DNA of 64,000 bases. Origin: Endozoicomonas montiporae CL-33. Its GTDB lineage: Bacteria; Pseudomonadota; Gammaproteobacteria; Pseudomonadales; Endozoicomonadaceae. Made by a program: the position numbers and the translations under genes. The stretch lies in assembly GCF_001583435.1 (NCBI RefSeq), contig NZ_CP013251.1:601001-665000 (forward strand), read 5' to 3'. The notes below the pieces were generated by a model. It ran no database searches and was not told the DNA's origin. It worked only from the letters and a program-made list of their open reading frames with translations. Below are positions 1-64,000 of the stretch, piece by piece. Numbering within the stretch: the stretch's first letter is position 1; every line of letters starts with the position of its first letter.

Positions 1-165
1 GCTTTATACTGGGCTGGATGAATACTTTGAGTTTTACAACACTGAACGATTACACCAGTCGTTGAGTTATAAAACGCCTAAGGCAATTCACTTTGCATGA
101 GGGCTTTGGACCACTGCCAGGACTTAACTTAAATTTGTTGGTTTACTGTCTTGACAGTGGGGTCC
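1..165 (+). mobile_element. IS3-family element, 3' end only
   Basis: The window opens inside an insertion sequence. The first 100 bases encode the C-terminus of an IS3-type transposase, followed by about 60 non-coding bases ending near TGGGGTCCACC, which reads like an IS3-group terminal repeat. The coding sequence that resumes right after is the 3' part of a methyltransferase gene, so the element appears to have landed in that gene. The left end lies outside the window, so target duplication and exact right boundary cannot be checked. Confidence 0.7.
2..100 (+). CDS. IS3-family transposase (OrfB), C-terminal fragment
   Basis: This is a partial gene: only the last 32 codons are present and the 5' part lies before the window. 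The residues YFEFYNTERLHQSLSYKTP are the characteristic tail of IS3-family DDE transposases (rve domain), just after the catalytic glutamate region. The stop is TGA at 98-100. It is the transposase of the element ending near position 165. Confidence 0.8.
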   Translation, partial: LYTGLDEYFEFYNTERLHQSLSYKTPKAIHFA

Positions 166-456
166 ACCATATACGACCTGAATTTACTCAACAACTTTTG
201 GTCAGCTGACGAATATTATGCTTTCCTAATCACCTTTAAATATGATCAGGAAAAGGTAACCTTAGATAAATACACGATAATTGAAAAAGAGAGAACACGA
301 GTTGTTTATAACTGGTTGCAGCACTTTTCTAAAGATGTCATCAAAAAAGAGATTGAGGATAGCGGTTTCATAGTCGAAGAATTCTACTCCGATGTTGCAG
401 GTTCAGATTTTTCTACAGAGTCCAGTGAAATAGCTATTGTCGCCAGAAAAAAGTGA
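166..456 (+). pseudogene. SAM-dependent methyltransferase, 3' fragment cut by an IS
   Basis: The reading frame entering from the IS end gives about 95 residues, with the segments YDLNLLNNFWSADEYYAF, KERTRVVYNWLQHF and a C-terminal EIAIVARKK. This matches the C-terminal half of class I methyltransferases, including the final beta strands, but there is no N-terminal SAM-binding glycine motif. An open frame can be extended to a TTG at 151, but that codon lies in the IS terminus and is probably meaningless. The gene is interpreted as inactivated by the IS3-family element. The substrate cannot be told. Confidence 0.6.
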
Positions 457-585
457 CGACAGCCAGCAAATGGTTCCAGTTCGATCCGAGGCTTTGCCCC
501 TCCGTCCGATCGCCTTTCGGCGGCGGCTGAACCAGCCTTATACAGATAAACTAAACAGTCAGTCTCTTAAAATTCAGCAGGCAAT

Positions 586-1398
586 ATGACAGATATCATC
601 GAGACAGAAACCGATCGTCTCTATTTGCGGCAGTGGCAGACTTTAGATTTCAAGCCATTTGCACGATTAAATCCGGATGCCGAGGTGATGGCGTTTTATC
701 CTTCCACTCTCAGTCAAAAAGAAAGTGATGATCTTGCTGTTAATTTCCAGTCTTTGATTGAACAGTGGGGCTGGGGCTTCTGGGCACTTGAACAAAAGGT
801 ATCCGGGCATTTTATTGGGTTTACCGGCCTGCATATCCCTACACATCCCAGGGTTTACGCATCAAATTAAAACAATCGTACCTATCTTGTAGAGGCTGAA
901 TATTAACGACTACAGATTTTCAAAGTACGACTGTTCGGTTTGGAATTGGTGAAAATCAGGAGATATAAAACCTACTGTCGTTTAAAAATCCTGAGAGTTT
1001 GATTATTTCAACTTCTTTTCAACTGTGTGTTAGAGAAAACAACTCCCTAATCGGCATTTGCTAGTTCAGATTGATGCGTAAGCCCTGCTACACATCCGCT
1101 CCCGTTTTCTCCCTGTGTAGAGATTGGCTGGCGCTTATCAAGAGCATTCTGGGGTAACGGTTTGGCGACAGAGGCCGCCAATGCCGTACTCGCTGTGGGT
1201 TTTAATCAGCTGAACCTTGATGAAATTGTCTCCTTCACCGCCACAATTAACACAAGATCCTCTGCGGTAATGGAGAGGCTACAGATGATTAAAGAGCCCG
1301 GTACATTCGAGCATCCGGCGTTGCCAGTCGGTCATAAGTTAAGGGAGCACTGCTTATTTCGGCTGTCAAAGTCACAGTGGTGCAAAAACACGCAATAG
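586..1398 (+). pseudogene. GNAT-family N-acetyltransferase, split by a MITE
   Basis: The N-terminal half (586-848) has the RimJ/RimL-like opening ETDRLYLRQW and the strand FWALEQKVSGHFIGFTGL. The C-terminal half (1098-1398) has GLATEAANAVLAVGF (acetyl-CoA loop region) and NTRSSAVMERLQM. Removing positions 849-1097 (the 239-bp MITE plus one copy of its 10-bp target duplication) restores one uninterrupted frame of about 187 codons, the usual size for this family. The insertion therefore broke a previously intact gene. As it stands, translation ends at the TAA inside the element (868-870). The substrate is unknown. Confidence 0.8.
849..1087. mobile_element. 239-bp MITE with 10-bp target duplication
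   Basis: The ends are inverted repeats: CAGGGTTTACGCATCAA at 849-865 and, on the other strand, CAGGGCTTACGCATCAA ending at 1087. The element is flanked by a perfect direct repeat CTACACATCC at 839-848 and 1088-1097. It has no coding capacity and is AT-rich. Excision in silico restores the GNAT gene. A 9-12 bp duplication suggests mobilisation by an IS4-, IS256- or IS1-like transposase, but which one is not evident. A diverged relative lies at 12719-12820. Confidence 0.9.
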
Positions 1399-1579
1399 CC
1401 AGCTGATTTTTTGGCGTTGGTAAAAAAATCAATCTCTTTCTGAGTCAATTCTGCACTTAAGCCTGAGTGGATAGCATTGATTCTTAATATCCTTGAGTGG
1501 TCTGACTTGTTCAGTCTGTCTACATAAGCCGAGTTGCGGTATTCTGTAGAGTCAACTGACAACCTGTTTTATTGTGGCC

Positions 1580-4486
1580 ATGCAAAGCACCCTACAAGAA
1601 GCTGAATTACCTATTGATGAAGCAACTGTAAGCCTGAAGACCCCACCTCATTCCATCGAGGCGGAACAGTCTGTTCTGGGTGGCCTGCTGCTGGATAACG
1701 AAGCCTGGGACAAGGTTGGGGACAAAGTGACGAGTGATGATTTCTACCATCCCCGTCACCGTATTATTTATTCAGCCATGGCCAAGTCTGCCAATGAGAG
1801 CCTGCCTTTTGATCCTCTGACACTGGCAGACACTCTGGATCGTCAGGGTGATCTGGATGATGCAGGCGGTATGCTGTACATCACCGAGCTGGTGTCCAGC
1901 GTGGCAGGCATTGCCAATATTGAAGCCTATGCCAACATCATTCAGGAGCGCTCGGTACTGCGCAAGCTGATTCAGACCAGCCAGAAAATTGCGGAACGAG
2001 CCTATAACCCTGAAGGCCTTAACAGTCAGGATGTACTGGATGAAGCTGAGCGTCTGGTTTTTAACATTGCTGAAGAGCGTCCCAAGACCGGTGGCCCTCA
2101 GGGTGTTCGTGAAATTCTCGACAATACCGTCAAGAAAATTGATGAGCTGTTTAATGCCGGTGATGCGATTACAGGTATAACCACTGGCTTTACGGATCTG
2201 GATAACATGACGTCGGGTATGCAACCGTCCGATATGGTGATTGTTGCTGCACGTCCGTCTATGGGTAAGTGCATTGTTGCCGGTAGTCGTGTTCTTGATC
2301 CTGAAACCGGAGCACTGGTTAAAATCGATGATATTGTTGCCAGAGAGTCCGGTGCATTGCTTTCTTTGGGAAATGATTTTCGTCTGCGCCCTGCTGCGCC
2401 CTCGGCTTTTGTTGATGATGGCTTCAAACCGGTATTTAAAGTACAGACTGCTTTGGGGCGTACCATCGAAACAACACTGACCCACCCATTCCTGTCTGCT
2501 GATGGCTGGCAGCCACTGGGTAATCTTAATGTGGGTGATGCCGTTGCGATACCAAGGGTTCTGCCTGTTTTTGGTCATGAGAGTCTGCCAGATCACAAAC
2601 TCCGGTTAATGGCCTATTTCATTGGTGATGGTGGAACAACACAGACATCCCTGCGCTTTACCAATAGTTCTGAGAGTGTACTGGAAGATTTTGTTGCCGC
2701 AGTTAATGCCTTTGATGGTGTTAAGTGTGTTCGTATTGAAGATGACAAGCGCACTCCTTCTGTAAGAGTGAGCAGTGATCTGGAGCAGGTTTCAAAAGCG
2801 CGTCAGCTGTTTTCGCAAAAACTGTCTTCATTAATGCAGGAAAAAGACATTACCGGGAAAGCTCTGGCGAGTACTCTGGATGTTGCAGAGTCCACCATCA
2901 GCTACTGGAAAAACGGTGAAGCGACACCGGCTGAAGAATACGTTCCCGTTCTCTGTCAGACCCTTGACGTCTGTACTAATGAATTATTTCCCTGTGGATA
3001 TGAGCAGTCCGTCTGGAATGATCAGAATCCATTGACGAAATGGCTGGAAACTCTGGGTCTAAATAACAGGCTGGCACATGAAAAAGCATTGCCTGATGTT
3101 GTTTATCAGCTTGAGAAAAGTGATATGGCAATGTTTTTGCGGCATCTGTTTGCCTGTGATGGCAGTGCATTTGTCCAGGGGAACGGTCAGTGTCGTATTT
3201 CTTATGCATCATCAAGCTATGAGCTGATTAAGGGCCTGCAGCACCTTTTGTTGCGTTTTGGTATTAATGCCAAAGTAAGGAAAAAAGTAAATGCCTATCA
3301 GGGGGAGGGGGCACAGGCAACTTATGAGCTGGAAGTACTGAGTCAGTCTTCTATTCGGGCATTTATTGACAATATTGGTATTTTTGCCAAAGAAGATCGA
3401 ATTAAAGCGGTTGAAAAAGAGCTTGCAGGAAAAACTGCTCACGACAACAGTGACACTCTGCCGGAGTCTGTTTGTGAGTATATTTTGAAGCTGAAAGGTG
3501 ATCGCAGCTGGAGAGAAATCTACACCAGTGCCGGTAAAGCCTATCCGGAGAACTACAACCCACATCTGACCGGAGTCAGCCGTCGGAGAATCAGTAGAAA
3601 GCGCGCAGCTTTGTTTTCTGAACTGTTCAATGACGATTATCTTCAGCATCTTGCCAGCTCAGATGTTTATTGGGACAAAATTGTTGCCATTGAACCACAG
3701 GGTGAGAAGCAGGTGTATGATCTGACCGTGCCGGACACCCATAACTTTGTTGCAGAAGACTTCTGTGTTCATAACACCACGTTCGCGATGAACCTGGTGG
3801 AGAATGCTTTGTTGAATACTGACAAAGGCATCATGGTGTTCAGTCTGGAGATGCCCAGTGAGCAGTTGATGATGCGTATGCTGTCGTCGCTTGGTCGAAT
3901 TAATCAGTCCAAAGTACGTTCCGGTAATCTGGAAGAAGAAGACTGGCCCAAGCTGGTGTCTGCCGTTGAGCGTATCAAGGACAAAAAACTGTTCATTGAC
4001 GACACTGCCGGCATCAGCCCATCCGAAATGCGTTCCCGTGCCCGCAGGATTGTGAGAGAGCATGGTGAACTGGGCATGATCATGATCGACTATCTGCAGC
4101 TGATGCAGATACCCGGTTATGATCAGGGACGAACCAATGAGATTTCTGAAATCTCCCGTTCTCTAAAAGCCATTGCCAAAGAGTTCAATGTACCGGTGAT
4201 CGCGTTGTCACAGCTAAACCGATCTCTGGAGCAGCGCCCTAACAAACGTCCGGTTAACTCTGACTTGCGTGAATCGGGTGCAATCGAGCAGGATGCTGAC
4301 GTCATTATGTTTATATATCGGGACGAGGTGTATAACCCCGATACGGAATACAAAGGCGTCGGTGAAATTATTATCGGCAAACAGCGTAATGGTCCTATCG
4401 GCTCGGTCAGACTGGCCTTTATCGGGCAGTACACCCGCTTTGAAAACCTGGCGCCTGATGCTTATAACTTTGATGACGATGAATAA
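1580..4486 (+). CDS. dnaB: Replicative DNA helicase DnaB, intein-containing
   Basis: DnaB is the hexameric 5'-3' helicase that unwinds DNA at the replication fork. The extein begins with the conserved PPHSIEAEQSVLGGLLLDNEAWD, followed by a linker and the RecA-like ATPase domain with Walker A ARPSMGK-TT, MIDYLQLM (Walker B) and LSQLNRSLEQRP. Exteins total about 468 residues, close to E. coli DnaB (471). A 502-residue intein interrupts the P-loop between Lys and Thr. The start could be ATG 1580 or an in-frame GTG at 1574; neither has a clear Shine-Dalgarno sequence. Splicing is required for function because the P-loop is split. The stop codon sits on the target duplication of a palindromic repeat (4487-4644). 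Confidence 0.97.
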   Translation: MQSTLQEAELPIDEATVSLKTPPHSIEAEQSVLGGLLLDNEAWDKVGDKVTSDDFYHPRHRIIYSAMAKSANESLPFDPLTLADTLDRQGDLDDAGGMLYITELVSSVAGIANIEAYANIIQERSVLRKLIQTSQKIAERAYNPEGLNSQDVLDEAERLVFNIAEERPKTGGPQGVREILDNTVKKIDELFNAGDAITGITTGFTDLDNMTSGMQPSDMVIVAARPSMGKCIVAGSRVLDPETGALVKIDDIVARESGALLSLGNDFRLRPAAPSAFVDDGFKPVFKVQTALGRTIETTLTHPFLSADGWQPLGNLNVGDAVAIPRVLPVFGHESLPDHKLRLMAYFIGDGGTTQTSLRFTNSSESVLEDFVAAVNAFDGVKCVRIEDDKRTPSVRVSSDLEQVSKARQLFSQKLSSLMQEKDITGKALASTLDVAESTISYWKNGEATPAEEYVPVLCQTLDVCTNELFPCGYEQSVWNDQNPLTKWLETLGLNNRLAHEKALPDVVYQLEKSDMAMFLRHLFACDGSAFVQGNGQCRISYASSSYELIKGLQHLLLRFGINAKVRKKVNAYQGEGAQATYELEVLSQSSIRAFIDNIGIFAKEDRIKAVEKELAGKTAHDNSDTLPESVCEYILKLKGDRSWREIYTSAGKAYPENYNPHLTGVSRRRISRKRAALFSELFNDDYLQHLASSDVYWDKIVAIEPQGEKQVYDLTVPDTHNFVAEDFCVHNTTFAMNLVENALLNTDKGIMVFSLEMPSEQLMMRMLSSLGRINQSKVRSGNLEEEDWPKLVSAVERIKDKKLFIDDTAGISPSEMRSRARRIVREHGELGMIMIDYLQLMQIPGYDQGRTNEISEISRSLKAIAKEFNVPVIALSQLNRSLEQRPNKRPVNSDLRESGAIEQDADVIMFIYRDEVYNPDTEYKGVGEIIIGKQRNGPIGSVRLAFIGQYTRFENLAPDAYNFDDDE
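2270..3775 (+). mobile_element. DnaB intein with LAGLIDADG endonuclease and internal HTH
   Basis: This protein-splicing element has 502 residues. Cys1 follows the P-loop lysine (tgc at 2270), block A reads CIVAGSRVLDPETG, block B contains TLTHPFLS (the TxxH motif), and the C-terminus ends VHN followed by Thr as the +1 residue. Two LAGLIDADG-like motifs are visible: LMAYFIGDGG (about intein residue 112) and FLRHLFACDGS (about 288). Between them, about residues 180-240, lies a Cro/CI-type helix-turn-helix (KALASTLDVAESTISYWKNG). Splicing residues are intact. Endonuclease activity is plausible because both motifs keep an acidic residue, but this is inference. Confidence 0.95.
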
Positions 4487-4644
4487 TACCAATTCCGTCT
4501 TCTAAACATGAATTGCGCAGCCAATCCAAACCGCTGGTTCTGCGTCAGAACTCCTCGCAATAGCCAGCTATTACTCGTCGTTCTTCCTTGCCCAGCGATT
4601 TGGATTGGCTTGCTCATGGTCATATTTAGAAAACGGAATTGGTA
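4487..4644. repeat. 158-bp palindromic element after dnaB
   Basis: This is a long imperfect palindrome. The ends are TACCAATTCCGT and its complement ACGGAATTGGTA, inner arms pair around GCCAATCCAAA / TTTGGATTGGC, and the centre is AATAGC-CA-GCTATT. The triplet TAA flanks it on both sides (4484-4486 and 4645-4647), consistent with a 3-bp target duplication; the left TAA is the dnaB stop codon. It has no believable coding content. It shares architecture and interior segments (CTTGCC, TGCTCAT) with 47788-47946. It may also act as a 3' hairpin for dnaB mRNA. Confidence 0.85.
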
Positions 4645-4664
4645 TAATCGTCATCAATACTACT

Positions 4665-6251
4665 TTATCGCTTGGGTCTTCTCTGGATCATAAACAGGGT
4701 GCGGCTTAGATTATCCAGTGCTTCAATGATAGGGATTTCTGTTGATGCGCCAAATGCTCCTATTGAAACCAGTATTTTGGTCGGGTCCAAATTATCTATT
4801 TCTTCTTCGACCCCTTGTAGTACTGCCACCTGCTGATAACGGGCATTAGGCTGACTGCTGAAGGTTGTAATATGGCAGACTTTTTTCCCTTTGCAAGGAG
4901 AGCGTGCCTTCATCCATTCTTTAACTGTTTGTTTGGTGGTGGGGCGTTTTATACTTGATGCACCTATGGGTTTTTCTGGTGTCATGAACGTGTCTGGATG
5001 ATCCCGATGCTCACTAAGAAAGCGGCAAGATGCCTCCTTGAACTTATCGGTTAGTACAAATGAATAATCTTTTTTGAGTTTGTGATACAGGTAGCTGGTA
5101 ACGCCTTGTTCTGGTAGGTAGCTGGTAACGACTTGTTTCTGTTTGGGGTGATAGCCACCAATCGAGCGTCTTTTCCGATCAAAATACTGCTCATCATCAC
5201 ACATTTTTCTGACGCCATGAACGATGGCCCGGTAGGCTGTATCTTCTGTTAAGGTGGATAAATGGGTTTTCTGGTGATAGGAAATATCGGTCATGCCGTC
5301 TTGATCAATTTCAAACCAGACTGAATCGTAATCCTCGTCTACTTCTCGTACCTGATCGGTCAGCTTGCCGGAATTAACGACTCTATCACAGGTCAGCGTG
5401 GTGACTTTGCCCATAACTCTGGATATTGGCTCATAAGGGCGATAGCCATCGTGCTGTTCAGGTATTCCGTAGTTATCATAGAAAGCGATCATTCCAATGA
5501 AGCGAATTTGCATTTGTTGAATGCTGCCACCCAGCAAGAGTGAATGATCATTAGAGTGTTGACTAGCACTAGGGATCAGGGTCTGGTACATTTCCAGCTG
5601 ATGTAGATACTCAACAATCTCTGACTTCATGCCTGTCACTGGATTATGTCGCTCCTTAATTTCTTCACCTTCATCAAGCAGCCATTTTTGTGCTTCCAGT
5701 CGCTGCTCCGGGGCTAGGGCAGTGCTGCCTTCCTGATTCTGGGTAAGCAAAACGATTGAAGCTAATCCAAAATAATGACGGGTTATTTTTAGCTTTTCTA
5801 ACAGATTAATCAGTGAGACATGCTGCGGGATTGAAAATAAATTATGATCAAGGCCCCTGATCAATGCGACTAAACAGGCAGGGCAAGAATTGACAAGATC
5901 TATGTCCTTTTTGTGTTGATTGTAATGGTCTTTTTTGTATTGCTCATAAAGCTGTTTTTCATAACCCGAGAACCAGCCTCCTGACTGATTCAATCTGAGC
6001 AGGTTTGAGTGACTGGTTAGCGAACGCGAGAGCTTGTTGTAGTAATTGCCACCAAAATTTTCTGCCCATTTCATCACGTAGACATCCGGGTGTAAGACGT
6101 CTTCTGAAGCTGTTGCCAGAGCTAGTTGGTACTTTAGAATAAATAAAGAAAAGAACAGGTTTAGACATCTGTGTCTGAAAGATAGGATATAACTGACGTA
6201 AAAAGCACCTGCCGTAGAAGCGCAAAAAATAAGTGCATAAAATAACTTCAT
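4665..6251 (-). CDS. Hypothetical exported protein
   Basis: The 528-residue product is not recognised. The N-terminus (MKLFYALIFCASTAGAFYVSYIL) is hydrophobic and is followed by a second hydrophobic patch to about residue 45, consistent with a signal peptide or membrane anchor. The rest is soluble and charged, with several cysteines (NSCPACL, KMCDDEQ, RSPCKGKKVC). A 27-bp in-frame tandem duplication (about 5090-5143) gives VTSYLPEQG followed by VTSYLYHKL. It lies 24 bp downstream of another exported unknown gene on the same strand, so the two probably form an operon. No catalytic motif is evident. Confidence 0.75.
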   Translation of the reverse strand: MKLFYALIFCASTAGAFYVSYILSFRHRCLNLFFSLFILKYQLALATASEDVLHPDVYVMKWAENFGGNYYNKLSRSLTSHSNLLRLNQSGGWFSGYEKQLYEQYKKDHYNQHKKDIDLVNSCPACLVALIRGLDHNLFSIPQHVSLINLLEKLKITRHYFGLASIVLLTQNQEGSTALAPEQRLEAQKWLLDEGEEIKERHNPVTGMKSEIVEYLHQLEMYQTLIPSASQHSNDHSLLLGGSIQQMQIRFIGMIAFYDNYGIPEQHDGYRPYEPISRVMGKVTTLTCDRVVNSGKLTDQVREVDEDYDSVWFEIDQDGMTDISYHQKTHLSTLTEDTAYRAIVHGVRKMCDDEQYFDRKRRSIGGYHPKQKQVVTSYLPEQGVTSYLYHKLKKDYSFVLTDKFKEASCRFLSEHRDHPDTFMTPEKPIGASSIKRPTTKQTVKEWMKARSPCKGKKVCHITTFSSQPNARYQQVAVLQGVEEEIDNLDPTKILVSIGAFGASTEIPIIEALDNLSRTLFMIQRRPKR

Positions 6252-6275
6252 CTGTTCGGTGCTACCTTTGTTTGT

Positions 6276-7286
6276 CTAGTGCTGAGTGTTCTGCTGGTAT
6301 TCGTTTTCCGTGTTGATCCATTCCTTAAAAGCATCCAGGCGATCAGCAATATCATCCGTTTCCAATTGGGCATGAGGCTTCTTATCGTCATAGCATGAAT
6401 GGTAGAATTTGAAACTTTGGGTCGGTAGTTTATGGCGAACTATCGTTTTTGCCAGTTCACAAAATGGCTGAGGAGTAACCAGTGTCAAATCAGAATAGTT
6501 GATAAAGTCGCGTTCATCTGACAGCCCTTTTTCAAACTCAGAGCGAAGGGCTCCAGAATGCAAGCCAATATCAATAGTCTTGATAATGGTCCAGTCTTTG
6601 AAGTAATACAAAATGATCTCTTTGGCAAGTTGCCCCTGACTTAGGCGACCATCTCCCTTAAAGGTCTCGTTTAAATATTTTATAAGTCCTGGCTCAAGGC
6701 CATTTTCAGCAATATCAAGGCGGGAATAGAACTTAGAATCAGAGGTTATCAATATGATGCTTGTAGGTAATGAGTTCTTGCCAATCTTTCTGTTCATCCA
6801 TGCTCTAAGGTGAAGAATATGTTTCGACATCGAACCGGGATGAGACGAAACAAAAATCATCAAGTTATGATAGTAAGCTTTTTGCTCAAAGCCAGAATCG
6901 TCTATTTGACCACTACTATAAGCACCGAATACAGGTGTATTTCTCAGTGCTTTGTTGGCCGAATCAACCTGTTCCTTAGCTTGTACCGTGTAACTTAATC
7001 TTTCTTTATCCCAGCCTGATCTCAGTACGGACAACATATGGCTTACAGAGGAAAAGTCTGTAGATTGCTCGGTGATGGATAGTAAGTCATAAATCGGCTT
7101 GCTGTATCTGATAACTTCGGTACTCGCATTAATGGCGCTGAGTTTACTACGAAAGTTTTCGTACAGCTTTGAACTGGTATCCTCGGCATTGTGAGTTGCT
7201 AGAGCAACCCTTTGGGCTGCTAACATCAGAAGCAGCACACCAAAAAGATAGCCCAACCATACTATTCGTTGCATCAGCAAACTCAT
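6276..7286 (-). CDS. Hypothetical exported protein
   Basis: The 336-residue product is not recognised. It starts with MSLLMQRIVWLGYLFGVLLLMLAAQRVALA, a good signal peptide or N-anchor, so it probably acts in the envelope or outside. The remainder mixes short hydrophobic strands and charged helices (for example LMIFVSSHPGS, TSIILITSDSKF, DLTLVTPQPF), suggesting an alpha/beta fold, but no family motif is visible. It is first in a likely two-gene operon with the exported unknown protein downstream (24-bp gap). Confidence 0.75.
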   Translation of the reverse strand: MSLLMQRIVWLGYLFGVLLLMLAAQRVALATHNAEDTSSKLYENFRSKLSAINASTEVIRYSKPIYDLLSITEQSTDFSSVSHMLSVLRSGWDKERLSYTVQAKEQVDSANKALRNTPVFGAYSSGQIDDSGFEQKAYYHNLMIFVSSHPGSMSKHILHLRAWMNRKIGKNSLPTSIILITSDSKFYSRLDIAENGLEPGLIKYLNETFKGDGRLSQGQLAKEIILYYFKDWTIIKTIDIGLHSGALRSEFEKGLSDERDFINYSDLTLVTPQPFCELAKTIVRHKLPTQSFKFYHSCYDDKKPHAQLETDDIADRLDAFKEWINTENEYQQNTQH

Positions 7287-7542
7287 CTATTTTGTTTTAT
7301 GAATGTTGCTGTAGAAGATAGACCAAAATCTAACGGTTCAAGTGATCGATTAGTTAAAAAGAACCAGTTAATTATTCCTGAAAGAAACTATGAAATTTTC
7401 AGTAAATAAGATATTTCAATAAAGTTGAAGGCTTTAATATGAACGAAGTATGAACGCGCAAAATTAATAGTTAACTGGTTGTTATTAATGATTTTTTTGG
7501 AAGGTATACTGTAGGCTTTATTGACAGACTCTTTACGTACGA

Positions 7543-8688
7543 ATGTTAAACAAAAAAGGAATTGCACTGGCACTGACAGCAGTAAGTGCTGGTATGGCTT
7601 TGTCTGGACAGGCTCAGGCAGACGCCCGTGGATTTGCAATGGGTGGCGCAGGGGTTGCGGCGGGTAGTTATCTGGCGTCTCCGATGTACAATCCCGCTCT
7701 GGCCGCAGAGTATGAAGATCGTGATAACTTTGGAATGTTATTACCAACGGCAGGCCTGGGTATTCATGATGGTGATGATCTTTATAACAAGGTCGAAGAC
7801 TTTGAAGATATCAACAATCAGATCAAGAACGGAGGCAATATTGATGAGTTGGCAGATGAATGGCATCGCTCATTGAAGGCTCTGGATAAAGGTCTTGCGA
7901 CAATTGATGGTGATCTGGGACTGGTTATTGCGATTCCTAACCGCTATATGAGTATCAATTTCTTTACCAAGGCTAACCTGACACTGCTGGCAACCGCCAA
8001 TGTAGACGACGATGATCTTATTGGTGATCCGGACCCGGACGATATCAAATCAACGGTTCAGGGACTTGCCGGTGGCACCATGGATATCGGTTTCACCTTT
8101 GCCAGAAGTTTTGGTAAATGGTCTGTGGGTCTGGCACCTAAATTTCAACGCCTTTACACACTGAATTACCATGAAAGTGCGGGTGATTTTGATGACGATG
8201 AGTTTAAGAAAATCAGCGATGATTACGTTGAAGACTCAACGTTTAACCTGGACTTTGGTATGACCTACAACCCGGGTGAACGAACCCGGATTGGTTTTGC
8301 AGCAAAAAACCTGTTCAAGCGAGAGCTTGAAACCAATGTTCAGCGCGGTGGCACTGACACGTATCTGGTGGAGCCCCATTATACGTTAGGTGTTGGATAT
8401 AGCCGGGGCTGGTTTTCAGCGACGATGGATGCTGATTTGAACAAGCGCCGTCATTTTGCCGGGTCGGACTATAAAACCCAGTTTCTTAGCATTGGTACGG
8501 AACTGAATGCTTTTCGCTGGGCGCAGGTTCGGGCAGGTTACCGACACAGTATGACCGACTACAGTGAGGATGTGATAACCGCTGGTTTGGGTTTTAGTCC
8601 TTTCGGGCGCTTTGGTCTTGACCTCTCTGCACAGTATGGTTCGGATAGCCGCTATGGTGTGGCAACACAATTGTCATTTACTTTTTAA
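7543..8688 (+). CDS. traF: TraF-like outer-membrane beta-barrel protein
   Basis: The 381-residue protein has a signal peptide (MLNKKGIALALTAVSAGMALSGQAQA, cut about residue 26), then DARGFAMGGAGVAAGSYLASPMYNPALAA, typical of the chromosomal TraF_2 / FadL-like barrel family. Alternating beta strands follow and the C-terminus is LSFTF, the terminal aromatic signature of outer-membrane barrels. Despite the family name, no conjugation genes lie nearby, so a conjugative role is unsupported. Its role may be transport or envelope structure. A -10-like TATACT lies about 35 bp upstream, and a hairpin follows the stop. Confidence 0.8.
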   Translation: MLNKKGIALALTAVSAGMALSGQAQADARGFAMGGAGVAAGSYLASPMYNPALAAEYEDRDNFGMLLPTAGLGIHDGDDLYNKVEDFEDINNQIKNGGNIDELADEWHRSLKALDKGLATIDGDLGLVIAIPNRYMSINFFTKANLTLLATANVDDDDLIGDPDPDDIKSTVQGLAGGTMDIGFTFARSFGKWSVGLAPKFQRLYTLNYHESAGDFDDDEFKKISDDYVEDSTFNLDFGMTYNPGERTRIGFAAKNLFKRELETNVQRGGTDTYLVEPHYTLGVGYSRGWFSATMDADLNKRRHFAGSDYKTQFLSIGTELNAFRWAQVRAGYRHSMTDYSEDVITAGLGFSPFGRFGLDLSAQYGSDSRYGVATQLSFTF

Positions 8689-8711
8689 TGTAGGCAGGTG
8701 TGTCTGTAACG

Positions 8712-8730
8712 GTGGCTCTTTGTGAGCCAC
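8712..8730 (+). terminator. Hairpin after traF-like gene
   Basis: GTGGCTC and GAGCCAC form a perfect 7-bp stem with a 5-base loop 23 bp after the stop codon. There is no downstream T-run, so intrinsic termination is only possible, not certain. Confidence 0.45.
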
Positions 8731-9077
8731 TGTCACCTGGTTTGTAGTAATTCAAAAGGTAAGTCCTATATTTACGATCAGGTTAATAGCGTGATCGAAA
8801 GACTATGCAGAAGCTTTTTTGTGTATAGTCGATGAATAATTAATCATGATATTCATTTTGAGCAAAAGATTTTCCAGCATAAACATTAAAGCTGACGGGT
8901 TTAGTGATTTGTTACAGCTAATGATTTTTATTGGAAAGTGAGGAAATCTATTCTTGAATTTTTTTAAGTTAGTGTCCTTTTTGTTGCGTGATCGTATTTT
9001 TTTCAACAATAGTCAAACTTATAGAGTGTTTATCGATGATGTCCGAAAATAGCTAGTTATGAGCGACAGGCTGTTTT
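8731..9077. other. AT-rich gene-free stretch
   Basis: About 350 bp of markedly AT-rich sequence separates the TraF-like gene from the alkylation-repair genes. Short open frames here have no recognisable product. It probably carries the promoter of the repair operon, but no convincing -35/-10 pair or Ada box was identified. Confidence 0.5.
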
Positions 9078-10529
9078 ATGATTGATGTTATGAATGAAGC
9101 TGTATATTACAGGGCAATGCAGTCCCGGGATCGTCGGTTTGATGGTAAGTTCTTTGTTGCTGTCAAAACAACGGGAATTTATTGTCGGCCTATATGCCCT
9201 GCCAAGCCCAAACAGACTAACGTTGAGTTTTACTCCTCATCTCAAGAGGCAGAGAATGCCGGATATCGGCCCTGTATGCGCTGTAGGCCAGAATGTGCAC
9301 CATCTTCAGCCGCCTGGCTGGGCAAATCAGCTGTTGTGCAAAGAGCGCTACGGGTTATTTCCAATGGTGAATTCATTTATTCATCGGAAGAAGAATTTGC
9401 CAATAAGTTTGGTCTGACAGCAAGGCATTTACGGCGTCTGTTTAAAGAGGAAGTGGGGCGAACTCCCAAGCAATGTGCAGACAGGGCTCGCCTTGATTTT
9501 TCACGTAAATTGCTGACTGAAACAAATTTGCCTATTACCGAAGTGGCAACGACATCTGGCTTTTTATCTATACGCCGATTCAATGATGCCTTTAAAAAAA
9601 GGTTTCAGCAAACGCCAGGTTTATTCAGAAAAAATGCAAGCGATAAAAATGGAATTATTGATTTTTCTCTGGCGTATCGACCACCATTTGATTGGGATGA
9701 ACAACTCAACTTTTTCAGGAATCATGCAATAAGTCATCTTGAAATGGTAAATGATCATACTTACGAACGAGTGTTCAGAGTTGGAGAGAGTGTTGGTCAT
9801 GTCAAAGTAACGCATCAGCCAGAAAATTTATGTTTAAATGCAACCATCACTATGGATGACAATGGTCAGCTATTGTGGGTATCAAAAAAAATTCGCAAGA
9901 TGTTTGATTTAGACTCTGACCCACTCATGCTTACTGAACGTTTAGCAAAAGACCCAATATTGGATAGTCTCAACAGACAGAGTCCCGGCCTTCGTTTGAC
10001 AGGTATGTGGGACCCTTTTGAGGCGGCAATTACTACCATTCTTGGGCAGTTAGTATCATTAAAACATGCAAGATTACTGGTTAATCAACTGGTTAGTTCT
10101 TATGGTGAGAAAGTTGTCCATCCTGTCGATAAGTCCGATATCAGACTATTTCCTACACCGGAGATTCTGGCTAATTGTGATCTTGCAAGACTGAAAACAA
10201 CGGGTAAGCGTAAAGAAAGTATAAGGACACTATCGAAGCTGGTCGTATCCGGTGCAATTAATCTGAGCCCTTATCAGTGCACGGAAGTATTGAAGCAGCA
10301 GCTGCTCAAGATCCCCGGCATTGGTCCGTGGACGGCAGAATATATTTTACTGAGAGGGTTTAATGATACCGATGCATTTCCTTCTTCCGATCTGGTCATT
10401 CGTAGAGCACTTGAAAAGCATAAAGATATAGATCCGGAACAGGTCAGGCCCTGGAGAGGCTACATGGCAGTCCATTTATGGAATCGGTATGCATCGGACT
10501 TATCGCGGACAAAAGGCAGTGACGTATGA
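9078..10529 (+). CDS. alkA: Ada-type regulator fused to 3-methyladenine DNA glycosylase (AlkA)
   Basis: The 483-residue protein joins three parts. The Ada metal-binding domain has zinc cysteines C36, C40, C66 and C69 (IYCRPICPA...CMRCRPE). An AraC-type HTH follows (about 85-185; LRRLFKEEVGRTP). The AlkA glycosylase domain (about 190-470) carries the helix-hairpin-helix IPGIGPWTAEYILLR and catalytic Asp at about 438 (FPSSDLVI). It would sense methylphosphotriesters through Cys36 and excise 3-methyladenine. It overlaps ogt by 4 bp (ATGA), so a coupled adaptive-response operon is likely. The start could also be the ATG at 9090. Confidence 0.92.
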   Translation: MIDVMNEAVYYRAMQSRDRRFDGKFFVAVKTTGIYCRPICPAKPKQTNVEFYSSSQEAENAGYRPCMRCRPECAPSSAAWLGKSAVVQRALRVISNGEFIYSSEEEFANKFGLTARHLRRLFKEEVGRTPKQCADRARLDFSRKLLTETNLPITEVATTSGFLSIRRFNDAFKKRFQQTPGLFRKNASDKNGIIDFSLAYRPPFDWDEQLNFFRNHAISHLEMVNDHTYERVFRVGESVGHVKVTHQPENLCLNATITMDDNGQLLWVSKKIRKMFDLDSDPLMLTERLAKDPILDSLNRQSPGLRLTGMWDPFEAAITTILGQLVSLKHARLLVNQLVSSYGEKVVHPVDKSDIRLFPTPEILANCDLARLKTTGKRKESIRTLSKLVVSGAINLSPYQCTEVLKQQLLKIPGIGPWTAEYILLRGFNDTDAFPSSDLVIRRALEKHKDIDPEQVRPWRGYMAVHLWNRYASDLSRTKGSDV

Positions 10530-11005
10530 CTCTTTTTCACAAATATCTAAACACCCCCGTCGGTCGCTTTAAGCTGGTAGCGGATCAAGAGCATCTATTG
10601 GCTGGTTACTGGGTGCAAAGTGCGGATGACAGATCATCTTTTGATTTGAGCCAGTTAAGTGATGAGCATCCCATACTTAATCGGGCTGGAATTGAGATGC
10701 AAGAATATATGCAGGGAAAGCGTAGATCATTCGATGTACCTGTTAAGCCTGAAGGAACGCTGTTTCAGAAGCAGGTTTGGCAAAAGCTGTTAGAGATTCC
10801 CTATGGAGCAACAGTCAGTTATAGCGAACTGGCTTCAAGCATTAATAATCCCAAGGCATCAAGAGCAGTAGGTGCTGCAGTGGGCAAAAACCCCTTACTG
10901 GTTTTCATTCCCTGCCATCGGGTCATTGGGTCTTCAGGCGCATTAACAGGTTATGCAGGTGGGCTTGAGGCAAAAAAGTGGCTTTTGACACTGGAAAACC
11001 CTTAG
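10526..11005 (+). CDS. ogt: Methylated-DNA-protein cysteine methyltransferase
   Basis: The 159-residue suicide enzyme removes O6-alkyl groups from guanine. The active site FIPCHRVIGSSGALTGYAGGLE is canonical, with the acceptor Cys at about 130. The upstream HTH-like segment (IPYGATVSYSELASSINNPKASRAVGAAVGKNP) is also standard. It begins inside the Ada/AlkA gene (ATGA overlap), implying translational coupling. The stop TAG at 11003-11005 belongs to the 4-bp target site (TTAG) of the MITE that starts at 11006. Confidence 0.95.
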   Translation: MTLFHKYLNTPVGRFKLVADQEHLLAGYWVQSADDRSSFDLSQLSDEHPILNRAGIEMQEYMQGKRRSFDVPVKPEGTLFQKQVWQKLLEIPYGATVSYSELASSINNPKASRAVGAAVGKNPLLVFIPCHRVIGSSGALTGYAGGLEAKKWLLTLENP

Positions 11006-11167
11006 CCCGAATATTTCATAAATTTGCTGCCAACTGTCAACAGCCCATGGAAATAGTGCTTTTTTACCAAAAATGCTTCGGACACATCAGTCCGAAGCCA
11101 TTGCAGGTACAAGCGAGAGTTTTCAAGGGATGTAGCAATAGCGCATGCATTTTATGAAATATTCGGG
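11006..11167. mobile_element. 162-bp MITE related to the IS1380-family element
   Basis: Perfect 17-bp terminal inverted repeats CCCGAATATTTCATAAA lie at 11006-11022 and, complemented, at 11151-11167. A 4-bp direct repeat TTAG flanks it (11002-11005 and 11168-11171). The same terminus begins the full-length IS at 50143, and IS1380-family elements make 4-bp duplications, so this is a non-autonomous derivative. It has no coding capacity. An internal hairpin CTTCGGAC...GTCCGAAG is present. The right target copy overlaps the AGGAGG ribosome-binding site of the next small gene. Confidence 0.92.
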
Positions 11168-11180
11168 TTAGGAGGTTCAC

Positions 11181-11387
11181 ATGGACCATTACAGTGTTCT
11201 GGACCTTACGGTAAAAGCCGCAAAGCTTTGGCTGGAAAATCTGGATAACCGTTCAGTTGCCAATACCAAGTCGCTCGAAGAGCTTCGCAAGGCTTTATTT
11301 TTAAAACTGGAAGAAGAAGGGCAGCGGCCTGAAGATGTATTACAATATCTTATTCAGTCAATGGATGGTGGCTTGCTGGGTATTTGA
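11181..11387 (+). pseudogene. Probable N-terminal remnant of a PLP-dependent decarboxylase
   Basis: The short open frame (68 codons) has a strong ribosome-binding site (AGGAGG, 8 bp before ATG). Its sequence resembles the N-terminus of group II pyridoxal-dependent decarboxylases, ending in the EDVLQYLIQSMDGGLLGI segment that normally leads into a GRFFGWVIGG-type motif. Here it stops at TGA and a terminator-like hairpin follows immediately, so nothing downstream continues the enzyme. It may be a decayed fragment or a small stand-alone protein; I favour a remnant. Confidence 0.45.
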
Positions 11388-11428
11388 TGGGTAGTTGCTT
11401 TCGGGCAAGTACCCATCGTTTATGCTTT
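11386..11428 (+). terminator. Rho-independent-like terminator
   Basis: GATGGGTA (overlapping the TGA stop) pairs with TACCCATC at 11410-11417, followed by GTTTATGCTTTTT. It lies between convergent genes and ends the transcript of the 68-codon frame; it is probably also useful for srkA arriving from the other side. Confidence 0.6.
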
Positions 11429-12421
11429 TTAAGGCATAATCGTTAATGGCGGTTCATCCAGTGCCGCCATTTGCTCGCGCAGTTCCAGAATATGCTCCGA
11501 CCAGTAACGCTCGGTATTAAACCATGGAAAGGCCATGGGGAACGCCGGGTCTTGCCATCGCTTGGCTAACCAGCCGCTGTAGTTCATCAGGCGCAGGGTT
11601 CGGAAGTATTCAATCAGGTTCAGCTCAATCGGGCTGAAGTCATAAAACTCATTGTATCCCTCTAATAGCTCTGACAATTGTGCCGTCTGGTTGGCACGAT
11701 CGCCTGACAGAAACATCCACAAGTCCTGAATGGCCGGTGCCATACAGGTGTCGTCAAAATCCACAAAGTGGGCATTATCGTCGCGCCAGAGAATATTGCC
11801 GCAATGGGCATCTCCATGAACCCGGATGGCTTTGGGTTGGTACTGTTTTTCGATGTTTTCCAGTTTGTTCAGAATATCTCTGCTCAGGGTTTCGTAGGCA
11901 GGTAAAAGCGGTGTTGGAATAAAGTCATTTTCCAGCAGCCACTCCACATTGTCTTTGCCATAACGTTGTAAATTAATGGCTGGTCGATGTTCAAAAGGTT
12001 TTGCCGAACCCAACTGATGCAACCTTCCCATGCAGCGCCCCAGGGTGAGCAGGTGGTCAAAGTTGTCCAGTTCTGGTGGATAGCCACCTTTGCGTTCAAA
12101 CAGTGCAAACTGAAAACCTTCGAATTCGTGCAGGGTTTCGCCCTGTTCGTTCTTTAAAGGAGGAACAATAGGAAACTCCATATCATGAAGTTCGAGGCTG
12201 AACTCATGTTCTTCCAGAATTTGCTCTTTGGTCCAGCGTTGTGGGCGGTAAAACTTGGCAATAATGCGCAGGCTTTCTTCAATGCCTACCTGGTAGACGC
12301 GGTTCTCGTAACTGTTTAATGCCATAATTCGGGCATCAGAAAGATAGCCCTGACTTTCAATGGCATCCAGCACCCGATCCGGAGTGAGCTGATCGTAAGG
12401 GTGTTGAGCACTTGAGTTCAT
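11429..12421 (-). CDS. srkA: Stress response kinase A (YihE/SrkA)
   Basis: This Ser/Thr protein kinase of the aminoglycoside-phosphotransferase fold counters death pathways under stress. It shows MALNSYENRVYQVG near the N-terminus, the ATP-site lysine segment IAKFYRPQRW, the catalytic loop VHGDAHCGNILW and the metal site FVDFDDTCMAP, all as in E. coli SrkA. Its length is about 330 residues from the ATG at 12421. An in-frame ATG at 12439 is an alternative, but homologues start MNSS-like. It stands alone between gene-poor regions, with no dsbA partner visible. Confidence 0.93.
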   Translation of the reverse strand: MNSSAQHPYDQLTPDRVLDAIESQGYLSDARIMALNSYENRVYQVGIEESLRIIAKFYRPQRWTKEQILEEHEFSLELHDMEFPIVPPLKNEQGETLHEFEGFQFALFERKGGYPPELDNFDHLLTLGRCMGRLHQLGSAKPFEHRPAINLQRYGKDNVEWLLENDFIPTPLLPAYETLSRDILNKLENIEKQYQPKAIRVHGDAHCGNILWRDDNAHFVDFDDTCMAPAIQDLWMFLSGDRANQTAQLSELLEGYNEFYDFSPIELNLIEYFRTLRLMNYSGWLAKRWQDPAFPMAFPWFNTERYWSEHILELREQMAALDEPPLTIMP

Positions 12422-12620
12422 ACTGATGTCCGCGTACATAACCGATAAACAGCTATTTTATTGGGTGGTCGCGGGGCTGTCGAATACAGATAGATACTGA
12501 CAGGGCTTCCAGTATCTGTATTCGGATGGATTTTAAAGTACCCTGAATTCGTATCATAAGTGCATAACCTCTGTAACCAGAGAGTTGCTTCAGAACCTTT
12601 GAAGTGAATCAGAACTCAGG

Positions 12621-12677
12621 TGTCAACCCCGTTTTGAAATGACCTTTTTCCACCGGTTTGAGATGACCCGTTTTCAG
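12621..12677. repeat. IS21-like terminal repeat remnant
   Basis: TGTCAACCCCGTTTTGAAATG is followed about 24 bp later by a similar unit (CCGGTTTGAGATGACCCG). Multiple direct repeats of the type CCGTTTTGAAATGACC are typical of the ends of IS21-family elements. No istA/istB coding sequence remains, so this would be a solo end. Confidence 0.4.
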
Positions 12678-12718
12678 CAACACTTTTGATCAGCCAACCT
12701 GTAAAAGCCCCAGTTTTA

Positions 12719-12820
12719 ACCTGTGCATAATCTGAGCATTTGTCTCTACAGAGCTGTAGCTCTTGATATTCAAGTCCTGATGGATGTGTACGTTTGTTTT
12801 AAATTGATGCATAAGCCTTG
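12719..12820. repeat. Diverged, shortened relative of the 239-bp MITE
   Basis: Read on the minus strand from 12820, CAAGGCTTATGCATCAA and the following 60 bases align well by eye with the left end of the MITE at 849 (shared TTAAAACAA, CGTAC, TGAATAT, CTACAG). The other end (GCATAATCTGAGCA) resembles its right terminus. The middle is deleted. No target duplication was found. Confidence 0.5.
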
Positions 12821-12902
12821 GGTCACCTTGCCGACTGAGTTGCATCACACCCAATGCAAATGGCATCAATGCCATTACCGTGCTATAAAACTACTATGCG
12901 AA

Positions 12903-12936
12903 GGCCGACTTTTTCTGATTTACAACAAAGTCGGCC
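12903..12936. other. Perfect 10-bp stem-loop
   Basis: GGCCGACTTT and AAAGTCGGCC pair around a 14-base loop. The stem has Ts on its ascending arm rather than a trailing T-run, so it is not a standard terminator. Function is unknown; it could be a relic of an element end. Confidence 0.5.
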
Positions 12937-13381
12937 ACCCGTTGATTTCCAAGGTCTAGAGGAAAATATATTGTACATAAGTACATTAAAAATACAGCAA
13001 AATTGATGCACATGGACGACACATGTCTTTCGAAATGCGGCAAATTAATGTTGTAAAATGGTGCTATTTTCTTATCTAAGCCTTGGGAATTCTGAAAAGT
13101 CCGAATTTTGGCATTTACAGTAAAAGTCGGTCTTCGCGTACCTACTGCAAATCGTTAAATCTCTGAAGGTCATATTCCCCACTTGCGGCGAACTACTCAC
13201 AGAGCTTACTTCATACCCAGCCCCTTGGGGCGGAGTAGTTGTCTCAAATGTTTAGCAGTCGTCAATGGAACTCAAAAGGATATGCCAAAGTCAAGATTTA
13301 TTGAACAGTCTTCAAGCAAAGCAGTATTGCACTGAAAAGGTCTTTATCTCAGTACACTGAAATTTCGGCGGGTTTGACTCT

Positions 13382-15037
13382 ATGAAGATCAATTGTTCCA
13401 TACACATGCTTATCATTCTTTGCCAGATTGCTCTTCTTTCCTCTGGTGTCCGGGCACAACACTTTTTTCCGGCAGCTCTGGCTCCCGGATATTTGAAAAT
13501 GCATGAATCACTATTGGAAAAAACGTTTGATGAGCATGCATCGTTGCGTGAAAAACGATCTATTAACGGAATGCCTGACTCTGGCAGATGGTATTGGATG
13601 ATTAAAATAGTTAGATCATCAACAGCTCAGCCATGCACAGGTATTCCCCTGAATGCACGCTGGGTGATAACAGCGGCACACTGCACGATCAATGAGACAG
13701 AGGGAGTGCTGGCTATTGACTATACGGCCAATCTTGGAGACCAGACAGAGGACAAAACAGTTACTGCAATCAAAAATTACAGTCAGATCCATGGTGCAAG
13801 AATCCCTGTTAAACGAATTGTTAAACACCCGAACTCAGAAGCCGCCAAGGACGATAGGGCTTCAGGCATTGCTTCTACACAAAATCCTGCCACAACACCC
13901 CAAACAGAAGCTTTTGCTGGGGGACATGTGGGTGTTAATGATATAGCCCTGCTGGAGTTAAGCTTTCCCCTGCCTGTGGAAGTAGTTAACAAAACGCCAC
14001 CCGTTAACTTTAATGAAGTTAATATCAAGCCAAATCTAAAAGCCACGATGGCGGGCTATGGGGACGGCTACGGAACAAATCCGCAAAATGTTCCACATTA
14101 CTACTCAAGTACATTAAGAAGCTTTAAGAAGGGTGATTTGAAAATTCTGACTCTGCCTGTGAAAAAAAAGCCTAAACGGGGAAAAGTGAATTCTGGACCC
14201 AAGCGATGCAAAAGGCTTCTTTCAGGCAATGCTGAAGCCGACAACCCGATGATATGTGATACAGGTGCTCCAATCCCTTCCAATGGTGATAGCGGTGGTC
14301 CTCTGGTCAGCAATAACATGATTATTGGAACACTATACGGAGGAGATACTTACTCTGACATGAGCTTTCGGACAAAAGACGGTGCTGCTGTATTTGAAAT
14401 GGAGCGTATCAAGTTTGAGCCGATTTTGTATCATAAACATCTTATTACGTCTAATGCAGGATTCCAATGGACTGATCATAAAATCATACCCGAGGGACAG
14501 GGCTTTTCACCAGTTACTACGAATTATAAAAAAGATGATTCAGGGATGGCTGTCGTGCCTGTCTGCAGAGTTAAAAACGCAGACAATAGCTGGTCTTATG
14601 GAACCATGACTAAGTATATTGGTCTTAAACACTGTCGTTATAGTTTTTACGGGTTTTACAGACATAAAGTAGCGCAACTTGAAGACATTAACTTTCAGGT
14701 AGCGTCCGGCTGGGAAAACCAGAACAGCGAATCAGATGCAAAAATTGTGTGGAAAAAATTGCATAAGAAACACCTGACACCAACGTCTTCTTCCACCACA
14801 CCCATCGCTATAGACTTTGACTCTAAAGGTAACTCTCTTTATCTATGTGCACTGATAAGCGATGAAGATGGTGGTACAACTCATTTGGAAAATGGCGAAT
14901 TTGGGATAATCAGTAAACAATCAAAACGATGTAAGATCGGAAACAAAGCATTTCGTTTTAGCCCTAACAGAAATCGATTTTTCTGGGTGCTTTCCATTCA
15001 AAGCCCGATGCATCAAACACAGTTTAGTAACCAGTAA
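13382..15037 (+). CDS. Secreted trypsin-like serine protease with C-terminal DUF3421-like repeats
   Basis: The 551-residue protein has a signal peptide (cut near VRA-QHF, residue 25). An S1 domain (about 65-370) carries the full triad: His100 in WVITAAHC, Asp187 in NDIALLEL and Ser304 in NGDSGGPLV. The basic EKRSINGM segment just before resembles a pro-peptide cleavage region. The C-terminal part (about 375-545) contains two similar units, VCRVKNADNSWSYGTM...C...FQV and LCALISDEDGGT...C...FWV, reminiscent of DUF3421/DM9 carbohydrate-binding-type repeats. It is probably exported to act on host or environmental proteins. It is monocistronic. Confidence 0.85.
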   Translation: MKINCSIHMLIILCQIALLSSGVRAQHFFPAALAPGYLKMHESLLEKTFDEHASLREKRSINGMPDSGRWYWMIKIVRSSTAQPCTGIPLNARWVITAAHCTINETEGVLAIDYTANLGDQTEDKTVTAIKNYSQIHGARIPVKRIVKHPNSEAAKDDRASGIASTQNPATTPQTEAFAGGHVGVNDIALLELSFPLPVEVVNKTPPVNFNEVNIKPNLKATMAGYGDGYGTNPQNVPHYYSSTLRSFKKGDLKILTLPVKKKPKRGKVNSGPKRCKRLLSGNAEADNPMICDTGAPIPSNGDSGGPLVSNNMIIGTLYGGDTYSDMSFRTKDGAAVFEMERIKFEPILYHKHLITSNAGFQWTDHKIIPEGQGFSPVTTNYKKDDSGMAVVPVCRVKNADNSWSYGTMTKYIGLKHCRYSFYGFYRHKVAQLEDINFQVASGWENQNSESDAKIVWKKLHKKHLTPTSSSTTPIAIDFDSKGNSLYLCALISDEDGGTTHLENGEFGIISKQSKRCKIGNKAFRFSPNRNRFFWVLSIQSPMHQTQFSNQ

Positions 15038-15181
15038 AACTCATAGCCACATGGACTGTGGCAGCTTGAATTATGCACTTTCACATCAATGCGTTTGAAC
15101 ACAGCCTACTCTTTAGCTTTACGTTTATCATTAGAGAATTCCTTCGTTGTCAATCGTATTTTACTGTCCGGGCTTAGATCA

Positions 15182-15895
15182 TCAAATTGCTGGCGTTCTG
15201 ACCAGACACCAGACATCTATGGTTTTTACGCCCTGCTTTTTTAGAACTCTCGATAGCTCTGAAACGGTCTCCCCTGTGGTGACTACATCATCAACAATGG
15301 CAACATGCCGATAGCCTGTTTCCCTGCAGACAAAGGCTCCTCGAATATTCTTAAGACGTTCACTGGCTTTGAGTTGTTGTTGCGCTTCTGTCGCACGAAT
15401 CCGTTTTACCATTTTTTTGTCTAAAACCATCTTTTTATCTTTTAGCTGACGATTGAGGGCTTTCGCCAGGAGCAGAGCTTGGTTGTAACCGCGCTGCTGT
15501 AAGCGCTTTCTGTGTAGCGGTACCGGAATAATGGCTTCTGGCCAGATTTCCTGATGGTAATGCTGTCGAAGCACCTCAGCCAGTGAGGCTGTCATTGGCT
15601 TTATCAAAGCGGTCTGCTGGCTGTACTTGATGCGGTGAATAATGTGGTTGACTGGAAAGCGGTACTGAAAAGCCGAGTAGCAGCGATTAAAGACGGGTGT
15701 TTTTTTAAGGCACTGACCGCAGAGTTTTGTTGATGCAACGAGGACAGGCAAGCCACAACTCTGGCAGGCTTGCTGATTATCGGGGCAGGCATTCAAACAC
15801 AATTCACAGAGGGGTTGCCTGAACGACGTGGCTCCTCGACACAACAGGCAGCTTATTTGTAGCGTATTGTTTAATATTTGTTCGATTGTAAACAT
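15182..15895 (-). CDS. comF: ComF-family phosphoribosyltransferase-like protein
   Basis: The 237-residue product has N-terminal zinc-ribbon cysteines ([23 protein letters not shown]), then the PRTase-type fold with the PRPP-binding loop [21 protein letters not shown] near the C-terminus. The family (ComF/GntX) supports DNA uptake and transformation, and is thought to act in the cytoplasm on incoming ssDNA. It is divergent from bioB, as in many gammaproteobacteria. The start ATG at 15895 overlaps the upstream region of the biotin genes. Confidence 0.9.
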
Positions 15896-15911
15896 TCTTA
15901 TGGATTAACGA

Positions 15912-15939
15912 TTGACGTTAGATTTCAATTCATTATTAT
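15912..15939 (+). promoter_or_regulatory. Candidate sigma-70 promoter for the bio operon
   Basis: TTGACG at 15912-15917 and TATTAT at 15934-15939 are separated by 16 bp, about 85 bp before the bioB ATG. A TTGTAAACA half-site at 15886-15894 resembles half of a BirA operator, but it lies inside the comF start and no good partner half is present, so BirA control is unproven. Confidence 0.45.
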
Positions 15940-16024
15940 CAGCCATGTTTTAATCTCAATAATCAATATTAATGGCTGTGCTCAGCGTTACTGCCACGGG
16001 CGCTCCGGGGAAAAATTGAACAAC

Positions 16025-17092
16025 ATGACTGCACCTGTAGGCACCACTCACTCTGGTACAACCCTTCGCCATGACTGGACGGTCGAAGAAGTTGAGGCGT
16101 TGTTTCAGCAGCCTTTTAATGATCTGATTTTTCAGGCTCAGCAGACTCATCGTGAACACTTCAACCCGAATCAGGTGCAGGTCAGTACGTTGTTGTCGAT
16201 CAAAACCGGTGCCTGCCCTGAGGATTGCAAGTATTGTCCCCAGAGTGGTCACTACAACACCGGACTCAGTAAAGAAAAGTTGATGGAAGTGCGCAAGGTG
16301 CTGGAAGAGGCGCGTGCCGCAAAAGTATCGGGTGCGACTCGTTTCTGTATGGGTGCAGCGTGGAAAAACCCGCCGGAAAAAGACCTGCCTTACATCATGG
16401 AAATGGTGAAAGGCGTGAAGGAAATGGGTCTGGAAACCTGCATGACGCTGGGTATGCTCAATGCCGATCAGGCGAGCCGTCTGGCAGAAGCCGGGTTGGA
16501 TTATTACAACCATAACCTGGACACATCGCCCGAATTTTACGGCAGCATCATCACCACTCGCACCTTCTCTGATCGCCTGGATACTCTGCAGCATGTGCGA
16601 GATGCCGGTATGAACATTTGCAGTGGCGGCATTGTGGGGCTGGGTGAAACCGAGCGTGACCGTGCTGGCATGCTGGTGGCTCTGGCCAATCTTCCTAAAC
16701 ACCCTGAAAGTGTGCCTGTGAATATGCTGGTGCGGGTAGAAGGAACACCGTTGGAAGACGTTGAAACCGTGGATGGTATCGAATTTGTGCGCATGATTGC
16801 GGTGGCCAAAATTATGATGCCAGCATCCAGTGTTCGACTTTCTGCCGGTCGTGAAAACATGAGTGACGAGTTGCAGGCGCTGGCATTTCTGGCCGGAGCC
16901 AACTCTATTTTCCTCGGCGATAAGCTGCTGACCACACCCAACCCGAAAGAAAGCCGTGACCGACAGCTGTTTGATAAACTCGGCATCAACATGGACGATC
17001 GAACCGAGCAGGATGCTGAAGCCTTTGCCCGAAGCTGCCCTCTGCGTGAGCAGGATAACGACCATTATTACGATGCGATGAAAGCTTCCTGA
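16025..17092 (+). CDS. bioB: Biotin synthase
   Basis: This radical-SAM enzyme inserts sulfur into dethiobiotin, the last step of biotin synthesis. It has the cluster motif [16 protein letters not shown], followed by [11 protein letters not shown] (second Fe-S cluster cysteine), [13 protein letters not shown] and [12 protein letters not shown], all diagnostic. The ATG at 16025 gives 355 residues and matches the E. coli start region ([13 protein letters not shown]). The frame stays open upstream to 15878, but that part is non-conserved. It heads the cluster bioB-bioF-bioH-bioC-bioD. Confidence 0.97.
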
Positions 17093-17114
17093 GTGAATGG
17101 ATACGGATTAGTCG

Positions 17115-18326
17115 ATGGATCGCTCTATGGATAGCTCTATGAATAGCTGGATGGATAAAGAGCTGCAGCAGGATTTGCAGTCGCGCAGGGAAGCTAACCT
17201 GTATCGGTCTCGTAAAACGCTGGAGACGGCTCAAGGACCCGAGGTGGTCATTGATGGAAAACCGTATCTGGCGTTTTGTAATAATGATTACCTCGGGTTA
17301 GCCAACCATCCTGAAGTGGTTGCCCGCCTGAAAAAGGCGACAGCTGACTATGGTGTCGGCGGCGGGGCTTCCCACCTTGTGGTGGGTCATAGTAGAGCTC
17401 ATCATCAACTGGAAGAAGAGCTGGCTGAATTCACCGGAAGAGACCGGGTACTGCTGTTCTCTAACGGCTATATGGCCAACCTCGGTGTGATCTCTGCTCT
17501 GCTAAATAAGCAGGACGCTGTGTTTCAGGATCGCCTGAATCATGCCTCGCTTCTGGATGCCGGTCTTTTGTCGGGCGCCCGTTTTCAGCGTTATTTGCAC
17601 AATGATGTGGACAATCTGACCACCCGACTGGAGCGTTCTGATGCCCGTCGCAAGTTGATTGTGACCGATGGAGTGTTCAGCATGGACGGTGATGTGGCGC
17701 CCTTGCCGGAGCTGGCAGAGCTGGCAAAACAGCAAAACGCCTGGTTAATGGTTGACGATGCCCACGGTTTTGGCTGTTTGGGCAAGATGGGCGGGGGAGT
17801 TGCAGAATACTTTGATCTATCTCAGGATGACTTGCCGGTGCTGGTTGGTACACTGGGCAAGGCCTTTGGTACGGCTGGTGCGTTTGTAGCGGGTAGTGAA
17901 GCGTTAATTGAAACACTTATTCAGTTTTCCCGTACCTATATTTACACCACCTCCATGCCGCCGGCGGTAGCGGCTGCCACCCGAACCAGTCTGAAACTGC
18001 TGCGTGAAGAAACCTGGCGACGTGACCATTTACAGGTGCTGGTTCAGTATTTTCGCCAGGGTTGTGAACAACTGGGGTTGCAGCTGATGGAATCGGCTTC
18101 ACCGATTCAGCCGGTAATGGTCGGCAGTGCCAGCAGTGCGTTGGCGATGAGTAATGCACTGGCTGAACAGGGTATTCTGGTGACTGCCATCCGACCGCCT
18201 ACCGTTCCTGAAGGAACGTCGAGGCTCCGTATTACTTTCAGTGCTGCCCACAGCCGCGAGCATGTGGATCAGTTACTGAGTGCACTTGAGCGCACGGTAA
18301 GTCCGTTGCAGGAGGAAGTGGCATGA
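17115..18326 (+). CDS. bioF: 8-amino-7-oxononanoate synthase
   Basis: This PLP enzyme condenses pimeloyl-ACP/CoA with alanine. The product is 403 residues, with [47 protein letters not shown] and the PLP-lysine motif [15 protein letters not shown]. The N-terminus is odd: a short degenerate repeat (ATGGATNGCTCTATG-like) gives [14 protein letters not shown] with several in-frame ATGs, so the true start may be 17115 to 17151. No clear Shine-Dalgarno sequence is seen. The 3' end overlaps bioH by 4 bp. Confidence 0.96.
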
Positions 18327-19069
18327 GTCTGCCCATCGTATTAATCAGTGGCTGGGGCATGCCGGCAACCGTGCTGGAACCACTGGCACAGGAGCTGGAT
18401 GGCGATGGCCGTGCCTGCGTGGTTCAGTTACCGGGGCTGGTGGAAGAACCCGGTGCCCGCTATGGCTGGCAGGAGTTAATGGGTTATCTTGATCTGCACC
18501 TGCTGGAAACGCCGGTGGTACTGGTTGGCTGGTCGCTGGGTGGAACGCTGGCGGCACTCTATGCCAGTCAGAACCCTGACAAGGTAGCTGGTGTGGTGAC
18601 CCTGGGCACAAATCCATGTTTTGTTCGAAATGACGACTGGCCTCAGGCGATGCTGCCCGCCACCTTCTCAAGCTTTTATGCGGGTATGGAAGAAGACCCG
18701 AAAGCGACCATTCAGCAGTTTTCAATGCTGTGTTCCATGGGCAACAGTAATCAGAAAGCATTGATGCGTGAACTGGCAACGTTGACTGAGGATGTTGATC
18801 TGGAACCTGCTATTTTGTTGGGCATGTTGAAATTGCTTGGCGAGAGTAATGTGCGTTCCCAGTTTGCTGATTTGCGTTGTCCGGTCATTCACTGCTTTGG
18901 TCGTCAGGATGCACTGGTGCCTGCTGACGTTGCCCAGCGCATTGAACAGGAATTTCCTGCCCATGCGGTGAATGTGTTCAATGGCGGGCACACGTTCTTT
19001 CTTGATAATGAAACCGGCATTACCCGTCAGGTAGCAGAACTGGTGACCCGTTTATGCACCAGAGGGTAA
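18323..19069 (+). CDS. bioH: Pimeloyl-ACP methyl ester carboxylesterase
   Basis: The 248-residue alpha/beta hydrolase releases pimeloyl-ACP from its methyl ester. It shows the nucleophile elbow [12 protein letters not shown] (Ser71), an acidic residue in FGRQDALVP and the catalytic histidine in FNGGHTFFL. It overlaps bioF (ATGA) and bioC (16 bp), so the three are translationally coupled. It is shorter and more divergent than E. coli BioH, as often found for cluster-encoded BioH. Confidence 0.9.
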
Positions 19070-19875
19070 CGTCATCCGTTGCCGGGGTGTGTCGGCCAGC
19101 TCGTGCAGATAAACGACGCATTGCCGTCAACTTCAGCCGCGCTGCCAAAACCTATGATTATGCGGCAGTCCTTCAGGATCGTGTGGCTGCCAGAGCCATG
19201 CTTGGGTTGCCTGCAGACTGGTTACCTGATTGTGTGTTGGATCTAGGGTCTGGCACCGGTAGCCAGACAACACTGCTGGCAGAGCATTACCCGCAGGCAA
19301 CGGTTCTGGGAATGGATCTTGCGATAGGTATGGCTTCTCATGCCCGATCCAGTTATCCGGAGCTGAACTGGTGTTCTGGTGATATCGAACACTTGCCGTT
19401 TAAAAGCAATGCGCTGGATGTGGTGTTTTCCAGTCTTGCCATTCAGTGGTGCGACCTGAGCAGGGTGCTCGAAGAAGTTTATGACGTATTAAAACCCGGT
19501 GGTGTATTTGTCTTCTCAACACTGGCTGCCGGGACTATGCATGAGCTGAAACAGGCATGGAGCAGCGTTGACCGTCATGTGCATGTGAATACTTTTGATG
19601 CCTTCAGCACGCAAAAGCACTGCGTTCAACAATCTGGTTTTCAGTTGCACTCTTTTAAGCTGCAGACCGAGACCGTTTTCTACCTTACTGCCATGCAGCT
19701 ACTCAGGGATATGAAAGCGCTTGGGGTAAACACGGTGCCGTCGCGTCAGAATGGACTGATGTCCCGCCAGCGAATCTTCAAGTTTCAGCAGGCTTATGAA
19801 ATGTTCCGCACCGATAAAGGATTGCCTCTATCCTATGAAGTCATTTACGGCATACTCCGTAAACCTCAACGTTAA
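19054..19875 (+). CDS. bioC: Malonyl-ACP O-methyltransferase
   Basis: This SAM-dependent methyltransferase masks malonyl-ACP so it can prime pimelate synthesis. The product is 273 residues, with the BioC opening RRIAVNFSRAAKTYDYAAVLQ, SAM motif I VLDLGSGTGSQTTLLAE, GMDLAIGMASHAR and LAIQWCDLSRVLEEVYDVLKPGG. It starts within bioH. The enzyme's product is cleaved by BioH, so their coupling makes functional sense. Confidence 0.94.
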   Translation: MHQRVTSSVAGVCRPARADKRRIAVNFSRAAKTYDYAAVLQDRVAARAMLGLPADWLPDCVLDLGSGTGSQTTLLAEHYPQATVLGMDLAIGMASHARSSYPELNWCSGDIEHLPFKSNALDVVFSSLAIQWCDLSRVLEEVYDVLKPGGVFVFSTLAAGTMHELKQAWSSVDRHVHVNTFDAFSTQKHCVQQSGFQLHSFKLQTETVFYLTAMQLLRDMKALGVNTVPSRQNGLMSRQRIFKFQQAYEMFRTDKGLPLSYEVIYGILRKPQR

Positions 19876-19917
19876 CTGAAACTATAATCAGGCAGATAAG
19901 CCGGAGTATACACACTG

Positions 19918-20601
19918 ATGGCTAACACCTATTTTGTTACCGGAACCGATACCGATGCAGGTAAAACGGTGGTTTCCTGTGGCCTGCTGGAAGCAGCCCG
20001 TCAGAAACAGTTGCAAACCATTGCCCTGAAGCCCATCTCGGCGGGTTGTGAATCCACACCGGAAGGGTTGCGTAATGGTGATGCCGTAAAACTGATGGAA
20101 GCCATGACCATTAAGTTGCCTTATGCCCAGGTTAACCCTGTTGCATTTGAGCCGCCTATTGCGCCTCATATTGCCGCAGAAGAAGAAGGCCGTCGTATTA
20201 CCGTTGACCGGCTCTCGGGTATTTGTCGTGGAGCCCTGATGCGACAGCATGACCTGTCATTGATTGAAGGTGCGGGTGGTTGGCGAGTACCACTGAATAA
20301 CCGTGAAATGCTGTCTGAACTGGCCGTTGAAATGAATACGCCGGTGATACTGGTCGTAGGCATGAAACTGGGCTGCCTGAGCCACGCTTTACTCAGTGTT
20401 GAATCCATTCTGCGAGATGGTTTAACGCTGGCAGGCTGGGTGGCAAACCGTATTGATCCGGATATGAATCATTTTGAAGAAAACGTTCAGACCTTGAAAG
20501 ACAGCATTCCTGCGCCTTGCCTCGGGGTTATTCCATGGCTTGATTCTCTGGATAACGGTTCTGTTGCCGGGCATCTGGATATTCAGCCTCTGCTGAAATA
20601 A
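19918..20601 (+). CDS. bioD: Dethiobiotin synthetase
   Basis: This ATP-dependent carboxylase closes the ureido ring. The product is 227 residues, with the P-loop VTGTDTDAGKTVVSCGLLEAA, LKPISAGCE and IEGAGGWRVPLNN. It is last in the bio cluster, 42 bp after bioC, followed by a hairpin terminator. bioA is not in the window and must be elsewhere if the pathway is complete. Confidence 0.96.
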   Translation: MANTYFVTGTDTDAGKTVVSCGLLEAARQKQLQTIALKPISAGCESTPEGLRNGDAVKLMEAMTIKLPYAQVNPVAFEPPIAPHIAAEEEGRRITVDRLSGICRGALMRQHDLSLIEGAGGWRVPLNNREMLSELAVEMNTPVILVVGMKLGCLSHALLSVESILRDGLTLAGWVANRIDPDMNHFEENVQTLKDSIPAPCLGVIPWLDSLDNGSVAGHLDIQPLLK

Positions 20602-20625
20602 TTGATAGCTATCCTGCCTTCCTCC

Positions 20626-20655
20626 AAAGAAAGGTCTTTTAGAAGATCTTTCTTT
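20626..20655 (+). terminator. Terminator-like hairpin after bioD
   Basis: AAAGAAAGGTCTT pairs with AAGATCTTTCTTT (one G-U) around a 4-base loop, 24 bp after the bioD stop. The A/T-rich lower stem fits a bidirectional terminator. Confidence 0.65.
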
Positions 20656-20765
20656 CTTCAGTAAAAGCCCATCTGATTTCCATCTTTCAGCCGCTCTTTT
20701 GAAGATGTTGCATCTTCACAGCTGTTCACAGCAGTTGACATTGAATTCGTTCATACGTAAGTTTA

Positions 20766-20777
20766 AAACAACTGTTT
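20766..20777 (+). promoter_or_regulatory. PsrA-like operator candidate
   Basis: AAAC-AACT-GTTT lies 55 bp before the acyl-CoA dehydrogenase start. PsrA, a fatty-acid-responsive TetR regulator in pseudomonads and relatives, recognises AAAC-N2-4-GTTT inside a wider dyad, and here outer bases (TT...AA) partly extend it. The call rests on motif resemblance only. Confidence 0.35.
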
Positions 20778-20831
20778 GAATTGCTGCTAAACTAAACCTA
20801 TATAAATAAAAGAACAAGTGAGGTAGTCGCA

Positions 20832-22622
20832 ATGCCGGAATATAAGGCACCTCTGAGAGATATTCGTTTCGTAAGGAACGAGTTGCTGTCATACCCTGAA
20901 CACTACGCCAGTCTGCCGGGTGCAGAAGAAGCTACGCCTGATATGGTGGATGCCATTTTGCAGGAAGGGGCTAAATTCTGTGAGCAGGTATTATCTCCCC
21001 TCAATCAATCAGGTGATCAGGAGGGGTGTACCTGGAGTGAACACGGAGTAAAAACCCCGGCAGGATTCAAAGAGGCTTATCAGCAATATGTTGAAGGTGG
21101 CTGGCCTTCCCTTGCCAGTGATGAAGCCTATGGCGGACAAGGCTTGCCTCACTCACTGGGACTCTCCATCAGCGAGATGGTCGGGCAGTCAAACTGGTCC
21201 TGGGGCATGTATCCGGGGCTGAGCCACGGGGCGATGAGCACCATTGAAGCCCATGGCACGGAAGAACAGAAAGAAACCTACCTTACCAAGCTGGTGACCG
21301 GTGAGTGGACGGGAACCATGTGCCTGACCGAATCCCACTGTGGTACTGACCTTGGCATGCTTCGCACCAAGGCTGAGCCTAATGACGACGGTTCTTACCG
21401 CATTACCGGTACCAAAATATTCATCTCTGCCGGTGAGCACGATATGGCGGAAAATATCGTTCATATTGTTCTTGCCCGCCTGCCAGATGCTCCGGAAGGT
21501 ACCAAGGGTATCTCGTTGTTTATTGTGCCCAAGTACCTGCCTCAGAGCATTGGGGAAAGCAACGGTGTCAGCTGTGGCTCCATCGAACACAAAATGGGTA
21601 TCCACGCGAATGCAACCTGTGTCATGAATTTTGACGAGGCAACCGGCTTTTTGATCGGTCCAGAGAATAAAGGCCTGAACTGCATGTTCACCTTCATGAA
21701 CTTTGCACGTCTGGGCACGGGTTTGCAGGGGCTGGCGCATTCGGAAGTGGCTATGCAGGGCGCATTGAGTTATGCCCGCGAGCGTTTGCAGATGCGTTCA
21801 TTGAGTGGTGTTAAAAATCCGGATGGCCCGGCTGATCCGATTATTGTCCACCCTGATGTCAGAAGGATGCTGCTTACTATTAAAGCCTTTACTGAAGGCA
21901 ACCGGGCTCTGGCTTACTACACAGCCAAGCTGGCAGACCTGATGCACCATCCGGATGAAAGTGTTCGCAGTCAGGCTGATCTGACCATGGGTTTTCTGAC
22001 GCCTATCCTGAAGGCTTTTGTGACAGAGACCGGTTTCGAAGCGGCTAACCTTGGTCTGCAGTGTTACGGCGGACACGGTTACATTGCTGAATGGGGCATG
22101 GAACAGAATGTTCGTGACGCCCGTATCTCCATGCTTTATGAAGGAACGACCGGTATTCAGGCTCTGGATCTGCTGGGTCGCAAAATTCTGCTGACTCAGG
22201 GCGAGTCCATGCGAACTTTCACCAAAGTCGTTCATCGTTTCTGCAAAGATCAGGCTGATAATGAATCGCTGAAAGAGTTTATCGAGCCTCTGGCTGCCCT
22301 CAATAAAGAGTGGGGCGAAATGACCATGCAGATTGGTATGAAGGCCATGCAGAACAAGGATGAGGTGGGTGCTGCGTCGGTCGATTTTCTGATGTATTCC
22401 GGTTATGTCTGTCTGGCTTACTTCTGGGCAGAAATGGCAAAAACGGCTCAGGAAGCACTGGCTGCTGGCTCGACTGAAGAAGGCTTTTACAAGGCCAAGA
22501 TTCAGACCGCACAGTTCTACTATCAGAGATTGTTACCCAGAACCCTGATGCACAAGGCGGCCATTGAGTCGGGTGTCGATAATCTTCTGAGTATTGCGGA
22601 AGAGGACTTCGGAGAAGCCTGA
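20832..22622 (+). CDS. Acyl-CoA dehydrogenase
   Basis: This FAD enzyme for the first step of beta-oxidation has 596 residues, the long subtype with a C-terminal extension. It starts [14 protein letters not shown], typical of the subtype, then [22 protein letters not shown] (FAD/substrate region), [35 protein letters not shown] and [22 protein letters not shown]. The glutamate in [13 protein letters not shown] is the expected catalytic base. It is about 60% similar by eye to the second copy at 23899. Substrate chain length cannot be told. Fatty-acid control is possible (PsrA-like site). Confidence 0.93.
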
Positions 22623-22642
22623 TCTTGGGCGTTGTTTGAATG

Positions 22643-22670
22643 AAAGGCCACTGTAGAGTGGCCTTTTTTA
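22643..22670 (+). terminator. Rho-independent terminator
   Basis: A perfect 10-bp stem, AAAGGCCACT / AGTGGCCTTT, with GTAG loop and T-run lies 20 bp after the acyl-CoA dehydrogenase stop. Confidence 0.85.
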
Positions 22671-22692
22671 TGAAGCATTTCTGATCGTGTGC

Positions 22693-22953
22693 TTATGATG
22701 TCTCGTCAAGAATCATAAAGCTCAGCAATGTTGTCGGCAGGGCAATAATGAGCGCTACTGGAAGCACTGGATTAATCAGCATCAAAGAGCAGGCTGCAAT
22801 CCATACATTACGAACCAGCGCTTTTTTGGCCTTGTATTGCCGTGTCAGACGGCGGCGGGAGAAATGCCCGGGATCGGGAAGTTCGTTAGCCTTCAGTGTT
22901 TGCCCAAGGTTGATGTGTAACATTGCTTTTATAAGCGAAAAAAAATAACGCAT
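22693..22953 (-). CDS. Small two-helix membrane protein
   Basis: The 86-residue product has a basic middle (HFSRRRLTRQYKAKKALVRN) followed by two hydrophobic segments, VWIAACSLMLINPVLPVALIIALPTTLLSFMIL, ending DETS. The pattern is like conserved small inner-membrane proteins of related gammaproteobacteria, but no function is known to me. It stands alone, convergent with the acyl-CoA dehydrogenase upstream and divergent from the barrel gene at 23134. An opposite-strand frame over the same DNA looks like a shadow. Confidence 0.6.
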   Translation of the reverse strand: MRYFFSLIKAMLHINLGQTLKANELPDPGHFSRRRLTRQYKAKKALVRNVWIAACSLMLINPVLPVALIIALPTTLLSFMILDETS

Positions 22954-23133
22954 AGCCAGTCCTTTAACCTGCGTACTTACTAACTCTAGCTCAAGTTGAC
23001 CTGATTTTTTATCTTATCTGTATTGGTGCTTTTTTGCACAACTCTAAGCGTTGGTCTATACAATATCATTCCAAAAACGATTTTCTAAATTTCCCGGAGT
23101 CATATCAGCTGCTTTGGCTGTATCAGGCAGACT

Positions 23134-23739
23134 ATGAGCTATTTAACCCAGTTAAAAAAAATAATAGTGGTTTTTGTTCTGGCCACTCCTTTCGTTATGC
23201 CAGAAAGTGTTTTATCGGATGAGCTGCAGGAGACTGAAGGCGTTACCAGCGAGCTTCCTGATCTGTCAGAAAAACCGGTGGACTCCAAAACGACACTCGA
23301 TCTGTCGTTACCCTATAACAGTTTTGATCAAGAAAAAGGCTGGATGAAACAGCTTTGGGGGCGTCCTTTCAGAGATAAGCTGTATCTCGGTATGTGGACC
23401 CTGCATCTGGAATCCGGTGATGATCAGGAAAGCAATAATCAGCTGATCGGTGCCACTTACAAAGGTTATTACGGCGGAACGTTTATCAATACCCACCGTG
23501 ATCGTGTCTGGTCTGGTGGCTGGCAGCGGACTCTGTTTCAGCAAAAATACGGTGAAATCGAGGTGGAAGCGGGTTATCGCGCAGGCATGATGTATGGCTA
23601 TAAACGTTACCTGAAACTGGGTAACTCCCGCTGGTTTCCTCTTTTCCAGGCTCTGCTTGATGTCGAATATAAAAACTTTGGTGTCCAGTTTTCATGGGCA
23701 GGTGTCGTCTTAACCGCAGGGTTTTATTATCGATTCTGA
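23134..23739 (+). CDS. Predicted small outer-membrane beta-barrel protein
   Basis: The 201-residue product has a signal-peptide-like N-terminus (LKKIIVVFVLATPFVMPESVLS). The C-terminal 110 residues alternate as amphipathic strands (KLYLGMWTLHLES, NQLIGATYKGYYGGTFINTH, VQFSWAGVVLTAGFYYRF) and end in Phe, as barrels do. WGRPFRDKLYLGMWT and FINTHRDRVWSGGWQR look like conserved family blocks, but I cannot name the family. PagP-like eight-strand barrels are a possible analogy in size. Confidence 0.65.
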   Translation: MSYLTQLKKIIVVFVLATPFVMPESVLSDELQETEGVTSELPDLSEKPVDSKTTLDLSLPYNSFDQEKGWMKQLWGRPFRDKLYLGMWTLHLESGDDQESNNQLIGATYKGYYGGTFINTHRDRVWSGGWQRTLFQQKYGEIEVEAGYRAGMMYGYKRYLKLGNSRWFPLFQALLDVEYKNFGVQFSWAGVVLTAGFYYRF

Positions 23740-23898
23740 TTTTCGCAGAAATTTGCATGAATTTTCGTGGTTTTCATAGAAAAACCTCAGGTAGAATAGC
23801 GGTCGGTAAACGTATAAACAGAGTCTGAAAACGGGTCAGGCTCTTATACACAACTCAATAACAATAAACCCTATAACAAAAATCAGAGTACCGTCGCT

Positions 23899-25680
23899 AT
23901 GATTGATTATCAGGCTCCCCTGCGTGATATGCGTTTTGTCTTGTATGAAGTGTTTAATGTCGCTGATGACTGGGCTCGTTGGGAATCACTCAGTGAACTG
24001 GTGGATCAGGAAACGGCAGATGCCATTCTGGAAGAAGGCGCCAAGCTGGTGTCGAAAACGCTTTCTCCTCTCTATCGAACCGGTGACGAACAAGGCTGCC
24101 ACTGGCAGGATGGCAAGGTCTCTACACCTTCCGGTTTTAAAGAAGCCTATCAGTTGTATTCCGAAGGTGGCTGGACCGGTCTGAGTGGTAATCCTGAATA
24201 CGGCGGCATGGGCATGCCCAAGTCGCTGGGCGCTCAGTTCGATGAAATGAGCTGTGGTGCCAATCTGGCTCTGATGCTTTACCCGAGCCTCACGTCCGGT
24301 GCCGCTCTGGCTATTGATGCCCATGCTTCTGAAGCCATTAAATCGTTATACCTTCCCAAAATGTATTCCGGAGAGTGGGCGGGAACGATGTGTCTGACCG
24401 AGCCCCATTCCGGAACAGATCTGGGTATTATTCGTACCAAGGCAATTCCTGAAGACGATGGCAGTTACAGCCTGACCGGAACAAAAATATTCATTACCGG
24501 CGGTGAGCATGACTTATCTGACAATATTGTTCATCTGGTGCTTGCGAAGCTACCGGGTGCCCCCGCTGGTCCAAAAGGTATTTCCCTGTTTCTGGTTCCT
24601 AAGGTTCTTGTGAACGACGATGGTTCGCTTACGGAACCCAACAGTGTCAGCTGTGGCTCTATTGAGCACAAGATGGGAATCAAAGGTGCATCAACCTGTG
24701 TGATGAACTTTGACGGTGCTAAAGGTTACCTTGTGGGCGACCTGAATAAAGGTTTGAACTGTATGTTCACCATGATGAATTACGAGCGGCTGTTTGTCGG
24801 TATTCAGGGGTTGGGCAGTGCCGAGCGTTCCTATCAGAATGCGCTGGCGTATGCCAAAGATCGTTTGCAGGGACGTGCCGCTACTGGTGTAGCGTATCCG
24901 GACAAGGAAGCAGACCCGTTGATGGTTCATGGTGATATTCGCCGAACGCTGATGAACATAAAAGCGTTGAACGAAGGCGGCAGGGCATTCTCAACGTTTG
25001 TGGGACAGCAGCTGGATAAGGCTAAATTCGGTGAAGCGTATGAGAAGCAGAAAGCGGCAGGTCTGGTCGCACTACTCACACCGGTGGCCAAAGCCTTCTT
25101 TACGGATATGGGGCTGGAGTGTTGTGTTGCAGGTCAGCAGGTACTGGGTGGTCATGGTTATATTGCTGAATGGGGGCAGGAACAGCTGGTTCGCGACGTA
25201 CGAATTACGCAGATTTATGAAGGCACTAATGGCATCCAGTCGTTGGATTTACTGGGCAGAAAAATAGCGGCGAATGAAGGTGCTTATTTCAGGTTGTTTG
25301 CCGATGAAGTCCGGGTATTTATTGGTAATGCTGAAAATAGTGAGTTTGCTCCTGCATTATCCAAGGCTCTGGATGAACTGGAGCAGGCGACAGAAGCACT
25401 GCTTAAGCAGACAGCGGATGACCCAAATACCATTAACGCTGCTTGCGTTGAATACCTTCAGGGGTTTGCTTATGTCGCTTACGGGTGGGTGTGGGCGCAA
25501 ATGGCGGAAGTGGCTAAAGCGCAGTTAGACAGTGGTACTGATGATCAGGACTTCTATCAGGCAAAAGTAACAACAGCCCGTTATTTTTATAAACGACAGC
25601 TACCTAAAGGTTCAGCGTTGCTGAAGGCTGCTGTATCCGGGGCTGAAGAGTTGTATGGCCTGAGCAATGAGCAATTTTGA
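23899..25680 (+). CDS. Acyl-CoA dehydrogenase
   Basis: The 593-residue FAD-dependent enzyme is of the same long subtype as the gene at 20832. It has [97 protein letters not shown] and IYEGTNGIQSLDL (catalytic Glu region). The pair most likely arose by duplication and may split chain-length range. It ends 138 bp before a strong terminator that separates it from the convergent sensor kinase. Confidence 0.93.
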   Translation: MIDYQAPLRDMRFVLYEVFNVADDWARWESLSELVDQETADAILEEGAKLVSKTLSPLYRTGDEQGCHWQDGKVSTPSGFKEAYQLYSEGGWTGLSGNPEYGGMGMPKSLGAQFDEMSCGANLALMLYPSLTSGAALAIDAHASEAIKSLYLPKMYSGEWAGTMCLTEPHSGTDLGIIRTKAIPEDDGSYSLTGTKIFITGGEHDLSDNIVHLVLAKLPGAPAGPKGISLFLVPKVLVNDDGSLTEPNSVSCGSIEHKMGIKGASTCVMNFDGAKGYLVGDLNKGLNCMFTMMNYERLFVGIQGLGSAERSYQNALAYAKDRLQGRAATGVAYPDKEADPLMVHGDIRRTLMNIKALNEGGRAFSTFVGQQLDKAKFGEAYEKQKAAGLVALLTPVAKAFFTDMGLECCVAGQQVLGGHGYIAEWGQEQLVRDVRITQIYEGTNGIQSLDLLGRKIAANEGAYFRLFADEVRVFIGNAENSEFAPALSKALDELEQATEALLKQTADDPNTINAACVEYLQGFAYVAYGWVWAQMAEVAKAQLDSGTDDQDFYQAKVTTARYFYKRQLPKGSALLKAAVSGAEELYGLSNEQF

Positions 25681-25817
25681 TTTGATCCGGATTGGCTGAT
25701 CGATCAGCTTTGAGTCTATAGTTAAATAACTGGATGAGTAATATCTACAAGGATTGTAGAGGCAAGGACGCACAAGAAAAAGGCAGGATGCCGAAAGGAG
25801 TACATCCAGTGCACTTC

Positions 25818-25846
25818 AACCCCGTTTAATGCGGGGTTTTCTTTTT
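25818..25846. terminator. Terminator between convergent genes
   Basis: AACCCCG-TTTAATG-CGGGGTT is followed by TTCTTTTT. It serves the acyl-CoA dehydrogenase transcript, and its distal part touches the stop codon of the convergent histidine kinase. Confidence 0.85.
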
Positions 25847-28655
25847 AGGCTAATTGACGGCAGGTAACCAGAGTCTTTTCCAATGACTGTTCAAGGTTTG
25901 GGATCAGCCTGCAGGCTTCCTGCAGTTTTCCTTCTTTCCCAAGCACTTCGATCTGGCTGGCGATACCTGCAAGCTGTGTGGCTCCAAGATTGCCGCTGCT
26001 GGATTTTAGTGTATGGGCAGCGCGGATCACCACTTCCAGGTCTGCGGCTTTGGCTGCCTGTTTCAGTTCTTCCAACAGGTTGGGAGCATCTTCAAAGTAA
26101 CTGTCCAGCAGGCTACTGAAGGCTTCTTCCATAATCTCTTTGAGAGTGTTGAATGTATCAATGTCTACCAGAGGTTCATCCGTATCAATATCAGCGCCTT
26201 CCTCGTTTGGAACGCTGTTGGCCACTACCGGAAGTTCAGGTTCAGACTCTGGCTGGTTTTCGTCGTGCATCAACCAGTGCGAGAGCATGTCTCGCATGGT
26301 GTCTGATTTTATGGGTTTAGACAGGTAGTCATCCATACCGGCTGCCAGACATTTTTCCCTGTCGCCCTGCATGGCGTTGGCTGTCATGGCAATGATGGGA
26401 ATTCTGGGCTGACGATGAGACTGCTCTCTTTTACGAATCAGCCCCGTTGCCTCGTAGCCCGACATGACGGGCATCTGGCAATCCATAAGAATCAGATCGT
26501 ACTCTTTGTTTTGTGACATGCTGACGGCTTCTTTGCCGTCTGCAGCAATATCCGGTTCAGTCAGACCTATCTTCTTCAACATGCTGACAGCCACTTTCTG
26601 ATTCACAATATTATCTTCAACCAGCAGTAGCCTGATTGTAGAGGAAAAAGATGGGTGATTACTTTGTACTGGGTGCTTGTCGCTCTGGCGTGCATGGTGT
26701 TCATGCATAACCTGCATGACGGTATCCAGCAGACGTGATTGTCGGAACGGTTTACTGAGACAGGCCGAAATACCGACTTCCTGTTGTTTGGCCCAGGTAA
26801 TAAAACCGGCAGAACTCAACATAATACGGCGCGATTTTGCCAGCTCCGCATTACTTTCTATTTCTCTGGACAGCATTAAGCCGTCCATTTGAGGCATGTC
26901 CATATCAAGCAAAACCAGCTCGTACGGCTGCCCTTTACTGAGTGCCTGCTGCATCATATCCAGAGCTTTTGCACCACTGTCGCATTCTGAATGATCAACA
27001 CCCCAGGCGGTCAGATAATGGCGCAGAATTTCCCGGTTGGTGGTGTTGTCATCCACAATCAGTGTTTTAATGCCTTCAAGAGCGTGACTGACCTTTCCGG
27101 ATGATCTGGACTCTGACTCCGAAATACCCATGTCGAGTATGAATAAGAAGGTGGAACCCAGCCCTTCTGCACTGGTGACCTGAATATTCCCACCCATCAG
27201 CTCTACCAGCTGTTTGGAAATGGTCAGGCCAAGACCAGTACCGCCAAACCGACGGGTTGTGCTTCCGTCAGCTTGAGTGAAGGCACTGAACAGGTTGGCA
27301 AGCACATCCTCGGCAATACCAATGCCGGTGTCTTCCACTAAAAACTCTACCCTGACAAAATCAGAGGTTCTCTGAATCATATTCAGGCGAACAACGACCT
27401 CACCCGCTTCAGTGAATTTAACGGCATTACCAACCAGATTGGTCAAAACCTGCCGTAAACGAACGGAGTCGCCTTTTAGCACTTCGGGTAAGTCAACGTC
27501 AGTGTAACAACTGATTTCCAGATGTTTTTCCCTTGCCTTTCCAGCCAGCAAGGCGCAGACGTCTTCTGCTATTTCAGCAATATTGGTATCAATATTCTCT
27601 ATCTCCATTTTTCCTGCTTCAATCTTGGAGAAGTCGAGAATGTCGTTGATGATTTGTAACAAGGCATCTGCAGAGCTGTAGGCGGTTTCGAGAAAGTCGC
27701 TCTGGGTTCGGTCAAGCCGTGTATCTTTTAACAACTCAAGCATACCCAGCACACCGTTCATGGGTGTTCTGATTTCATGACTCATATTGGCAAGGAAAGA
27801 GCTTTTGGCCTTGGCAGCATCAAAGGCCGCTTCTTTGGCTTCACGCAGTTCCGAGATGTTGTCTTTCAAGTCGCGGTTGGCGTCATGCAGTTCCCGGGTT
27901 CTTTCCGCAACAGAAGCTTCCAGGGTTTCCCGCTGCTGTTGCAGGCGCTGGTCGCGTTCTTTAATGCGCATAATCATTTCGTTGAAATAATCATACAGTT
28001 GACCTATTTCGTCGTCATCGAAACGGTGAACTTTCTGGTCGTATTGCTGCTTGGCGGTCATGGAACTGATGGTTTCCGCCAACTCGATAATGGGACGTCC
28101 CAGAAGTTTCTGCAGTCTTGAAGCCAGCATTGAAGCAAGGATGACAGAAACCAGTGCTGCAATCAGAGCCAGCAGAAGATTCTGGGTTAGCTGAAGGTAA
28201 AGCAGGTTCAGGTTGGACTGAATGTAAATAGCGCCAATCAGTTGCCCGTCCAGATAGATAGGGCGATAGAGGTGCAGTCGAGTGTTGCTGAAAACGGTCA
28301 GAGGGCGCTCAAGATCATCAAAGGTAATAGACCAGGGCTGTCCGCCATGACGGTTGTAGGTGGCCATAACATTGCCTTCCGGCGTGAGCAGGAAGGCTGA
28401 CTGGATATTGGTGGCGGAGGCAAAACCTTTCAAAAGAGTTGTTGCAGAGTCCCTGTCTTCAAATACCAGCGCGGCTTCTGCGTTGGACCCAATGACTTCA
28501 GCAAGGACTTCCAGATTGCTGACAAGGGCTGACCTGGATTTGATCAGGTCGCTGACGGTCTGGATGGACAGCGTTACCAGCAGCACGGCATAAGCCGTGA
28601 TCAGCATGGCGTAACGAAGCTTCTTTTTTATGGGCAGGTTTCTGAAAGTAATCAT
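25845..28655 (-). CDS. Hybrid sensor histidine kinase with two receivers and Hpt
   Basis: The 936-residue protein carries, in order: TM1 (about 17-37), a periplasmic CHASE8-like sensor (about 38-150), TM2 (about 155-180), HAMP, coiled coil, HisKA with His293 ([12 protein letters not shown]), HATPase_c ([17 protein letters not shown]), receiver 1 with Asp584 ([11 protein letters not shown]), receiver 2 with Asp725 ([11 protein letters not shown]) and Hpt with His881 ([11 protein letters not shown]). It has the BarA-like architecture for a multistep phosphorelay. It follows the yfiR-type gene by about 40 bp in an operon with a TonB receptor. No cognate response regulator is adjacent. Confidence 0.95.
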
Positions 28656-28694
28656 CGTTACTTAACGGGTTGCGACTTAAGGTTTGCCACGGTT

Positions 28695-29237
28695 TTATTT
28701 CACCGTTTTAGCCAGCTTTAATAATTTGGAGCTGATGTTCAAATCGGCACCGGAGGCGGAAGTATTGTTAATTGAAAAGTTAATTTTTTTGCCACTGCGA
28801 TTCAGTCCGATCATTCCGCCGTAATCGGTGAAAGATCTAAGATCGCTGATTGTCAGCACCGGCTTTCCTTCAAGACGTTTCAGAACGGATTTGACCGTTG
28901 CATTGTCGATACTATGCATAAACAACGCATCACACAGTTTGTCGAAAGGTGCATTTGCATCTCTGTGAGTGACCGACAAACGCCTGCCCATGGTGTTTTT
29001 GTGATTGATTTTATGAAGCTCGTTATTAATCGAGCCCTCACCCAGCACACAAATTGTCAGGTTCTGGGTTCTTTTAGGCCAACTGATGAATTTGGTGATT
29101 TTATAAATGATCGCTGTTTTTATTTTATCTTCCGGAGAGGTGGCGGCTCTGACCGTCATAGCATGGAGGCTGAGCAAGGTAGCGATGATAAAACCCAGTA
29201 TTGCTGCTTTGGATGAAGTGCTTTTGGTAACTGACAT
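28695..29237 (-). CDS. yfiR: YfiR-family periplasmic protein
   Basis: The roughly 180-residue protein has a signal peptide ending near VRA-AT. It carries the family's YKITKFISWP, ICVLGEG, CDALFMHS, PVLTISDLRSF and GGMIGLNRSGKKINFSIN blocks (DUF4154). In Pseudomonas, YfiR is a periplasmic repressor of the diguanylate cyclase YfiN; here it sits between a TonB receptor and a hybrid kinase, so it may feed a periplasmic signal to that kinase instead (inference). The start is placed at 29237 because AAGGGGGG lies 9 bases upstream; ATG 29255 is an alternative. Confidence 0.88.
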   Translation of the reverse strand: MSVTKSTSSKAAILGFIIATLLSLHAMTVRAATSPEDKIKTAIIYKITKFISWPKRTQNLTICVLGEGSINNELHKINHKNTMGRRLSVTHRDANAPFDKLCDALFMHSIDNATVKSVLKRLEGKPVLTISDLRSFTDYGGMIGLNRSGKKINFSINNTSASGADLNISSKLLKLAKTVK

Positions 29238-29260
29238 GAAGTAGCCCCCCTTCATCCTAT

Positions 29261-31396
29261 TTAAAATGACCAGCGAACTTGTGCGTACCAGGATTCTTCA
29301 ATCTCGGTGGCATCTAATCCGCTGAAAATTTCGGAGAATTCGGCTCTTTGTTTGTCAAAGAGGTTTTGGGCAACGATTGAAAACTCCAGATTGTCGTTTA
29401 TTTTTTTGGCAAGTCGTAAGTCCAGAGCCGTATAGCCTGAGACATCGGCATCCTTTAAATTGCTGATACCTCTGACCCAGACATCAAAGTACCATTGGTT
29501 GGGCAGGTTCATGCTCGAGCGTAGGTTCATTGTATTTTTTGCACTGAGGTTTTCTACGAGTTGTTCATTGGCCTGAAGAGCAGATGCAAGTGCTGGACTA
29601 TTTGCATTATGTGATGCATCAACTTGCAACCAGCCGTAGGTGAATTGGAGTTTCCACCAGTCCTTTGCTTGCCAGTCAGCAACCACTTCCAAGCCGTAGG
29701 TTGTTGCGTCTAGCCCGTTAACAAGGGTAGTGGGAAAGCGTAAAAGGGAGTTGTTACCGCTTAGGCAAATTGGGAAGGCTTGCGGGTTTAGGGGCATTGA
29801 TCCATCAGGACACTTTGTGTCAGAAACATACGCCACTATGTTTTCGTATTGATTATAAAATCCGGTGATGTCTAACCGAAAGGATGAGCCGAACTGCTCT
29901 CGATACCCTAACTCAAAAGCATTCAACTCTTCGGAGTTAAGGTCTCTGTTTCCGGCAATAGACACTATGAATGGTGACCCGATGGAGGCAAAAGTGATGT
30001 TATCAGAAAAAACTGCCGTTTCACTGACTGAAGGAGTTTTTACTGCTTTGGATACAGAAGCCCAGAATGTTCTATCTTCAGTTGCTTTCCACGTTAACTT
30101 GGCATTAGGCTGAAATTCTTCACCTGTGAAGGCGTTGTGCTCGTAGCGTGCGCTAAAGGATACATTCCAGCTCTTGTTTAAAGTAATGTCGTCCTGTGCA
30201 AACAGGCTGTATAGATTATCCTGACGTGAGTCTTTTTTATTACCGTCTTTATCTCTGTGCTCAATGTATCGCATATCGCTCAATTGATACCAGGTTCTGC
30301 GAAAGCTAGCTCCCCATACCAGATCGTGGTTTTCTAAAGGCTGAAAATAGTGCTGGAACTCTAAGTCAAAGGACTGCCTTTTTTCTGTAATTCGATAATC
30401 GAAGTTCTGGTAGTCATCAAGTACAGCTCTTAAAGAGTAATCTTCTGCATCACTGATGGTTTTTTTCCAATGAGCGATTAAATTACCGCCCCTTTGGTCA
30501 CGATCTGTGTTTTCTAACCTTTGGATGCCATTATTGCCAGCAAATGGATCGTTCTTGTCGAAAATCTTTAATATAGGGCGAGTGGTTCCCTCGTAGATAT
30601 CACCCAGGAATGTAAGGTCAGTGTCGGCAGTAGGCTTCCACTCTGTCCTGAATCCAGCCCTTTTCATTTTCCAGTCATCATTGGCGTCGGAGCCATCTGC
30701 CTTGGCCAGTCCGTCCCGCTCAAAAGCTTTGAAATACACTTTGTAGTAACCGGTTTCTCCGAACTCTCCGCCATGGCGATAAGCACCAAAGGCTTTTTCT
30801 TCATTGCCTGCACCCAAAGAGACTAAGTTGCCCTGAGTGTCAGCCGCTTTTTTAGTGATCACATTGATGACACCGTTGACAGCGTTGGCTCCCCAGAGTG
30901 CAGCGCCAGGTCCCCTGATAACCTCGATGCGGTCAATGTCTTCCATCAGGGTGTCCTGAACATCCCAGTTCACGCCGGAGAACAGTGGTGAATAAACCGT
31001 TCTGCCATCAATCAGAACCAGCAGCTTATTGGCAAAGATGTAATTGAACCCGCGGGTACTGATCGACCAGGTGTTGCCGTTAAAGCGTGCCACCTGCATT
31101 CCGGGTACCATGCGTAGAGCTTCTGGGATGGATGTCACGCCACTGCGCAGAATGTCTTCGGAGGTAATGACGAAAATGGCCGCAGCAGAATCCATCAGCC
31201 GTTGTTTTTTGCGGGAGACAGAGGTGACGTCAGGAATATCCAGCGAGATGAGTTCTTCCAGGCTGAAATCCAGAAAATCATCATTGTCAGGTTCTTTAAC
31301 CGGATGGTCAGCCTGCGCATTGATGGCAAGCAGCAGTGACGAAGCCAGAATTGTGGGCAGCAGTTGTGTCTTCAAAATTCCACTCCATGGAATCAT
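29261..31396 (-). CDS. TonB-dependent outer-membrane receptor
   Basis: The 711-residue protein has a signal peptide (cut near AQA-DHP). A plug domain carries the family's SLEELISLDIPDVTSVSRKKQ opening, then DILRSGVTSIPEALRMVPGM and RIEVIRGPGAALWGANAVNGVINVITK. A 22-strand barrel follows, ending in WYAQVRWSF (terminal Phe). The ligand is unknown; BtuB-like vitamin or siderophore uptake is possible. It heads the operon receptor-yfiR-hybrid kinase (gaps of 23 and 39 bp), an arrangement suggesting signal transduction from the outer membrane as well as transport. Confidence 0.93.
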   Translation of the reverse strand: MIPWSGILKTQLLPTILASSLLLAINAQADHPVKEPDNDDFLDFSLEELISLDIPDVTSVSRKKQRLMDSAAAIFVITSEDILRSGVTSIPEALRMVPGMQVARFNGNTWSISTRGFNYIFANKLLVLIDGRTVYSPLFSGVNWDVQDTLMEDIDRIEVIRGPGAALWGANAVNGVINVITKKAADTQGNLVSLGAGNEEKAFGAYRHGGEFGETGYYKVYFKAFERDGLAKADGSDANDDWKMKRAGFRTEWKPTADTDLTFLGDIYEGTTRPILKIFDKNDPFAGNNGIQRLENTDRDQRGGNLIAHWKKTISDAEDYSLRAVLDDYQNFDYRITEKRQSFDLEFQHYFQPLENHDLVWGASFRRTWYQLSDMRYIEHRDKDGNKKDSRQDNLYSLFAQDDITLNKSWNVSFSARYEHNAFTGEEFQPNAKLTWKATEDRTFWASVSKAVKTPSVSETAVFSDNITFASIGSPFIVSIAGNRDLNSEELNAFELGYREQFGSSFRLDITGFYNQYENIVAYVSDTKCPDGSMPLNPQAFPICLSGNNSLLRFPTTLVNGLDATTYGLEVVADWQAKDWWKLQFTYGWLQVDASHNANSPALASALQANEQLVENLSAKNTMNLRSSMNLPNQWYFDVWVRGISNLKDADVSGYTALDLRLAKKINDNLEFSIVAQNLFDKQRAEFSEIFSGLDATEIEESWYAQVRWSF

Positions 31397-31475
31397 TTGA
31401 GCCTGAACATACTGCTGAAACGTTCAGATTAATTTTTTAATCTCTAATAAAACTTAGTTGAAGAATTTTCATTCG

Positions 31476-32861
31476 TCATTTGCTCTGAGCTGCACGCACA
31501 GCCGCAGCAGCATCCAAAACGCCTGAACCACACAGACTGTGATTGCAACTACCGGAAGGGAATGCTCTAGCGGACTCCATAATAATTTTCGCCGCCTGAA
31601 CTGCCGTTAGTAGTTTGTTGACCGAATACATAAGTGCCAGAACACCTGTAACATGGGGAGTGGCCATACTGGTACCCTGATAGTATTCGTAATCATCAAG
31701 GTTGGCAGTGTATTGGCCGCTGTTGGATGTCGATAAAATGCCATTGGAAAGAACGAGAGTTTCTCCTCCCGGAGCTGCAATATTGACGTGACTGCCAAAA
31801 TTGGAATACCAGCTTCGGTTACCCTGCCTGTCAATGGATCCAACAGTGATAACATTCTTGCAGTTGGCAGGTGTCGCCATTGAGGCATCTCTGTTTTCAT
31901 TGCCAGCTGCTACAACAATGGAAATGTTAGCTTTAGTCAGTTTGTCTATTGCATTTTGATAGATTTTGGGACAGGTTTTGGCGCTTCCTCCAAGGCTTAA
32001 ATTGAGAATTTTTACCGGCTTTTTGTTTAAAGGCAGCCCGAAAACTTTAAATCCTGCTGCCCAAAGCATGGCATCTACAATATCCGACATATATCCACCG
32101 CAACGGCCCAATGCCCGCAGTGGCATAATTTTGGAATTCCAGGCGACGCCACTCACTCCTATATTGTTGTTGGAAACAGCTGCTATCGTGCCTGCTACAT
32201 GGGTACCATGCCAGCTGCTCTCTATGGGTTTGCTTGGAACCGGAACACCCTTTACCGTCCCGCAGGCACCGATTTGAGTAATGCCATCACCAGGGTCTTT
32301 TGGCTCGTTATCTCTCCCGTCGCCATCTTTGGCAATCCATGGGTGACTGATAAAGTCATAGCCATCCACAATATTGGTAACCAGATCGTTATGCCTGACA
32401 ACGCCAGTATCAACAACACCAACAATAATATCTGGACTGCCGGTTGTAATATTCCAGGCGGCAGGTGCGTTGATACCAGACTCCGAGTTTGTGAAATTCC
32501 ACTGCTCATTAAAGCGCGCATCGTTCGGAATCTGCATAGCCTGCATAATATAGTCAGGCTCGGCAAAATCGACTTGAGGATCAATATCCAGACTTTTTGC
32601 CAACAGTTCAGCATCTTCCACCTTGACGCTGGATTCTAAATCAAGAATATCCCTCTCTTTGCCCCCTGCAACACCAAAAGCACCATTAGTTGCTCCTTGT
32701 TTAATAAAGGCCATTGCATTGCCATAGGTGGGAACTGGGTGGTATTGAACAATAATTCTGTCAGTGACCAGCCTTGGTGGAATGGTTCCATCAATTTTCT
32801 GGGCCAGAGATGAACTGCTGAACCCGATGAATGATAAAAACAGAGCAATCCTTGCTGTCAT
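31476..32861 (-). CDS. Secreted subtilisin-like serine protease (S8)
   Basis: The 461-residue protein has a signal peptide (cut near SLA-QK), an inhibitor-I9-like propeptide (about 30-105; RIIVQYHP...VDFAEPDYIMQ), then the catalytic domain with Asp151 (VGVVDTGVVRHNDL), His218 (SSWHGTHVAGTIAA) and Ser398 (YYQGTSMATPHVTGVLAL). Cysteine pairs (IGACGTV, GRCGGY, SGSCNHSLCGSG) resemble secreted extracellular proteases of marine gammaproteobacteria. No C-terminal sorting domain is present. It is monocistronic, upstream of the receptor operon. Confidence 0.94.
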   Translation of the reverse strand: MTARIALFLSFIGFSSSSLAQKIDGTIPPRLVTDRIIVQYHPVPTYGNAMAFIKQGATNGAFGVAGGKERDILDLESSVKVEDAELLAKSLDIDPQVDFAEPDYIMQAMQIPNDARFNEQWNFTNSESGINAPAAWNITTGSPDIIVGVVDTGVVRHNDLVTNIVDGYDFISHPWIAKDGDGRDNEPKDPGDGITQIGACGTVKGVPVPSKPIESSWHGTHVAGTIAAVSNNNIGVSGVAWNSKIMPLRALGRCGGYMSDIVDAMLWAAGFKVFGLPLNKKPVKILNLSLGGSAKTCPKIYQNAIDKLTKANISIVVAAGNENRDASMATPANCKNVITVGSIDRQGNRSWYSNFGSHVNIAAPGGETLVLSNGILSTSNSGQYTANLDDYEYYQGTSMATPHVTGVLALMYSVNKLLTAVQAAKIIMESARAFPSGSCNHSLCGSGVLDAAAAVRAAQSK

Positions 32862-33051
32862 GGTGCTTATCCCTGAGAAAGAGTTTCTGAGAAGAAATAT
32901 GCTGTAAAAAACAGTATGGTTGATCTGTAGACATCTGACATTTTGCCAATTCGAATTGAATCTGTGGTTGGCCTCGTTATAACCTGATTATCTGTGGCGA
33001 AAAATTGACAGCTGGGAAATGACTTGATTCCGGCTCTCTCGGGGCACTGTA

Positions 33052-33639
33052 ATGTCGTTTCTCTACGAACAACTATCGAATGTGGCACAAAACCCAATGC
33101 TCCTGGCACTGTTCATTCTTGTTGGGACTTATATTCTGGAGGATGCCGCTATTCTCACTGCAGCGCTTCTGAGTGCAGATGGGTTGATCGGTACTCAATT
33201 GGCATTCATTGTCCTGTTTCTTGGGATTTTTTCCGGTGATCTCGGGCTGTATGTGTCGGGGCGATATTTAAACAGAATACCTGCACTTAAAAGGTTTCTG
33301 GATATTCATGCCGTTCATTGCGCTCATCATTGGTTGCAGCAAAAGATGACAACCACGGTTTTACTCGTGCGTATTATTCCCGGTTTAAGACTGCCTGTTT
33401 ATGTGGCCTGTGGTTTTTTCAGGCTCTCCTGCAAGCGCTTTGCAGTACTGGTTTTTCTGGCTTCACTGCTTTGGACGGCTGTCGTGTTTTTCGGCTTGTT
33501 CAGTGTTGGAGTCATTTTCTGGTCGGATCTGGGGCTTTGGAAATGGCTTTTAATGCCCGTTCTCGCCGGGCTGATCGTTTTCGGGCATAAAAAAATAAAA
33601 GTAGATGAAGGTTTTCTGAACAAATATGGACATCACTGA
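33052..33639 (+). CDS. DedA-family (VTT domain) membrane protein
   Basis: The 195-residue protein has four to five hydrophobic segments and the VTT-domain blocks: LEDAAILTAALLSADG, FLGIFSGDLGLYVSGRYL and VRIIPGLRLPVYVACGFFR, which hold the acidic and arginine residues typical of DedA proteins. The family acts in lipid-carrier or phospholipid flipping and membrane homeostasis. It overlaps the next gene by 14 bp, so it is coupled to an ATP-grasp protein. Confidence 0.88.
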   Translation: MSFLYEQLSNVAQNPMLLALFILVGTYILEDAAILTAALLSADGLIGTQLAFIVLFLGIFSGDLGLYVSGRYLNRIPALKRFLDIHAVHCAHHWLQQKMTTTVLLVRIIPGLRLPVYVACGFFRLSCKRFAVLVFLASLLWTAVVFFGLFSVGVIFWSDLGLWKWLLMPVLAGLIVFGHKKIKVDEGFLNKYGHH

Positions 33640-34777
33640 AAGCGATCGCCTGATTGAGGCATTTATTCAACCAACTGCCCGGGGCAAAGAAATCCATCCT
33701 GGAATGCCTGAGTTAGAGAAACGGAAGCGGGCTATTTCCTTTTTCGAGTTCTGGCCGGGGTTTGTCATTTATACGCCGGTGGTTTTGCAGGCGTTGTGGC
33801 TGGCTATTCGTTACCGGGGCTTTACTTTGCCTCTGAACAGTAACCCGGGCATTTATCTCAGCGGCATGGTGGGTGAATCCAAAAATGACATTTTTTCCAT
33901 GGCGAAAGGGAAAGCCAGAGAAAAGATACCACCCTGGTGTGTTTTGTCTGGCTGGACATCACCTGAAGAGGCTGAATTCCTGGCGCGACAGCGTATGAAA
34001 AAAGTCGGACTTAATTATCCTCTGGTGGCAAAACCGGATATTGGTTGCCGGGGCGCCGGTGTCAGAATTGTTCGTTCTGCCCGGGAATTGAAAGATTATA
34101 TCGCTCCGTTTCCGGCTAATGGCAAAGTGGTACTCCAGAAGCTGGTTCCGTATGAAGCGGAAGCGGGCGTTTTTTATATCCGTCAGCCAGGTGAACAAAA
34201 AGGCAGAATTTTTTCGATCACTCTTAAGTACCCACCTTATGTGATTGGGAATGGTAAAGATACGCTCAGACAACTCATCCAGAATGATGACAGGGCGGGG
34301 CAATTAACCTCTTTATATTTCAAGCGTCATTATCAGCTGTTGGAGCAGGTGCTTCCAGAAGGCCAGCCTTTTCGATTAACGTTTGCAGGTAGTCACTCGC
34401 GGGGGTGCATTTTCAGAGATGGCAGAGAATTTATAACGCCAGAGCTGGAAGCAGCCTTTGATGACGTCGTTGATGGGTTACCTGAGTATTACTACGGCCG
34501 GATAGATATTCGATTTAGAGATATAAATTCTCTTATGAATGGCGAAAACTACTATATACTTGAAATTAATGGCGCCAGTAGTGAAGCTGCCCATATCTGG
34601 GACAGTCGCAGTACGTTGAAAGAAGTGTATCGGGTTCTGTTTTATCAATACCGAACACTGTTTCGACTGGGATGGTTGAACAGGCGTCGGGGATTTCGTC
34701 CTCCTTCCCTGAAAGAGCTGTTGCATGCATGGAAGCAAGAGCGAAAGTTGGTGAAACGGTATCCGGATACCGAATAA
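33626..34777 (+). CDS. ATP-grasp family ligase-like protein
   Basis: The 383-residue protein has an ATP-grasp core of the D-Ala-D-Ala/carboxylate-amine ligase type: YPLVAKPDIGCRGAGVRIVRS (glycine-rich loop), VVLQKLVPYEAEAGVFYIR, and the metal-binding YYGRIDIRFRDIN...YYILEINGASSEAAHIWD. No signal peptide is present; a hydrophobic segment (FWPGFVIYTPVVLQALWLAI, about 37-56) may tie it to the membrane. The start lies inside the DedA gene, implying coupled action, perhaps on a lipid-linked substrate. The substrate is unknown. Confidence 0.85.
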   Translation: MDITESDRLIEAFIQPTARGKEIHPGMPELEKRKRAISFFEFWPGFVIYTPVVLQALWLAIRYRGFTLPLNSNPGIYLSGMVGESKNDIFSMAKGKAREKIPPWCVLSGWTSPEEAEFLARQRMKKVGLNYPLVAKPDIGCRGAGVRIVRSARELKDYIAPFPANGKVVLQKLVPYEAEAGVFYIRQPGEQKGRIFSITLKYPPYVIGNGKDTLRQLIQNDDRAGQLTSLYFKRHYQLLEQVLPEGQPFRLTFAGSHSRGCIFRDGREFITPELEAAFDDVVDGLPEYYYGRIDIRFRDINSLMNGENYYILEINGASSEAAHIWDSRSTLKEVYRVLFYQYRTLFRLGWLNRRRGFRPPSLKELLHAWKQERKLVKRYPDTE

Positions 34778-34830
34778 CCTGATTTCGTATGGTTGAGTAC
34801 TTATAAGACAATTACAGGGAGCGTAACACT

Positions 34831-35274
34831 ATGGCACGATTCATTGGTGTGTTGATGCTGCTGGTTATCAGCTCGACGGCGCTGGCTGGCAATGGAATTT
34901 ACACAGGCTGGTTTAGCAATAAAGCTGTCAGCGGTTACGATACAGTGGCTTATTTCACACAGAGCAAAGCCGTGAAAGGCGATGCCAAATTCAAATTCAA
35001 ATACCTTGATTCCGAGTGGTATTTCAGTTCAGCTGAAAATCTGGAACTGTTCAAAAAGAATCCAGACAAATATCGCCCTCAATACGGCGGTTTCTGTGCC
35101 TGGGCAGTAGCAGCCAAAAAGCAGAGAGCGCCCGGCGATCCTAATTACTGGAAAATTGTCGATGACAAGCTCTATCTGAATTACGACAACAGTGTTCAAA
35201 AGACTTGGCTTGAAGACATTCCGGGGTATATCCGTAAAGGCGATGCCAACTGGCCTAAAATGCTTGATCAATAA
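34831..35274 (+). CDS. Exported YHS-domain protein
   Basis: The 147-residue protein has a signal peptide (cut near ALA-GN) and the YHS core: AVSGYDTVAYFTQSKAVKGDAKFKFKYLDSEWYFSSAENLELFKKNPDKYRPQYGGFC, in the order expected for the domain, with a C-terminal tail. YHS domains are small metal-binding folds; exported versions are of unknown function. It sits 14 bp before a DoxX-like membrane protein gene, likely an operon. Confidence 0.88.
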   Translation: MARFIGVLMLLVISSTALAGNGIYTGWFSNKAVSGYDTVAYFTQSKAVKGDAKFKFKYLDSEWYFSSAENLELFKKNPDKYRPQYGGFCAWAVAAKKQRAPGDPNYWKIVDDKLYLNYDNSVQKTWLEDIPGYIRKGDANWPKMLDQ

Positions 35275-35288
35275 GGGAGGATTGATCT

Positions 35289-35741
35289 ATGAAAAATGCA
35301 GTCAAATGGATTTTATGCATTTATGTGGCATTTGTATTTATTCAGTCACTGTTTTTTAAATTTACGGATGCCTATGAAACCATTCATATTTTCAGCACTC
35401 TGGGTGCCTGGTCCGGCTTTGAGTGGTTTTCAGATTATGGAGCTTATGGTGTCGGTACAGTAGAGCTGATTGCTGCGATTATGCTGTTTTTTTCATCTTC
35501 CCGTCTCTATGGTGCCGCTATAGCCAGTGGTGTGATGATGGGCGCCGTTTTTTTCCATCTGTTTACTCCGCTGGGCATTGCCATGCCAGAATTTGATGAA
35601 ATGGGTAATGTGGTTGGCGATGATGGCGGACTGCTGTTTTATAATGCTTGTGGAGTGCTTGCTGTGTCTTTGATTGTTACGGCTATGGAGTTTTTTGGTA
35701 CTGACAATGCTATCAAGCGAGTGCTGTTCCGATCATCATAA
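35289..35741 (+). CDS. DoxX-like integral membrane protein
   Basis: The 150-residue protein has four predicted transmembrane helices (about 5-22, 50-70, 75-95, 117-137). The arrangement, with FKFTDAYETIHIF after helix 1 and GTVELIAAIMLF in helix 2, fits DoxX/MauE-type proteins. It follows the exported YHS protein in a two-gene operon with AGGGAGG as ribosome-binding site. The partner suggests a redox or metal role in the envelope, which is inference. Confidence 0.7.
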   Translation: MKNAVKWILCIYVAFVFIQSLFFKFTDAYETIHIFSTLGAWSGFEWFSDYGAYGVGTVELIAAIMLFFSSSRLYGAAIASGVMMGAVFFHLFTPLGIAMPEFDEMGNVVGDDGGLLFYNACGVLAVSLIVTAMEFFGTDNAIKRVLFRSS

Positions 35742-35946
35742 TTTTATTGGAAGTGCAGTTTAAAATTGGCTGGTTTAACGATCAGCCATTTTATTGTTAG
35801 CTGTTTCTTGTTTAACAAGAGCTTCATCCTGCCTTAACCACTTTGTAATTTTCCCTGCCTACGCTTGTCCATATGATCCGGCTTGTTCATTATAGAGACA
35901 GAACCTTTTCTGGCCGGACTACAACTACATTAATAAGGGAATCCGG

Positions 35947-37743
35947 ATGCCTCTTAAACAATCCCCTTTTCGTCTTCCGCGTAAAACCCGATCGGGCATT
36001 CCGGAGTTGGCAGCCGAATGGCTGCTGGGTTTAAAAAAACTCGATGTTCTCTACAGAACCCGATGTGTCAACGAATATGATGGTCACTCTTTTCTGAAGT
36101 GGGTTCTGGATATTTTTCAGGTTCGGCATCAGGTTATTTCCGGTCATCTGGAAGAGGTGCCAGCAGAAGGGCCTGCCGTTGTGGTAGCCAATCATCCTTA
36201 TGGAGGCATCGAAGGTGTTGCTCTGGCTGAGTTATTGCTTCAAAGGCGTAAAGACGTAAAACTTCTGACAAACGAAATTCTCTGTCAGATTCCCGAGTTG
36301 AGAGAACTGTTTATTGGTGTGGATGTTCTCAGCAAAAATGCCCGGCAGAAAAACCAAGCAGCCATTGCCGAGGCTCAGCAATGGGTATTGGATGGTCACC
36401 TGTTACTGATGTTTCCATCCGGTGAAGTATCCAGTTTTAACAAGCACCTGAAACAGGTGACCGATCCGGTCTGGCGCAGCACTGCCGCAAAAATTGCCAG
36501 AAAAGCCAGGGCCAGTGTCACACCGGTGTTTGTTGAAGGGCGTAATGGCTGGTTGTTTCAGGCACTGGGTATGATTCATGCCCGATTAAGAACAGCCAGT
36601 CTGATTCGTGAGTTAATTAACAAAAAAGGTCAGATCATTGGTTTCCGAATTGGCAAAACCCTTGAGCCAGCCAGTTATGGTTCTCTGGATTCCGACAGTG
36701 CAGTAACGAACTATTTACGGTTGCACACGTATGCCATGTCCACACACAGCACTGACAGGTTTGCACTTAGAAAGGCTGAAAAAAAGGAAGAGCGACAGGT
36801 TGAGGATATTGCCAGCCCTGTTGATAAAAGCCTGCTGCAGAACAATATTGAACAATTGCCGCAAGCCTGTCTGCTGCTGGAAAAGAATGACATGGCGGTT
36901 TATTGTGCTGCTAAATCGCAGTTGCCAGATATCCTGCCTGAAATTGGCAGGCTTCGGGAGATGACCTTCAGAAAGGCAGGAGAAGGAACGGGGTTCGAGG
37001 CAGATATTGATCACTATGATGATCACTATTTACACCTGTTTCTCTGGAACCGAAAGCGACAGGAAGTGGTTGGAGCTTATCGCATTGGTCAGGTGGATCT
37101 GATTTTAAGGGAGCAGGGGCTGCATGGTATTTATTCCCGTAGTCTGTTTCGCTATCACGCTGACTTTCTGCACAAGATGGGGTGCAGTCTTGAGATGGGG
37201 CGCTCGTTTGTCCGGCCTGAGTACCAGAAAAGCCTGTCGGCTCTGATGCTGCTCTGGAAGGGAATCGGTGCTTATGTCGCTGCCAACCCCCGTTACAAAG
37301 TTCTGTTTGGGCCGGTCAGCATCAGTAGTCATTACAGTGAAGTGTCCCGACAACTAATGGCAGGCTGTCTGTCATTAAATAACTCGGATGAAGCATTGCA
37401 ATCACTGGTGCAGCCAACGACCCCGCTGAAATCGGGCAAGGGGCAGTTCTGGAGCGTCGATCAACTTCAGGGGTTGGGAGATATCGAGAAGCTTTCAACA
37501 CTGGTTCAGCAGATTGAAAAAGACAATAAAGGCATTCCTGTTTTATTGAAGCAATACCTGAAGCTCAGTGGAGAGCTGGCAGCCTTTAATGTGGATCCTG
37601 ATTTTAATAACGCCCTGGATGGCCTCATTATTGTTGACCTGACGAGAGTGGATGACAGAACGTTGAGTAAGTACATGGGAGCTGCCGGAGCCAGCAGTTT
37701 TCTGAATTTCAATCGCCCGGCCGCCCAGGTGCTTAGTGCTTAG
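35947..37743 (+). CDS. olsF: OlsF-type bifunctional acyltransferase (ornithine lipid synthesis)
   Basis: The 598-residue two-domain protein has an N-terminal PlsC/OlsA-like lysophospholipid acyltransferase region (about 60-260), with AVVVANHPYGGIEGVALAELL and LLMFPSGEVSSF. The C-terminal OlsB/hemolysin-like N-acyltransferase region (about 300-490) has YLHLFLWNRKRQEVVGAYRIGQ, SLEMGRSFVRPEYQ and LFGPVSISSHYS. This fusion matches OlsF, which makes ornithine lipids from ornithine and acyl-ACP. The two-domain order and length fit well. It is monocistronic; its 3' end is 3 bp from a convergent gene. Confidence 0.8.
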   Translation: MPLKQSPFRLPRKTRSGIPELAAEWLLGLKKLDVLYRTRCVNEYDGHSFLKWVLDIFQVRHQVISGHLEEVPAEGPAVVVANHPYGGIEGVALAELLLQRRKDVKLLTNEILCQIPELRELFIGVDVLSKNARQKNQAAIAEAQQWVLDGHLLLMFPSGEVSSFNKHLKQVTDPVWRSTAAKIARKARASVTPVFVEGRNGWLFQALGMIHARLRTASLIRELINKKGQIIGFRIGKTLEPASYGSLDSDSAVTNYLRLHTYAMSTHSTDRFALRKAEKKEERQVEDIASPVDKSLLQNNIEQLPQACLLLEKNDMAVYCAAKSQLPDILPEIGRLREMTFRKAGEGTGFEADIDHYDDHYLHLFLWNRKRQEVVGAYRIGQVDLILREQGLHGIYSRSLFRYHADFLHKMGCSLEMGRSFVRPEYQKSLSALMLLWKGIGAYVAANPRYKVLFGPVSISSHYSEVSRQLMAGCLSLNNSDEALQSLVQPTTPLKSGKGQFWSVDQLQGLGDIEKLSTLVQQIEKDNKGIPVLLKQYLKLSGELAAFNVDPDFNNALDGLIIVDLTRVDDRTLSKYMGAAGASSFLNFNRPAAQVLSA

Positions 37744-37746
37744 CGC

Positions 37747-38262
37747 TTAGTCCGACAGAGCCTTCTGCTTCTGAGCATAAACCCGGGTTGCCAGTGCCAG
37801 TCCAAAGGATTCAGGTAGTTCGAAACCGGTTGGCTCAAGCAGTAAGGTGATAATGGCTTTGTGGTGAGCGGTATGGTTTTGCAGGAACAGCAGTTCCCGG
37901 TGCAGGTTGCTGGTGGTCGATAATGTTTTGTCATGACCACCACATGCCTGAAAATCAAGCGCTTCATAGCGGTCGTCCAACAGTTCCAGATGGCGACAAA
38001 TCATGCCAATCTGATCCAGAGCAGCCTTGCTGGATGTTTCGATCAGAGGGCTTCTTGGACGATCATCATAGTTTATGCTGCCCAGTTCCAGCCCCTGAAG
38101 AAAGCCCTTATAAAACTCAATCACATGTCTGATCTGGGTGCCCACCGGCCCGCAGTACTTTGACAAGGGCTGCGTGTAATAGTTGTCAGGCAGCTTCTGA
38201 AGCAGTCCTGACAATTCAGTCAGTGCTTCTATATTCAGTTGGCAGGCATGATGAATGATCAT
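37747..38262 (-). CDS. DinB-like protein
   Basis: The 171-residue protein has a four-helix pattern with histidines placed as in the DinB/YfiT metal site: GTQIRHVIEFYKGF in helix 2 and FLQNHTAHHKAIITLLL in helix 4. Its family also shows LGSINYDDRPRSPLIE. Homologues are uncharacterised, possibly thiol- or metal-dependent enzymes. It stands alone, convergent with olsF. Confidence 0.65.
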   Translation of the reverse strand: MIIHHACQLNIEALTELSGLLQKLPDNYYTQPLSKYCGPVGTQIRHVIEFYKGFLQGLELGSINYDDRPRSPLIETSSKAALDQIGMICRHLELLDDRYEALDFQACGGHDKTLSTTSNLHRELLFLQNHTAHHKAIITLLLEPTGFELPESFGLALATRVYAQKQKALSD

Positions 38263-38491
38263 TTTCAGTGAGCTGATTTGTTGTCATCTAACCAGTTTGC
38301 ATAGATTAGTCGCTAATGTATAGATCGGAAAGTAAAGCTTTCATTGATCTGTTGGCATTGGCTGTAAACCAGAATTACCGTTAGAATGCTTCCACTCTAC
38401 CCTTCAAGAACAAAATAAAATCAGAATTGCTCGCAGCTGTCAGTTTGAAGTTGGCAGCAAGCAACAGCCCTGACGACCAGAGGAACGATTG

Positions 38492-38884
38492 ATGAGTAAT
38501 ATTCCTTCCGAATTGCGTTTTGCCAAGTCCCACGAGTGGGTTCGGATTGAAGATGACGGTACCGCTACCGTTGGTATTACCGACCATGCTCAGGAAGCAC
38601 TCGGCGATGTAGTGTTTGTAGAATTGCCGGAAGTTGATTCTACTCTGGCTGCCCGGGATGAAGCCGGTGTTGTCGAGTCAGTCAAAGCAGCATCAGAAAT
38701 TTATGCCCCGGTTTCCGGAGAAGTGGTCGCTATCAATGAAGCACTCGAAGAGGCTCCGGAAACGGTCAACAGCAACCCGTACGATGATGGTTGGTTCTTC
38801 AAAATCAAGCTGTCTGATAATGGAGAGCTGTCTGAGCTGATGGACGCTGAAGCCTATGCCGAGTACATAGAATCAGAAGCCTGA
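38492..38884 (+). CDS. gcvH: Glycine cleavage system H protein
   Basis: The 130-residue lipoyl carrier shuttles the aminomethyl group between the P and T proteins. It has [36 protein letters not shown] and the lipoylation site [16 protein letters not shown] with Lys65, as in E. coli. The ATG at 38492 follows AGAGGAACG; a TTG just before it is in frame but less likely. gcvT and gcvP are not adjacent. No glycine riboswitch was recognised upstream. Confidence 0.97.
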
Positions 38885-38891
38885 TTTACTG

Positions 38892-38929
38892 ACCTCAGGC
38901 CTGAATCTCCGGGCTTGAGGTGTCTTTTA
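38892..38929 (+). terminator. Terminator after gcvH
   Basis: ACCTCAGGCC pairs with GGGCTTGAGGT (with mismatch or G-U), followed by GTCTTTT, 8 bp after the stop. Confidence 0.65.
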
Positions 38930-38986
38930 CCCTTGATTGACCTTCCCTTTTTTTAAGATTTACTGCCAAGGTTCTACTGTTTTTTT

Positions 38987-39745
38987 ATGATGAATGACGA
39001 TCAGCTGTTGCGTTACAGCCGACAGATTATGTTGCACCAGGTCGATATTGACGGGCAGGAAAAATTGCTGGACTCCCATGTATTGATTGTTGGTATGGGA
39101 GGGCTAGGGTGCCCTGCTGCTATTTATTTGGCAGCCGCTGGTATCGGGCAACTCACGATTGTTGATCCGGATGTGGTTGATCAGACCAACCTGCAACGCC
39201 AGATTGCCTTTTCAACGGACGATATTGGTCAATTTAAAGTGCATGCTGCGGCTGCAAGAATCAGTGCCATTAACCCCGGAATTCAGATGAATACTGTCAC
39301 GGCAAAGCTTAGTGAAGCTGAGTTGATGGAAATCATGACAGCCTGTGATGTCGTATTGGACTGCACTGATAACTTTGACAGCCGCTTCAGTATTAACCGT
39401 TGCAGTGTCAAGACCGGTGTGCCTCTGGTGTCGGGTGCTGCTATTCGCCTGAATGGGCAGTTGACGGTTTTTGACCGTTGGCAGGAAAAAGCGCCTTGTT
39501 ATCGTTGTCTTTACTCTGAGCAGGCTGCTGAAGAACTGACATGCAGCGAGTCTGGTATTCTGGGGCCGGTTGTAGGCACCATTGGCACAATGCAGGCTCT
39601 GGAGACAATAAAGCTGATTACCGGTTTTGGTGAAAGTCTGAGTGGGCGTTTGTTGATGTTTGATGCCCAAACTCTGCAATGGCAGAGCCTGAAGCTGGAA
39701 GCTGATCCGGAGTGTCCGGTATGTTCCGGGGAAGAAGCGGTTTAA
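38987..39745 (+). CDS. moeB: Molybdopterin-synthase adenylyltransferase (MoeB/ThiF family)
   Basis: The 252-residue E1-like enzyme adenylates the C-terminal Gly-Gly of the sulfur carrier (MoaD or ThiS). It has VLIVGMGGLGCPAAIYLAAAGIG (ATP loop), DPDVVDQTNLQRQIAF, VVLDCTDNFDSRFSINR and zinc cysteine pairs CYRC and CPVC. The length fits MoeB. No moa genes are adjacent, so a ThiF role cannot be excluded. The start is one of two tandem ATGs. It overlaps the convergent tfoX-like gene by 4 bp. Confidence 0.88.
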   Translation: MMNDDQLLRYSRQIMLHQVDIDGQEKLLDSHVLIVGMGGLGCPAAIYLAAAGIGQLTIVDPDVVDQTNLQRQIAFSTDDIGQFKVHAAAARISAINPGIQMNTVTAKLSEAELMEIMTACDVVLDCTDNFDSRFSINRCSVKTGVPLVSGAAIRLNGQLTVFDRWQEKAPCYRCLYSEQAAEELTCSESGILGPVVGTIGTMQALETIKLITGFGESLSGRLLMFDAQTLQWQSLKLEADPECPVCSGEEAV

Positions 39746-40005
39746 CTGGAGGGGAAGTTCTCAACTTGCTGAAGCAGGCGCCGCTTATGACCTTCATCAA
39801 GGTCATTCCAGTGCTTGCCTATCAAGGCGCCTTCCATAGCATAGAGCAGGACTTTGGATACTTTGAACCCTCTGTCTCTGACTTTACAATAAGCCGCAAC
39901 CGAGCCTACTGCATGAAGCTGCTCAAGTGTTCGGATGCCTACAGCGTTTAGCCACTGAACCGAAGTTTTACCTAAATTTTTTAATTCAATCAGGTCGGTA
40001 GCCAT
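39742..40005 (-). CDS. TfoX C-terminal-domain-like protein
   Basis: The 87-residue product corresponds to the TfoX/Sxy C-terminal domain: LIELKNLGKTSVQWLNAVGIRTLEQLHAVGSVAAYCKVR, a helix-hairpin-helix type fold, and LLYAMEGALIGKHWNDL. The N-terminal domain of full-length Sxy is absent. Full TfoX activates competence genes; short versions are uncharacterised. The ATG at 40005 is chosen because AGGGAA precedes it. Confidence 0.82.
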   Translation of the reverse strand: MATDLIELKNLGKTSVQWLNAVGIRTLEQLHAVGSVAAYCKVRDRGFKVSKVLLYAMEGALIGKHWNDLDEGHKRRLLQQVENFPSS

Positions 40006-40132
40006 ATTGGTTCCCTGGGTCACAATCTTGAGCTCCGGTGTGAAGTATTTTTGATATTACCGAATGTCAGATATGATTCTTCTCTAATACCCTGTAACTA
40101 TAGACGAGTCTGCTTAGCTGCCCAGAAATTGA

Positions 40133-40711
40133 TTATTTTTCTGACAAAAGCCCTCCGTTCAGGAAGTGGGTTGTACGTTGAAACAGTGTTTCCTGCCAGC
40201 TTTTATCTTCTGTACAGACTTTGATGCACATTCGTATCTCATCCGTGGTTAAAGCTTCTATCCATTGTTCCTGACCGAGCACCAGCTCTCCTGTTGCTTC
40301 GGATGGATCGTCGCCCTGCAGTCTTCTGGCATTAATGCGATCAATCATTACCTGTCGGTCAGCCTGACATTGAACGATAAGAAAGCGTGCTTTGGCCTTC
40401 TCTGCCAGCTTTCTCATTGTTTGCCTTTCGTGATGTTTCAGAAAAGCGGCATCAACGATGACGGAATTTCCTGCTGAAAGTTCCTCAAACGCCCGGCTAT
40501 ACAAGACTTGAAAGGTTTGTCGAGTGGCTTCTTCTGTATAGATATTCATTCCGGCCTGACGACTGTTGTGTGAAGGTGATAGGCCAAAGAGCGCTTTACG
40601 CTCAACATCGGAGTGATAGACAGGCATCTTCAGCGTGGAAGCCAGAAAGTTGGCAACGGTGGTTTTTCCCGAGCCTGACAGCCCTTGCAGGCAAATAAGA
40701 GATGTATTCAT
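40133..40711 (-). CDS. P-loop kinase-like ATPase (AAA_33)
   Basis: The 192-residue protein has Walker A LQGLSGSGKTTVANFLA, a Walker-B-like strand NSVIVDAAFLK, an arginine-rich lid (IDRINARRLQGDDPSEAT) and HSDVERKALFGL after the P-loop. It belongs to the gluconate-kinase-like/AAA_33 group of small-molecule kinases; homologous domains are often fused to an aminoglycoside-phosphotransferase-like domain, which is missing here. The substrate is unknown. It is divergent from mrcB. Confidence 0.8.
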   Translation of the reverse strand: MNTSLICLQGLSGSGKTTVANFLASTLKMPVYHSDVERKALFGLSPSHNSRQAGMNIYTEEATRQTFQVLYSRAFEELSAGNSVIVDAAFLKHHERQTMRKLAEKAKARFLIVQCQADRQVMIDRINARRLQGDDPSEATGELVLGQEQWIEALTTDEIRMCIKVCTEDKSWQETLFQRTTHFLNGGLLSEK

Positions 40712-40809
40712 AGTAATAAATGCTGGTTTTCCCCGAAGAGTATAAACAAATCGGTCACTTCGGTTTTATCGGCTTTGTCTGTTCCTGTGTTCACGTATAA
40801 TGCAGAACC

Positions 40810-43164
40810 ATGGTAGCAAGTAATAAAGAGTCGCCTCAGAAAAAGACGAAACGTTCTGGGCGAAAGAAAAGCACCCCATCCAGCCAACAGGAACCGTCTG
40901 ATCGCTTTCAGCGATGGGGACTGTTTCTGTTCAAATTGTGTATTTGCGGCTTTGCTGTATTTATGGCATTTGTCGTTTATCTGGATGCGGTGGTTATTCA
41001 GAAATTTGAAGGAAAGAAGTGGGCGATTCCTGCCAAGGTTTATGCACGTCCGGTTGAATTATACGAAGGTCGTCTTTTAAAGCCCGATGAGCTTCAGGCT
41101 CAGCTGCGGCGTCAGGGCTACCAGCCTGTCACTACTGTGCGTCGTCCGGGTACATTCGCCCGAACGGGGAATGAGTTCATTATTTACAGCCGGGGCTTCC
41201 ACTTTCCCGATGGCACAGAATCTTCCCGTTATGCCCATGTGAGCTTCAACAGCTATCGGGTAATCAGCCTGACCAATCGGAAGCAGCAGCCACTACCACT
41301 GTTGCGACTGGACCCTCAACCGGTTGGGGGCATTTACCCAGCCAGCTATGAAGACCGTCTTCTGATTCGACTTGAACAGGCACCTAAATACCTTGTACCT
41401 GCATTGATGGCGATTGAAGACAGAGACTTTTATGAACACCGGGGCATATCGCTAACATCCATTGCCCGTGCGCTTCTGGTCAACGTTCGGGCGGGTGGTG
41501 TTGTGCAGGGAGGCAGCACCCTCACACAGCAACTGGTCAAAAACTTTTATTTGAGTAATGAGCGCACCCTGACCCGAAAGGCGCAGGAAGCGATCATGTC
41601 CCTGTTGCTGGAACTGCATTACTCAAAAGATGAAATTCTCGAAACCTACCTTAATGAAGTGTATCTGGGACAGCAGGGGCGACGTGCAATACACGGCTTT
41701 GGCCTTGCTAGTCAGTTCTATTTTGCGCAGCCTATCCAGGAGCTAAGCCTTGCCAGAACGGCTTTGCTGGTGGGTATTGTCAGAGGGCCATCATTTTACG
41801 ACCCGAGACGTTTTCCTGAACGTGCCAAACAGCGTCGAAATCTGGTGCTGGATGTCATGGCCAATGAAGGGCTGGTTTCAAGGGCAGAAGCCGAGCGCTC
41901 CAAGAAGTTGCCTCTGGGCATTGTCAGCCGTGAGCAAATGCGCACCAATGCCTTCCCTGCTTACCTTGATGTGGTGAAAGATCAACTGCGGCAGGATTAC
42001 GCTGAACGCGATCTGACCTCGGAAGGGTTGCGCATCTTTACCAATATGGATCCGATTATCCAGCGTGAGGCTCAGATCAGCCTGACCCGAACGGTCAGTG
42101 CGATCAACAAGGACAAGTTGCAGGGTGCCATGGTGGTCACTTCAGCCCAGACCGGAGACTTGTTGGCCGTGGTGGGCGATAAAACCCCGGGCTATGTTGG
42201 CTTCAACCGGGCAGTAGACGCTCGTCGTCCAGTAGGTTCGTTGCTAAAGCCAGCTATTTACCTGACAGCACTCGAACAACCCGGTCGTTACACGCTGACA
42301 ACACCGGTAAAAGATCTTCCAATCAAAGTCAGAGATGGCCGGGGAGGTTACTGGGAACCGGGCAATTACGATGGTAAATCCCGTGGCGAAGTACCTTTGT
42401 ATGAAGCCCTGGCAAGGTCTTTTAATCAGGCGGCCACTCATACAGGTATGGATGTCGGTGTGCCTAATGTTTTGAAAACCATTAAGCGCCTTGGTGTTGA
42501 GCGACCATTGCCCAATTATCCTTCGGTGTTGCTAGGTGCGGCTTCGCTGACTCCGATGGATGTTGCAGCCATGTATCAGACCATTGCCAGCGGTGGTTTT
42601 CGAATGCCTCTCAGAGCCATTGATGCCGTTGTGGACGCCAGTGGCAAACCATTGCGACGTTATAGTCTTTCGGTTGAGCGTGTGGTCGATCCTGCCCCGA
42701 TGGAACTGTTGAGACGTTCCATGGTCAGTGTCATGAGAGAAGGCACAGGCCGAAGGGCTTACTGGAGTATGAGTCAGGATATGGATCTGGCTGGCAAAAG
42801 TGGCACCACGAATGATTCACGCGATAGCTGGTTTGCAGGCTTTTCAGGTAACCTGATGGCGGTGACCTGGCTAGGCAATGACGACAACAGTTCAACGGGG
42901 CTGTCGGGCAGCAACGGTGCCCTTCGGGTTTGGGTGGATTTGATGCAGCGAACCCCCATCAGCGGTGTGCAACCGCTTTCCAGCGACAGGCTGGAGTATG
43001 TCTGGGTGCAACCTCAATCTCACCTGCGCAGTAGTCAGTCTTGTGAAGGAGCAAGGTTGCTGCCGTATATCAAAGGCTCTGCTCCGGTATTGTCGGATAG
43101 CTGTGGCGAATCTGTTCAGGACAATTCGGGTTTCTTCGATACGCTTAAATCCTGGTTTGAATAA
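40810..43164 (+). CDS. mrcB: Penicillin-binding protein 1B
   Basis: This bifunctional peptidoglycan synthase has 784 residues: a basic cytoplasmic tail, TM helix (about 35-60), UB2H-like domain (KVYARPVELYEGRLLKPDELQAQL), glycosyltransferase 51 (AIEDRDFYEHRGI, GGSTLTQQLVKNFYL, NEVYLGQQGRRAIHGFG) and transpeptidase with SxxK (GSLLKP), SxN (SFN) and KSGTTND. The length and UB2H region favour PBP1B over PBP1A. LpoB is not seen, but a lipoprotein gene follows 3 bp after. Confidence 0.95.
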   Translation: MVASNKESPQKKTKRSGRKKSTPSSQQEPSDRFQRWGLFLFKLCICGFAVFMAFVVYLDAVVIQKFEGKKWAIPAKVYARPVELYEGRLLKPDELQAQLRRQGYQPVTTVRRPGTFARTGNEFIIYSRGFHFPDGTESSRYAHVSFNSYRVISLTNRKQQPLPLLRLDPQPVGGIYPASYEDRLLIRLEQAPKYLVPALMAIEDRDFYEHRGISLTSIARALLVNVRAGGVVQGGSTLTQQLVKNFYLSNERTLTRKAQEAIMSLLLELHYSKDEILETYLNEVYLGQQGRRAIHGFGLASQFYFAQPIQELSLARTALLVGIVRGPSFYDPRRFPERAKQRRNLVLDVMANEGLVSRAEAERSKKLPLGIVSREQMRTNAFPAYLDVVKDQLRQDYAERDLTSEGLRIFTNMDPIIQREAQISLTRTVSAINKDKLQGAMVVTSAQTGDLLAVVGDKTPGYVGFNRAVDARRPVGSLLKPAIYLTALEQPGRYTLTTPVKDLPIKVRDGRGGYWEPGNYDGKSRGEVPLYEALARSFNQAATHTGMDVGVPNVLKTIKRLGVERPLPNYPSVLLGAASLTPMDVAAMYQTIASGGFRMPLRAIDAVVDASGKPLRRYSLSVERVVDPAPMELLRRSMVSVMREGTGRRAYWSMSQDMDLAGKSGTTNDSRDSWFAGFSGNLMAVTWLGNDDNSSTGLSGSNGALRVWVDLMQRTPISGVQPLSSDRLEYVWVQPQSHLRSSQSCEGARLLPYIKGSAPVLSDSCGESVQDNSGFFDTLKSWFE

Positions 43165-43167
43165 CCC

Positions 43168-43566
43168 ATGAATGTTTATAAAAAACGCCCGTTTCGCAGT
43201 CCTGTTATTCTGGTTCTGCTTTCTGTGATTCTGACAGGTTGTGGTGGCCGATTGTCTTACCTGCCGTCTGAGCCCGTTGAGGCAGGCTCTCCTTATGAAA
43301 GTCGGGACGATGCCGTAGGCGTTTTGCTGAATCAGGCTTATCAGGCCATAGAGGGCGGGCTGCTGGATGAAGCCGTTGGCTGGTTGTCGCGAGCCATGCG
43401 TATCAACCCGGTTGAACCCGCTATTTATTACCACATGGCAGAAATTCGTATTGAGCAGGGGGATTCGGATCAGGCGCGGCAACTGCTTGGCAGAGCGCTA
43501 AGTCTTGGACCGGATCAGCGTATGACCCAAAAGCTGGAAACCCTGCTAAGTTCCCTTGAGAGTTAA
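43168..43566 (+). CDS. TPR-containing lipoprotein
   Basis: The 132-residue protein has a lipoprotein signal with lipobox LTGC at about residue 26, then TPR-like helices (AVGVLLNQAYQAIEGGLLDEAVGWLSRAMRINPVEPAIYYHMAEIRIEQGDSDQARQLLGRAL). Glycine after Cys predicts outer-membrane sorting. It starts 3 bp after mrcB, so it is coupled to PBP1B and may help regulate peptidoglycan synthesis; that link is inferred from position only. Confidence 0.85.
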   Translation: MNVYKKRPFRSPVILVLLSVILTGCGGRLSYLPSEPVEAGSPYESRDDAVGVLLNQAYQAIEGGLLDEAVGWLSRAMRINPVEPAIYYHMAEIRIEQGDSDQARQLLGRALSLGPDQRMTQKLETLLSSLES

Positions 43567-43570
43567 TATT

Positions 43571-43882
43571 ATGAGCGTGCAAATCATCCAGTTACTGGAA
43601 GACATGGAAACGGAACTGAAAGTTCTGGAATGCTGGCAGACAATGCCTCCGTCTGTGGAAGCCATGTCCAGCGAAGTGCCTTTTTGTATGGATTCCATGC
43701 CATTCAGTCAGTGGCTGCAATGGTTGTTTATTCCCAGAGTCAGAGCCATTGTTGAACAGGGTGGTGCTTTACCTAAAGGTGCCAATATCAAGCCTTATGC
43801 GGAAGAAGCGTTGATGGTTGAGCAAGTATCGTCAGAAAAACTTCTGAAGCTGGTTGAGCAGTTTGATGTGTTGATGAAGTAA
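43571..43882 (+). CDS. yqcC: YqcC-family protein
   Basis: The 103-residue cytoplasmic protein matches the YqcC pattern: an N-terminal helix (IQLLEDMETELKVLECWQ), then PFCMDSMPFSQWLQWLFIPRVRAIVEQGGALP and a C-terminal helix. The function of the family is not established; E. coli yqcC lies beside truC. The ATG at 43571 is preferred over the TTG at 43556. It is third in a probable mrcB operon. Confidence 0.85.
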   Translation: MSVQIIQLLEDMETELKVLECWQTMPPSVEAMSSEVPFCMDSMPFSQWLQWLFIPRVRAIVEQGGALPKGANIKPYAEEALMVEQVSSEKLLKLVEQFDVLMK

Positions 43883-43888
43883 TAGTGC

Positions 43889-43919
43889 GGGTTGGGAGCC
43901 ATTCCGTTCGTCCCAACCC
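43889..43919. terminator. Hairpin between convergent genes
   Basis: GGGTTGGGA and TCCCAACCC form a perfect 9-bp stem with a 13-base loop between yqcC and the convergent Mpo1-like gene. The T-run is weak on either strand. Confidence 0.6.
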
Positions 43920-43933
43920 ATCAAAAAAGCTGT

Positions 43934-44359
43934 CTAATAACTCAGATTATATTTCTTGAAGAGAAAGCTCACACACCAGATGGGACCTACCAGTAAAAAT
44001 TTCACATCTTCAAAAAAAGACGGTTTCTTGCCTTCAATATTGTGACCGACAAACTGGAAAATCCATGCCACTACAAAAATAACGATACTGGAAACCAGTA
44101 AATACTCCCCCAGAGAGGTTGCCAGAGAAGTCATCAGGGCATAGATCACCATCATCACCAGTGACAATTTCATAGAGAGCTGAAAATAGAACAACAATGA
44201 AATGGCCATAGCGCCCCAGGTCAGAAACGGGCTTACCACCCATAACAACCCGACAATGCTGAACAGAATAGCGGGAACGCAGATCCAGTGGATCAGCTTA
44301 TTAGTTGGGTTTTGGTGACTTTCACTGTAAGCATCAAACCACTCGTCAGCCGTTTTCAT
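43934..44359 (-). CDS. Mpo1-like (DUF962) membrane protein
   Basis: The 141-residue protein has three to four transmembrane helices and the family marks EWFDAYSESHQNPTNKLIHWICVPAI and FQFVGHNIEGKKPSFFEDVKFLLVGPIW, with conserved histidines (H15, H24, GH). Yeast Mpo1 is an Fe(II)-dependent dioxygenase that alpha-oxidises 2-hydroxy fatty acids; the bacterial role is presumed similar. It is monocistronic. Confidence 0.85.
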   Translation of the reverse strand: MKTADEWFDAYSESHQNPTNKLIHWICVPAILFSIVGLLWVVSPFLTWGAMAISLLFYFQLSMKLSLVMMVIYALMTSLATSLGEYLLVSSIVIFVVAWIFQFVGHNIEGKKPSFFEDVKFLLVGPIWCVSFLFKKYNLSY

Positions 44360-44441
44360 GATTGGACTCCCGCATTGTAATTGTTATGTTTGGGTGCGTT
44401 CACTCTACCAACGGGCTTTTCTGTTTGGCAAGTACTGCACC

Positions 44442-44927
44442 TTATTTGCAGAACTGGTTCATAAGTTCCTTCAGCCTCTGTTTCTCTTTGCTCTTACCTG
44501 CATCGTCGAGAATGTCTTCCCGACCATCGTCATGAGTCAGACGAATCCGGCCTCTGGCTTCAAGAGCCAGAAGGTTGGCATTAAGCTTGTTGCAGAAAGC
44601 GAGGGTTTCTGCAGCTCCCGGATCAGGGGCTGAAACAGGCTGGTCATTGCTGTCTTTAAGAGGTTCTGTTGTTGAATCAACGGATGAGCCATCTTCTGTC
44701 ACGGCGGATGATTCATCAGTTAATGAAATCTGGTCGTTTTCCGGATCTTCATCAGACAGGATGTATTCAGTTTCCATACCATCGGGACCGGGACGGTCGG
44801 AGTAATGTGTTACTCCTCTGTCGTCTTTCCAGATAAACACCTTCTCGGCAGTCACTGTTTCAGTAAGAACAATGGCAAGAAAGGCCAGAGGCAGTAGGGT
44901 TAAGTAGCTTTTTATCAGTCTTTTCAT
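44442..44927 (-). CDS. DUF4124 domain-containing exported protein
   Basis: The 161-residue protein has a signal peptide (LTLLPLAFLAIVLTETVTA), the DUF4124 core KVFIWKDDRGVTHYSDRPGPDG, an acidic Ser/Asp-rich linker and a C-terminal helix with two cysteines (AFCNKLNANLLALEARGRIRL...LMNQFCK) that could form a disulfide. It is probably periplasmic, of unknown role. Confidence 0.85.
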   Translation of the reverse strand: MKRLIKSYLTLLPLAFLAIVLTETVTAEKVFIWKDDRGVTHYSDRPGPDGMETEYILSDEDPENDQISLTDESSAVTEDGSSVDSTTEPLKDSNDQPVSAPDPGAAETLAFCNKLNANLLALEARGRIRLTHDDGREDILDDAGKSKEKQRLKELMNQFCK

Positions 44928-45001
44928 CCTGAAGTTCCATTATTTTTGGTCTCTTTATTAATAAATGTAAGCAATTTCCGAGATTCTGCTTCGTCAGGCT
45001 A

Positions 45002-45030
45002 TTGACTCAAATGGGTAGACGGTAAAGAAT
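45002..45030 (+). promoter_or_regulatory. Candidate promoter for ilvIH
   Basis: TTGACT at 45002-45007 and AAGAAT at 45025-45030 are spaced by 17 bp. Transcription from here would give a leader of about 315 bases before ilvI. Confidence 0.45.
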
Positions 45031-45351
45031 GTCAGCCACTGAAGCCATGCAACCAATGGCTTCGGTTGATTATGCGACCATCAGGAACATCAACAGTGGA
45101 ACTGGTGATAGCATTCCTTGGAGGCTGACAGCGGTACCTTGCCGGGTCAAACTGTCAGCGCTCTACTGCCCCTATCCGCACAGGAATGTTGAGGTCTTGT
45201 TAAGCAGAGACCTGAAGTCCCAGCTGTCGTTAGTGACTGTTGTAGCTGTTACAACAACTAATAAAAATCTTCGGTACAAAAGGTCTACACCTGTCCGGTG
45301 ACAAAGGCCAACCGAACTCTTTTCTAATCTTTAAGCCGAGGAGAAGCACAC
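45031..45351 (+). promoter_or_regulatory. Long structured leader of ilvIH
   Basis: The 320-bp gene-free leader contains successive stem-loops: GAAGCCAT/ATGGCTTC (45042-45063), GCTGACAG/CTGTCAGC (45124-45161), AGGTCT/AGACCT (about 45191-45212) and GTTGTA/TACAAC. A possible leader peptide at 45072-45128 (18 codons, MRPSGTSTVELVIAFLGG) includes Val, Leu, Val, Ile and Leu in close order and ends at the second hairpin. It has no good ribosome-binding site, and no hairpin has a T-run, so classical attenuation is not established. Another frame (45029-45301) looks non-coding. Confidence 0.4.
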
Positions 45352-47079
45352 GTGGAGCTTTTATCCGGTGCGGACATGGTGGTTCGCTCGCTGGCTGACG
45401 AAGGGGTCAAGCACATTTACGGGTATCCCGGGGGCGCACTTCTACACGTCTACGATGCCATTTTCCGACAGAAAGAAGTCACACATATCCTGGTTCGTCA
45501 TGAACAGGCTGCTGCCCATATGGCAGACGGTTATGCCCGGGCAACCGGAAAGCCCGGCGTGGCACTGGTAACGTCCGGTCCCGGTGCTACCAACACCATA
45601 ACCGGCATTGCCACTGCCTATATGGATTCCATTCCCATGGTGATCATTTCCGGACAGGTGCCTTCTGCTGGCATTGGTTCGGACATGTTTCAGGAAGTCG
45701 ATATGGTGGGCATTTCCCGCCCGATCGTAAAACACAGCTTTCTGGTGAAGCGGGCAGAAGATATTCCTGAAATCATTAAAAAAGCGTTCTACCTTGCCCA
45801 GACTGGTCGGCCTGGTCCTGTGGTGGTGGACATTCCGAAAGACATTACCGATCCGAACCTGAAGTTTGAATACCACTATCCTGAATCGGTAAAACTGCGT
45901 TCCTATACGCCACCGAGCAAAGGACATAACGGTCAGATTCGTAAAGCGGTTGACCTGCTGATGCAGGCCCGACGCCCCGTCATTTATGCGGGCGGCGGTG
46001 TGATTATGGGGAATGCATCTACCCAACTCACCCAGCTGGCAAAAGACCTGAAAGTGCCGGTCACCAATACACTTAACGGTTTGGGTGGATTCCCCGGTTC
46101 AGACCGTCAGTTTGTTGGCATGCTGGGCATGCATGGTAGCTACTGTGCCAACATGGCCATGCATCATGCTGACGCTATTCTGGCAGTGGGTGTTCGCTTT
46201 GATGATCGTGTCACCAACAATACGGCAAAATTCTGCCCGGACGCAAAGATCATTCATATCGATATTGATCCGGCCAGTATCTCCAAAAACATTACCGCCG
46301 ATGTGCCTATCGTTGGCCCTGTAAATGCCGTGCTGGATGGTTTCCTTCGCCATGTAACGGATTATTCCGGATCACGGGATCAGGAGGCCATTGATAGCTG
46401 GTGGCGTCAGCTGGATGAATGGCGTGACAGCCGTGGTGGACTGTTCCCTTACGACAAAGGCGACGGAAGCATTTTAAAACCCCAGCAGGTGATTGAAGCG
46501 TTATACGAAGTGACCGGAGGCGACGCCTTTGTAACGTCCGATGTGGGACAACACCAGATGTTTGCTGCCCAGTACTACCGCTTTGACAAGCCTAATCGCT
46601 GGATCAATTCCGGTGGCCTTGGCACCATGGGCTTTGGTTTGCCTGCTGCCATGGGGGTGAAATTGACTCACCCGGACGCAACGGTTGCCTGTGTGTCCGG
46701 TGAAGGCAGTATCCAGATGAACATTCAGGAACTGTCTACCTGTATGCAGTACGATCTGGGTGTAAAGATCATCAATGTGAACAATCAGGCTCTGGGTATG
46801 GTACGACAGTGGCAGGATATGCAGTACGACAGCCGCTACTCCCATTCCTACATGGAGTCACTGCCGAGCTTTGTGAAACTGGCAGAGTCCTACGGTCATG
46901 TCGGTATTCAGGTAACGACACCGTCTGATCTGCGTCCGGCCATGGAAGAAGCGTTCTCGCTGAAAGATCGTCTGGTGTTTATGGATATTCAGGTAGACGC
47001 CAATGAACATGTTTACCCCATGCAGATCAAGGATGGTTCCATGCGTGATCTGTGGCTCAGCAAAACGGAGAGAACCTGA
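45352..47079 (+). CDS. ilvI: Acetolactate synthase large subunit
   Basis: This ThDP enzyme makes acetolactate or acetohydroxybutyrate for Val, Leu and Ile synthesis. The product is 575 residues, starting GTG ([29 protein letters not shown]) after AGGAG. It has the FAD/ThDP marks [35 protein letters not shown], and the ThDP-binding [17 protein letters not shown]...[14 protein letters not shown]. The start matches E. coli IlvI closely. The small-subunit gene overlaps by one base. Confidence 0.97.
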
Positions 47080-47570
47080 TGCGGCGAATTATCTCTGTAC
47101 TGGTTGAAAACGAGCCGGGCGCTTTATCACGCATTGTCGGATTGTTTTCCCAGCGAAACTACAATATCGAAACGTTAACCGTTGCCCCCACTGAAGACAG
47201 CACGCTGTCTCGCCTGACGGTCACCACCAGTGGCAACCCGCAGGTGATTGAGCAGATCACCAAACAGCTGAACAAGCTGATTGATGTGGTGAAGCTGGTG
47301 GATCTCACCGAAGGCTCCCACGTTGAAAGGGAGCTGATGCTGGTAAAAGTGAGAGCCAGCGGGCCATTGCGGGCGGAAGTGAAACGCACGGCGGATATAT
47401 TCCGTGGGCATATTGTTGATGTGACCAGTTCCGTATACACCATTCAGCTGGTGGGCACACACGACAAACTGGATGCGTTTATAGAAGCTGTCGGTGCAAC
47501 CCAGATACTGGAAGTGGTGCGCAGTGGCATCACCGGTATTTCAAGGGGTGAAAAAACACTGAGCCTTTAG
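47079..47570 (+). CDS. ilvH: Acetolactate synthase small (regulatory) subunit
   Basis: The 163-residue ACT-domain subunit confers valine feedback. It starts [40 protein letters not shown], the typical IlvH N-terminus, and continues with the second domain (ELMLVKVRA...GHIVDVTSSVYTIQLVGTHDKLDAFI). The ATG at 47079 overlaps the ilvI stop (TGATG). The stop TAG is formed across the junction of a palindromic element, using two bases of the TTA flank plus its first G. Confidence 0.96.
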   Translation: MRRIISVLVENEPGALSRIVGLFSQRNYNIETLTVAPTEDSTLSRLTVTTSGNPQVIEQITKQLNKLIDVVKLVDLTEGSHVERELMLVKVRASGPLRAEVKRTADIFRGHIVDVTSSVYTIQLVGTHDKLDAFIEAVGATQILEVVRSGITGISRGEKTLSL

Positions 47571-47729
47571 AAGCTGTTCATGATCTTTTGAGGAAAGCGA
47601 AAATGGTGAGAAATTGTTGCTGTTTTTTGATCTCATGAGGCGCGTAGTGGTGCTACGCAACGAATGAGATCAAAAAACAGCAACAATTTATCGACATTTG
47701 CAGCCCTCAATAAGATCGTGAACAGCTTC
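47570..47729. repeat. 160-bp palindromic element after ilvH
   Basis: The ends GAAGCTGTTC...GAACAGCTTC are part of a 19-bp arm, the inner arm AAATTGTTGCTGTTTTTTG pairs with its complement, and the centre is GCGTAG-TGGTG-CTACGC. The triplet TTA flanks both sides (47567-47569 and 47730-47732). It has a different sequence from the 47788 element but nearly the same size and layout. It has no coding content. It separates ilvH from its apparent terminator at 47748. Confidence 0.85.
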
Positions 47730-47747
47730 TTAGTCTTTCCTTCGATA

Positions 47748-47786
47748 TTTACCGCAGAGATATAACTCTGCGGTAAATTCTCTCTT
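47748..47786 (+). terminator. Terminator hairpin, probably of ilvIH
   Basis: A perfect 12-bp stem, TTTACCGCAGAG / CTCTGCGGTAAA, with a 6-base loop is followed by TTCTCTCTT. It lies between two palindromic elements, 178 bp from the ilvH stop. Without the 160-bp insertion it would lie about 15 bp after the stop, which supports it as the original terminator. Confidence 0.7.
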
Positions 47787-47787
47787 A

Positions 47788-47946
47788 TACCAATCGCAAT
47801 AATTAGCTATTCTACTGCGCTGCCTTTTCAGCCGGTTATTCAGCGTTGGCATTCGTCGCCATAGCTACGGCTATGGCTTCTCACGCCGCCTTGCCTAACC
47901 GGCTGAAAAGGCATGCTCATCACGAAGCTAATTATTTTGATTGGTA
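47788..47946. repeat. 159-bp palindromic element after ilvY
   Basis: The ends are TACCAATC and GATTGGTA, with arms AATAATTAGCT / AGCTAATTATT and TTCAGCCGGTTA / TAACCGGCTGAA, and centre GCCATAGC-TACG-GCTATGGC. TTA flanks both sides (47785-47787 and 47947-47949); read on the minus strand the right copy is the TAA stop of ilvY. It belongs to the same family as the element after dnaB (same TACCAAT ends and shared interior CTTGCC and TGCTCAT). Confidence 0.85.
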
Positions 47947-48819
47947 TTACTGCTGATTCAGCAATGACCAGAAAGCCCTGATCAACGGGTTTTTCAGTTT
48001 CTTTTCCAGTACACACAACCCTACGTCGTAGGCTGGTAACCAGGGCTTTACGTCAATCACCTGAACTTTGTCAGACAATGGACTGTTATCCAAAACAATC
48101 TGTGGCACCACACCAATACCAAAACCCAGACTGACCATGCTGACAATGGCTTCGTTACCTGCCACCTGCGCATAAATTCTTGGTTTAATGTTTTTATTGG
48201 CAAACCACTGGTTAGTCCGGCGGCGGCTGATCCCTTTTTCCGCAAGAATCATGGGCGTAGCTGCCCAGTCCTGATCGTTAAACGGGTGTTTTACGCTGCC
48301 ATCCGCAGGTGCGATAAAAATCAGGGGCGACAGGCCAATGCTGTGAAACGCCAGCTCTGTCGGTAACTGGTCGGGACGGGCGGCAATGGAAATATCTTCC
48401 TGCCCTGAGAGAACATGCTGGATGGCCGGTTCCGGGTCACCGGTATGCAGTTTGATTTCGATGCCTGGGTAGCTTTGCCGGAACTGACTGAGGATGTCAT
48501 ACAAAAAGCTGTAACTGGCTGTCACCGAGCAGTAAACACTGATTTCTCCGCTCAGTTGTCCGGCGGCCGCCATAAGCTGGTTTCGGATGCCATCCCATTG
48601 TTGCTGAGCGTCTCTGGCGTATTCCTGAAACAGCAAACCTTCCCGTGTTAGCTGAACACTGCGGTTATCCCGTTCAAACAGAAGCACGCCCAACGACTCT
48701 TCCAATTGCTGAATACTCCGGCTCAGGGTGGAGGGACTGATATGGCAGGCAGCACTGGCGCGGCCAAAATGCAGGCTGTCAGCAAGGCTGAGGAAGTGCT
48801 TTAGCAGTCTGGTATCCAT
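47947..48819 (-). CDS. ilvY: LysR-type regulator IlvY
   Basis: The 290-residue protein has an N-terminal winged HTH (LKHFLSLADSLHFGRASAACHISPSTLSRSIQQLEESLGVLLFERDNRSVQLT) and an effector domain with YCSVTASYSFLYDILSQFR and SMVSLGFGIGVVPQIVL, which tracks E. coli IlvY throughout. It is divergent from ilvC with a 211-bp shared control region. IlvY activates ilvC when acetolactate or acetohydroxybutyrate accumulates; here it would control a class I (short) IlvC. Its stop codon coincides with a palindromic-element target site. Confidence 0.92.
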   Translation of the reverse strand: MDTRLLKHFLSLADSLHFGRASAACHISPSTLSRSIQQLEESLGVLLFERDNRSVQLTREGLLFQEYARDAQQQWDGIRNQLMAAAGQLSGEISVYCSVTASYSFLYDILSQFRQSYPGIEIKLHTGDPEPAIQHVLSGQEDISIAARPDQLPTELAFHSIGLSPLIFIAPADGSVKHPFNDQDWAATPMILAEKGISRRRTNQWFANKNIKPRIYAQVAGNEAIVSMVSLGFGIGVVPQIVLDNSPLSDKVQVIDVKPWLPAYDVGLCVLEKKLKNPLIRAFWSLLNQQ

Positions 48820-48897
48820 GGGTATTTAGCTTATGTTTCATAATTTGGGATACTGTTTTTCAAATATATCATTTTACGAAACGCTGTGCCTGACTTA

Positions 48898-50047
<1,150 letters not shown>

Positions 50048-50076
50048 GCGTCTATTGTAGTTTTATAAAGCATTTA

Positions 50077-50113
50077 GGCTCTTGCTTCTCAGAGGTAAGA
50101 GCCTTTTCTTTTC
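50077..50113 (+). terminator. Rho-independent terminator after ilvC
   Basis: GGCTCTT pairs with AAGAGCC around a 13-base loop, followed by TTTTCTTTTC, 30 bp after the ilvC stop. Confidence 0.8.
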
Positions 50114-50142
50114 TTAAAAGTAAATCAAATATCATTTTCTAA

Positions 50143-51861
50143 CCCGAATATTTCATAAAAGGAGGCAAGTTCCGCCCAATCACTTGATATAATTGGGTCG
50201 ACCAAAAGAAAGCTTCGGAAGAAGCAAACCGGAACTTGCCATGCCCAAATCTACACAAGAACAGCTTCGTTTTCATCCCTCAAATGGAAAAACCATCCGG
50301 GCAGACTTCAATGGTGGGGAGTTATCTTCTGACTTTGGCACTCTGCTGCTACGGGAAACCATTCTGCAGAGCGGTCTTATCTGCAAAATGACTGATGCCA
50401 TCAATGACAGACGCCATCAATCCTATATCGACCACTCCCTGAAAGAACTTCTGGTTCAGCGGGTTCTGCAAATGGCCTGCGGCTATGAAGATGCCAACGA
50501 CAGTAACCGTTTGCGTAAAGACCCTATGTTCAAACTGGCCACTGGTCGCAATCCGTTGGACAGCGATAACCATCTCGCATCAGCGCCCACTTTTACCCGG
50601 CTGGGACAATCTATGACCCGCTCCGACATTTACAGGATGGCTGAAGCATTTGTGCATCACTTTATCAGCAGTTACAAGCTGCCACCCCCGGTGATCGTTA
50701 TCGATCTTGATCATACACCGGCCATTACTCATGGTGGCCAGCAGATGAACCTGTTTAATGCCAAATATCAGGACTACTGCTACTTGCCCCTGATGATTTT
50801 TGAGGACTCAGCGGCAAGCTGATTACGGCGATTCTTCGTCCGGGGAAAACCCCAACGGGCAAGGAAAATGCAGCCATTCTCGAACGGGTCATTCGGCTGC
50901 TTCGGAAAAAGTGGCCGAAAACCCATCTACTGGTTCGGGGAGACAGCCACTTCGCTCAACCAGAGTTAATGTGGGTGGTTCAGAATGCCCCTCATTCGGA
51001 TTATGTCCTGGGCAAAGGTGCAGGCCACAAAACGGCTTTGCGGCCAAAAGCCAAAGAGTTGTTGGATGAAGCGCGTCAAGCTCTGAAGGTCAAGACTGAG
51101 CTGGCAAGACTGAACAACATGCCAGAACCTGATCGGCTCAGACTTTACGGGGAAGCAGAATACCAGGCCAAGAGCTGGAAAGGTCTCGATACCCGGATAA
51201 TTTACAAGGCGGAGGTCAACCAAAAAGGCGACAACCCTCGTTTCATTGTGACGTCGATGAAGGAAGCTTCTCCAGAGGTAATTTATGAAGAGCTTTACTG
51301 TCCAAGAGGACAGGATGAGAACTTCATCAAACATCTGAAAAGTGATCTGTCCGGCGACAGATTGTCCGATCAGGGCTTTTTGGCTAACCATTTGAGAATG
51401 TTTTATGCCTGTGCCGCTTATGTTTTGCACTATGAGTTAAGAACCAAGACTTTGAAAGGTACGGAGCTGGAAAAAGCGCAGCCATCAACGGTGATCATGA
51501 AGCTCTGTAAAGTTGCAGTCAAAGTGGTTGAATATAAAGACCGAATTAAACTTCATCTGCCGCGTAGCTGCCCATTCAAGAGGCTTTTGCAGCATGTGAC
51601 AGAAGTCTTTTACCAGATGCCGATACTTCGACCGGGGTAGCAACTTTCATAAGACTCAATCAAGGTACATAGCAACCAGATGAAAGAGCTTTGGGGCTTT
51701 CCGTTATCCTGAAATAGCAGGATTCGTTGATTAGCGTCTAATCTGTAAGCAAGTATGGGCTGCAATGTCTTTCACATGGTTAACAGAGCAACAGGCTTGC
51801 GGAAAAGTCCAAAATTAAGAGGATGGGATGGTAGTTGCTGCTTGTTTATGAAATATCCGGG
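50143..51861 (+). mobile_element. IS1380-family insertion sequence, 1719 bp
   Basis: The left end CCCGAATATTTCATAAA and the complementary right end CCCGGATATTTCATAAA differ at one base. A 4-bp duplication CTAA flanks it (50139-50142 and 51862-51865). Internally it holds one transposase gene, now frameshifted. Boundaries are therefore precise. The same ends mark the 162-bp MITE at 11006. It sits in the ilvC/EamA intergenic space and breaks no recognisable gene. Confidence 0.93.
50241..51640 (+). pseudogene. IS1380-family transposase, broken by a 1-bp deletion
   Basis: The first part (50241-50822) carries NGGELSSDFGTLLLRETILQ, KELLVQRVLQMACGYEDANDSNRLRKDP and VIVIDLDHTPAITHGGQQ (catalytic Asp region). 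It then reads LMIFEDSAAS and stops. The other frame (+2 relative) continues at once with GKLITAILRPGKTPTGKENA...LLVRGDSHFAQPEL...ENFIKHLKSDLSGDRL to 51640. Restoring one G at about 50804 (GAGGACTC to GAGGGACTC) would give the family-typical IFEGLSGKLI and a full transposase of about 466 residues. It is therefore a recent inactivating mutation rather than programmed frameshifting. Confidence 0.88.
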
Positions 51862-51959
51862 CTAACATTTCTCTTTATATTCTCCGTAGAAAACAACATA
51901 AAACAACGTACTCCAAACGGATTTCTGTTGGGTACCCGACCGGAGATAGTGTCTTGTAT

Positions 51960-52862
51960 ATGTCTACGACAGGGGAAGCCGGTAATAAAAAAGCACTGGC
52001 TGTTTTGGGATTGGTTCTGGCTACATTGTGCTGGGGTGGCAACAGTGTGGCGGCTCGTCTGAGTATTGGGGAAATTCAACCGTTTACACTGTCTTTCTGG
52101 CGCTGGGCGATTGTCTTCTGTTTGCTGATTCCGTTCACAGCAAGGCAGGTCTCGAAAGAAAAAGACATTATTTTCAAACATAAAGGCAAACTGGTGGTTC
52201 TGGCGATTACCAGCATTTCAGCCTTTAACACATTGTTGTATCTGGCTGCTCAAAGTATTCCGGCTGTTAATGTGGCTTTGATTCAGGTCGGGCTGCCATT
52301 TGTCTGCATTGTTTTGAGTATTCCGTTACTGGGGGTCTACCCCAAAAAAGCTCAGAGTGCAGGCTTGCTGGTGGCAGCCATTGGGTTGTTAGCCATTTTT
52401 TCCAAAGGCGATTTCAATGTGCTTCTGGCTTTAGACTTTGGCCGGGGCGATATGATTATGTTGTTGGCAGTCGTCATTTGGGCGCTGTATACCGTATTGC
52501 TTAAACGGTTTGCGATTCCATTGAGTGGACATGTTCTTTTAACGGTTTGTGTTGGTGTAGGGGTTGTATTTATTGCGCCGTTTTATGTGTGGGAATTCTT
52601 GACTCAGGGAGGCTTTGAAATAAACGCTGCCACTGTTTTTCTGCTGGCCTATGTGACCGTATTTGCTTCGGTTGTAGCTTATCTGTCGTGGAATTACGGA
52701 GTGGGCATTTTGGGTGCCAATCAGGCGTCCATGTTCAACTTTCTGATACCGGTATTTTCTGCTCTCATTGCTATACCGGTTTTGGGCGAGGGCTTGCAGA
52801 ACTACCATCTTTTAGGAGGTGGATTTATTTTTGCTGGTCTGTGGTTGTTTAATAAACGCTAA
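51960..52862 (+). CDS. EamA/DMT-family transporter
   Basis: The 300-residue inner-membrane protein has ten hydrophobic helices in two EamA repeats: AVLGLVLATLCWGGNSVAARLSI...LSFWRWAIVFCLLIPF in the first, and DMIMLLAVVIWALYTVLLKRF...YLSWNYGVGILGANQASMFNFLIPVFSALIAIPVLGE in the second. Members export or import metabolites such as amino acids; the substrate here is unknown. The start at 51960 (MSTTGEAG) is preferred over a TTG two codons earlier. The upstream region was altered by the IS1380-family insertion about 100 bp away, so its promoter may have changed. Confidence 0.9.
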   Translation: MSTTGEAGNKKALAVLGLVLATLCWGGNSVAARLSIGEIQPFTLSFWRWAIVFCLLIPFTARQVSKEKDIIFKHKGKLVVLAITSISAFNTLLYLAAQSIPAVNVALIQVGLPFVCIVLSIPLLGVYPKKAQSAGLLVAAIGLLAIFSKGDFNVLLALDFGRGDMIMLLAVVIWALYTVLLKRFAIPLSGHVLLTVCVGVGVVFIAPFYVWEFLTQGGFEINAATVFLLAYVTVFASVVAYLSWNYGVGILGANQASMFNFLIPVFSALIAIPVLGEGLQNYHLLGGGFIFAGLWLFNKR

Positions 52863-52871
52863 TGCTGTTGA

Positions 52872-52893
52872 GGATGCCGCTGGCACGGCATCC
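52872..52893 (+). terminator. Hairpin after EamA gene
   Basis: GGATGCCG pairs with CGGCATCC around a 6-base loop, 9 bp after the stop. There is no T-run, so terminator activity is uncertain. Confidence 0.45.
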
Positions 52894-53028
52894 ATAATCG
52901 GTTATTCAGGGACAGGCACGACAGAAGGCTGCACCTTTACTGATGATCTGCTCGGGTATTTCCGTTGAATGATAAGTAAACAGGGCCTGATTGCTGATAA
53001 GAAGAACGGCACTTACCATAAAAATAGC

Positions 53029-53883
53029 GGTAGTGGCACAGTTCTGTGATTCTAGCCCTGTCTGCTAAAATACGACATTCGGCAACTTTGAAAAATGCGG
53101 TTTAAAAATGTGCCTTACGCAAGTCCTCTGTACAACATGTGGCAGTAACCAAGTTCGGCCTTTCGGATACAGCACTCATGATGTTCCACGATACTATTGC
53201 TGTAATGACAAATGTGAAATCAAAACCTTCATGCTTGAATATCGCTACAAGGCCTGTGAGCCTGGCGTTAAAGAAAAAATCATCGATATGGCAATAAATG
53301 GCAGCGGAATCAGGGATACAAGTAAAGTACTCGGAATAAGCAAGACAACAGTAATAAAGACTCTAAAAAAAAAGAAAGCGGTCTGGTAAAGGTCAACCCA
53401 AATATTCAAACTATTGATCTCAAGTCAGATGCAATTATTCATGTAGGGCTTGTCTGCCAAGAGGCTGAGCTAGATGAGCAGTGGTCGTATGTTCATGATA
53501 AATCGAACCAACGCTGGCTTTGGTATGCTGTTGATCACGCTACAAATACCGTGCTTGCTTATGTTTTCGGAAAACGGAAAGATGAAGTTTTTAAAGAACT
53601 CAAAACACTTCTGAAGCCATTTGGTATTAATAAATTTTACACCGATGATTGGGGAGCCTATGAGCGACACCTTGATGAAAACATGCATATTATTGGTAAA
53701 GCAAACACTCAGAAGATAGAGCGTAAAAACCTTAATTTTCGGACTTGGATTAAACGGTTGGCCAGAAAGACAATTTGTTTTTCAAAGCTCGAAAAGATGC
53801 ACGATATTGTTATTGGATTATTGATTAATAAAGTTGAGTTTGGGGTCAATATTCACGCGATATAACAGTTCTGGCCCACTACC
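53029..53883 (+). mobile_element. IS1-family element, copy 1 (855 bp)
   Basis: The ends are GGTAGTGGCACAGTTCTG and, complemented, GGTAGTGGGCCAGAACTG. An 8-bp duplication AAAATAGC flanks it (53021-53028 and 53884-53891). It contains insA and insB frames joined by an A9 slippery run. By reading, it matches copy 2 at 57609 base for base, with the same length. It disrupts the 53-codon gene on the opposite strand. Confidence 0.95.
53108..53865 (+). CDS. IS1-family transposase InsAB' (programmed -1 frameshift)
   Basis: The upstream frame (53108-53389, 93 codons) is InsA-like: zinc-finger [15 protein letters not shown]...YYCCNDKC and an HTH ([20 protein letters not shown]). The downstream InsB frame carries the DDE-type catalytic region ([33 protein letters not shown]) and ends at 53865. 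Slipping back one base in the A9 run at 53365-53373 fuses them into a protein of about 252 residues, the normal IS1 strategy. Both parts look intact, so the element is potentially active. Confidence 0.9.
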
Positions 53884-54067
53884 AAAATAGCAAGTAGGAT
53901 GGAAGCAATGGTCACGTCATTATATTTCATGACAACGCTCCTTTTGTCTTGTCCACAGCTACTATCTAACTACCGTTCAGCCTGTGTTTTCAAGTGATTT
54001 CGTCGGTCTATTCAGTAGCTGCTAGCGGCTCTGAAAATAAGACGCTAACAGCCACGAAAAGAAGAAA

Positions 54068-54790
54068 TTATGCCGCTTTCGTCTGGTTGCTTAACAGGTC
54101 TAGCAATCGGAAAACGTTCTGTTGCAGTAGTTCGGAAGCTCTGGTCAGGTTGGCCAGAAACTGCTCGGCAGTTGTGTCTTTTTCATCCATCAGGTCGGTC
54201 ACGGATTTCATTGCAAGCAATGGTGTTTTATACAGTTTGGCAACCGCTGCGATGGCTGCAGCTTCCATCTCTTTCGCCACAACCGGCTCTTCGCGCAGAA
54301 TAGCTTCGTCAGTAGGGCTCATGTCCAGAGAATTACCTGTGCAGACGACCGCTGTCTTCAGACCCAGTTGCCGGGCGTATTCACCAGCCAGTTTAGAGAC
54401 ATAGCTGCCATCACCGTAGGCAAAGTAGTCTTCACCTAAAGGAATGCGACGATCAAAGTAACGAATTTTTTCGCCCATATAAACGTCACCAATTGCGCTA
54501 CCCTTATCCTGAAACGCACCACAGGTGCCCGCATTGATCAGTAGATCAGGTTTGAACTGCCGGATGGCTTCCAGCGTGGTAATGGTCGCAGGCTGGGTTC
54601 CCACGGACTCGACATTGTATTCACGATCAGTACCGTTAACGACCAGAGAAATGTCGAGGCCTTTGTAGTTTCCCTGAAATGCCTGACAGGTGAGCACCGG
54701 GTCATGCATATCAATATCGGACAGGTTCAGGTGCTTGATGATAGAAGCCGCTTCCTGCTTCATGGCGACGATCATGGTAATACGCTGCAT
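54068..54790 (-). CDS. 5'-methylthioadenosine/S-adenosylhomocysteine nucleosidase-like protein
   Basis: The 240-residue protein belongs to the nucleoside phosphorylase superfamily. It has MIVAMKQEAASIIKHL (as MTAN), DLLINAGTCGAFQDKGSAIGDVYMGEKIRYFDRR, and the substrate-binding VVAKEMEAAAIAAVAKLYKTPLLAMKSVTDLMD, with the ME(M/A)EAA-type motif and catalytic Asp in SVTD. It should cleave MTA or SAH in the methionine-salvage or activated-methyl cycle. Divergence from E. coli Mtn means another purine nucleoside cannot be excluded. Confidence 0.85.
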   Translation of the reverse strand: MQRITMIVAMKQEAASIIKHLNLSDIDMHDPVLTCQAFQGNYKGLDISLVVNGTDREYNVESVGTQPATITTLEAIRQFKPDLLINAGTCGAFQDKGSAIGDVYMGEKIRYFDRRIPLGEDYFAYGDGSYVSKLAGEYARQLGLKTAVVCTGNSLDMSPTDEAILREEPVVAKEMEAAAIAAVAKLYKTPLLAMKSVTDLMDEKDTTAEQFLANLTRASELLQQNVFRLLDLLSNQTKAA

Positions 54791-55067
54791 AGGATTCCTT
54801 TAGCTGTTCTATCACTCATTATGAAATGAGTGTCGTTTAATCCGGGCAAGCATATATTTTCAAGTTATATAAAAGATTTTTAACTACGTATTTCTATTGT
54901 AATTGCTTAGAGATAACCGCCTGTTGGTTTAGTGCTTGATCAATGACCATTGACCAGCGTAATCTCTGCGCCCTTTTTTCGTGTGTAGTAAACAGTAGGG
55001 GCTCTTTTCAGGTTGAATGGAATGAAAGAGAACCAAGAGTTATTGGTAGACTGAGGATCGCAAAATC

Positions 55068-55985
55068 ATGGAGAACATCCAGAACGTACTGGCATCTCTG
55101 CCTGAGGTTATTGCTGACCGCTTTGGTCAGGGTAAGCCTGCAGGCTATATACCGGCATTGTCGCAGGTGGATCCCGAAAAATTCGGCATGGCAATCAGTA
55201 CGGTTGATGGCGATGACTTTGTGATTGGTGATGCCGATGAGTTTTTTTCCATCCAGAGTATTTCCAAGGTTTTTAACCTCAGCCTTGCCATGCACTATGC
55301 GGGTGAAGATCTGTTTAAACGTGTTGGTGTAGAGCCTTCTGGCAACGCGTTTAATTCACTGTCCCAGCTTGAATATGAAAATGGTATTCCCCGTAACCCG
55401 TTTATCAATGCCGGAGCCCTGGTGGTGACGGATGCATTGCTGGAGTTTGTAAAATCCCCTAAACGGGACTTTCTGGATTTTGTGCGCGGCCTGTCAAATA
55501 ACATTGACGTTCACTATGACGAAGAAGTGTTTCGCTCTGAATACGACAATGGTCAACGAAATGCAGCACTGGCCAATTACCTGAAAAGCTTCGGTAATCT
55601 CGACAACCATATCTCCAGAGTTCTGGATTTTTATTTCTATCAGTGCTCTGTATCCATGAGTTGTCGTGATCTGGCCCGGGCCTTTCGTTTTCTTGCTCAG
55701 GATGGCAAGCACCCTTACAAGGATGAGCAGGTCGTTTCTAAACTTCAGGCTCGCCGAATTAACTCGCTGATGATGACCTGTGGCACGTATGACGAAGCCG
55801 GTGAGTTTGCGTTCAAAGTAGGACTACCGTGCAAAATCGGTGTAGGTGGCGGTATCGTTGCCATTATTCCGGGGGAAATGTCGATTTGCGTCTGGAGTCC
55901 CGAGCTTGGAGCCAAAGGCAACTCTATTGTGGGTATGGAAGCGCTGAAGTATTTCGCTCAAAAAGCCGGTCGTTCAATTTTTTAG
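55068..55985 (+). CDS. glsA: Glutaminase
   Basis: The 305-residue enzyme of the serine-dependent beta-lactamase-like glutaminase family hydrolyses glutamine to glutamate and ammonia. The SxxK motif is in FFSIQSISKVFNLSLAM (Ser64, Lys67), followed by PFINAGALVVTD, SEYDNGQRNAALANYLKSFG, YFYQCSVSMSCRDLARAF and GLPCKIGVGGGIVAIIP. The length is typical. It could support acid resistance or ammonia supply. It is monocistronic. Confidence 0.95.
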   Translation: MENIQNVLASLPEVIADRFGQGKPAGYIPALSQVDPEKFGMAISTVDGDDFVIGDADEFFSIQSISKVFNLSLAMHYAGEDLFKRVGVEPSGNAFNSLSQLEYENGIPRNPFINAGALVVTDALLEFVKSPKRDFLDFVRGLSNNIDVHYDEEVFRSEYDNGQRNAALANYLKSFGNLDNHISRVLDFYFYQCSVSMSCRDLARAFRFLAQDGKHPYKDEQVVSKLQARRINSLMMTCGTYDEAGEFAFKVGLPCKIGVGGGIVAIIPGEMSICVWSPELGAKGNSIVGMEALKYFAQKAGRSIF

Positions 55986-56102
55986 TAAATGCCTTCTTTC
56001 ATTGATGGAGGTTTGGTTGATCTGTGCTAAATACAGCCTGTCGATAAATCGTGGTAAAGTGACCACTTTAGATTAACGGCTTTTACATGAGCAGATTTCG
56101 CA

Positions 56103-56939
56103 ATGACCGATAGACCGGAACGACCCGAAGATAGCGGTAATGCGGTTGACGGGATGTTCCCTGTCGATGAGCATTTTGAAGAAGTGGTCGAAGGCGGGCA
56201 AACCGTTCGCCACAAGGGCATTTATATTCTTCCCAACCTGTTTACCACAGGTAACCTGTTTTGTGGCTTTTACGCCATCATCAGTGCCCAGGCAGGCTTT
56301 TATGCGGCTGCCTGCATCTCAGTCCTTGTAGCAATGGTACTGGATGGGCTGGATGGTCGTGTTGCCCGCATGACGAATACCCAAAGTAAATTTGGAGAAC
56401 AGTATGACAGCCTGGCCGATATGGTCACCTTTGGCGTCGCACCGGCCATGGTGGCTTACAGCTGGGCGCTGAGCGATATGGGTAAAGTCGGCTGGATGGT
56501 TGCCTTTATCTATGCCGCCTGCGCAGCCCTGCGTCTGGCTCGCTTCAATGCCCAGATTGAAGAAACGGACAGTCGCTACTTTACCGGACTGGCCAGCCCG
56601 GCCGCTGCTGCACTGGTTATAGGTATGGTATGGGCGTTGAGTGACTTTGGTATTGATGGTGAAACAACTGTGCTGGTTTCATTCCTTGGTGCGTTGATCA
56701 CGGGAGGTGCTGGTGTACTGATGGTCAGCAATATCCAGTATCAGAGTTTCAAGAAGATCGATCTGCGTGGGCGGGTGCACTTTATTTTCCTTTTGGTGAT
56801 GGTGCTCTGCTTTGCAGTGGTGTTTACCGATCCTCCCCGTGTTCTTATGCTGATTTTCCTTGCTTACGCCTGTTCAGGCCCTGTTACGGCAATCATGCGA
56901 ATAGGCAAGCATGATAAAAAGGAAGCTTCTTCGAATTGA
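56103..56939 (+). CDS. pssA: CDP-diacylglycerol-serine O-phosphatidyltransferase
   Basis: This membrane enzyme makes phosphatidylserine, the precursor of phosphatidylethanolamine. It is 278 residues with multiple helices and the CDP-alcohol phosphatidyltransferase signature DGRVARMTNTQSKF-G-EQY-D-SLA-D, with all three aspartates present. NLFTTGNLFCGFYAII and TFGVAPAMVAY flank it. It is the integral-membrane subclass, not the E. coli peripheral type. A strong terminator follows. Confidence 0.94.
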   Translation: MTDRPERPEDSGNAVDGMFPVDEHFEEVVEGGQTVRHKGIYILPNLFTTGNLFCGFYAIISAQAGFYAAACISVLVAMVLDGLDGRVARMTNTQSKFGEQYDSLADMVTFGVAPAMVAYSWALSDMGKVGWMVAFIYAACAALRLARFNAQIEETDSRYFTGLASPAAAALVIGMVWALSDFGIDGETTVLVSFLGALITGGAGVLMVSNIQYQSFKKIDLRGRVHFIFLLVMVLCFAVVFTDPPRVLMLIFLAYACSGPVTAIMRIGKHDKKEASSN

Positions 56940-56945
56940 GAAGAT

Positions 56946-56978
56946 AAAAAAACGCTATCGGATGATGGCGTTTTTTTT
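56946..56978 (+). terminator. Strong intrinsic terminator after pssA
   Basis: A 14-bp stem, AAAAAAACGCTATC / GATGGCGTTTTTTT (one G-U pair), with a 4-base loop and U-tract lies 7 bp after the pssA stop. Confidence 0.9.
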
Positions 56979-57608
56979 GCCTTAAATAAAATGTGTTAGC
57001 TGGACACTGACTGCCGTTATCAGTAGCGTAAGGATTTATTATTCGAACAGAGTTCTGGTCAGCGGCAATGCTTATAAAAACGAAAAAAAGCAGTGATGTC
57101 AGCAGCAGTGAAATTACGTCGGAAACCTTCTACAAACAGCGTCGTCAGTTTCTGAAAAAGTCAGGTCAATATGCTTTTGCTGGTTTGGGGTTTGCCTTAA
57201 CCGGCTGTTCGGATGCTTCTCAAAAAAAGGTAGTTTCAAATAATGCCTATCAGGATGTTCCCCAGCTAGCGGCACCTGATTGGCTAAAAGAGAAGGTTGC
57301 TTCTTATCAGCGCAGTGAATTTGTAACGGATGAAAAGCTGACGCCTTATAACAATGTTACTCAGTACAATAACTTTTATGAGTTTGGCTACGATAAAACC
57401 GATCCGGCAAAACATGCAAAAGGGTTTGTCACTGATCCCTGGTCAGTGACGATAGAGGGCGAGGTTGAAAAGCCGGGTCACTACCATCTTGAAGATCTGC
57501 TCAAACCGGAAGCGATTGAGGAGCGAATTTACCGGCTTCGCTGTGTTGAGGCGTGGTCTATGGTGATTCCATGGGTTGGCTTTTCACTGGCGGATATGAT
57601 CAAACGTT

Positions 57609-58463
57609 GGTAGTGGCACAGTTCTGTGATTCTAGCCCTGTCTGCTAAAATACGACATTCGGCAACTTTGAAAAATGCGGTTTAAAAATGTGCCTTACGC
57701 AAGTCCTCTGTACAACATGTGGCAGTAACCAAGTTCGGCCTTTCGGATACAGCACTCATGATGTTCCACGATACTATTGCTGTAATGACAAATGTGAAAT
57801 CAAAACCTTCATGCTTGAATATCGCTACAAGGCCTGTGAGCCTGGCGTTAAAGAAAAAATCATCGATATGGCAATAAATGGCAGCGGAATCAGGGATACA
57901 AGTAAAGTACTCGGAATAAGCAAGACAACAGTAATAAAGACTCTAAAAAAAAAGAAAGCGGTCTGGTAAAGGTCAACCCAAATATTCAAACTATTGATCT
58001 CAAGTCAGATGCAATTATTCATGTAGGGCTTGTCTGCCAAGAGGCTGAGCTAGATGAGCAGTGGTCGTATGTTCATGATAAATCGAACCAACGCTGGCTT
58101 TGGTATGCTGTTGATCACGCTACAAATACCGTGCTTGCTTATGTTTTCGGAAAACGGAAAGATGAAGTTTTTAAAGAACTCAAAACACTTCTGAAGCCAT
58201 TTGGTATTAATAAATTTTACACCGATGATTGGGGAGCCTATGAGCGACACCTTGATGAAAACATGCATATTATTGGTAAAGCAAACACTCAGAAGATAGA
58301 GCGTAAAAACCTTAATTTTCGGACTTGGATTAAACGGTTGGCCAGAAAGACAATTTGTTTTTCAAAGCTCGAAAAGATGCACGATATTGTTATTGGATTA
58401 TTGATTAATAAAGTTGAGTTTGGGGTCAATATTCACGCGATATAACAGTTCTGGCCCACTACC
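57609..58463 (+). mobile_element. IS1-family element, copy 2 (855 bp)
   Basis: It has the same ends and length as copy 1 and is flanked by its own 8-bp duplication CAAACGTT (57601-57608 and 58464-58471). It interrupts msrP after codon 180. Two identical copies 4.6 kb apart in the same orientation with distinct target repeats mean independent, recent transpositions. Recombination between them could delete the genes in between (MTA nucleosidase, glsA, pssA). Confidence 0.95.
57688..58445 (+). CDS. IS1-family transposase InsAB' (programmed -1 frameshift), copy 2
   Basis: The translation of both frames is the same as in copy 1: InsA-like zinc-finger/HTH part at 57688-57969 and InsB-like catalytic part ending at 58445. 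The A9 slip site lies at 57945-57953. It appears intact and potentially active. Confidence 0.9.
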
Positions 58464-59086
58464 CAAACGTTTTCAGCCCACCTCAAAGGCAAAGTTTGTA
58501 GAGTTTACGACACTGTATGATCCCGAACAGATGCCCGGGCAAAAGTCCCGTTTCAGCTCTATTGAGTATCCTTATGTTGAAGGCTTGAGAATGGACGAAT
58601 CCATGAATCCATTGTCGTTTATGGCGATAGGTGTTTATGGCAAAACACTGCCACCGCAGAACGGAGCGCCTCTTCGATTGGTCGTGCCCTGGAAGTATGG
58701 TTTTAAAAGTATTAAATCGATCGTTAAAATTCGTTTTACCGAGACAATGCCGAATACCACCTGGGCGCTGTCGGCACCCAGAGAATACGGCTTTTTTGCC
58801 AATGTGAACCCTGATGTCAGTCACCCGCGCTGGAGTCAGGCATCCGAACGACGCCTGCCCGCAACGCTGCTTTCACCCAACCGGATGGATACACTGATGT
58901 TTAATGGTTATGGCGATGAAGTAGCTCATCTTTATAAAGGTATGGATTTACAGCGGTTCTACTGATTCTCCCATGGCTGATGATCAATAGTTTTTGGCGC
59001 AATGAGAACTACTCTGTTTTTACAGGTTCCTGTAAAACAACGGTTGTTTTCTATTAACCTGTTGTTTAAAGGACACATGCCTCGTT

Positions 59087-59389
59087 ATGTATGCCGTTAT
59101 TTTTGAAGTACAGATAAAGAAAGGCTGTCAGGACGAATACCTTAAGCTCGGAGCGATGCTGCGTGAAGAGTTAGTGAACTATGAAGGATTTATATCAGCG
59201 GAACGTTTCTCCAGTGTGGTCACTGATGGCAAAATCTGCAGTTTGTCATTCTGGGAAAATGAAGAGGCTATAGGCCGCTGGAAAGCAGCCATGAAGCATG
59301 AGATGTGTCAGAACGAGGGCAAAGCTGCCCTGTTTGATGATTTCAGGATTCGTATAGCCAGAGTTGAGCGGGAATACACCCTGTGCTAA
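59087..59389 (+). CDS. Antibiotic biosynthesis monooxygenase (ABM) domain protein
   Basis: The 100-residue dimeric alpha+beta barrel-type protein opens MYAVIFEVQIKKGCQDEYLKLG, followed by NYEGFISAERFSS and SLSFWENEEAIGRWKAAMKHEMCQNEGK, the usual ABM strand-helix order. Family members include small-molecule oxygenases and haem-binding proteins; the substrate is unknown. Its stop overlaps the convergent fetB-like gene by 4 bp. Confidence 0.85.
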   Translation: MYAVIFEVQIKKGCQDEYLKLGAMLREELVNYEGFISAERFSSVVTDGKICSLSFWENEEAIGRWKAAMKHEMCQNEGKAALFDDFRIRIARVEREYTLC

Positions 59390-60189
59390 TCCGCTTCCGT
59401 TAAAAAAATATCTTCACGCAGTAAGCCGGATGCAGTGAAAGCCGAGCGCAAGCTGAGTCGAAGGTTCAGACTGATCGCACAGATCATGGACAGATAAATG
59501 GCAACCATGATGGCAATTTGATACTTCGCCGCGATCAGAGGCAGTGCTCCACCCAGTATCTGACCAGTCATCATTCCCGGCAGAGATACAATGCCCAGCG
59601 TTGCCATTGTACCCACAATCGGTGTCATAGATGTTCTGACGGCTCGCCGAAAGAACGGCTGAACGGCTTCAGACACTGTCGCTCCGAGCAGCAGGTCGGA
59701 ATGGTAGTTGGCTTCTTCCCGACGCAGGTCTGTATAAAAAGTTTCCAGAGCGCGAATATTGCCTTGCAGACAGTTGCCCAGCAACATACCGGCGATGGGG
59801 ATCAGATAGCGGGCATCCAGAAAGGGTTCAGGCTGCACCAGAATCAACAGAAACATAAGGCAGACGGTTATGATAGCCGTCATCAAACTGACTTGAGTGA
59901 CCCAGAAAAATCGAGCCAGCCTCAGTCCTGCACCTTTCACGATGCTGATATTGGCAACGGTAATCATCACCAGCAACCAGGCAATATTCAGCCATAGATG
60001 ATTCAACTCAAACAAATACTTTAGATACAGACCAACCAGCATGAGTTGTGCCGTCATTCGTACGACACTGATCAGGGTGCTTTTGCTCAGTTCAATCAGC
60101 TGCCAGCGGTATAACAGGTAGGCTGGAACCAGCAAAAAAGCGCTGAATAAAAGCAGGTGACTCAGGCTGATATCAATGACAGACGACAT
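59386..60189 (-). CDS. fetB: FetB/YbbM-type ABC transporter permease
   Basis: The 267-residue membrane protein has about seven hydrophobic helices. The family marks are RMTAQLMLVGLYLKYLF, IPIAGMLLGNCLQGNIRALETFYTDLR and PIVGTMATLGIVSLPGMMTGQILGGALPL. In E. coli FetAB is implicated in iron export and peroxide resistance. The ATG at 60189 gives the conserved length and overlaps the 3' end of the ATPase gene by 17 bp, so the two are coupled. Confidence 0.9.
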   Translation of the reverse strand: MSSVIDISLSHLLLFSAFLLVPAYLLYRWQLIELSKSTLISVVRMTAQLMLVGLYLKYLFELNHLWLNIAWLLVMITVANISIVKGAGLRLARFFWVTQVSLMTAIITVCLMFLLILVQPEPFLDARYLIPIAGMLLGNCLQGNIRALETFYTDLRREEANYHSDLLLGATVSEAVQPFFRRAVRTSMTPIVGTMATLGIVSLPGMMTGQILGGALPLIAAKYQIAIMVAIYLSMICAISLNLRLSLRSAFTASGLLREDIFLTEAD

Positions 60190-60829
60190 GTTGCTTATCT
60201 CCAATAACCTGACCATTGTCCATCAGGACGATTCGTTCGCACCGGTCGAGCCAGTGCTGATCGTGAGAGGTCGAGATGACAGTTCGGCCTGTTCCGAGTA
60301 ATTCCTCAATCACGTTATCACGGCTTTCTGCATCCAGAGCTGATGTTGGTTCATCAGCGATAATGAGTTCAGGGTCAAGCAATAGCACACGGATAATGGC
60401 AAATCTCTGCTTCTGCCCACCCGACAGTGCCGAGGGGTGATGATTCAGCAGGTTTCTGGACAGAAGAAAGCGGTTCATTAACCGATAGAGGGTTTGCTCC
60501 GGAAACGTTTTATTTCTGAAAGCTCTGAAGGAAAAGGGGCGTTGCAGAGCCTCTAATACCGTAGTGCCCATTAAAGCACTTTCCTGACCGATATAACCGG
60601 TTTTTAAGCGAACGGCCTGAATGGAATCTGGTGTTACCGGTTTATCGTTAAACAGATAGTGACCTGATTGCCATTCGCAGCCACCGACCAGTGTTTTCAG
60701 TAATGTGCTCTTACCACAGCCGGACGGGCCCTGCAGTGCAACAGACTGGCCTTTTTCAACCGTAAGGCTGCTATTCCTTATAACAGGATTGCCGCCGCGG
60801 ACTATGTCTAAACCTTCCAGCTTGATCAT
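60173..60829 (-). CDS. fetA: FetA/YbbL-type ABC transporter ATPase
   Basis: The 218-residue ATPase has Walker A LQGPSGCGKSTLLKTL, Q-loop TGYIGQESALMG, signature ALSGGQKQRFAIIRVLL, Walker B ELIIADEPTSALD and H-loop ISTSHDQHW. It is paired with the FetB-like permease downstream. It is divergent from a padR gene, with a 72-bp shared region that contains a double operator-like repeat, so PadR may control the transporter as well as itself. Confidence 0.92.
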   Translation of the reverse strand: MIKLEGLDIVRGGNPVIRNSSLTVEKGQSVALQGPSGCGKSTLLKTLVGGCEWQSGHYLFNDKPVTPDSIQAVRLKTGYIGQESALMGTTVLEALQRPFSFRAFRNKTFPEQTLYRLMNRFLLSRNLLNHHPSALSGGQKQRFAIIRVLLLDPELIIADEPTSALDAESRDNVIEELLGTGRTVISTSHDQHWLDRCERIVLMDNGQVIGDKQHVVCH

Positions 60830-60842
60830 GGTGTTATCGTTC

Positions 60843-60870
60843 TTGACAGATGAGCCTCATTCCATAAAAT
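60843..60870 (+). promoter_or_regulatory. Sigma-70 promoter of padR
   Basis: A consensus TTGACA at 60843-60848 and TAAAAT at 60865-60870 are separated by 16 bp. The predicted transcript start, about 60877, falls inside the double TATCG repeat. Confidence 0.7.
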
Positions 60871-60872
60871 AA

Positions 60873-60901
60873 ATATCGATTAACGATATCGGTTTACGAT
60901 A
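60873..60901. promoter_or_regulatory. Double operator candidate: TATCG-N5-CGATA twice
   Basis: Two overlapping inverted repeats, ATATCG-ATTAA-CGATAT (60873-60889) and TATCG-GTTTA-CGATA (60887-60901), share bases and end exactly at the padR ATG. They lie over the predicted transcript start, an ideal place for autorepression. The sites differ from the ATGT...ACAT motif of typical PadR proteins, so the link to this PadR is inferred. Confidence 0.6.
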
Positions 60902-61219
60902 ATGAGTTCGGAAAGAAAAAACAAGGTCATCAGCAAACTCTTTTCAGGGTTTATCCAGATTCACATTCTCAGGCACGCCAGCAAAGGTGAACTGTATGGC
61001 TCCTGGTTGATTGAACACCTGCAGAGTCATGGTTATACCCTGAGCCCCGGAACGCTATACCCTTTGCTGAAACGCATGGTGTCGGATGATTTGTTGACAT
61101 TCGCTGAAAAAAACGTCGATGGGCGTATACGTAAAATGTACCAGACGACTGCGCTGGGAGACGAGGTGCTGAAAGAAGCTGAGACGAAAATCAAAGAACT
61201 GGCAAAACGTTATCTGTAG
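60902..61219 (+). CDS. PadR-family transcriptional regulator
   Basis: The 105-residue protein is a PadR winged HTH without an extended C-terminal domain: FIQIHILRHASKGELYGSWLIEHLQSHGYTLSPGTLYPLLKRMVSDDLLTF, then YQTTALGDEVLKEAETKIKEL (dimerisation helix). No Shine-Dalgarno sequence precedes the ATG because the operator abuts it, so translation may be weak or initiate on a very short leader. It is divergent from fetAB. The ligand is unknown. Confidence 0.9.
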   Translation: MSSERKNKVISKLFSGFIQIHILRHASKGELYGSWLIEHLQSHGYTLSPGTLYPLLKRMVSDDLLTFAEKNVDGRIRKMYQTTALGDEVLKEAETKIKELAKRYL

Positions 61220-61308
61220 AGCATTTTGTGTTTTTGGGTTTGTCCCTTTATATTAATTCTGTATGTCGTTGTTTTTAGCAGGGAAGTAAAAAATACAGGG
61301 AACAGGGA

Positions 61309-61734
61309 ATGCACCTTATCATCTATACCAGTCGTTATACGGGTGAAACCTCTCAGATAGGCAGAGATCTGAGCACCATCACCGAGACCGCAAAAAAGAA
61401 TAATCCATCACTCAACATTACCGGCTTGCTGTTTTATCACAACCAGCAGTTTTTGCAGATCATTGAAGGCGAGCAGCCTGATCTGGAAGGGCTAATGAAA
61501 GTGGTGACGGCTGATCCGAGACATAAAGAAGTGGTTCGTATTGTCGATGAAGAGTTACCAGAGCGGGGTTTCAGTGACTGGAATATGGACAGCTTCAACT
61601 TGTCTGAACAGCAGCAGCTTGCGGCTGACCAGTTAACGGCCATTAAAGAGTTGTATAGCGAGAACTTTGCTATGCAGTCGGATTCTGTCGTTGATTTTTA
61701 TCGGTCAATGTTAAGTGATGATGGCAGCCTTTAA
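61309..61734 (+). CDS. BLUF-domain blue-light photoreceptor
   Basis: The 141-residue protein is a single BLUF domain plus a short helical tail. The flavin-binding residues are present: Tyr6 (IIYTSR), Asn36 (NITGLLFY), Gln50 (FLQIIEG), Trp91 and Met93 (FSDWNMDSF), and the family's ADPRHKEVVRIVDEELPERGF. It should sense blue light through FAD. No output domain is fused, so it must signal through a partner protein; none is evident nearby. Confidence 0.92.
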   Translation: MHLIIYTSRYTGETSQIGRDLSTITETAKKNNPSLNITGLLFYHNQQFLQIIEGEQPDLEGLMKVVTADPRHKEVVRIVDEELPERGFSDWNMDSFNLSEQQQLAADQLTAIKELYSENFAMQSDSVVDFYRSMLSDDGSL

Positions 61735-61767
61735 GTCGTCTGTTATGCTGTCTGTTTCCAGCTTTAA

Positions 61768-61867
61768 TAACTGATGTTACGCACCTTAAAGGAAGGAATC
61801 AGGGCTACAGAGCAATGACCTCGTTCGGAAATCTTGATGATTCGTAGAGGGTGCGTAACTCCAGTTA
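61768..61867. repeat. 100-bp element with inverted ends
   Basis: TAACTG-N2-GTTACGCACC at the left mirrors GGTGCGTAAC-N2-CAGTTA at the right (10-bp perfect core plus 6-bp outer match). It lies between the BLUF gene and msrQ, leaving only 13 bp before msrQ. No target duplication is clear. It may be a small MITE or a regulatory dyad. Confidence 0.55.
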
Positions 61868-61880
61868 ATAAGAATATTCC

Positions 61881-62462
61881 ATGGACTGGATTGTCAAAAC
61901 GAAGGGAGTACTTTTCCCTGCCGCTCTAATGCCTCTGGTGCTTGTTGTATACGCTGCGACCACCCATCAGCTGGGGCCTGACCCGGGCAACACATTAACC
62001 AGAGAGTTGGGCGAATGGTCGCTTTGCTTCCTTTGTCTGACACTGTCTGTTTCACCGTTACGACAATTAACAGGCATTTCGAAGTTGATAAGGTTTCGTC
62101 GTATGCTGGGACTGTTTGCACTGTTTTATGCGATGCTGCATGTGCTGTCGTATCTGGCTTTTATGCTGGGGTGGCAATGGCTGACGCTTCTCGAAGATCT
62201 CTACCGGCGGCCTTATATTATTGTGGGTGCTCTGTCTGCCATTATTCTTGTGGCACTCGGTATTACTTCAACAAAGGGGATGATGCGCAGGCTCGGCCGG
62301 AACTGGTCAAAGCTTCACCGGCTTGTTTACGCAGCTGCAATACTGGCAGTCATACATTACCTCTGGCTGGTCAGGAGTGATTATTCGGAATCAGTCTTCT
62401 ATCTGATAATAGTGTTGCTTTTACTAAGTTTTCGTATGTCTTTCAGGAAGGTGCGTCAATGA
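61881..62462 (+). CDS. msrQ: Haem-binding membrane subunit MsrQ (YedZ)
   Basis: The 193-residue ferric-reductase-like membrane protein with six helices delivers electrons to periplasmic MsrP. It has LGEWSLCFLCLTLSVSPLRQLTG, RRMLGLFALFYAMLHVLSYL (haem His), RRPYIIVGALSAIILVALGITSTKGMMRRLGRNWSKLHRLVYAAAILAVIHYLW (haem histidines), the normal order for MsrQ. Usually it sits right after msrP; here 2.9 kb and five genes intervene, and msrP itself is broken by IS1, so MsrQ may lack its partner. Confidence 0.92.
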   Translation: MDWIVKTKGVLFPAALMPLVLVVYAATTHQLGPDPGNTLTRELGEWSLCFLCLTLSVSPLRQLTGISKLIRFRRMLGLFALFYAMLHVLSYLAFMLGWQWLTLLEDLYRRPYIIVGALSAIILVALGITSTKGMMRRLGRNWSKLHRLVYAAAILAVIHYLWLVRSDYSESVFYLIIVLLLLSFRMSFRKVRQ

Positions 62463-62482
62463 TAGATTTGTATCTCAGTAGG

Positions 62483-62539
62483 GTTCATCTTGATCAGCTT
62501 TGATACAATGTGCTTGTACTGAGTTTCATCAAGATGAAC
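62483..62539. terminator. Perfect 12-bp inverted repeat between convergent genes
   Basis: GTTCATCTTGAT (62483-62494) and ATCAAGATGAAC (62528-62539) flank a 33-base loop between msrQ and the convergent decarboxylase gene. A bidirectional terminator is possible, but there is no T-run. Confidence 0.4.
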
Positions 62540-62555
62540 TACGCCTGCTGCTTAA

Positions 62556-64000
62556 TTAGTCTTGGGCTATAACGGTAGCAATGGTGCTGCCCAGAGGTGT
62601 AGGTTTGGGGTCATTCCTGTGTTTGGTGGCATTCATTGCCCAATCGACGAGCTTAACTTTGTCTTTCTGGAAAACCATTATGTGTGTTGAGCCTCCAAAT
62701 TCAAAATGGCCGATTTCGGTGCCGCGTGTAATCTTGATGGGCAGTGAGTCCTCATCGACGATCAAATCTGGCTCGATAATGGTGGTAGACACTTCAACCA
62801 TTCCAATAGAGATCAGCGCGACATACCCCGCTGTTTTGTGCTTAAAGATAAAAATGGCACGAGCTGCTACATGTCCAAGATAGGGCTGTGCGACCATGTC
62901 ATCCCAGACAACAGGGCCTTCTTTTTGTTTGATACGTTGCGCAAAATAGGTTCCGGGTTGCACCCATGATCTCACCAGCTCCCCATCTAAAGGTGCGTTC
63001 CAGCGATGATAGTGTGTGGCGGATAAGAATCCCTGGTAAATTTGCCCACCTTCAAATAGCTCAGCCCATTGTTTTTCTCCACCAAAAAGATCGAGCAGGG
63101 AATAGTGGGCGTCTTTGATCCAGAACTTGCTTTCGAGAGCAACATTGTCCTGATACTGCCAGGGTACTGTCTCGCAACCAATGTTTATATCGGTTGCAGC
63201 ATTTCCCATAAATGGACGTGCACCAGGTACAAACTTTCGTGTGAAAAATGCGTTCCATGAGTGATAACCGTAGCCTGGTTTGGTCTTATCATGAACCATT
63301 TGATCCCAGACTCCAGCTTTCCATGCCTCTTTTGAAATCCAGGAACCGTCCTTTTCAGGATTGTTGATGTCCAGCTTATCAAGTGATTCATTACTTTTAA
63401 GATAAGCATTCCAGGTATTCAGAACTTTTTTGAACTGTTTGTTAAATGTTGCGTCATGGAATAAGGCGACACCGGACTCTGTACCCATTGCAATCGCTAA
63501 AAAGCTGTTGAGCGGTGTGCCTACCATCAAGGTGTCGTTAAAAGACGGCGTTGTTGTAATAATTTCGTTCAGAACTTCAAAGAAACTGTCGTAGCTCTCA
63601 ATCCAGAAGAAGTTTCCATCTTTGCTCCTTATCTTCTGTTTTGTTGAAGAATCCAGTGAGCGAACATAAGCATTGGAGTCATCAATCATGGATGTGAGCC
63701 ACATACGGTAAACGCTATGACTGGTTATCCAGTCCTTGAATTCAGCTACTTCTGGTTGCAGTGGGGGGAGCTGATTATTAGCCTTTTTCTGGGCAATCGA
63801 ATCTCGAAGAGGTACCAGATATTTGGCTGTTGCCCACTCTTTGTTCGGAACCCAGAAACCCATCTGAACAGGGTCTTTTGTAGTGGATATTGACGAGTTC
63901 ATTTGTTGTTGGCCTGGATGCGTCTTTTGGGGGCGTTGTTCCCCTTGTTTTTGCGAGCAAGCGCCCAAAAGCAAGAAAATCACAGATGCCAGAAAGAGAT
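62556..64000 (-). CDS. PsiD-like phosphatidylserine decarboxylase-family lipoprotein (5' end beyond window)
   Basis: The visible 480 residues begin within a lipoprotein signal (LFLASVIFLLLGAC, lipobox LGAC); the start lies past the window end. The N-domain (LPPLQPEVAEFKDWITSHSVYRMWLTSM) and GYHSWNAFFTRKFVPGARPF fit the PSDC/PsiD-type N-terminal region. The catalytic part has SATHYHRWNAPLDGELVRSW, ISIGMVEVSTTI and GTEIGHFEFGGSTHIMVFQ, where GGST is the self-cleaving serine (pyruvoyl) motif. Family enzymes decarboxylate phosphatidylserine or aromatic amino acids. A periplasmic or surface lipoprotein form is unusual. The substrate is unknown. Confidence 0.85.
   Translation of the reverse strand, partial: LFLASVIFLLLGACSQKQGEQRPQKTHPGQQQMNSSISTTKDPVQMGFWVPNKEWATAKYLVPLRDSIAQKKANNQLPPLQPEVAEFKDWITSHSVYRMWLTSMIDDSNAYVRSLDSSTKQKIRSKDGNFFWIESYDSFFEVLNEIITTTPSFNDTLMVGTPLNSFLAIAMGTESGVALFHDATFNKQFKKVLNTWNAYLKSNESLDKLDINNPEKDGSWISKEAWKAGVWDQMVHDKTKPGYGYHSWNAFFTRKFVPGARPFMGNAATDINIGCETVPWQYQDNVALESKFWIKDAHYSLLDLFGGEKQWAELFEGGQIYQGFLSATHYHRWNAPLDGELVRSWVQPGTYFAQRIKQKEGPVVWDDMVAQPYLGHVAARAIFIFKHKTAGYVALISIGMVEVSTTIIEPDLIVDEDSLPIKITRGTEIGHFEFGGSTHIMVFQKDKVKLVDWAMNATKHRNDPKPTPLGSTIATVIAQD

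Follow-up and report, generated by a model that had tools for sequence, protein, structure and literature searches.

The two palindromic elements located between ilvH and ilvY of Endozoicomonas montiporae CL-33 (elements 1 and 2) are miniature inverted-repeat transposable elements (MITEs) that have each generated a 3-bp target duplication of TWA (TTA or TAA). Both carry terminal inverted repeats, are too short to encode a transposase, occur in many copies, and are bounded by target-site duplications. It is highly probable that these MITEs were moved in trans with duplication of TWA, and that element 2 additionally contains a conserved core that has been selected as a folded single strand. In the mechanism that we propose, both elements would be non-autonomous and mobilized by DDE transposases that recognize their inverted ends, and a 3-bp staggered cut at TTA or TAA would lead to duplication of the triplet. 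The stretch analysed (the window) comprises 64,000 bp (positions 601,001 to 665,000 of NZ_CP013251.1) of the 5.43-Mb genome.

The features identified in the window are listed in Table 1. The lengths, positions, and TTA flanks given for elements 1 and 2 in the initial annotation were borne out, as were the formation of the ilvH stop codon by bases of the left TTA together with the initial base of element 1 and the use of the right TTA of element 2 as the ilvY stop codon. Element 1 has thus remade the ilvH stop from TTA and its own first base, G. Both elements are imperfect palindromes: the outer arms comprise 19 bp with 95% complementarity in element 1 and 22 bp with 91% in element 2, and the inner arms comprise 47 nt at 85% and 18 nt at 100%, respectively. 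The hairpin between the two elements is perfect, as previously described, but its stem is one pair longer than the 12 bp assigned to it. The length of the dnaB element, its TAA flanks, and the identity of the left TAA with the dnaB stop were also confirmed. Because of the length of the dnaB ORF and its matches to intein-containing models, this gene probably contains an intein. In contrast, the three elements do not form a single palindrome family as had been assumed; the dnaB element and element 2 belong to the same larger family with TACCAAT ends (TACCAAT family), whereas elements 1 and 2 differ in both family and ends.

Table 1. Features of the dnaB and ilvIH regions of the window. R2 is the covariance model of the core, and both elements with R2 matches shown here were included in its training set.
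Feature	Position	Strand	Description
dnaB	1574..4486	+	970-aa ORF; matches DnaB and several intein-containing models
TAA left of dnaB element	4484..4486	+	Target duplication; dnaB stop codon
dnaB element	4487..4644	+	158 bp; TACCAATT subfamily of TACCAAT family
Structured core in dnaB element	4521..4608	+	Model R2, 65.1 bits, E=3.1e-16
TAA right of dnaB element	4645..4647		Target duplication
ilvI	45352..47079	+	Acetolactate synthase large subunit
ilvH ORF	47052..47570	+	Longest reading; probable ATG at 47079; NCBIfam match
TTA left of element 1	47567..47569		Target duplication
ilvH stop TAG	47568..47570	+	Last two bases of left TTA and first G of element 1
Element 1	47570..47729	+	Family-1 MITE, 160 bp; ends GAAGCTGTTCATGATCTTTTG / GAAGCTGTTCACGATCTT common to IS5-family IS of same genome
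TTA right of element 1	47730..47732		Target duplication
Hairpin between elements 1 and 2	47747..47778	+	13-bp perfect stem, 6-nt loop; possible ilvIH terminator
TTA left of element 2	47785..47787		Target duplication
Element 2	47788..47946	+	TACCAAT-family MITE, 159 bp; half A first on + strand
Structured core in element 2	47823..47911	+	Model R2, 77.9 bits, E=3.9e-20
TTA right of element 2	47947..47949	-	Target duplication; ilvY stop TAA
ilvY	47947..48819	-	NCBIfam match

The copy numbers of both elements are far above chance. In total, 14 near-full-length copies of element 1 (family 1, with GAAGCTGTTC ends) that are 92-100% identical and nine near-full-length copies of element 2 (at least 85% identity) were identified in the genome, including the window copies. 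TACCAAT followed by ATTGGTA at a distance of 128-158 bases was found as 38 pairs (two overlapping), compared with none for the backwards pattern, and 32 of these pairs are exactly 158 or 159 bp in length. In other genomes of the class, the exact TACCAAT...ATTGGTA pattern occurs 0-6 times per genome, near the control counts. The family-1 end pattern was found in three scattered stretches across named genomes, in a search from which the records of CL-33 itself were possibly excluded.

Identical TWA triplets flank 10 of the 14 family-1 copies and 41 of the 50 TACCAAT copies examined, and one further TACCAAT copy is flanked by TGA on both sides. TTA and TAA flanks were each found with both element orientations. 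In 571 kb of sequence from this genome, including pieces picked around known copies, inverted ends between equal TTA/TAA triplets were detected for these families and for two other entries of the scan. One TACCAATC element (1167458-1167617) is nested within a TACCAATT element with TAA on both sides (GACGAG/TAA/TAGC), and seven of nine other TACCAATT loci searched (among L060-L074) contain the uninterrupted sequence GACGAGTAATAGC. In a relative whose ilvH is 79% identical (G008), ilvH ends in CTTTAA and ilvY in a single TTA, and neither a 160-bp palindrome nor an R2 match was found in the ilvH-ilvY interval. The closest relatives (G005, G007, and G009) are uninformative on this site because another gene is located downstream and ilvH ends in TGA. 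The duplicated flanks, the nested copy at TAA, and the G008 interval, which has one TTA at each of two stops and no palindrome, support the mobile palindrome targeting TTA/TAA that was initially proposed; the G008 interval is an orthologous site of the single-TTA kind for which the initial annotation suggested a search.

The TACCAAT family also includes 32-bp miniature elements consisting of nearly the ends alone and flanked by identical TTA or TAA triplets (L194, L195, L196 from position 1503 onward, and genome position 4453655). Other members (503613, 1511343, 1537628, and others) contain an extra insert of ~18 bp with a small hairpin in one half; such elements are about 176 bp long, or 193 bp where more is inserted.

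An 841-bp IS bounded by TTAGAAGCTGTTC end sites is located at 1369110-1369950 of the genome and encodes a 263-aa IS5-family transposase (NF033580, E=2.5e-70; PF13340 and PF01609). This transposase was the sole near-identical full-length protein match, the remainder being diverged (28-44% identity) or short remnants. Among the named hits, it shares 85% identity with a protein from an Endozoicomonas MAG and 69% with the ISAba15 family cluster; two closer hits without names are 93 and 89% identical. The IS and the family-1 MITE have 21 bp in common at the left end and 18 bp at the right end, and the T/C difference between the left and right IS ends is retained in 12 of the 14 family-1 copies. Beyond the ends, the interior of the MITE has no match to the IS by eye. 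The flanks of the single intact IS are TTA on the left and TAA on the right, and its own duplication is thus not clean. A second IS5-like IS of 883 bp, flanked by TTA on both sides and containing ORFs of 133 and 98 aa, shares its first ten bases with a 160-bp MITE that is also flanked by TTA/TTA. From the shared ends, we strongly infer that element 1 was moved by the transposase encoded within the 841-bp IS, which would be its most likely mobilizer. No TACCAAT-ended IS was present among the end sites listed (about half of 202), and no TACCAAT pair was found around the IS5-like loci examined.

The location of all copies exactly on stop codons, which holds for the three copies in the window, does not extend to the whole genome. 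The copies with identical TWA flanks were used for counting (52 in total: 10 family-1, 41 TACCAAT, and one GAGGC copy), of which one was too near the stretch end and two were on stretches lacking the 3' end of any gene, leaving 49 scored copies. Gene ends were taken from ORF calls of 90 aa or more rather than from curated annotation, and the count leaves out four family-1 and nine TACCAAT copies with other flanks (including the TGA/TGA copy), one of which, at 4179345, touches a TGA stop, as well as a 96-bp family-1 remnant at 5081300, which lies on a TAA stop. The TWA site is an exact TAA stop in 10 of the 49 copies, compared with an expectation of 5.9% (148 of 2524 non-coding TTA/TAA triplets; P about 5e-4), with the ilvH site, one base off, scored as not exact. 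Among the 21 sites that lie no more than 60 bp from the 3' end of a gene, 10 are exactly at the stop (20.6% expected, P=0.005). The other 39 of the 49 sites lie elsewhere, and one of 16 sites in same-genus genomes is exactly on a stop. The preference for stop codons amounts to a modest enrichment seen in this genome only; the predicted genome-wide bias is present to this extent, whereas the idea that copies are retained only at stops is wrong. The initial view that the palindromes target gene ends without destroying genes agrees with the location of 46 of 47 copies outside ORFs, many of them near 3' ends, but not with the proportion of exact stops. As only 2524 of the 11324 TTA/TAA triplets in the sample are non-coding, the near-absence of copies from ORFs indicates that selection against gene disruption dominates. 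Insertion would probably be broad across TWA sites, with selection removing the copies within genes, and copies on TAA stops may be tolerated and over-represented because insertion there rebuilds the stop.

Two other explanations for the location of the elements were considered. A transposon that targets stop codons, with a transposase recognizing gene ends, would account for the two enrichments at TAA stops. It appears scarcely credible in view of the large majority of sites found elsewhere, the near-absence of exact stops in same-genus genomes, and the nested insertion, which obeys the same TAA rule in non-coding DNA; moreover, selection is able to account for the excess. Stop-codon targeting as a rule was rejected. 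The elements could also be cis-acting RNA elements of 3'-UTRs, i.e. terminators or stabilizers kept because they help the upstream gene. Consistent with this, 30 of the 49 sites lie within 120 bp of a 3' end (41% of control sites), a weak bias towards the sense orientation of the upstream gene is present in this genome (23:10, P=0.035), and the available portion of PMC2718517 reports a tail-to-tail bias of MITE-like repeats in Pseudomonas fluorescens. However, the sense bias is absent in relatives (5:7) and declines to 28:17 (P=0.14) when these are added, and both orientations occur at exact stops (three with half A first and four with half B first). The ilvIH region already has its own hairpin, and the palindrome is absent downstream of the ilvH orthologues inspected, making a 3'-UTR role distinctly unlikely.

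The structure of the core was shown by covariation and by its distribution. The two halves of the TACCAAT elements differ at fixed motifs (TTGCGC and CTGCGTT in half A; TGAGCA and CAAGGC in half B), and the stretches between these motifs vary strongly, in both halves together, across subfamilies and relatives. The core hairpin contains conserved asymmetric internal loops, GCGTT opposite CCTTG and TCGCAATAG opposite CTATTACTCG, whose columns rank with the best conserved ones both within this genus and out to other proteobacteria. In alignment A1 (28 TACCAAT elements from four genomes), 94.6% of the cells are paired, compared with 77.5% in shuffled alignments and 35-41% with slid structures, and the covariation score is 0.467 (0.172 shuffled). 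In core alignment A2 (32 sequences, comprising 26 of 29 class loci and six from this genome or the same genus), 86.3% of the cells are paired (60.6% shuffled, 31-42% slid), with a covariation score of 0.577 (0.144 shuffled). Compensatory changes were found in 30 of 52 pairs in A1 (25.1 in shuffles) and in 19 of 25 pairs in A2 (17.4 in shuffles, with 18 of 500 shuffles reaching 19), and neither alignment had more further pair types than its shuffles. Because changes are shared within subfamilies, independent events are fewer than cells.

The two strands of the core are not equivalent. With half A read first, A.C mismatches outnumber G.U mismatches by 44:6 in A2 (24 of 32 sequences versus one), by 37:3 in 29 class loci, by 29:7 in 29 phylum loci that had no role in model training, and by 44:26 in 37 copies from this genome (alignment A3 was fitted to the core model R2). 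A.C mismatches on this strand correspond to G.U wobbles on the opposite strand, on which half B comes first and which reads 5' ..GGCAAGGCG..GACGAGTAATAGC.. 3'. The half-B-first strand also has the lower predicted folding energy in all 29 class loci and in 28 of 30 phylum loci. The same strand is preferred when DNA parameters are used (28 of 29 class loci and 28 of 30 phylum loci), so that RNA and single-stranded DNA are not told apart. No strand asymmetry was found in A1, which contains 46 G.U and 43 A.C mismatches (13 sequences one way and nine the other). Thus, the mismatches and the predicted folding energies for the most part point to the same strand as the one that folds, and we infer that the core was selected as a folded single strand, half B first, in the form of RNA or single-stranded DNA. 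On this strand, one internal loop can be read as GACGAGUA opposite UGCGAGGA and could form tandem G.A pairs.

Complementarity between the arms may also arise without function. Long near-palindromes are known substrates of template switching during replication, and such quasipalindrome correction would copy one arm onto the other. Although the near-identity of the arms within single elements and the lack of strand bias in A1 fit this process, it should wipe out the asymmetric internal loops that are among the most conserved columns, and under it the two strands should be equivalent in mismatches and folding energy, which the bias observed in A2 and A3 contradicts. Template switching without function is therefore an unlikely explanation, and we retain the reading of a core selected as a folded strand.

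The distribution of the core was examined with two models whose E-values are rough and whose copy counts are lower bounds, scoring having been capped at 8, 11, or 134 candidates per genome, namely the full-length model R1 and R2, a covariance model of the central 88 positions that was trained on R1 matches. With R1, matches at E<=1e-4 were obtained in 42 of the 368 other class genomes sampled, and most of the matches listed span the full model. R2 matched 106 of 398 genomes sampled in the phylum, representing 52 of 213 genera, as well as 20 of 33 relatives, CL-33 being included in both sets. At least 127 copies were found in G020, at least 88 in CL-33, and at least 57 in G003, and none in G008. 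The core centres of the fetched loci are GCGTTG...TCGCAATAG / CTATTACTCG...GCCTTG with variations, and the ends that surround them differ; the ends of some core loci could not be placed. Core-bearing elements with TACCCGT, TACCTCT, TACTCGT, and similar ends have TA on both sides in eight of 11 cases, others are flanked by CTAG (TGTCCTGTCCC, TGTAGTGAGT, and GGGGCGTTCTCAATC) or by TTAA (GGGCACCCTCTATT), and further types of ends occur. In G010, which belongs to the same family, a GGAGCGTTCTCAATC end behind CTAG was found on one side. A BLAST search with one core (L230) detected seven plasmids of Burkholderiales (Cupriavidus, Comamonas, Diaphorobacter, and Mitsuaria), and the other three of four core queries had no match in the plasmid search. 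All four plasmid loci fetched were matched by R2 (E 1.7e-15 to 1.6e-12) outside the listed genes.

The core of element 2, with arms that covary around conserved asymmetric loops, is conserved well outside this genus and is found between different transposon-like ends. A broader interpretation is that the core is a phylum-wide mobile hairpin module, strand-specific as folded RNA or single-stranded DNA, that has repeatedly taken different transposon ends (TACCAAT/TWA, TACCCGT/TA, and several types with CTAG or TTAA); selection would then act on the core as the lineage rather than on the ends. We put this forward tentatively, as a reading that is plausible but on balance not favoured.

Family 1 was considered as a further member of the core superfamily and rejected. 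Its centre is similar by eye (CGTTG opposite GAGGCG), but R2 at E<=0.05 had no match to the family-1 copies in the window, L001, L004, L013, and L014; R1 without filters gave E=2e-4 on the minus strand and 0.0025 on the plus strand. A centre similar by eye is also present in the GAGGC MITE L115:197-356, to which R2 has no match. In addition, L042:1145-1312 is a CTAG-flanked palindrome with GAGCCTGTCGG ends located within a TACCAATT element; its centre is core-like by eye, and no R2 match was found.

The usual view of a bacterial MITE is that of a decayed interior enclosed by IS ends, whereas here it is the interior that is conserved across a phylum, its arms covarying while the ends change. 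Among eukaryotic elements, Tourist MITEs belong with PIF/Harbinger elements. The latter differ from the present elements in host and generate the same three-base duplication of 5'-TWA-3' according to the available text of PMC4482050, which also discusses their relation to bacterial IS5 and gives ANT as the IS5 target. Family 1 resembles MITEs derived from IS5-family ISs (NF033580; ISAba15-like protein hits) in sharing ends with an IS of the same genome, but its target is TWA with a 3-bp duplication, whereas the Paracoccus IS427 group mostly generates 2-bp duplications in the portion of PMC3281130 consulted. ERIC, YPAL/RU-2, Correia/NEMIS, and Coxiella QMITE2 are alike in being 100-200 bp long, largely intergenic, and able to form long hairpins, as described in excerpts of PMC2229807 and PMC5896051. 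The duplications given there (TA, 3-26 bp for YPAL, and 7-11 bp for QMITE2) differ from the 3-bp TWA, and ERIC/Correia, with TA duplication in PMC2229807, was ruled out on this basis. REP/BIME, characterized in the accessible part of PMC3733652 by a 20-40 bp unit, a GTAG or CGTC tag, and RAYT, was likewise rejected, as most copies are 158-160 bp in length with target duplications. In the text available from PMC2718517, the R0, R2, and R6 repeats of P. fluorescens each have a core enclosed by inverted repeats, matches to IS ends are given for R0 and R2, and a tail-to-tail bias is noted; R6 (177 bp) may belong to the core superfamily.

No match at the gathering score of any Rfam model was found in the window or in the 20 loci searched (19 with the core and one from a plasmid). 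Matches at loose E-values (microRNA, snoRNA, sRNA, and other models) were all far below the gathering scores and were rejected, the best being MIR2646 on element 1 (E=5e-7; 39 bits, where 245 would be needed to reach the gathering score). Similar sizes and hairpins, but no core common to elements with different ends, are reported in the excerpts of a 2024 MITE review and of the literature on ERIC, YPAL, Correia, QMITE, and the P. fluorescens repeats, and a literature search yielded no description of the core in the text portions returned. A search of the literature with DNA strings gave no bacterial-repeat title among the matches listed. If confirmed, the core would represent a widespread transposon-carried structured element without an Rfam match, and the annotation of short palindromic repeats would change.

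The window contains two additional features. A different palindrome of 162 bp with CCCGAATATTTCATAAA ends and TTAG on both sides is located at 11006-11167 and gave an R1 match of E=0.19 only. A repeated stretch at ~53541 and ~58121, with ORFs of 93 and 104 aa and more copies in the genome, is perhaps another insertion sequence.
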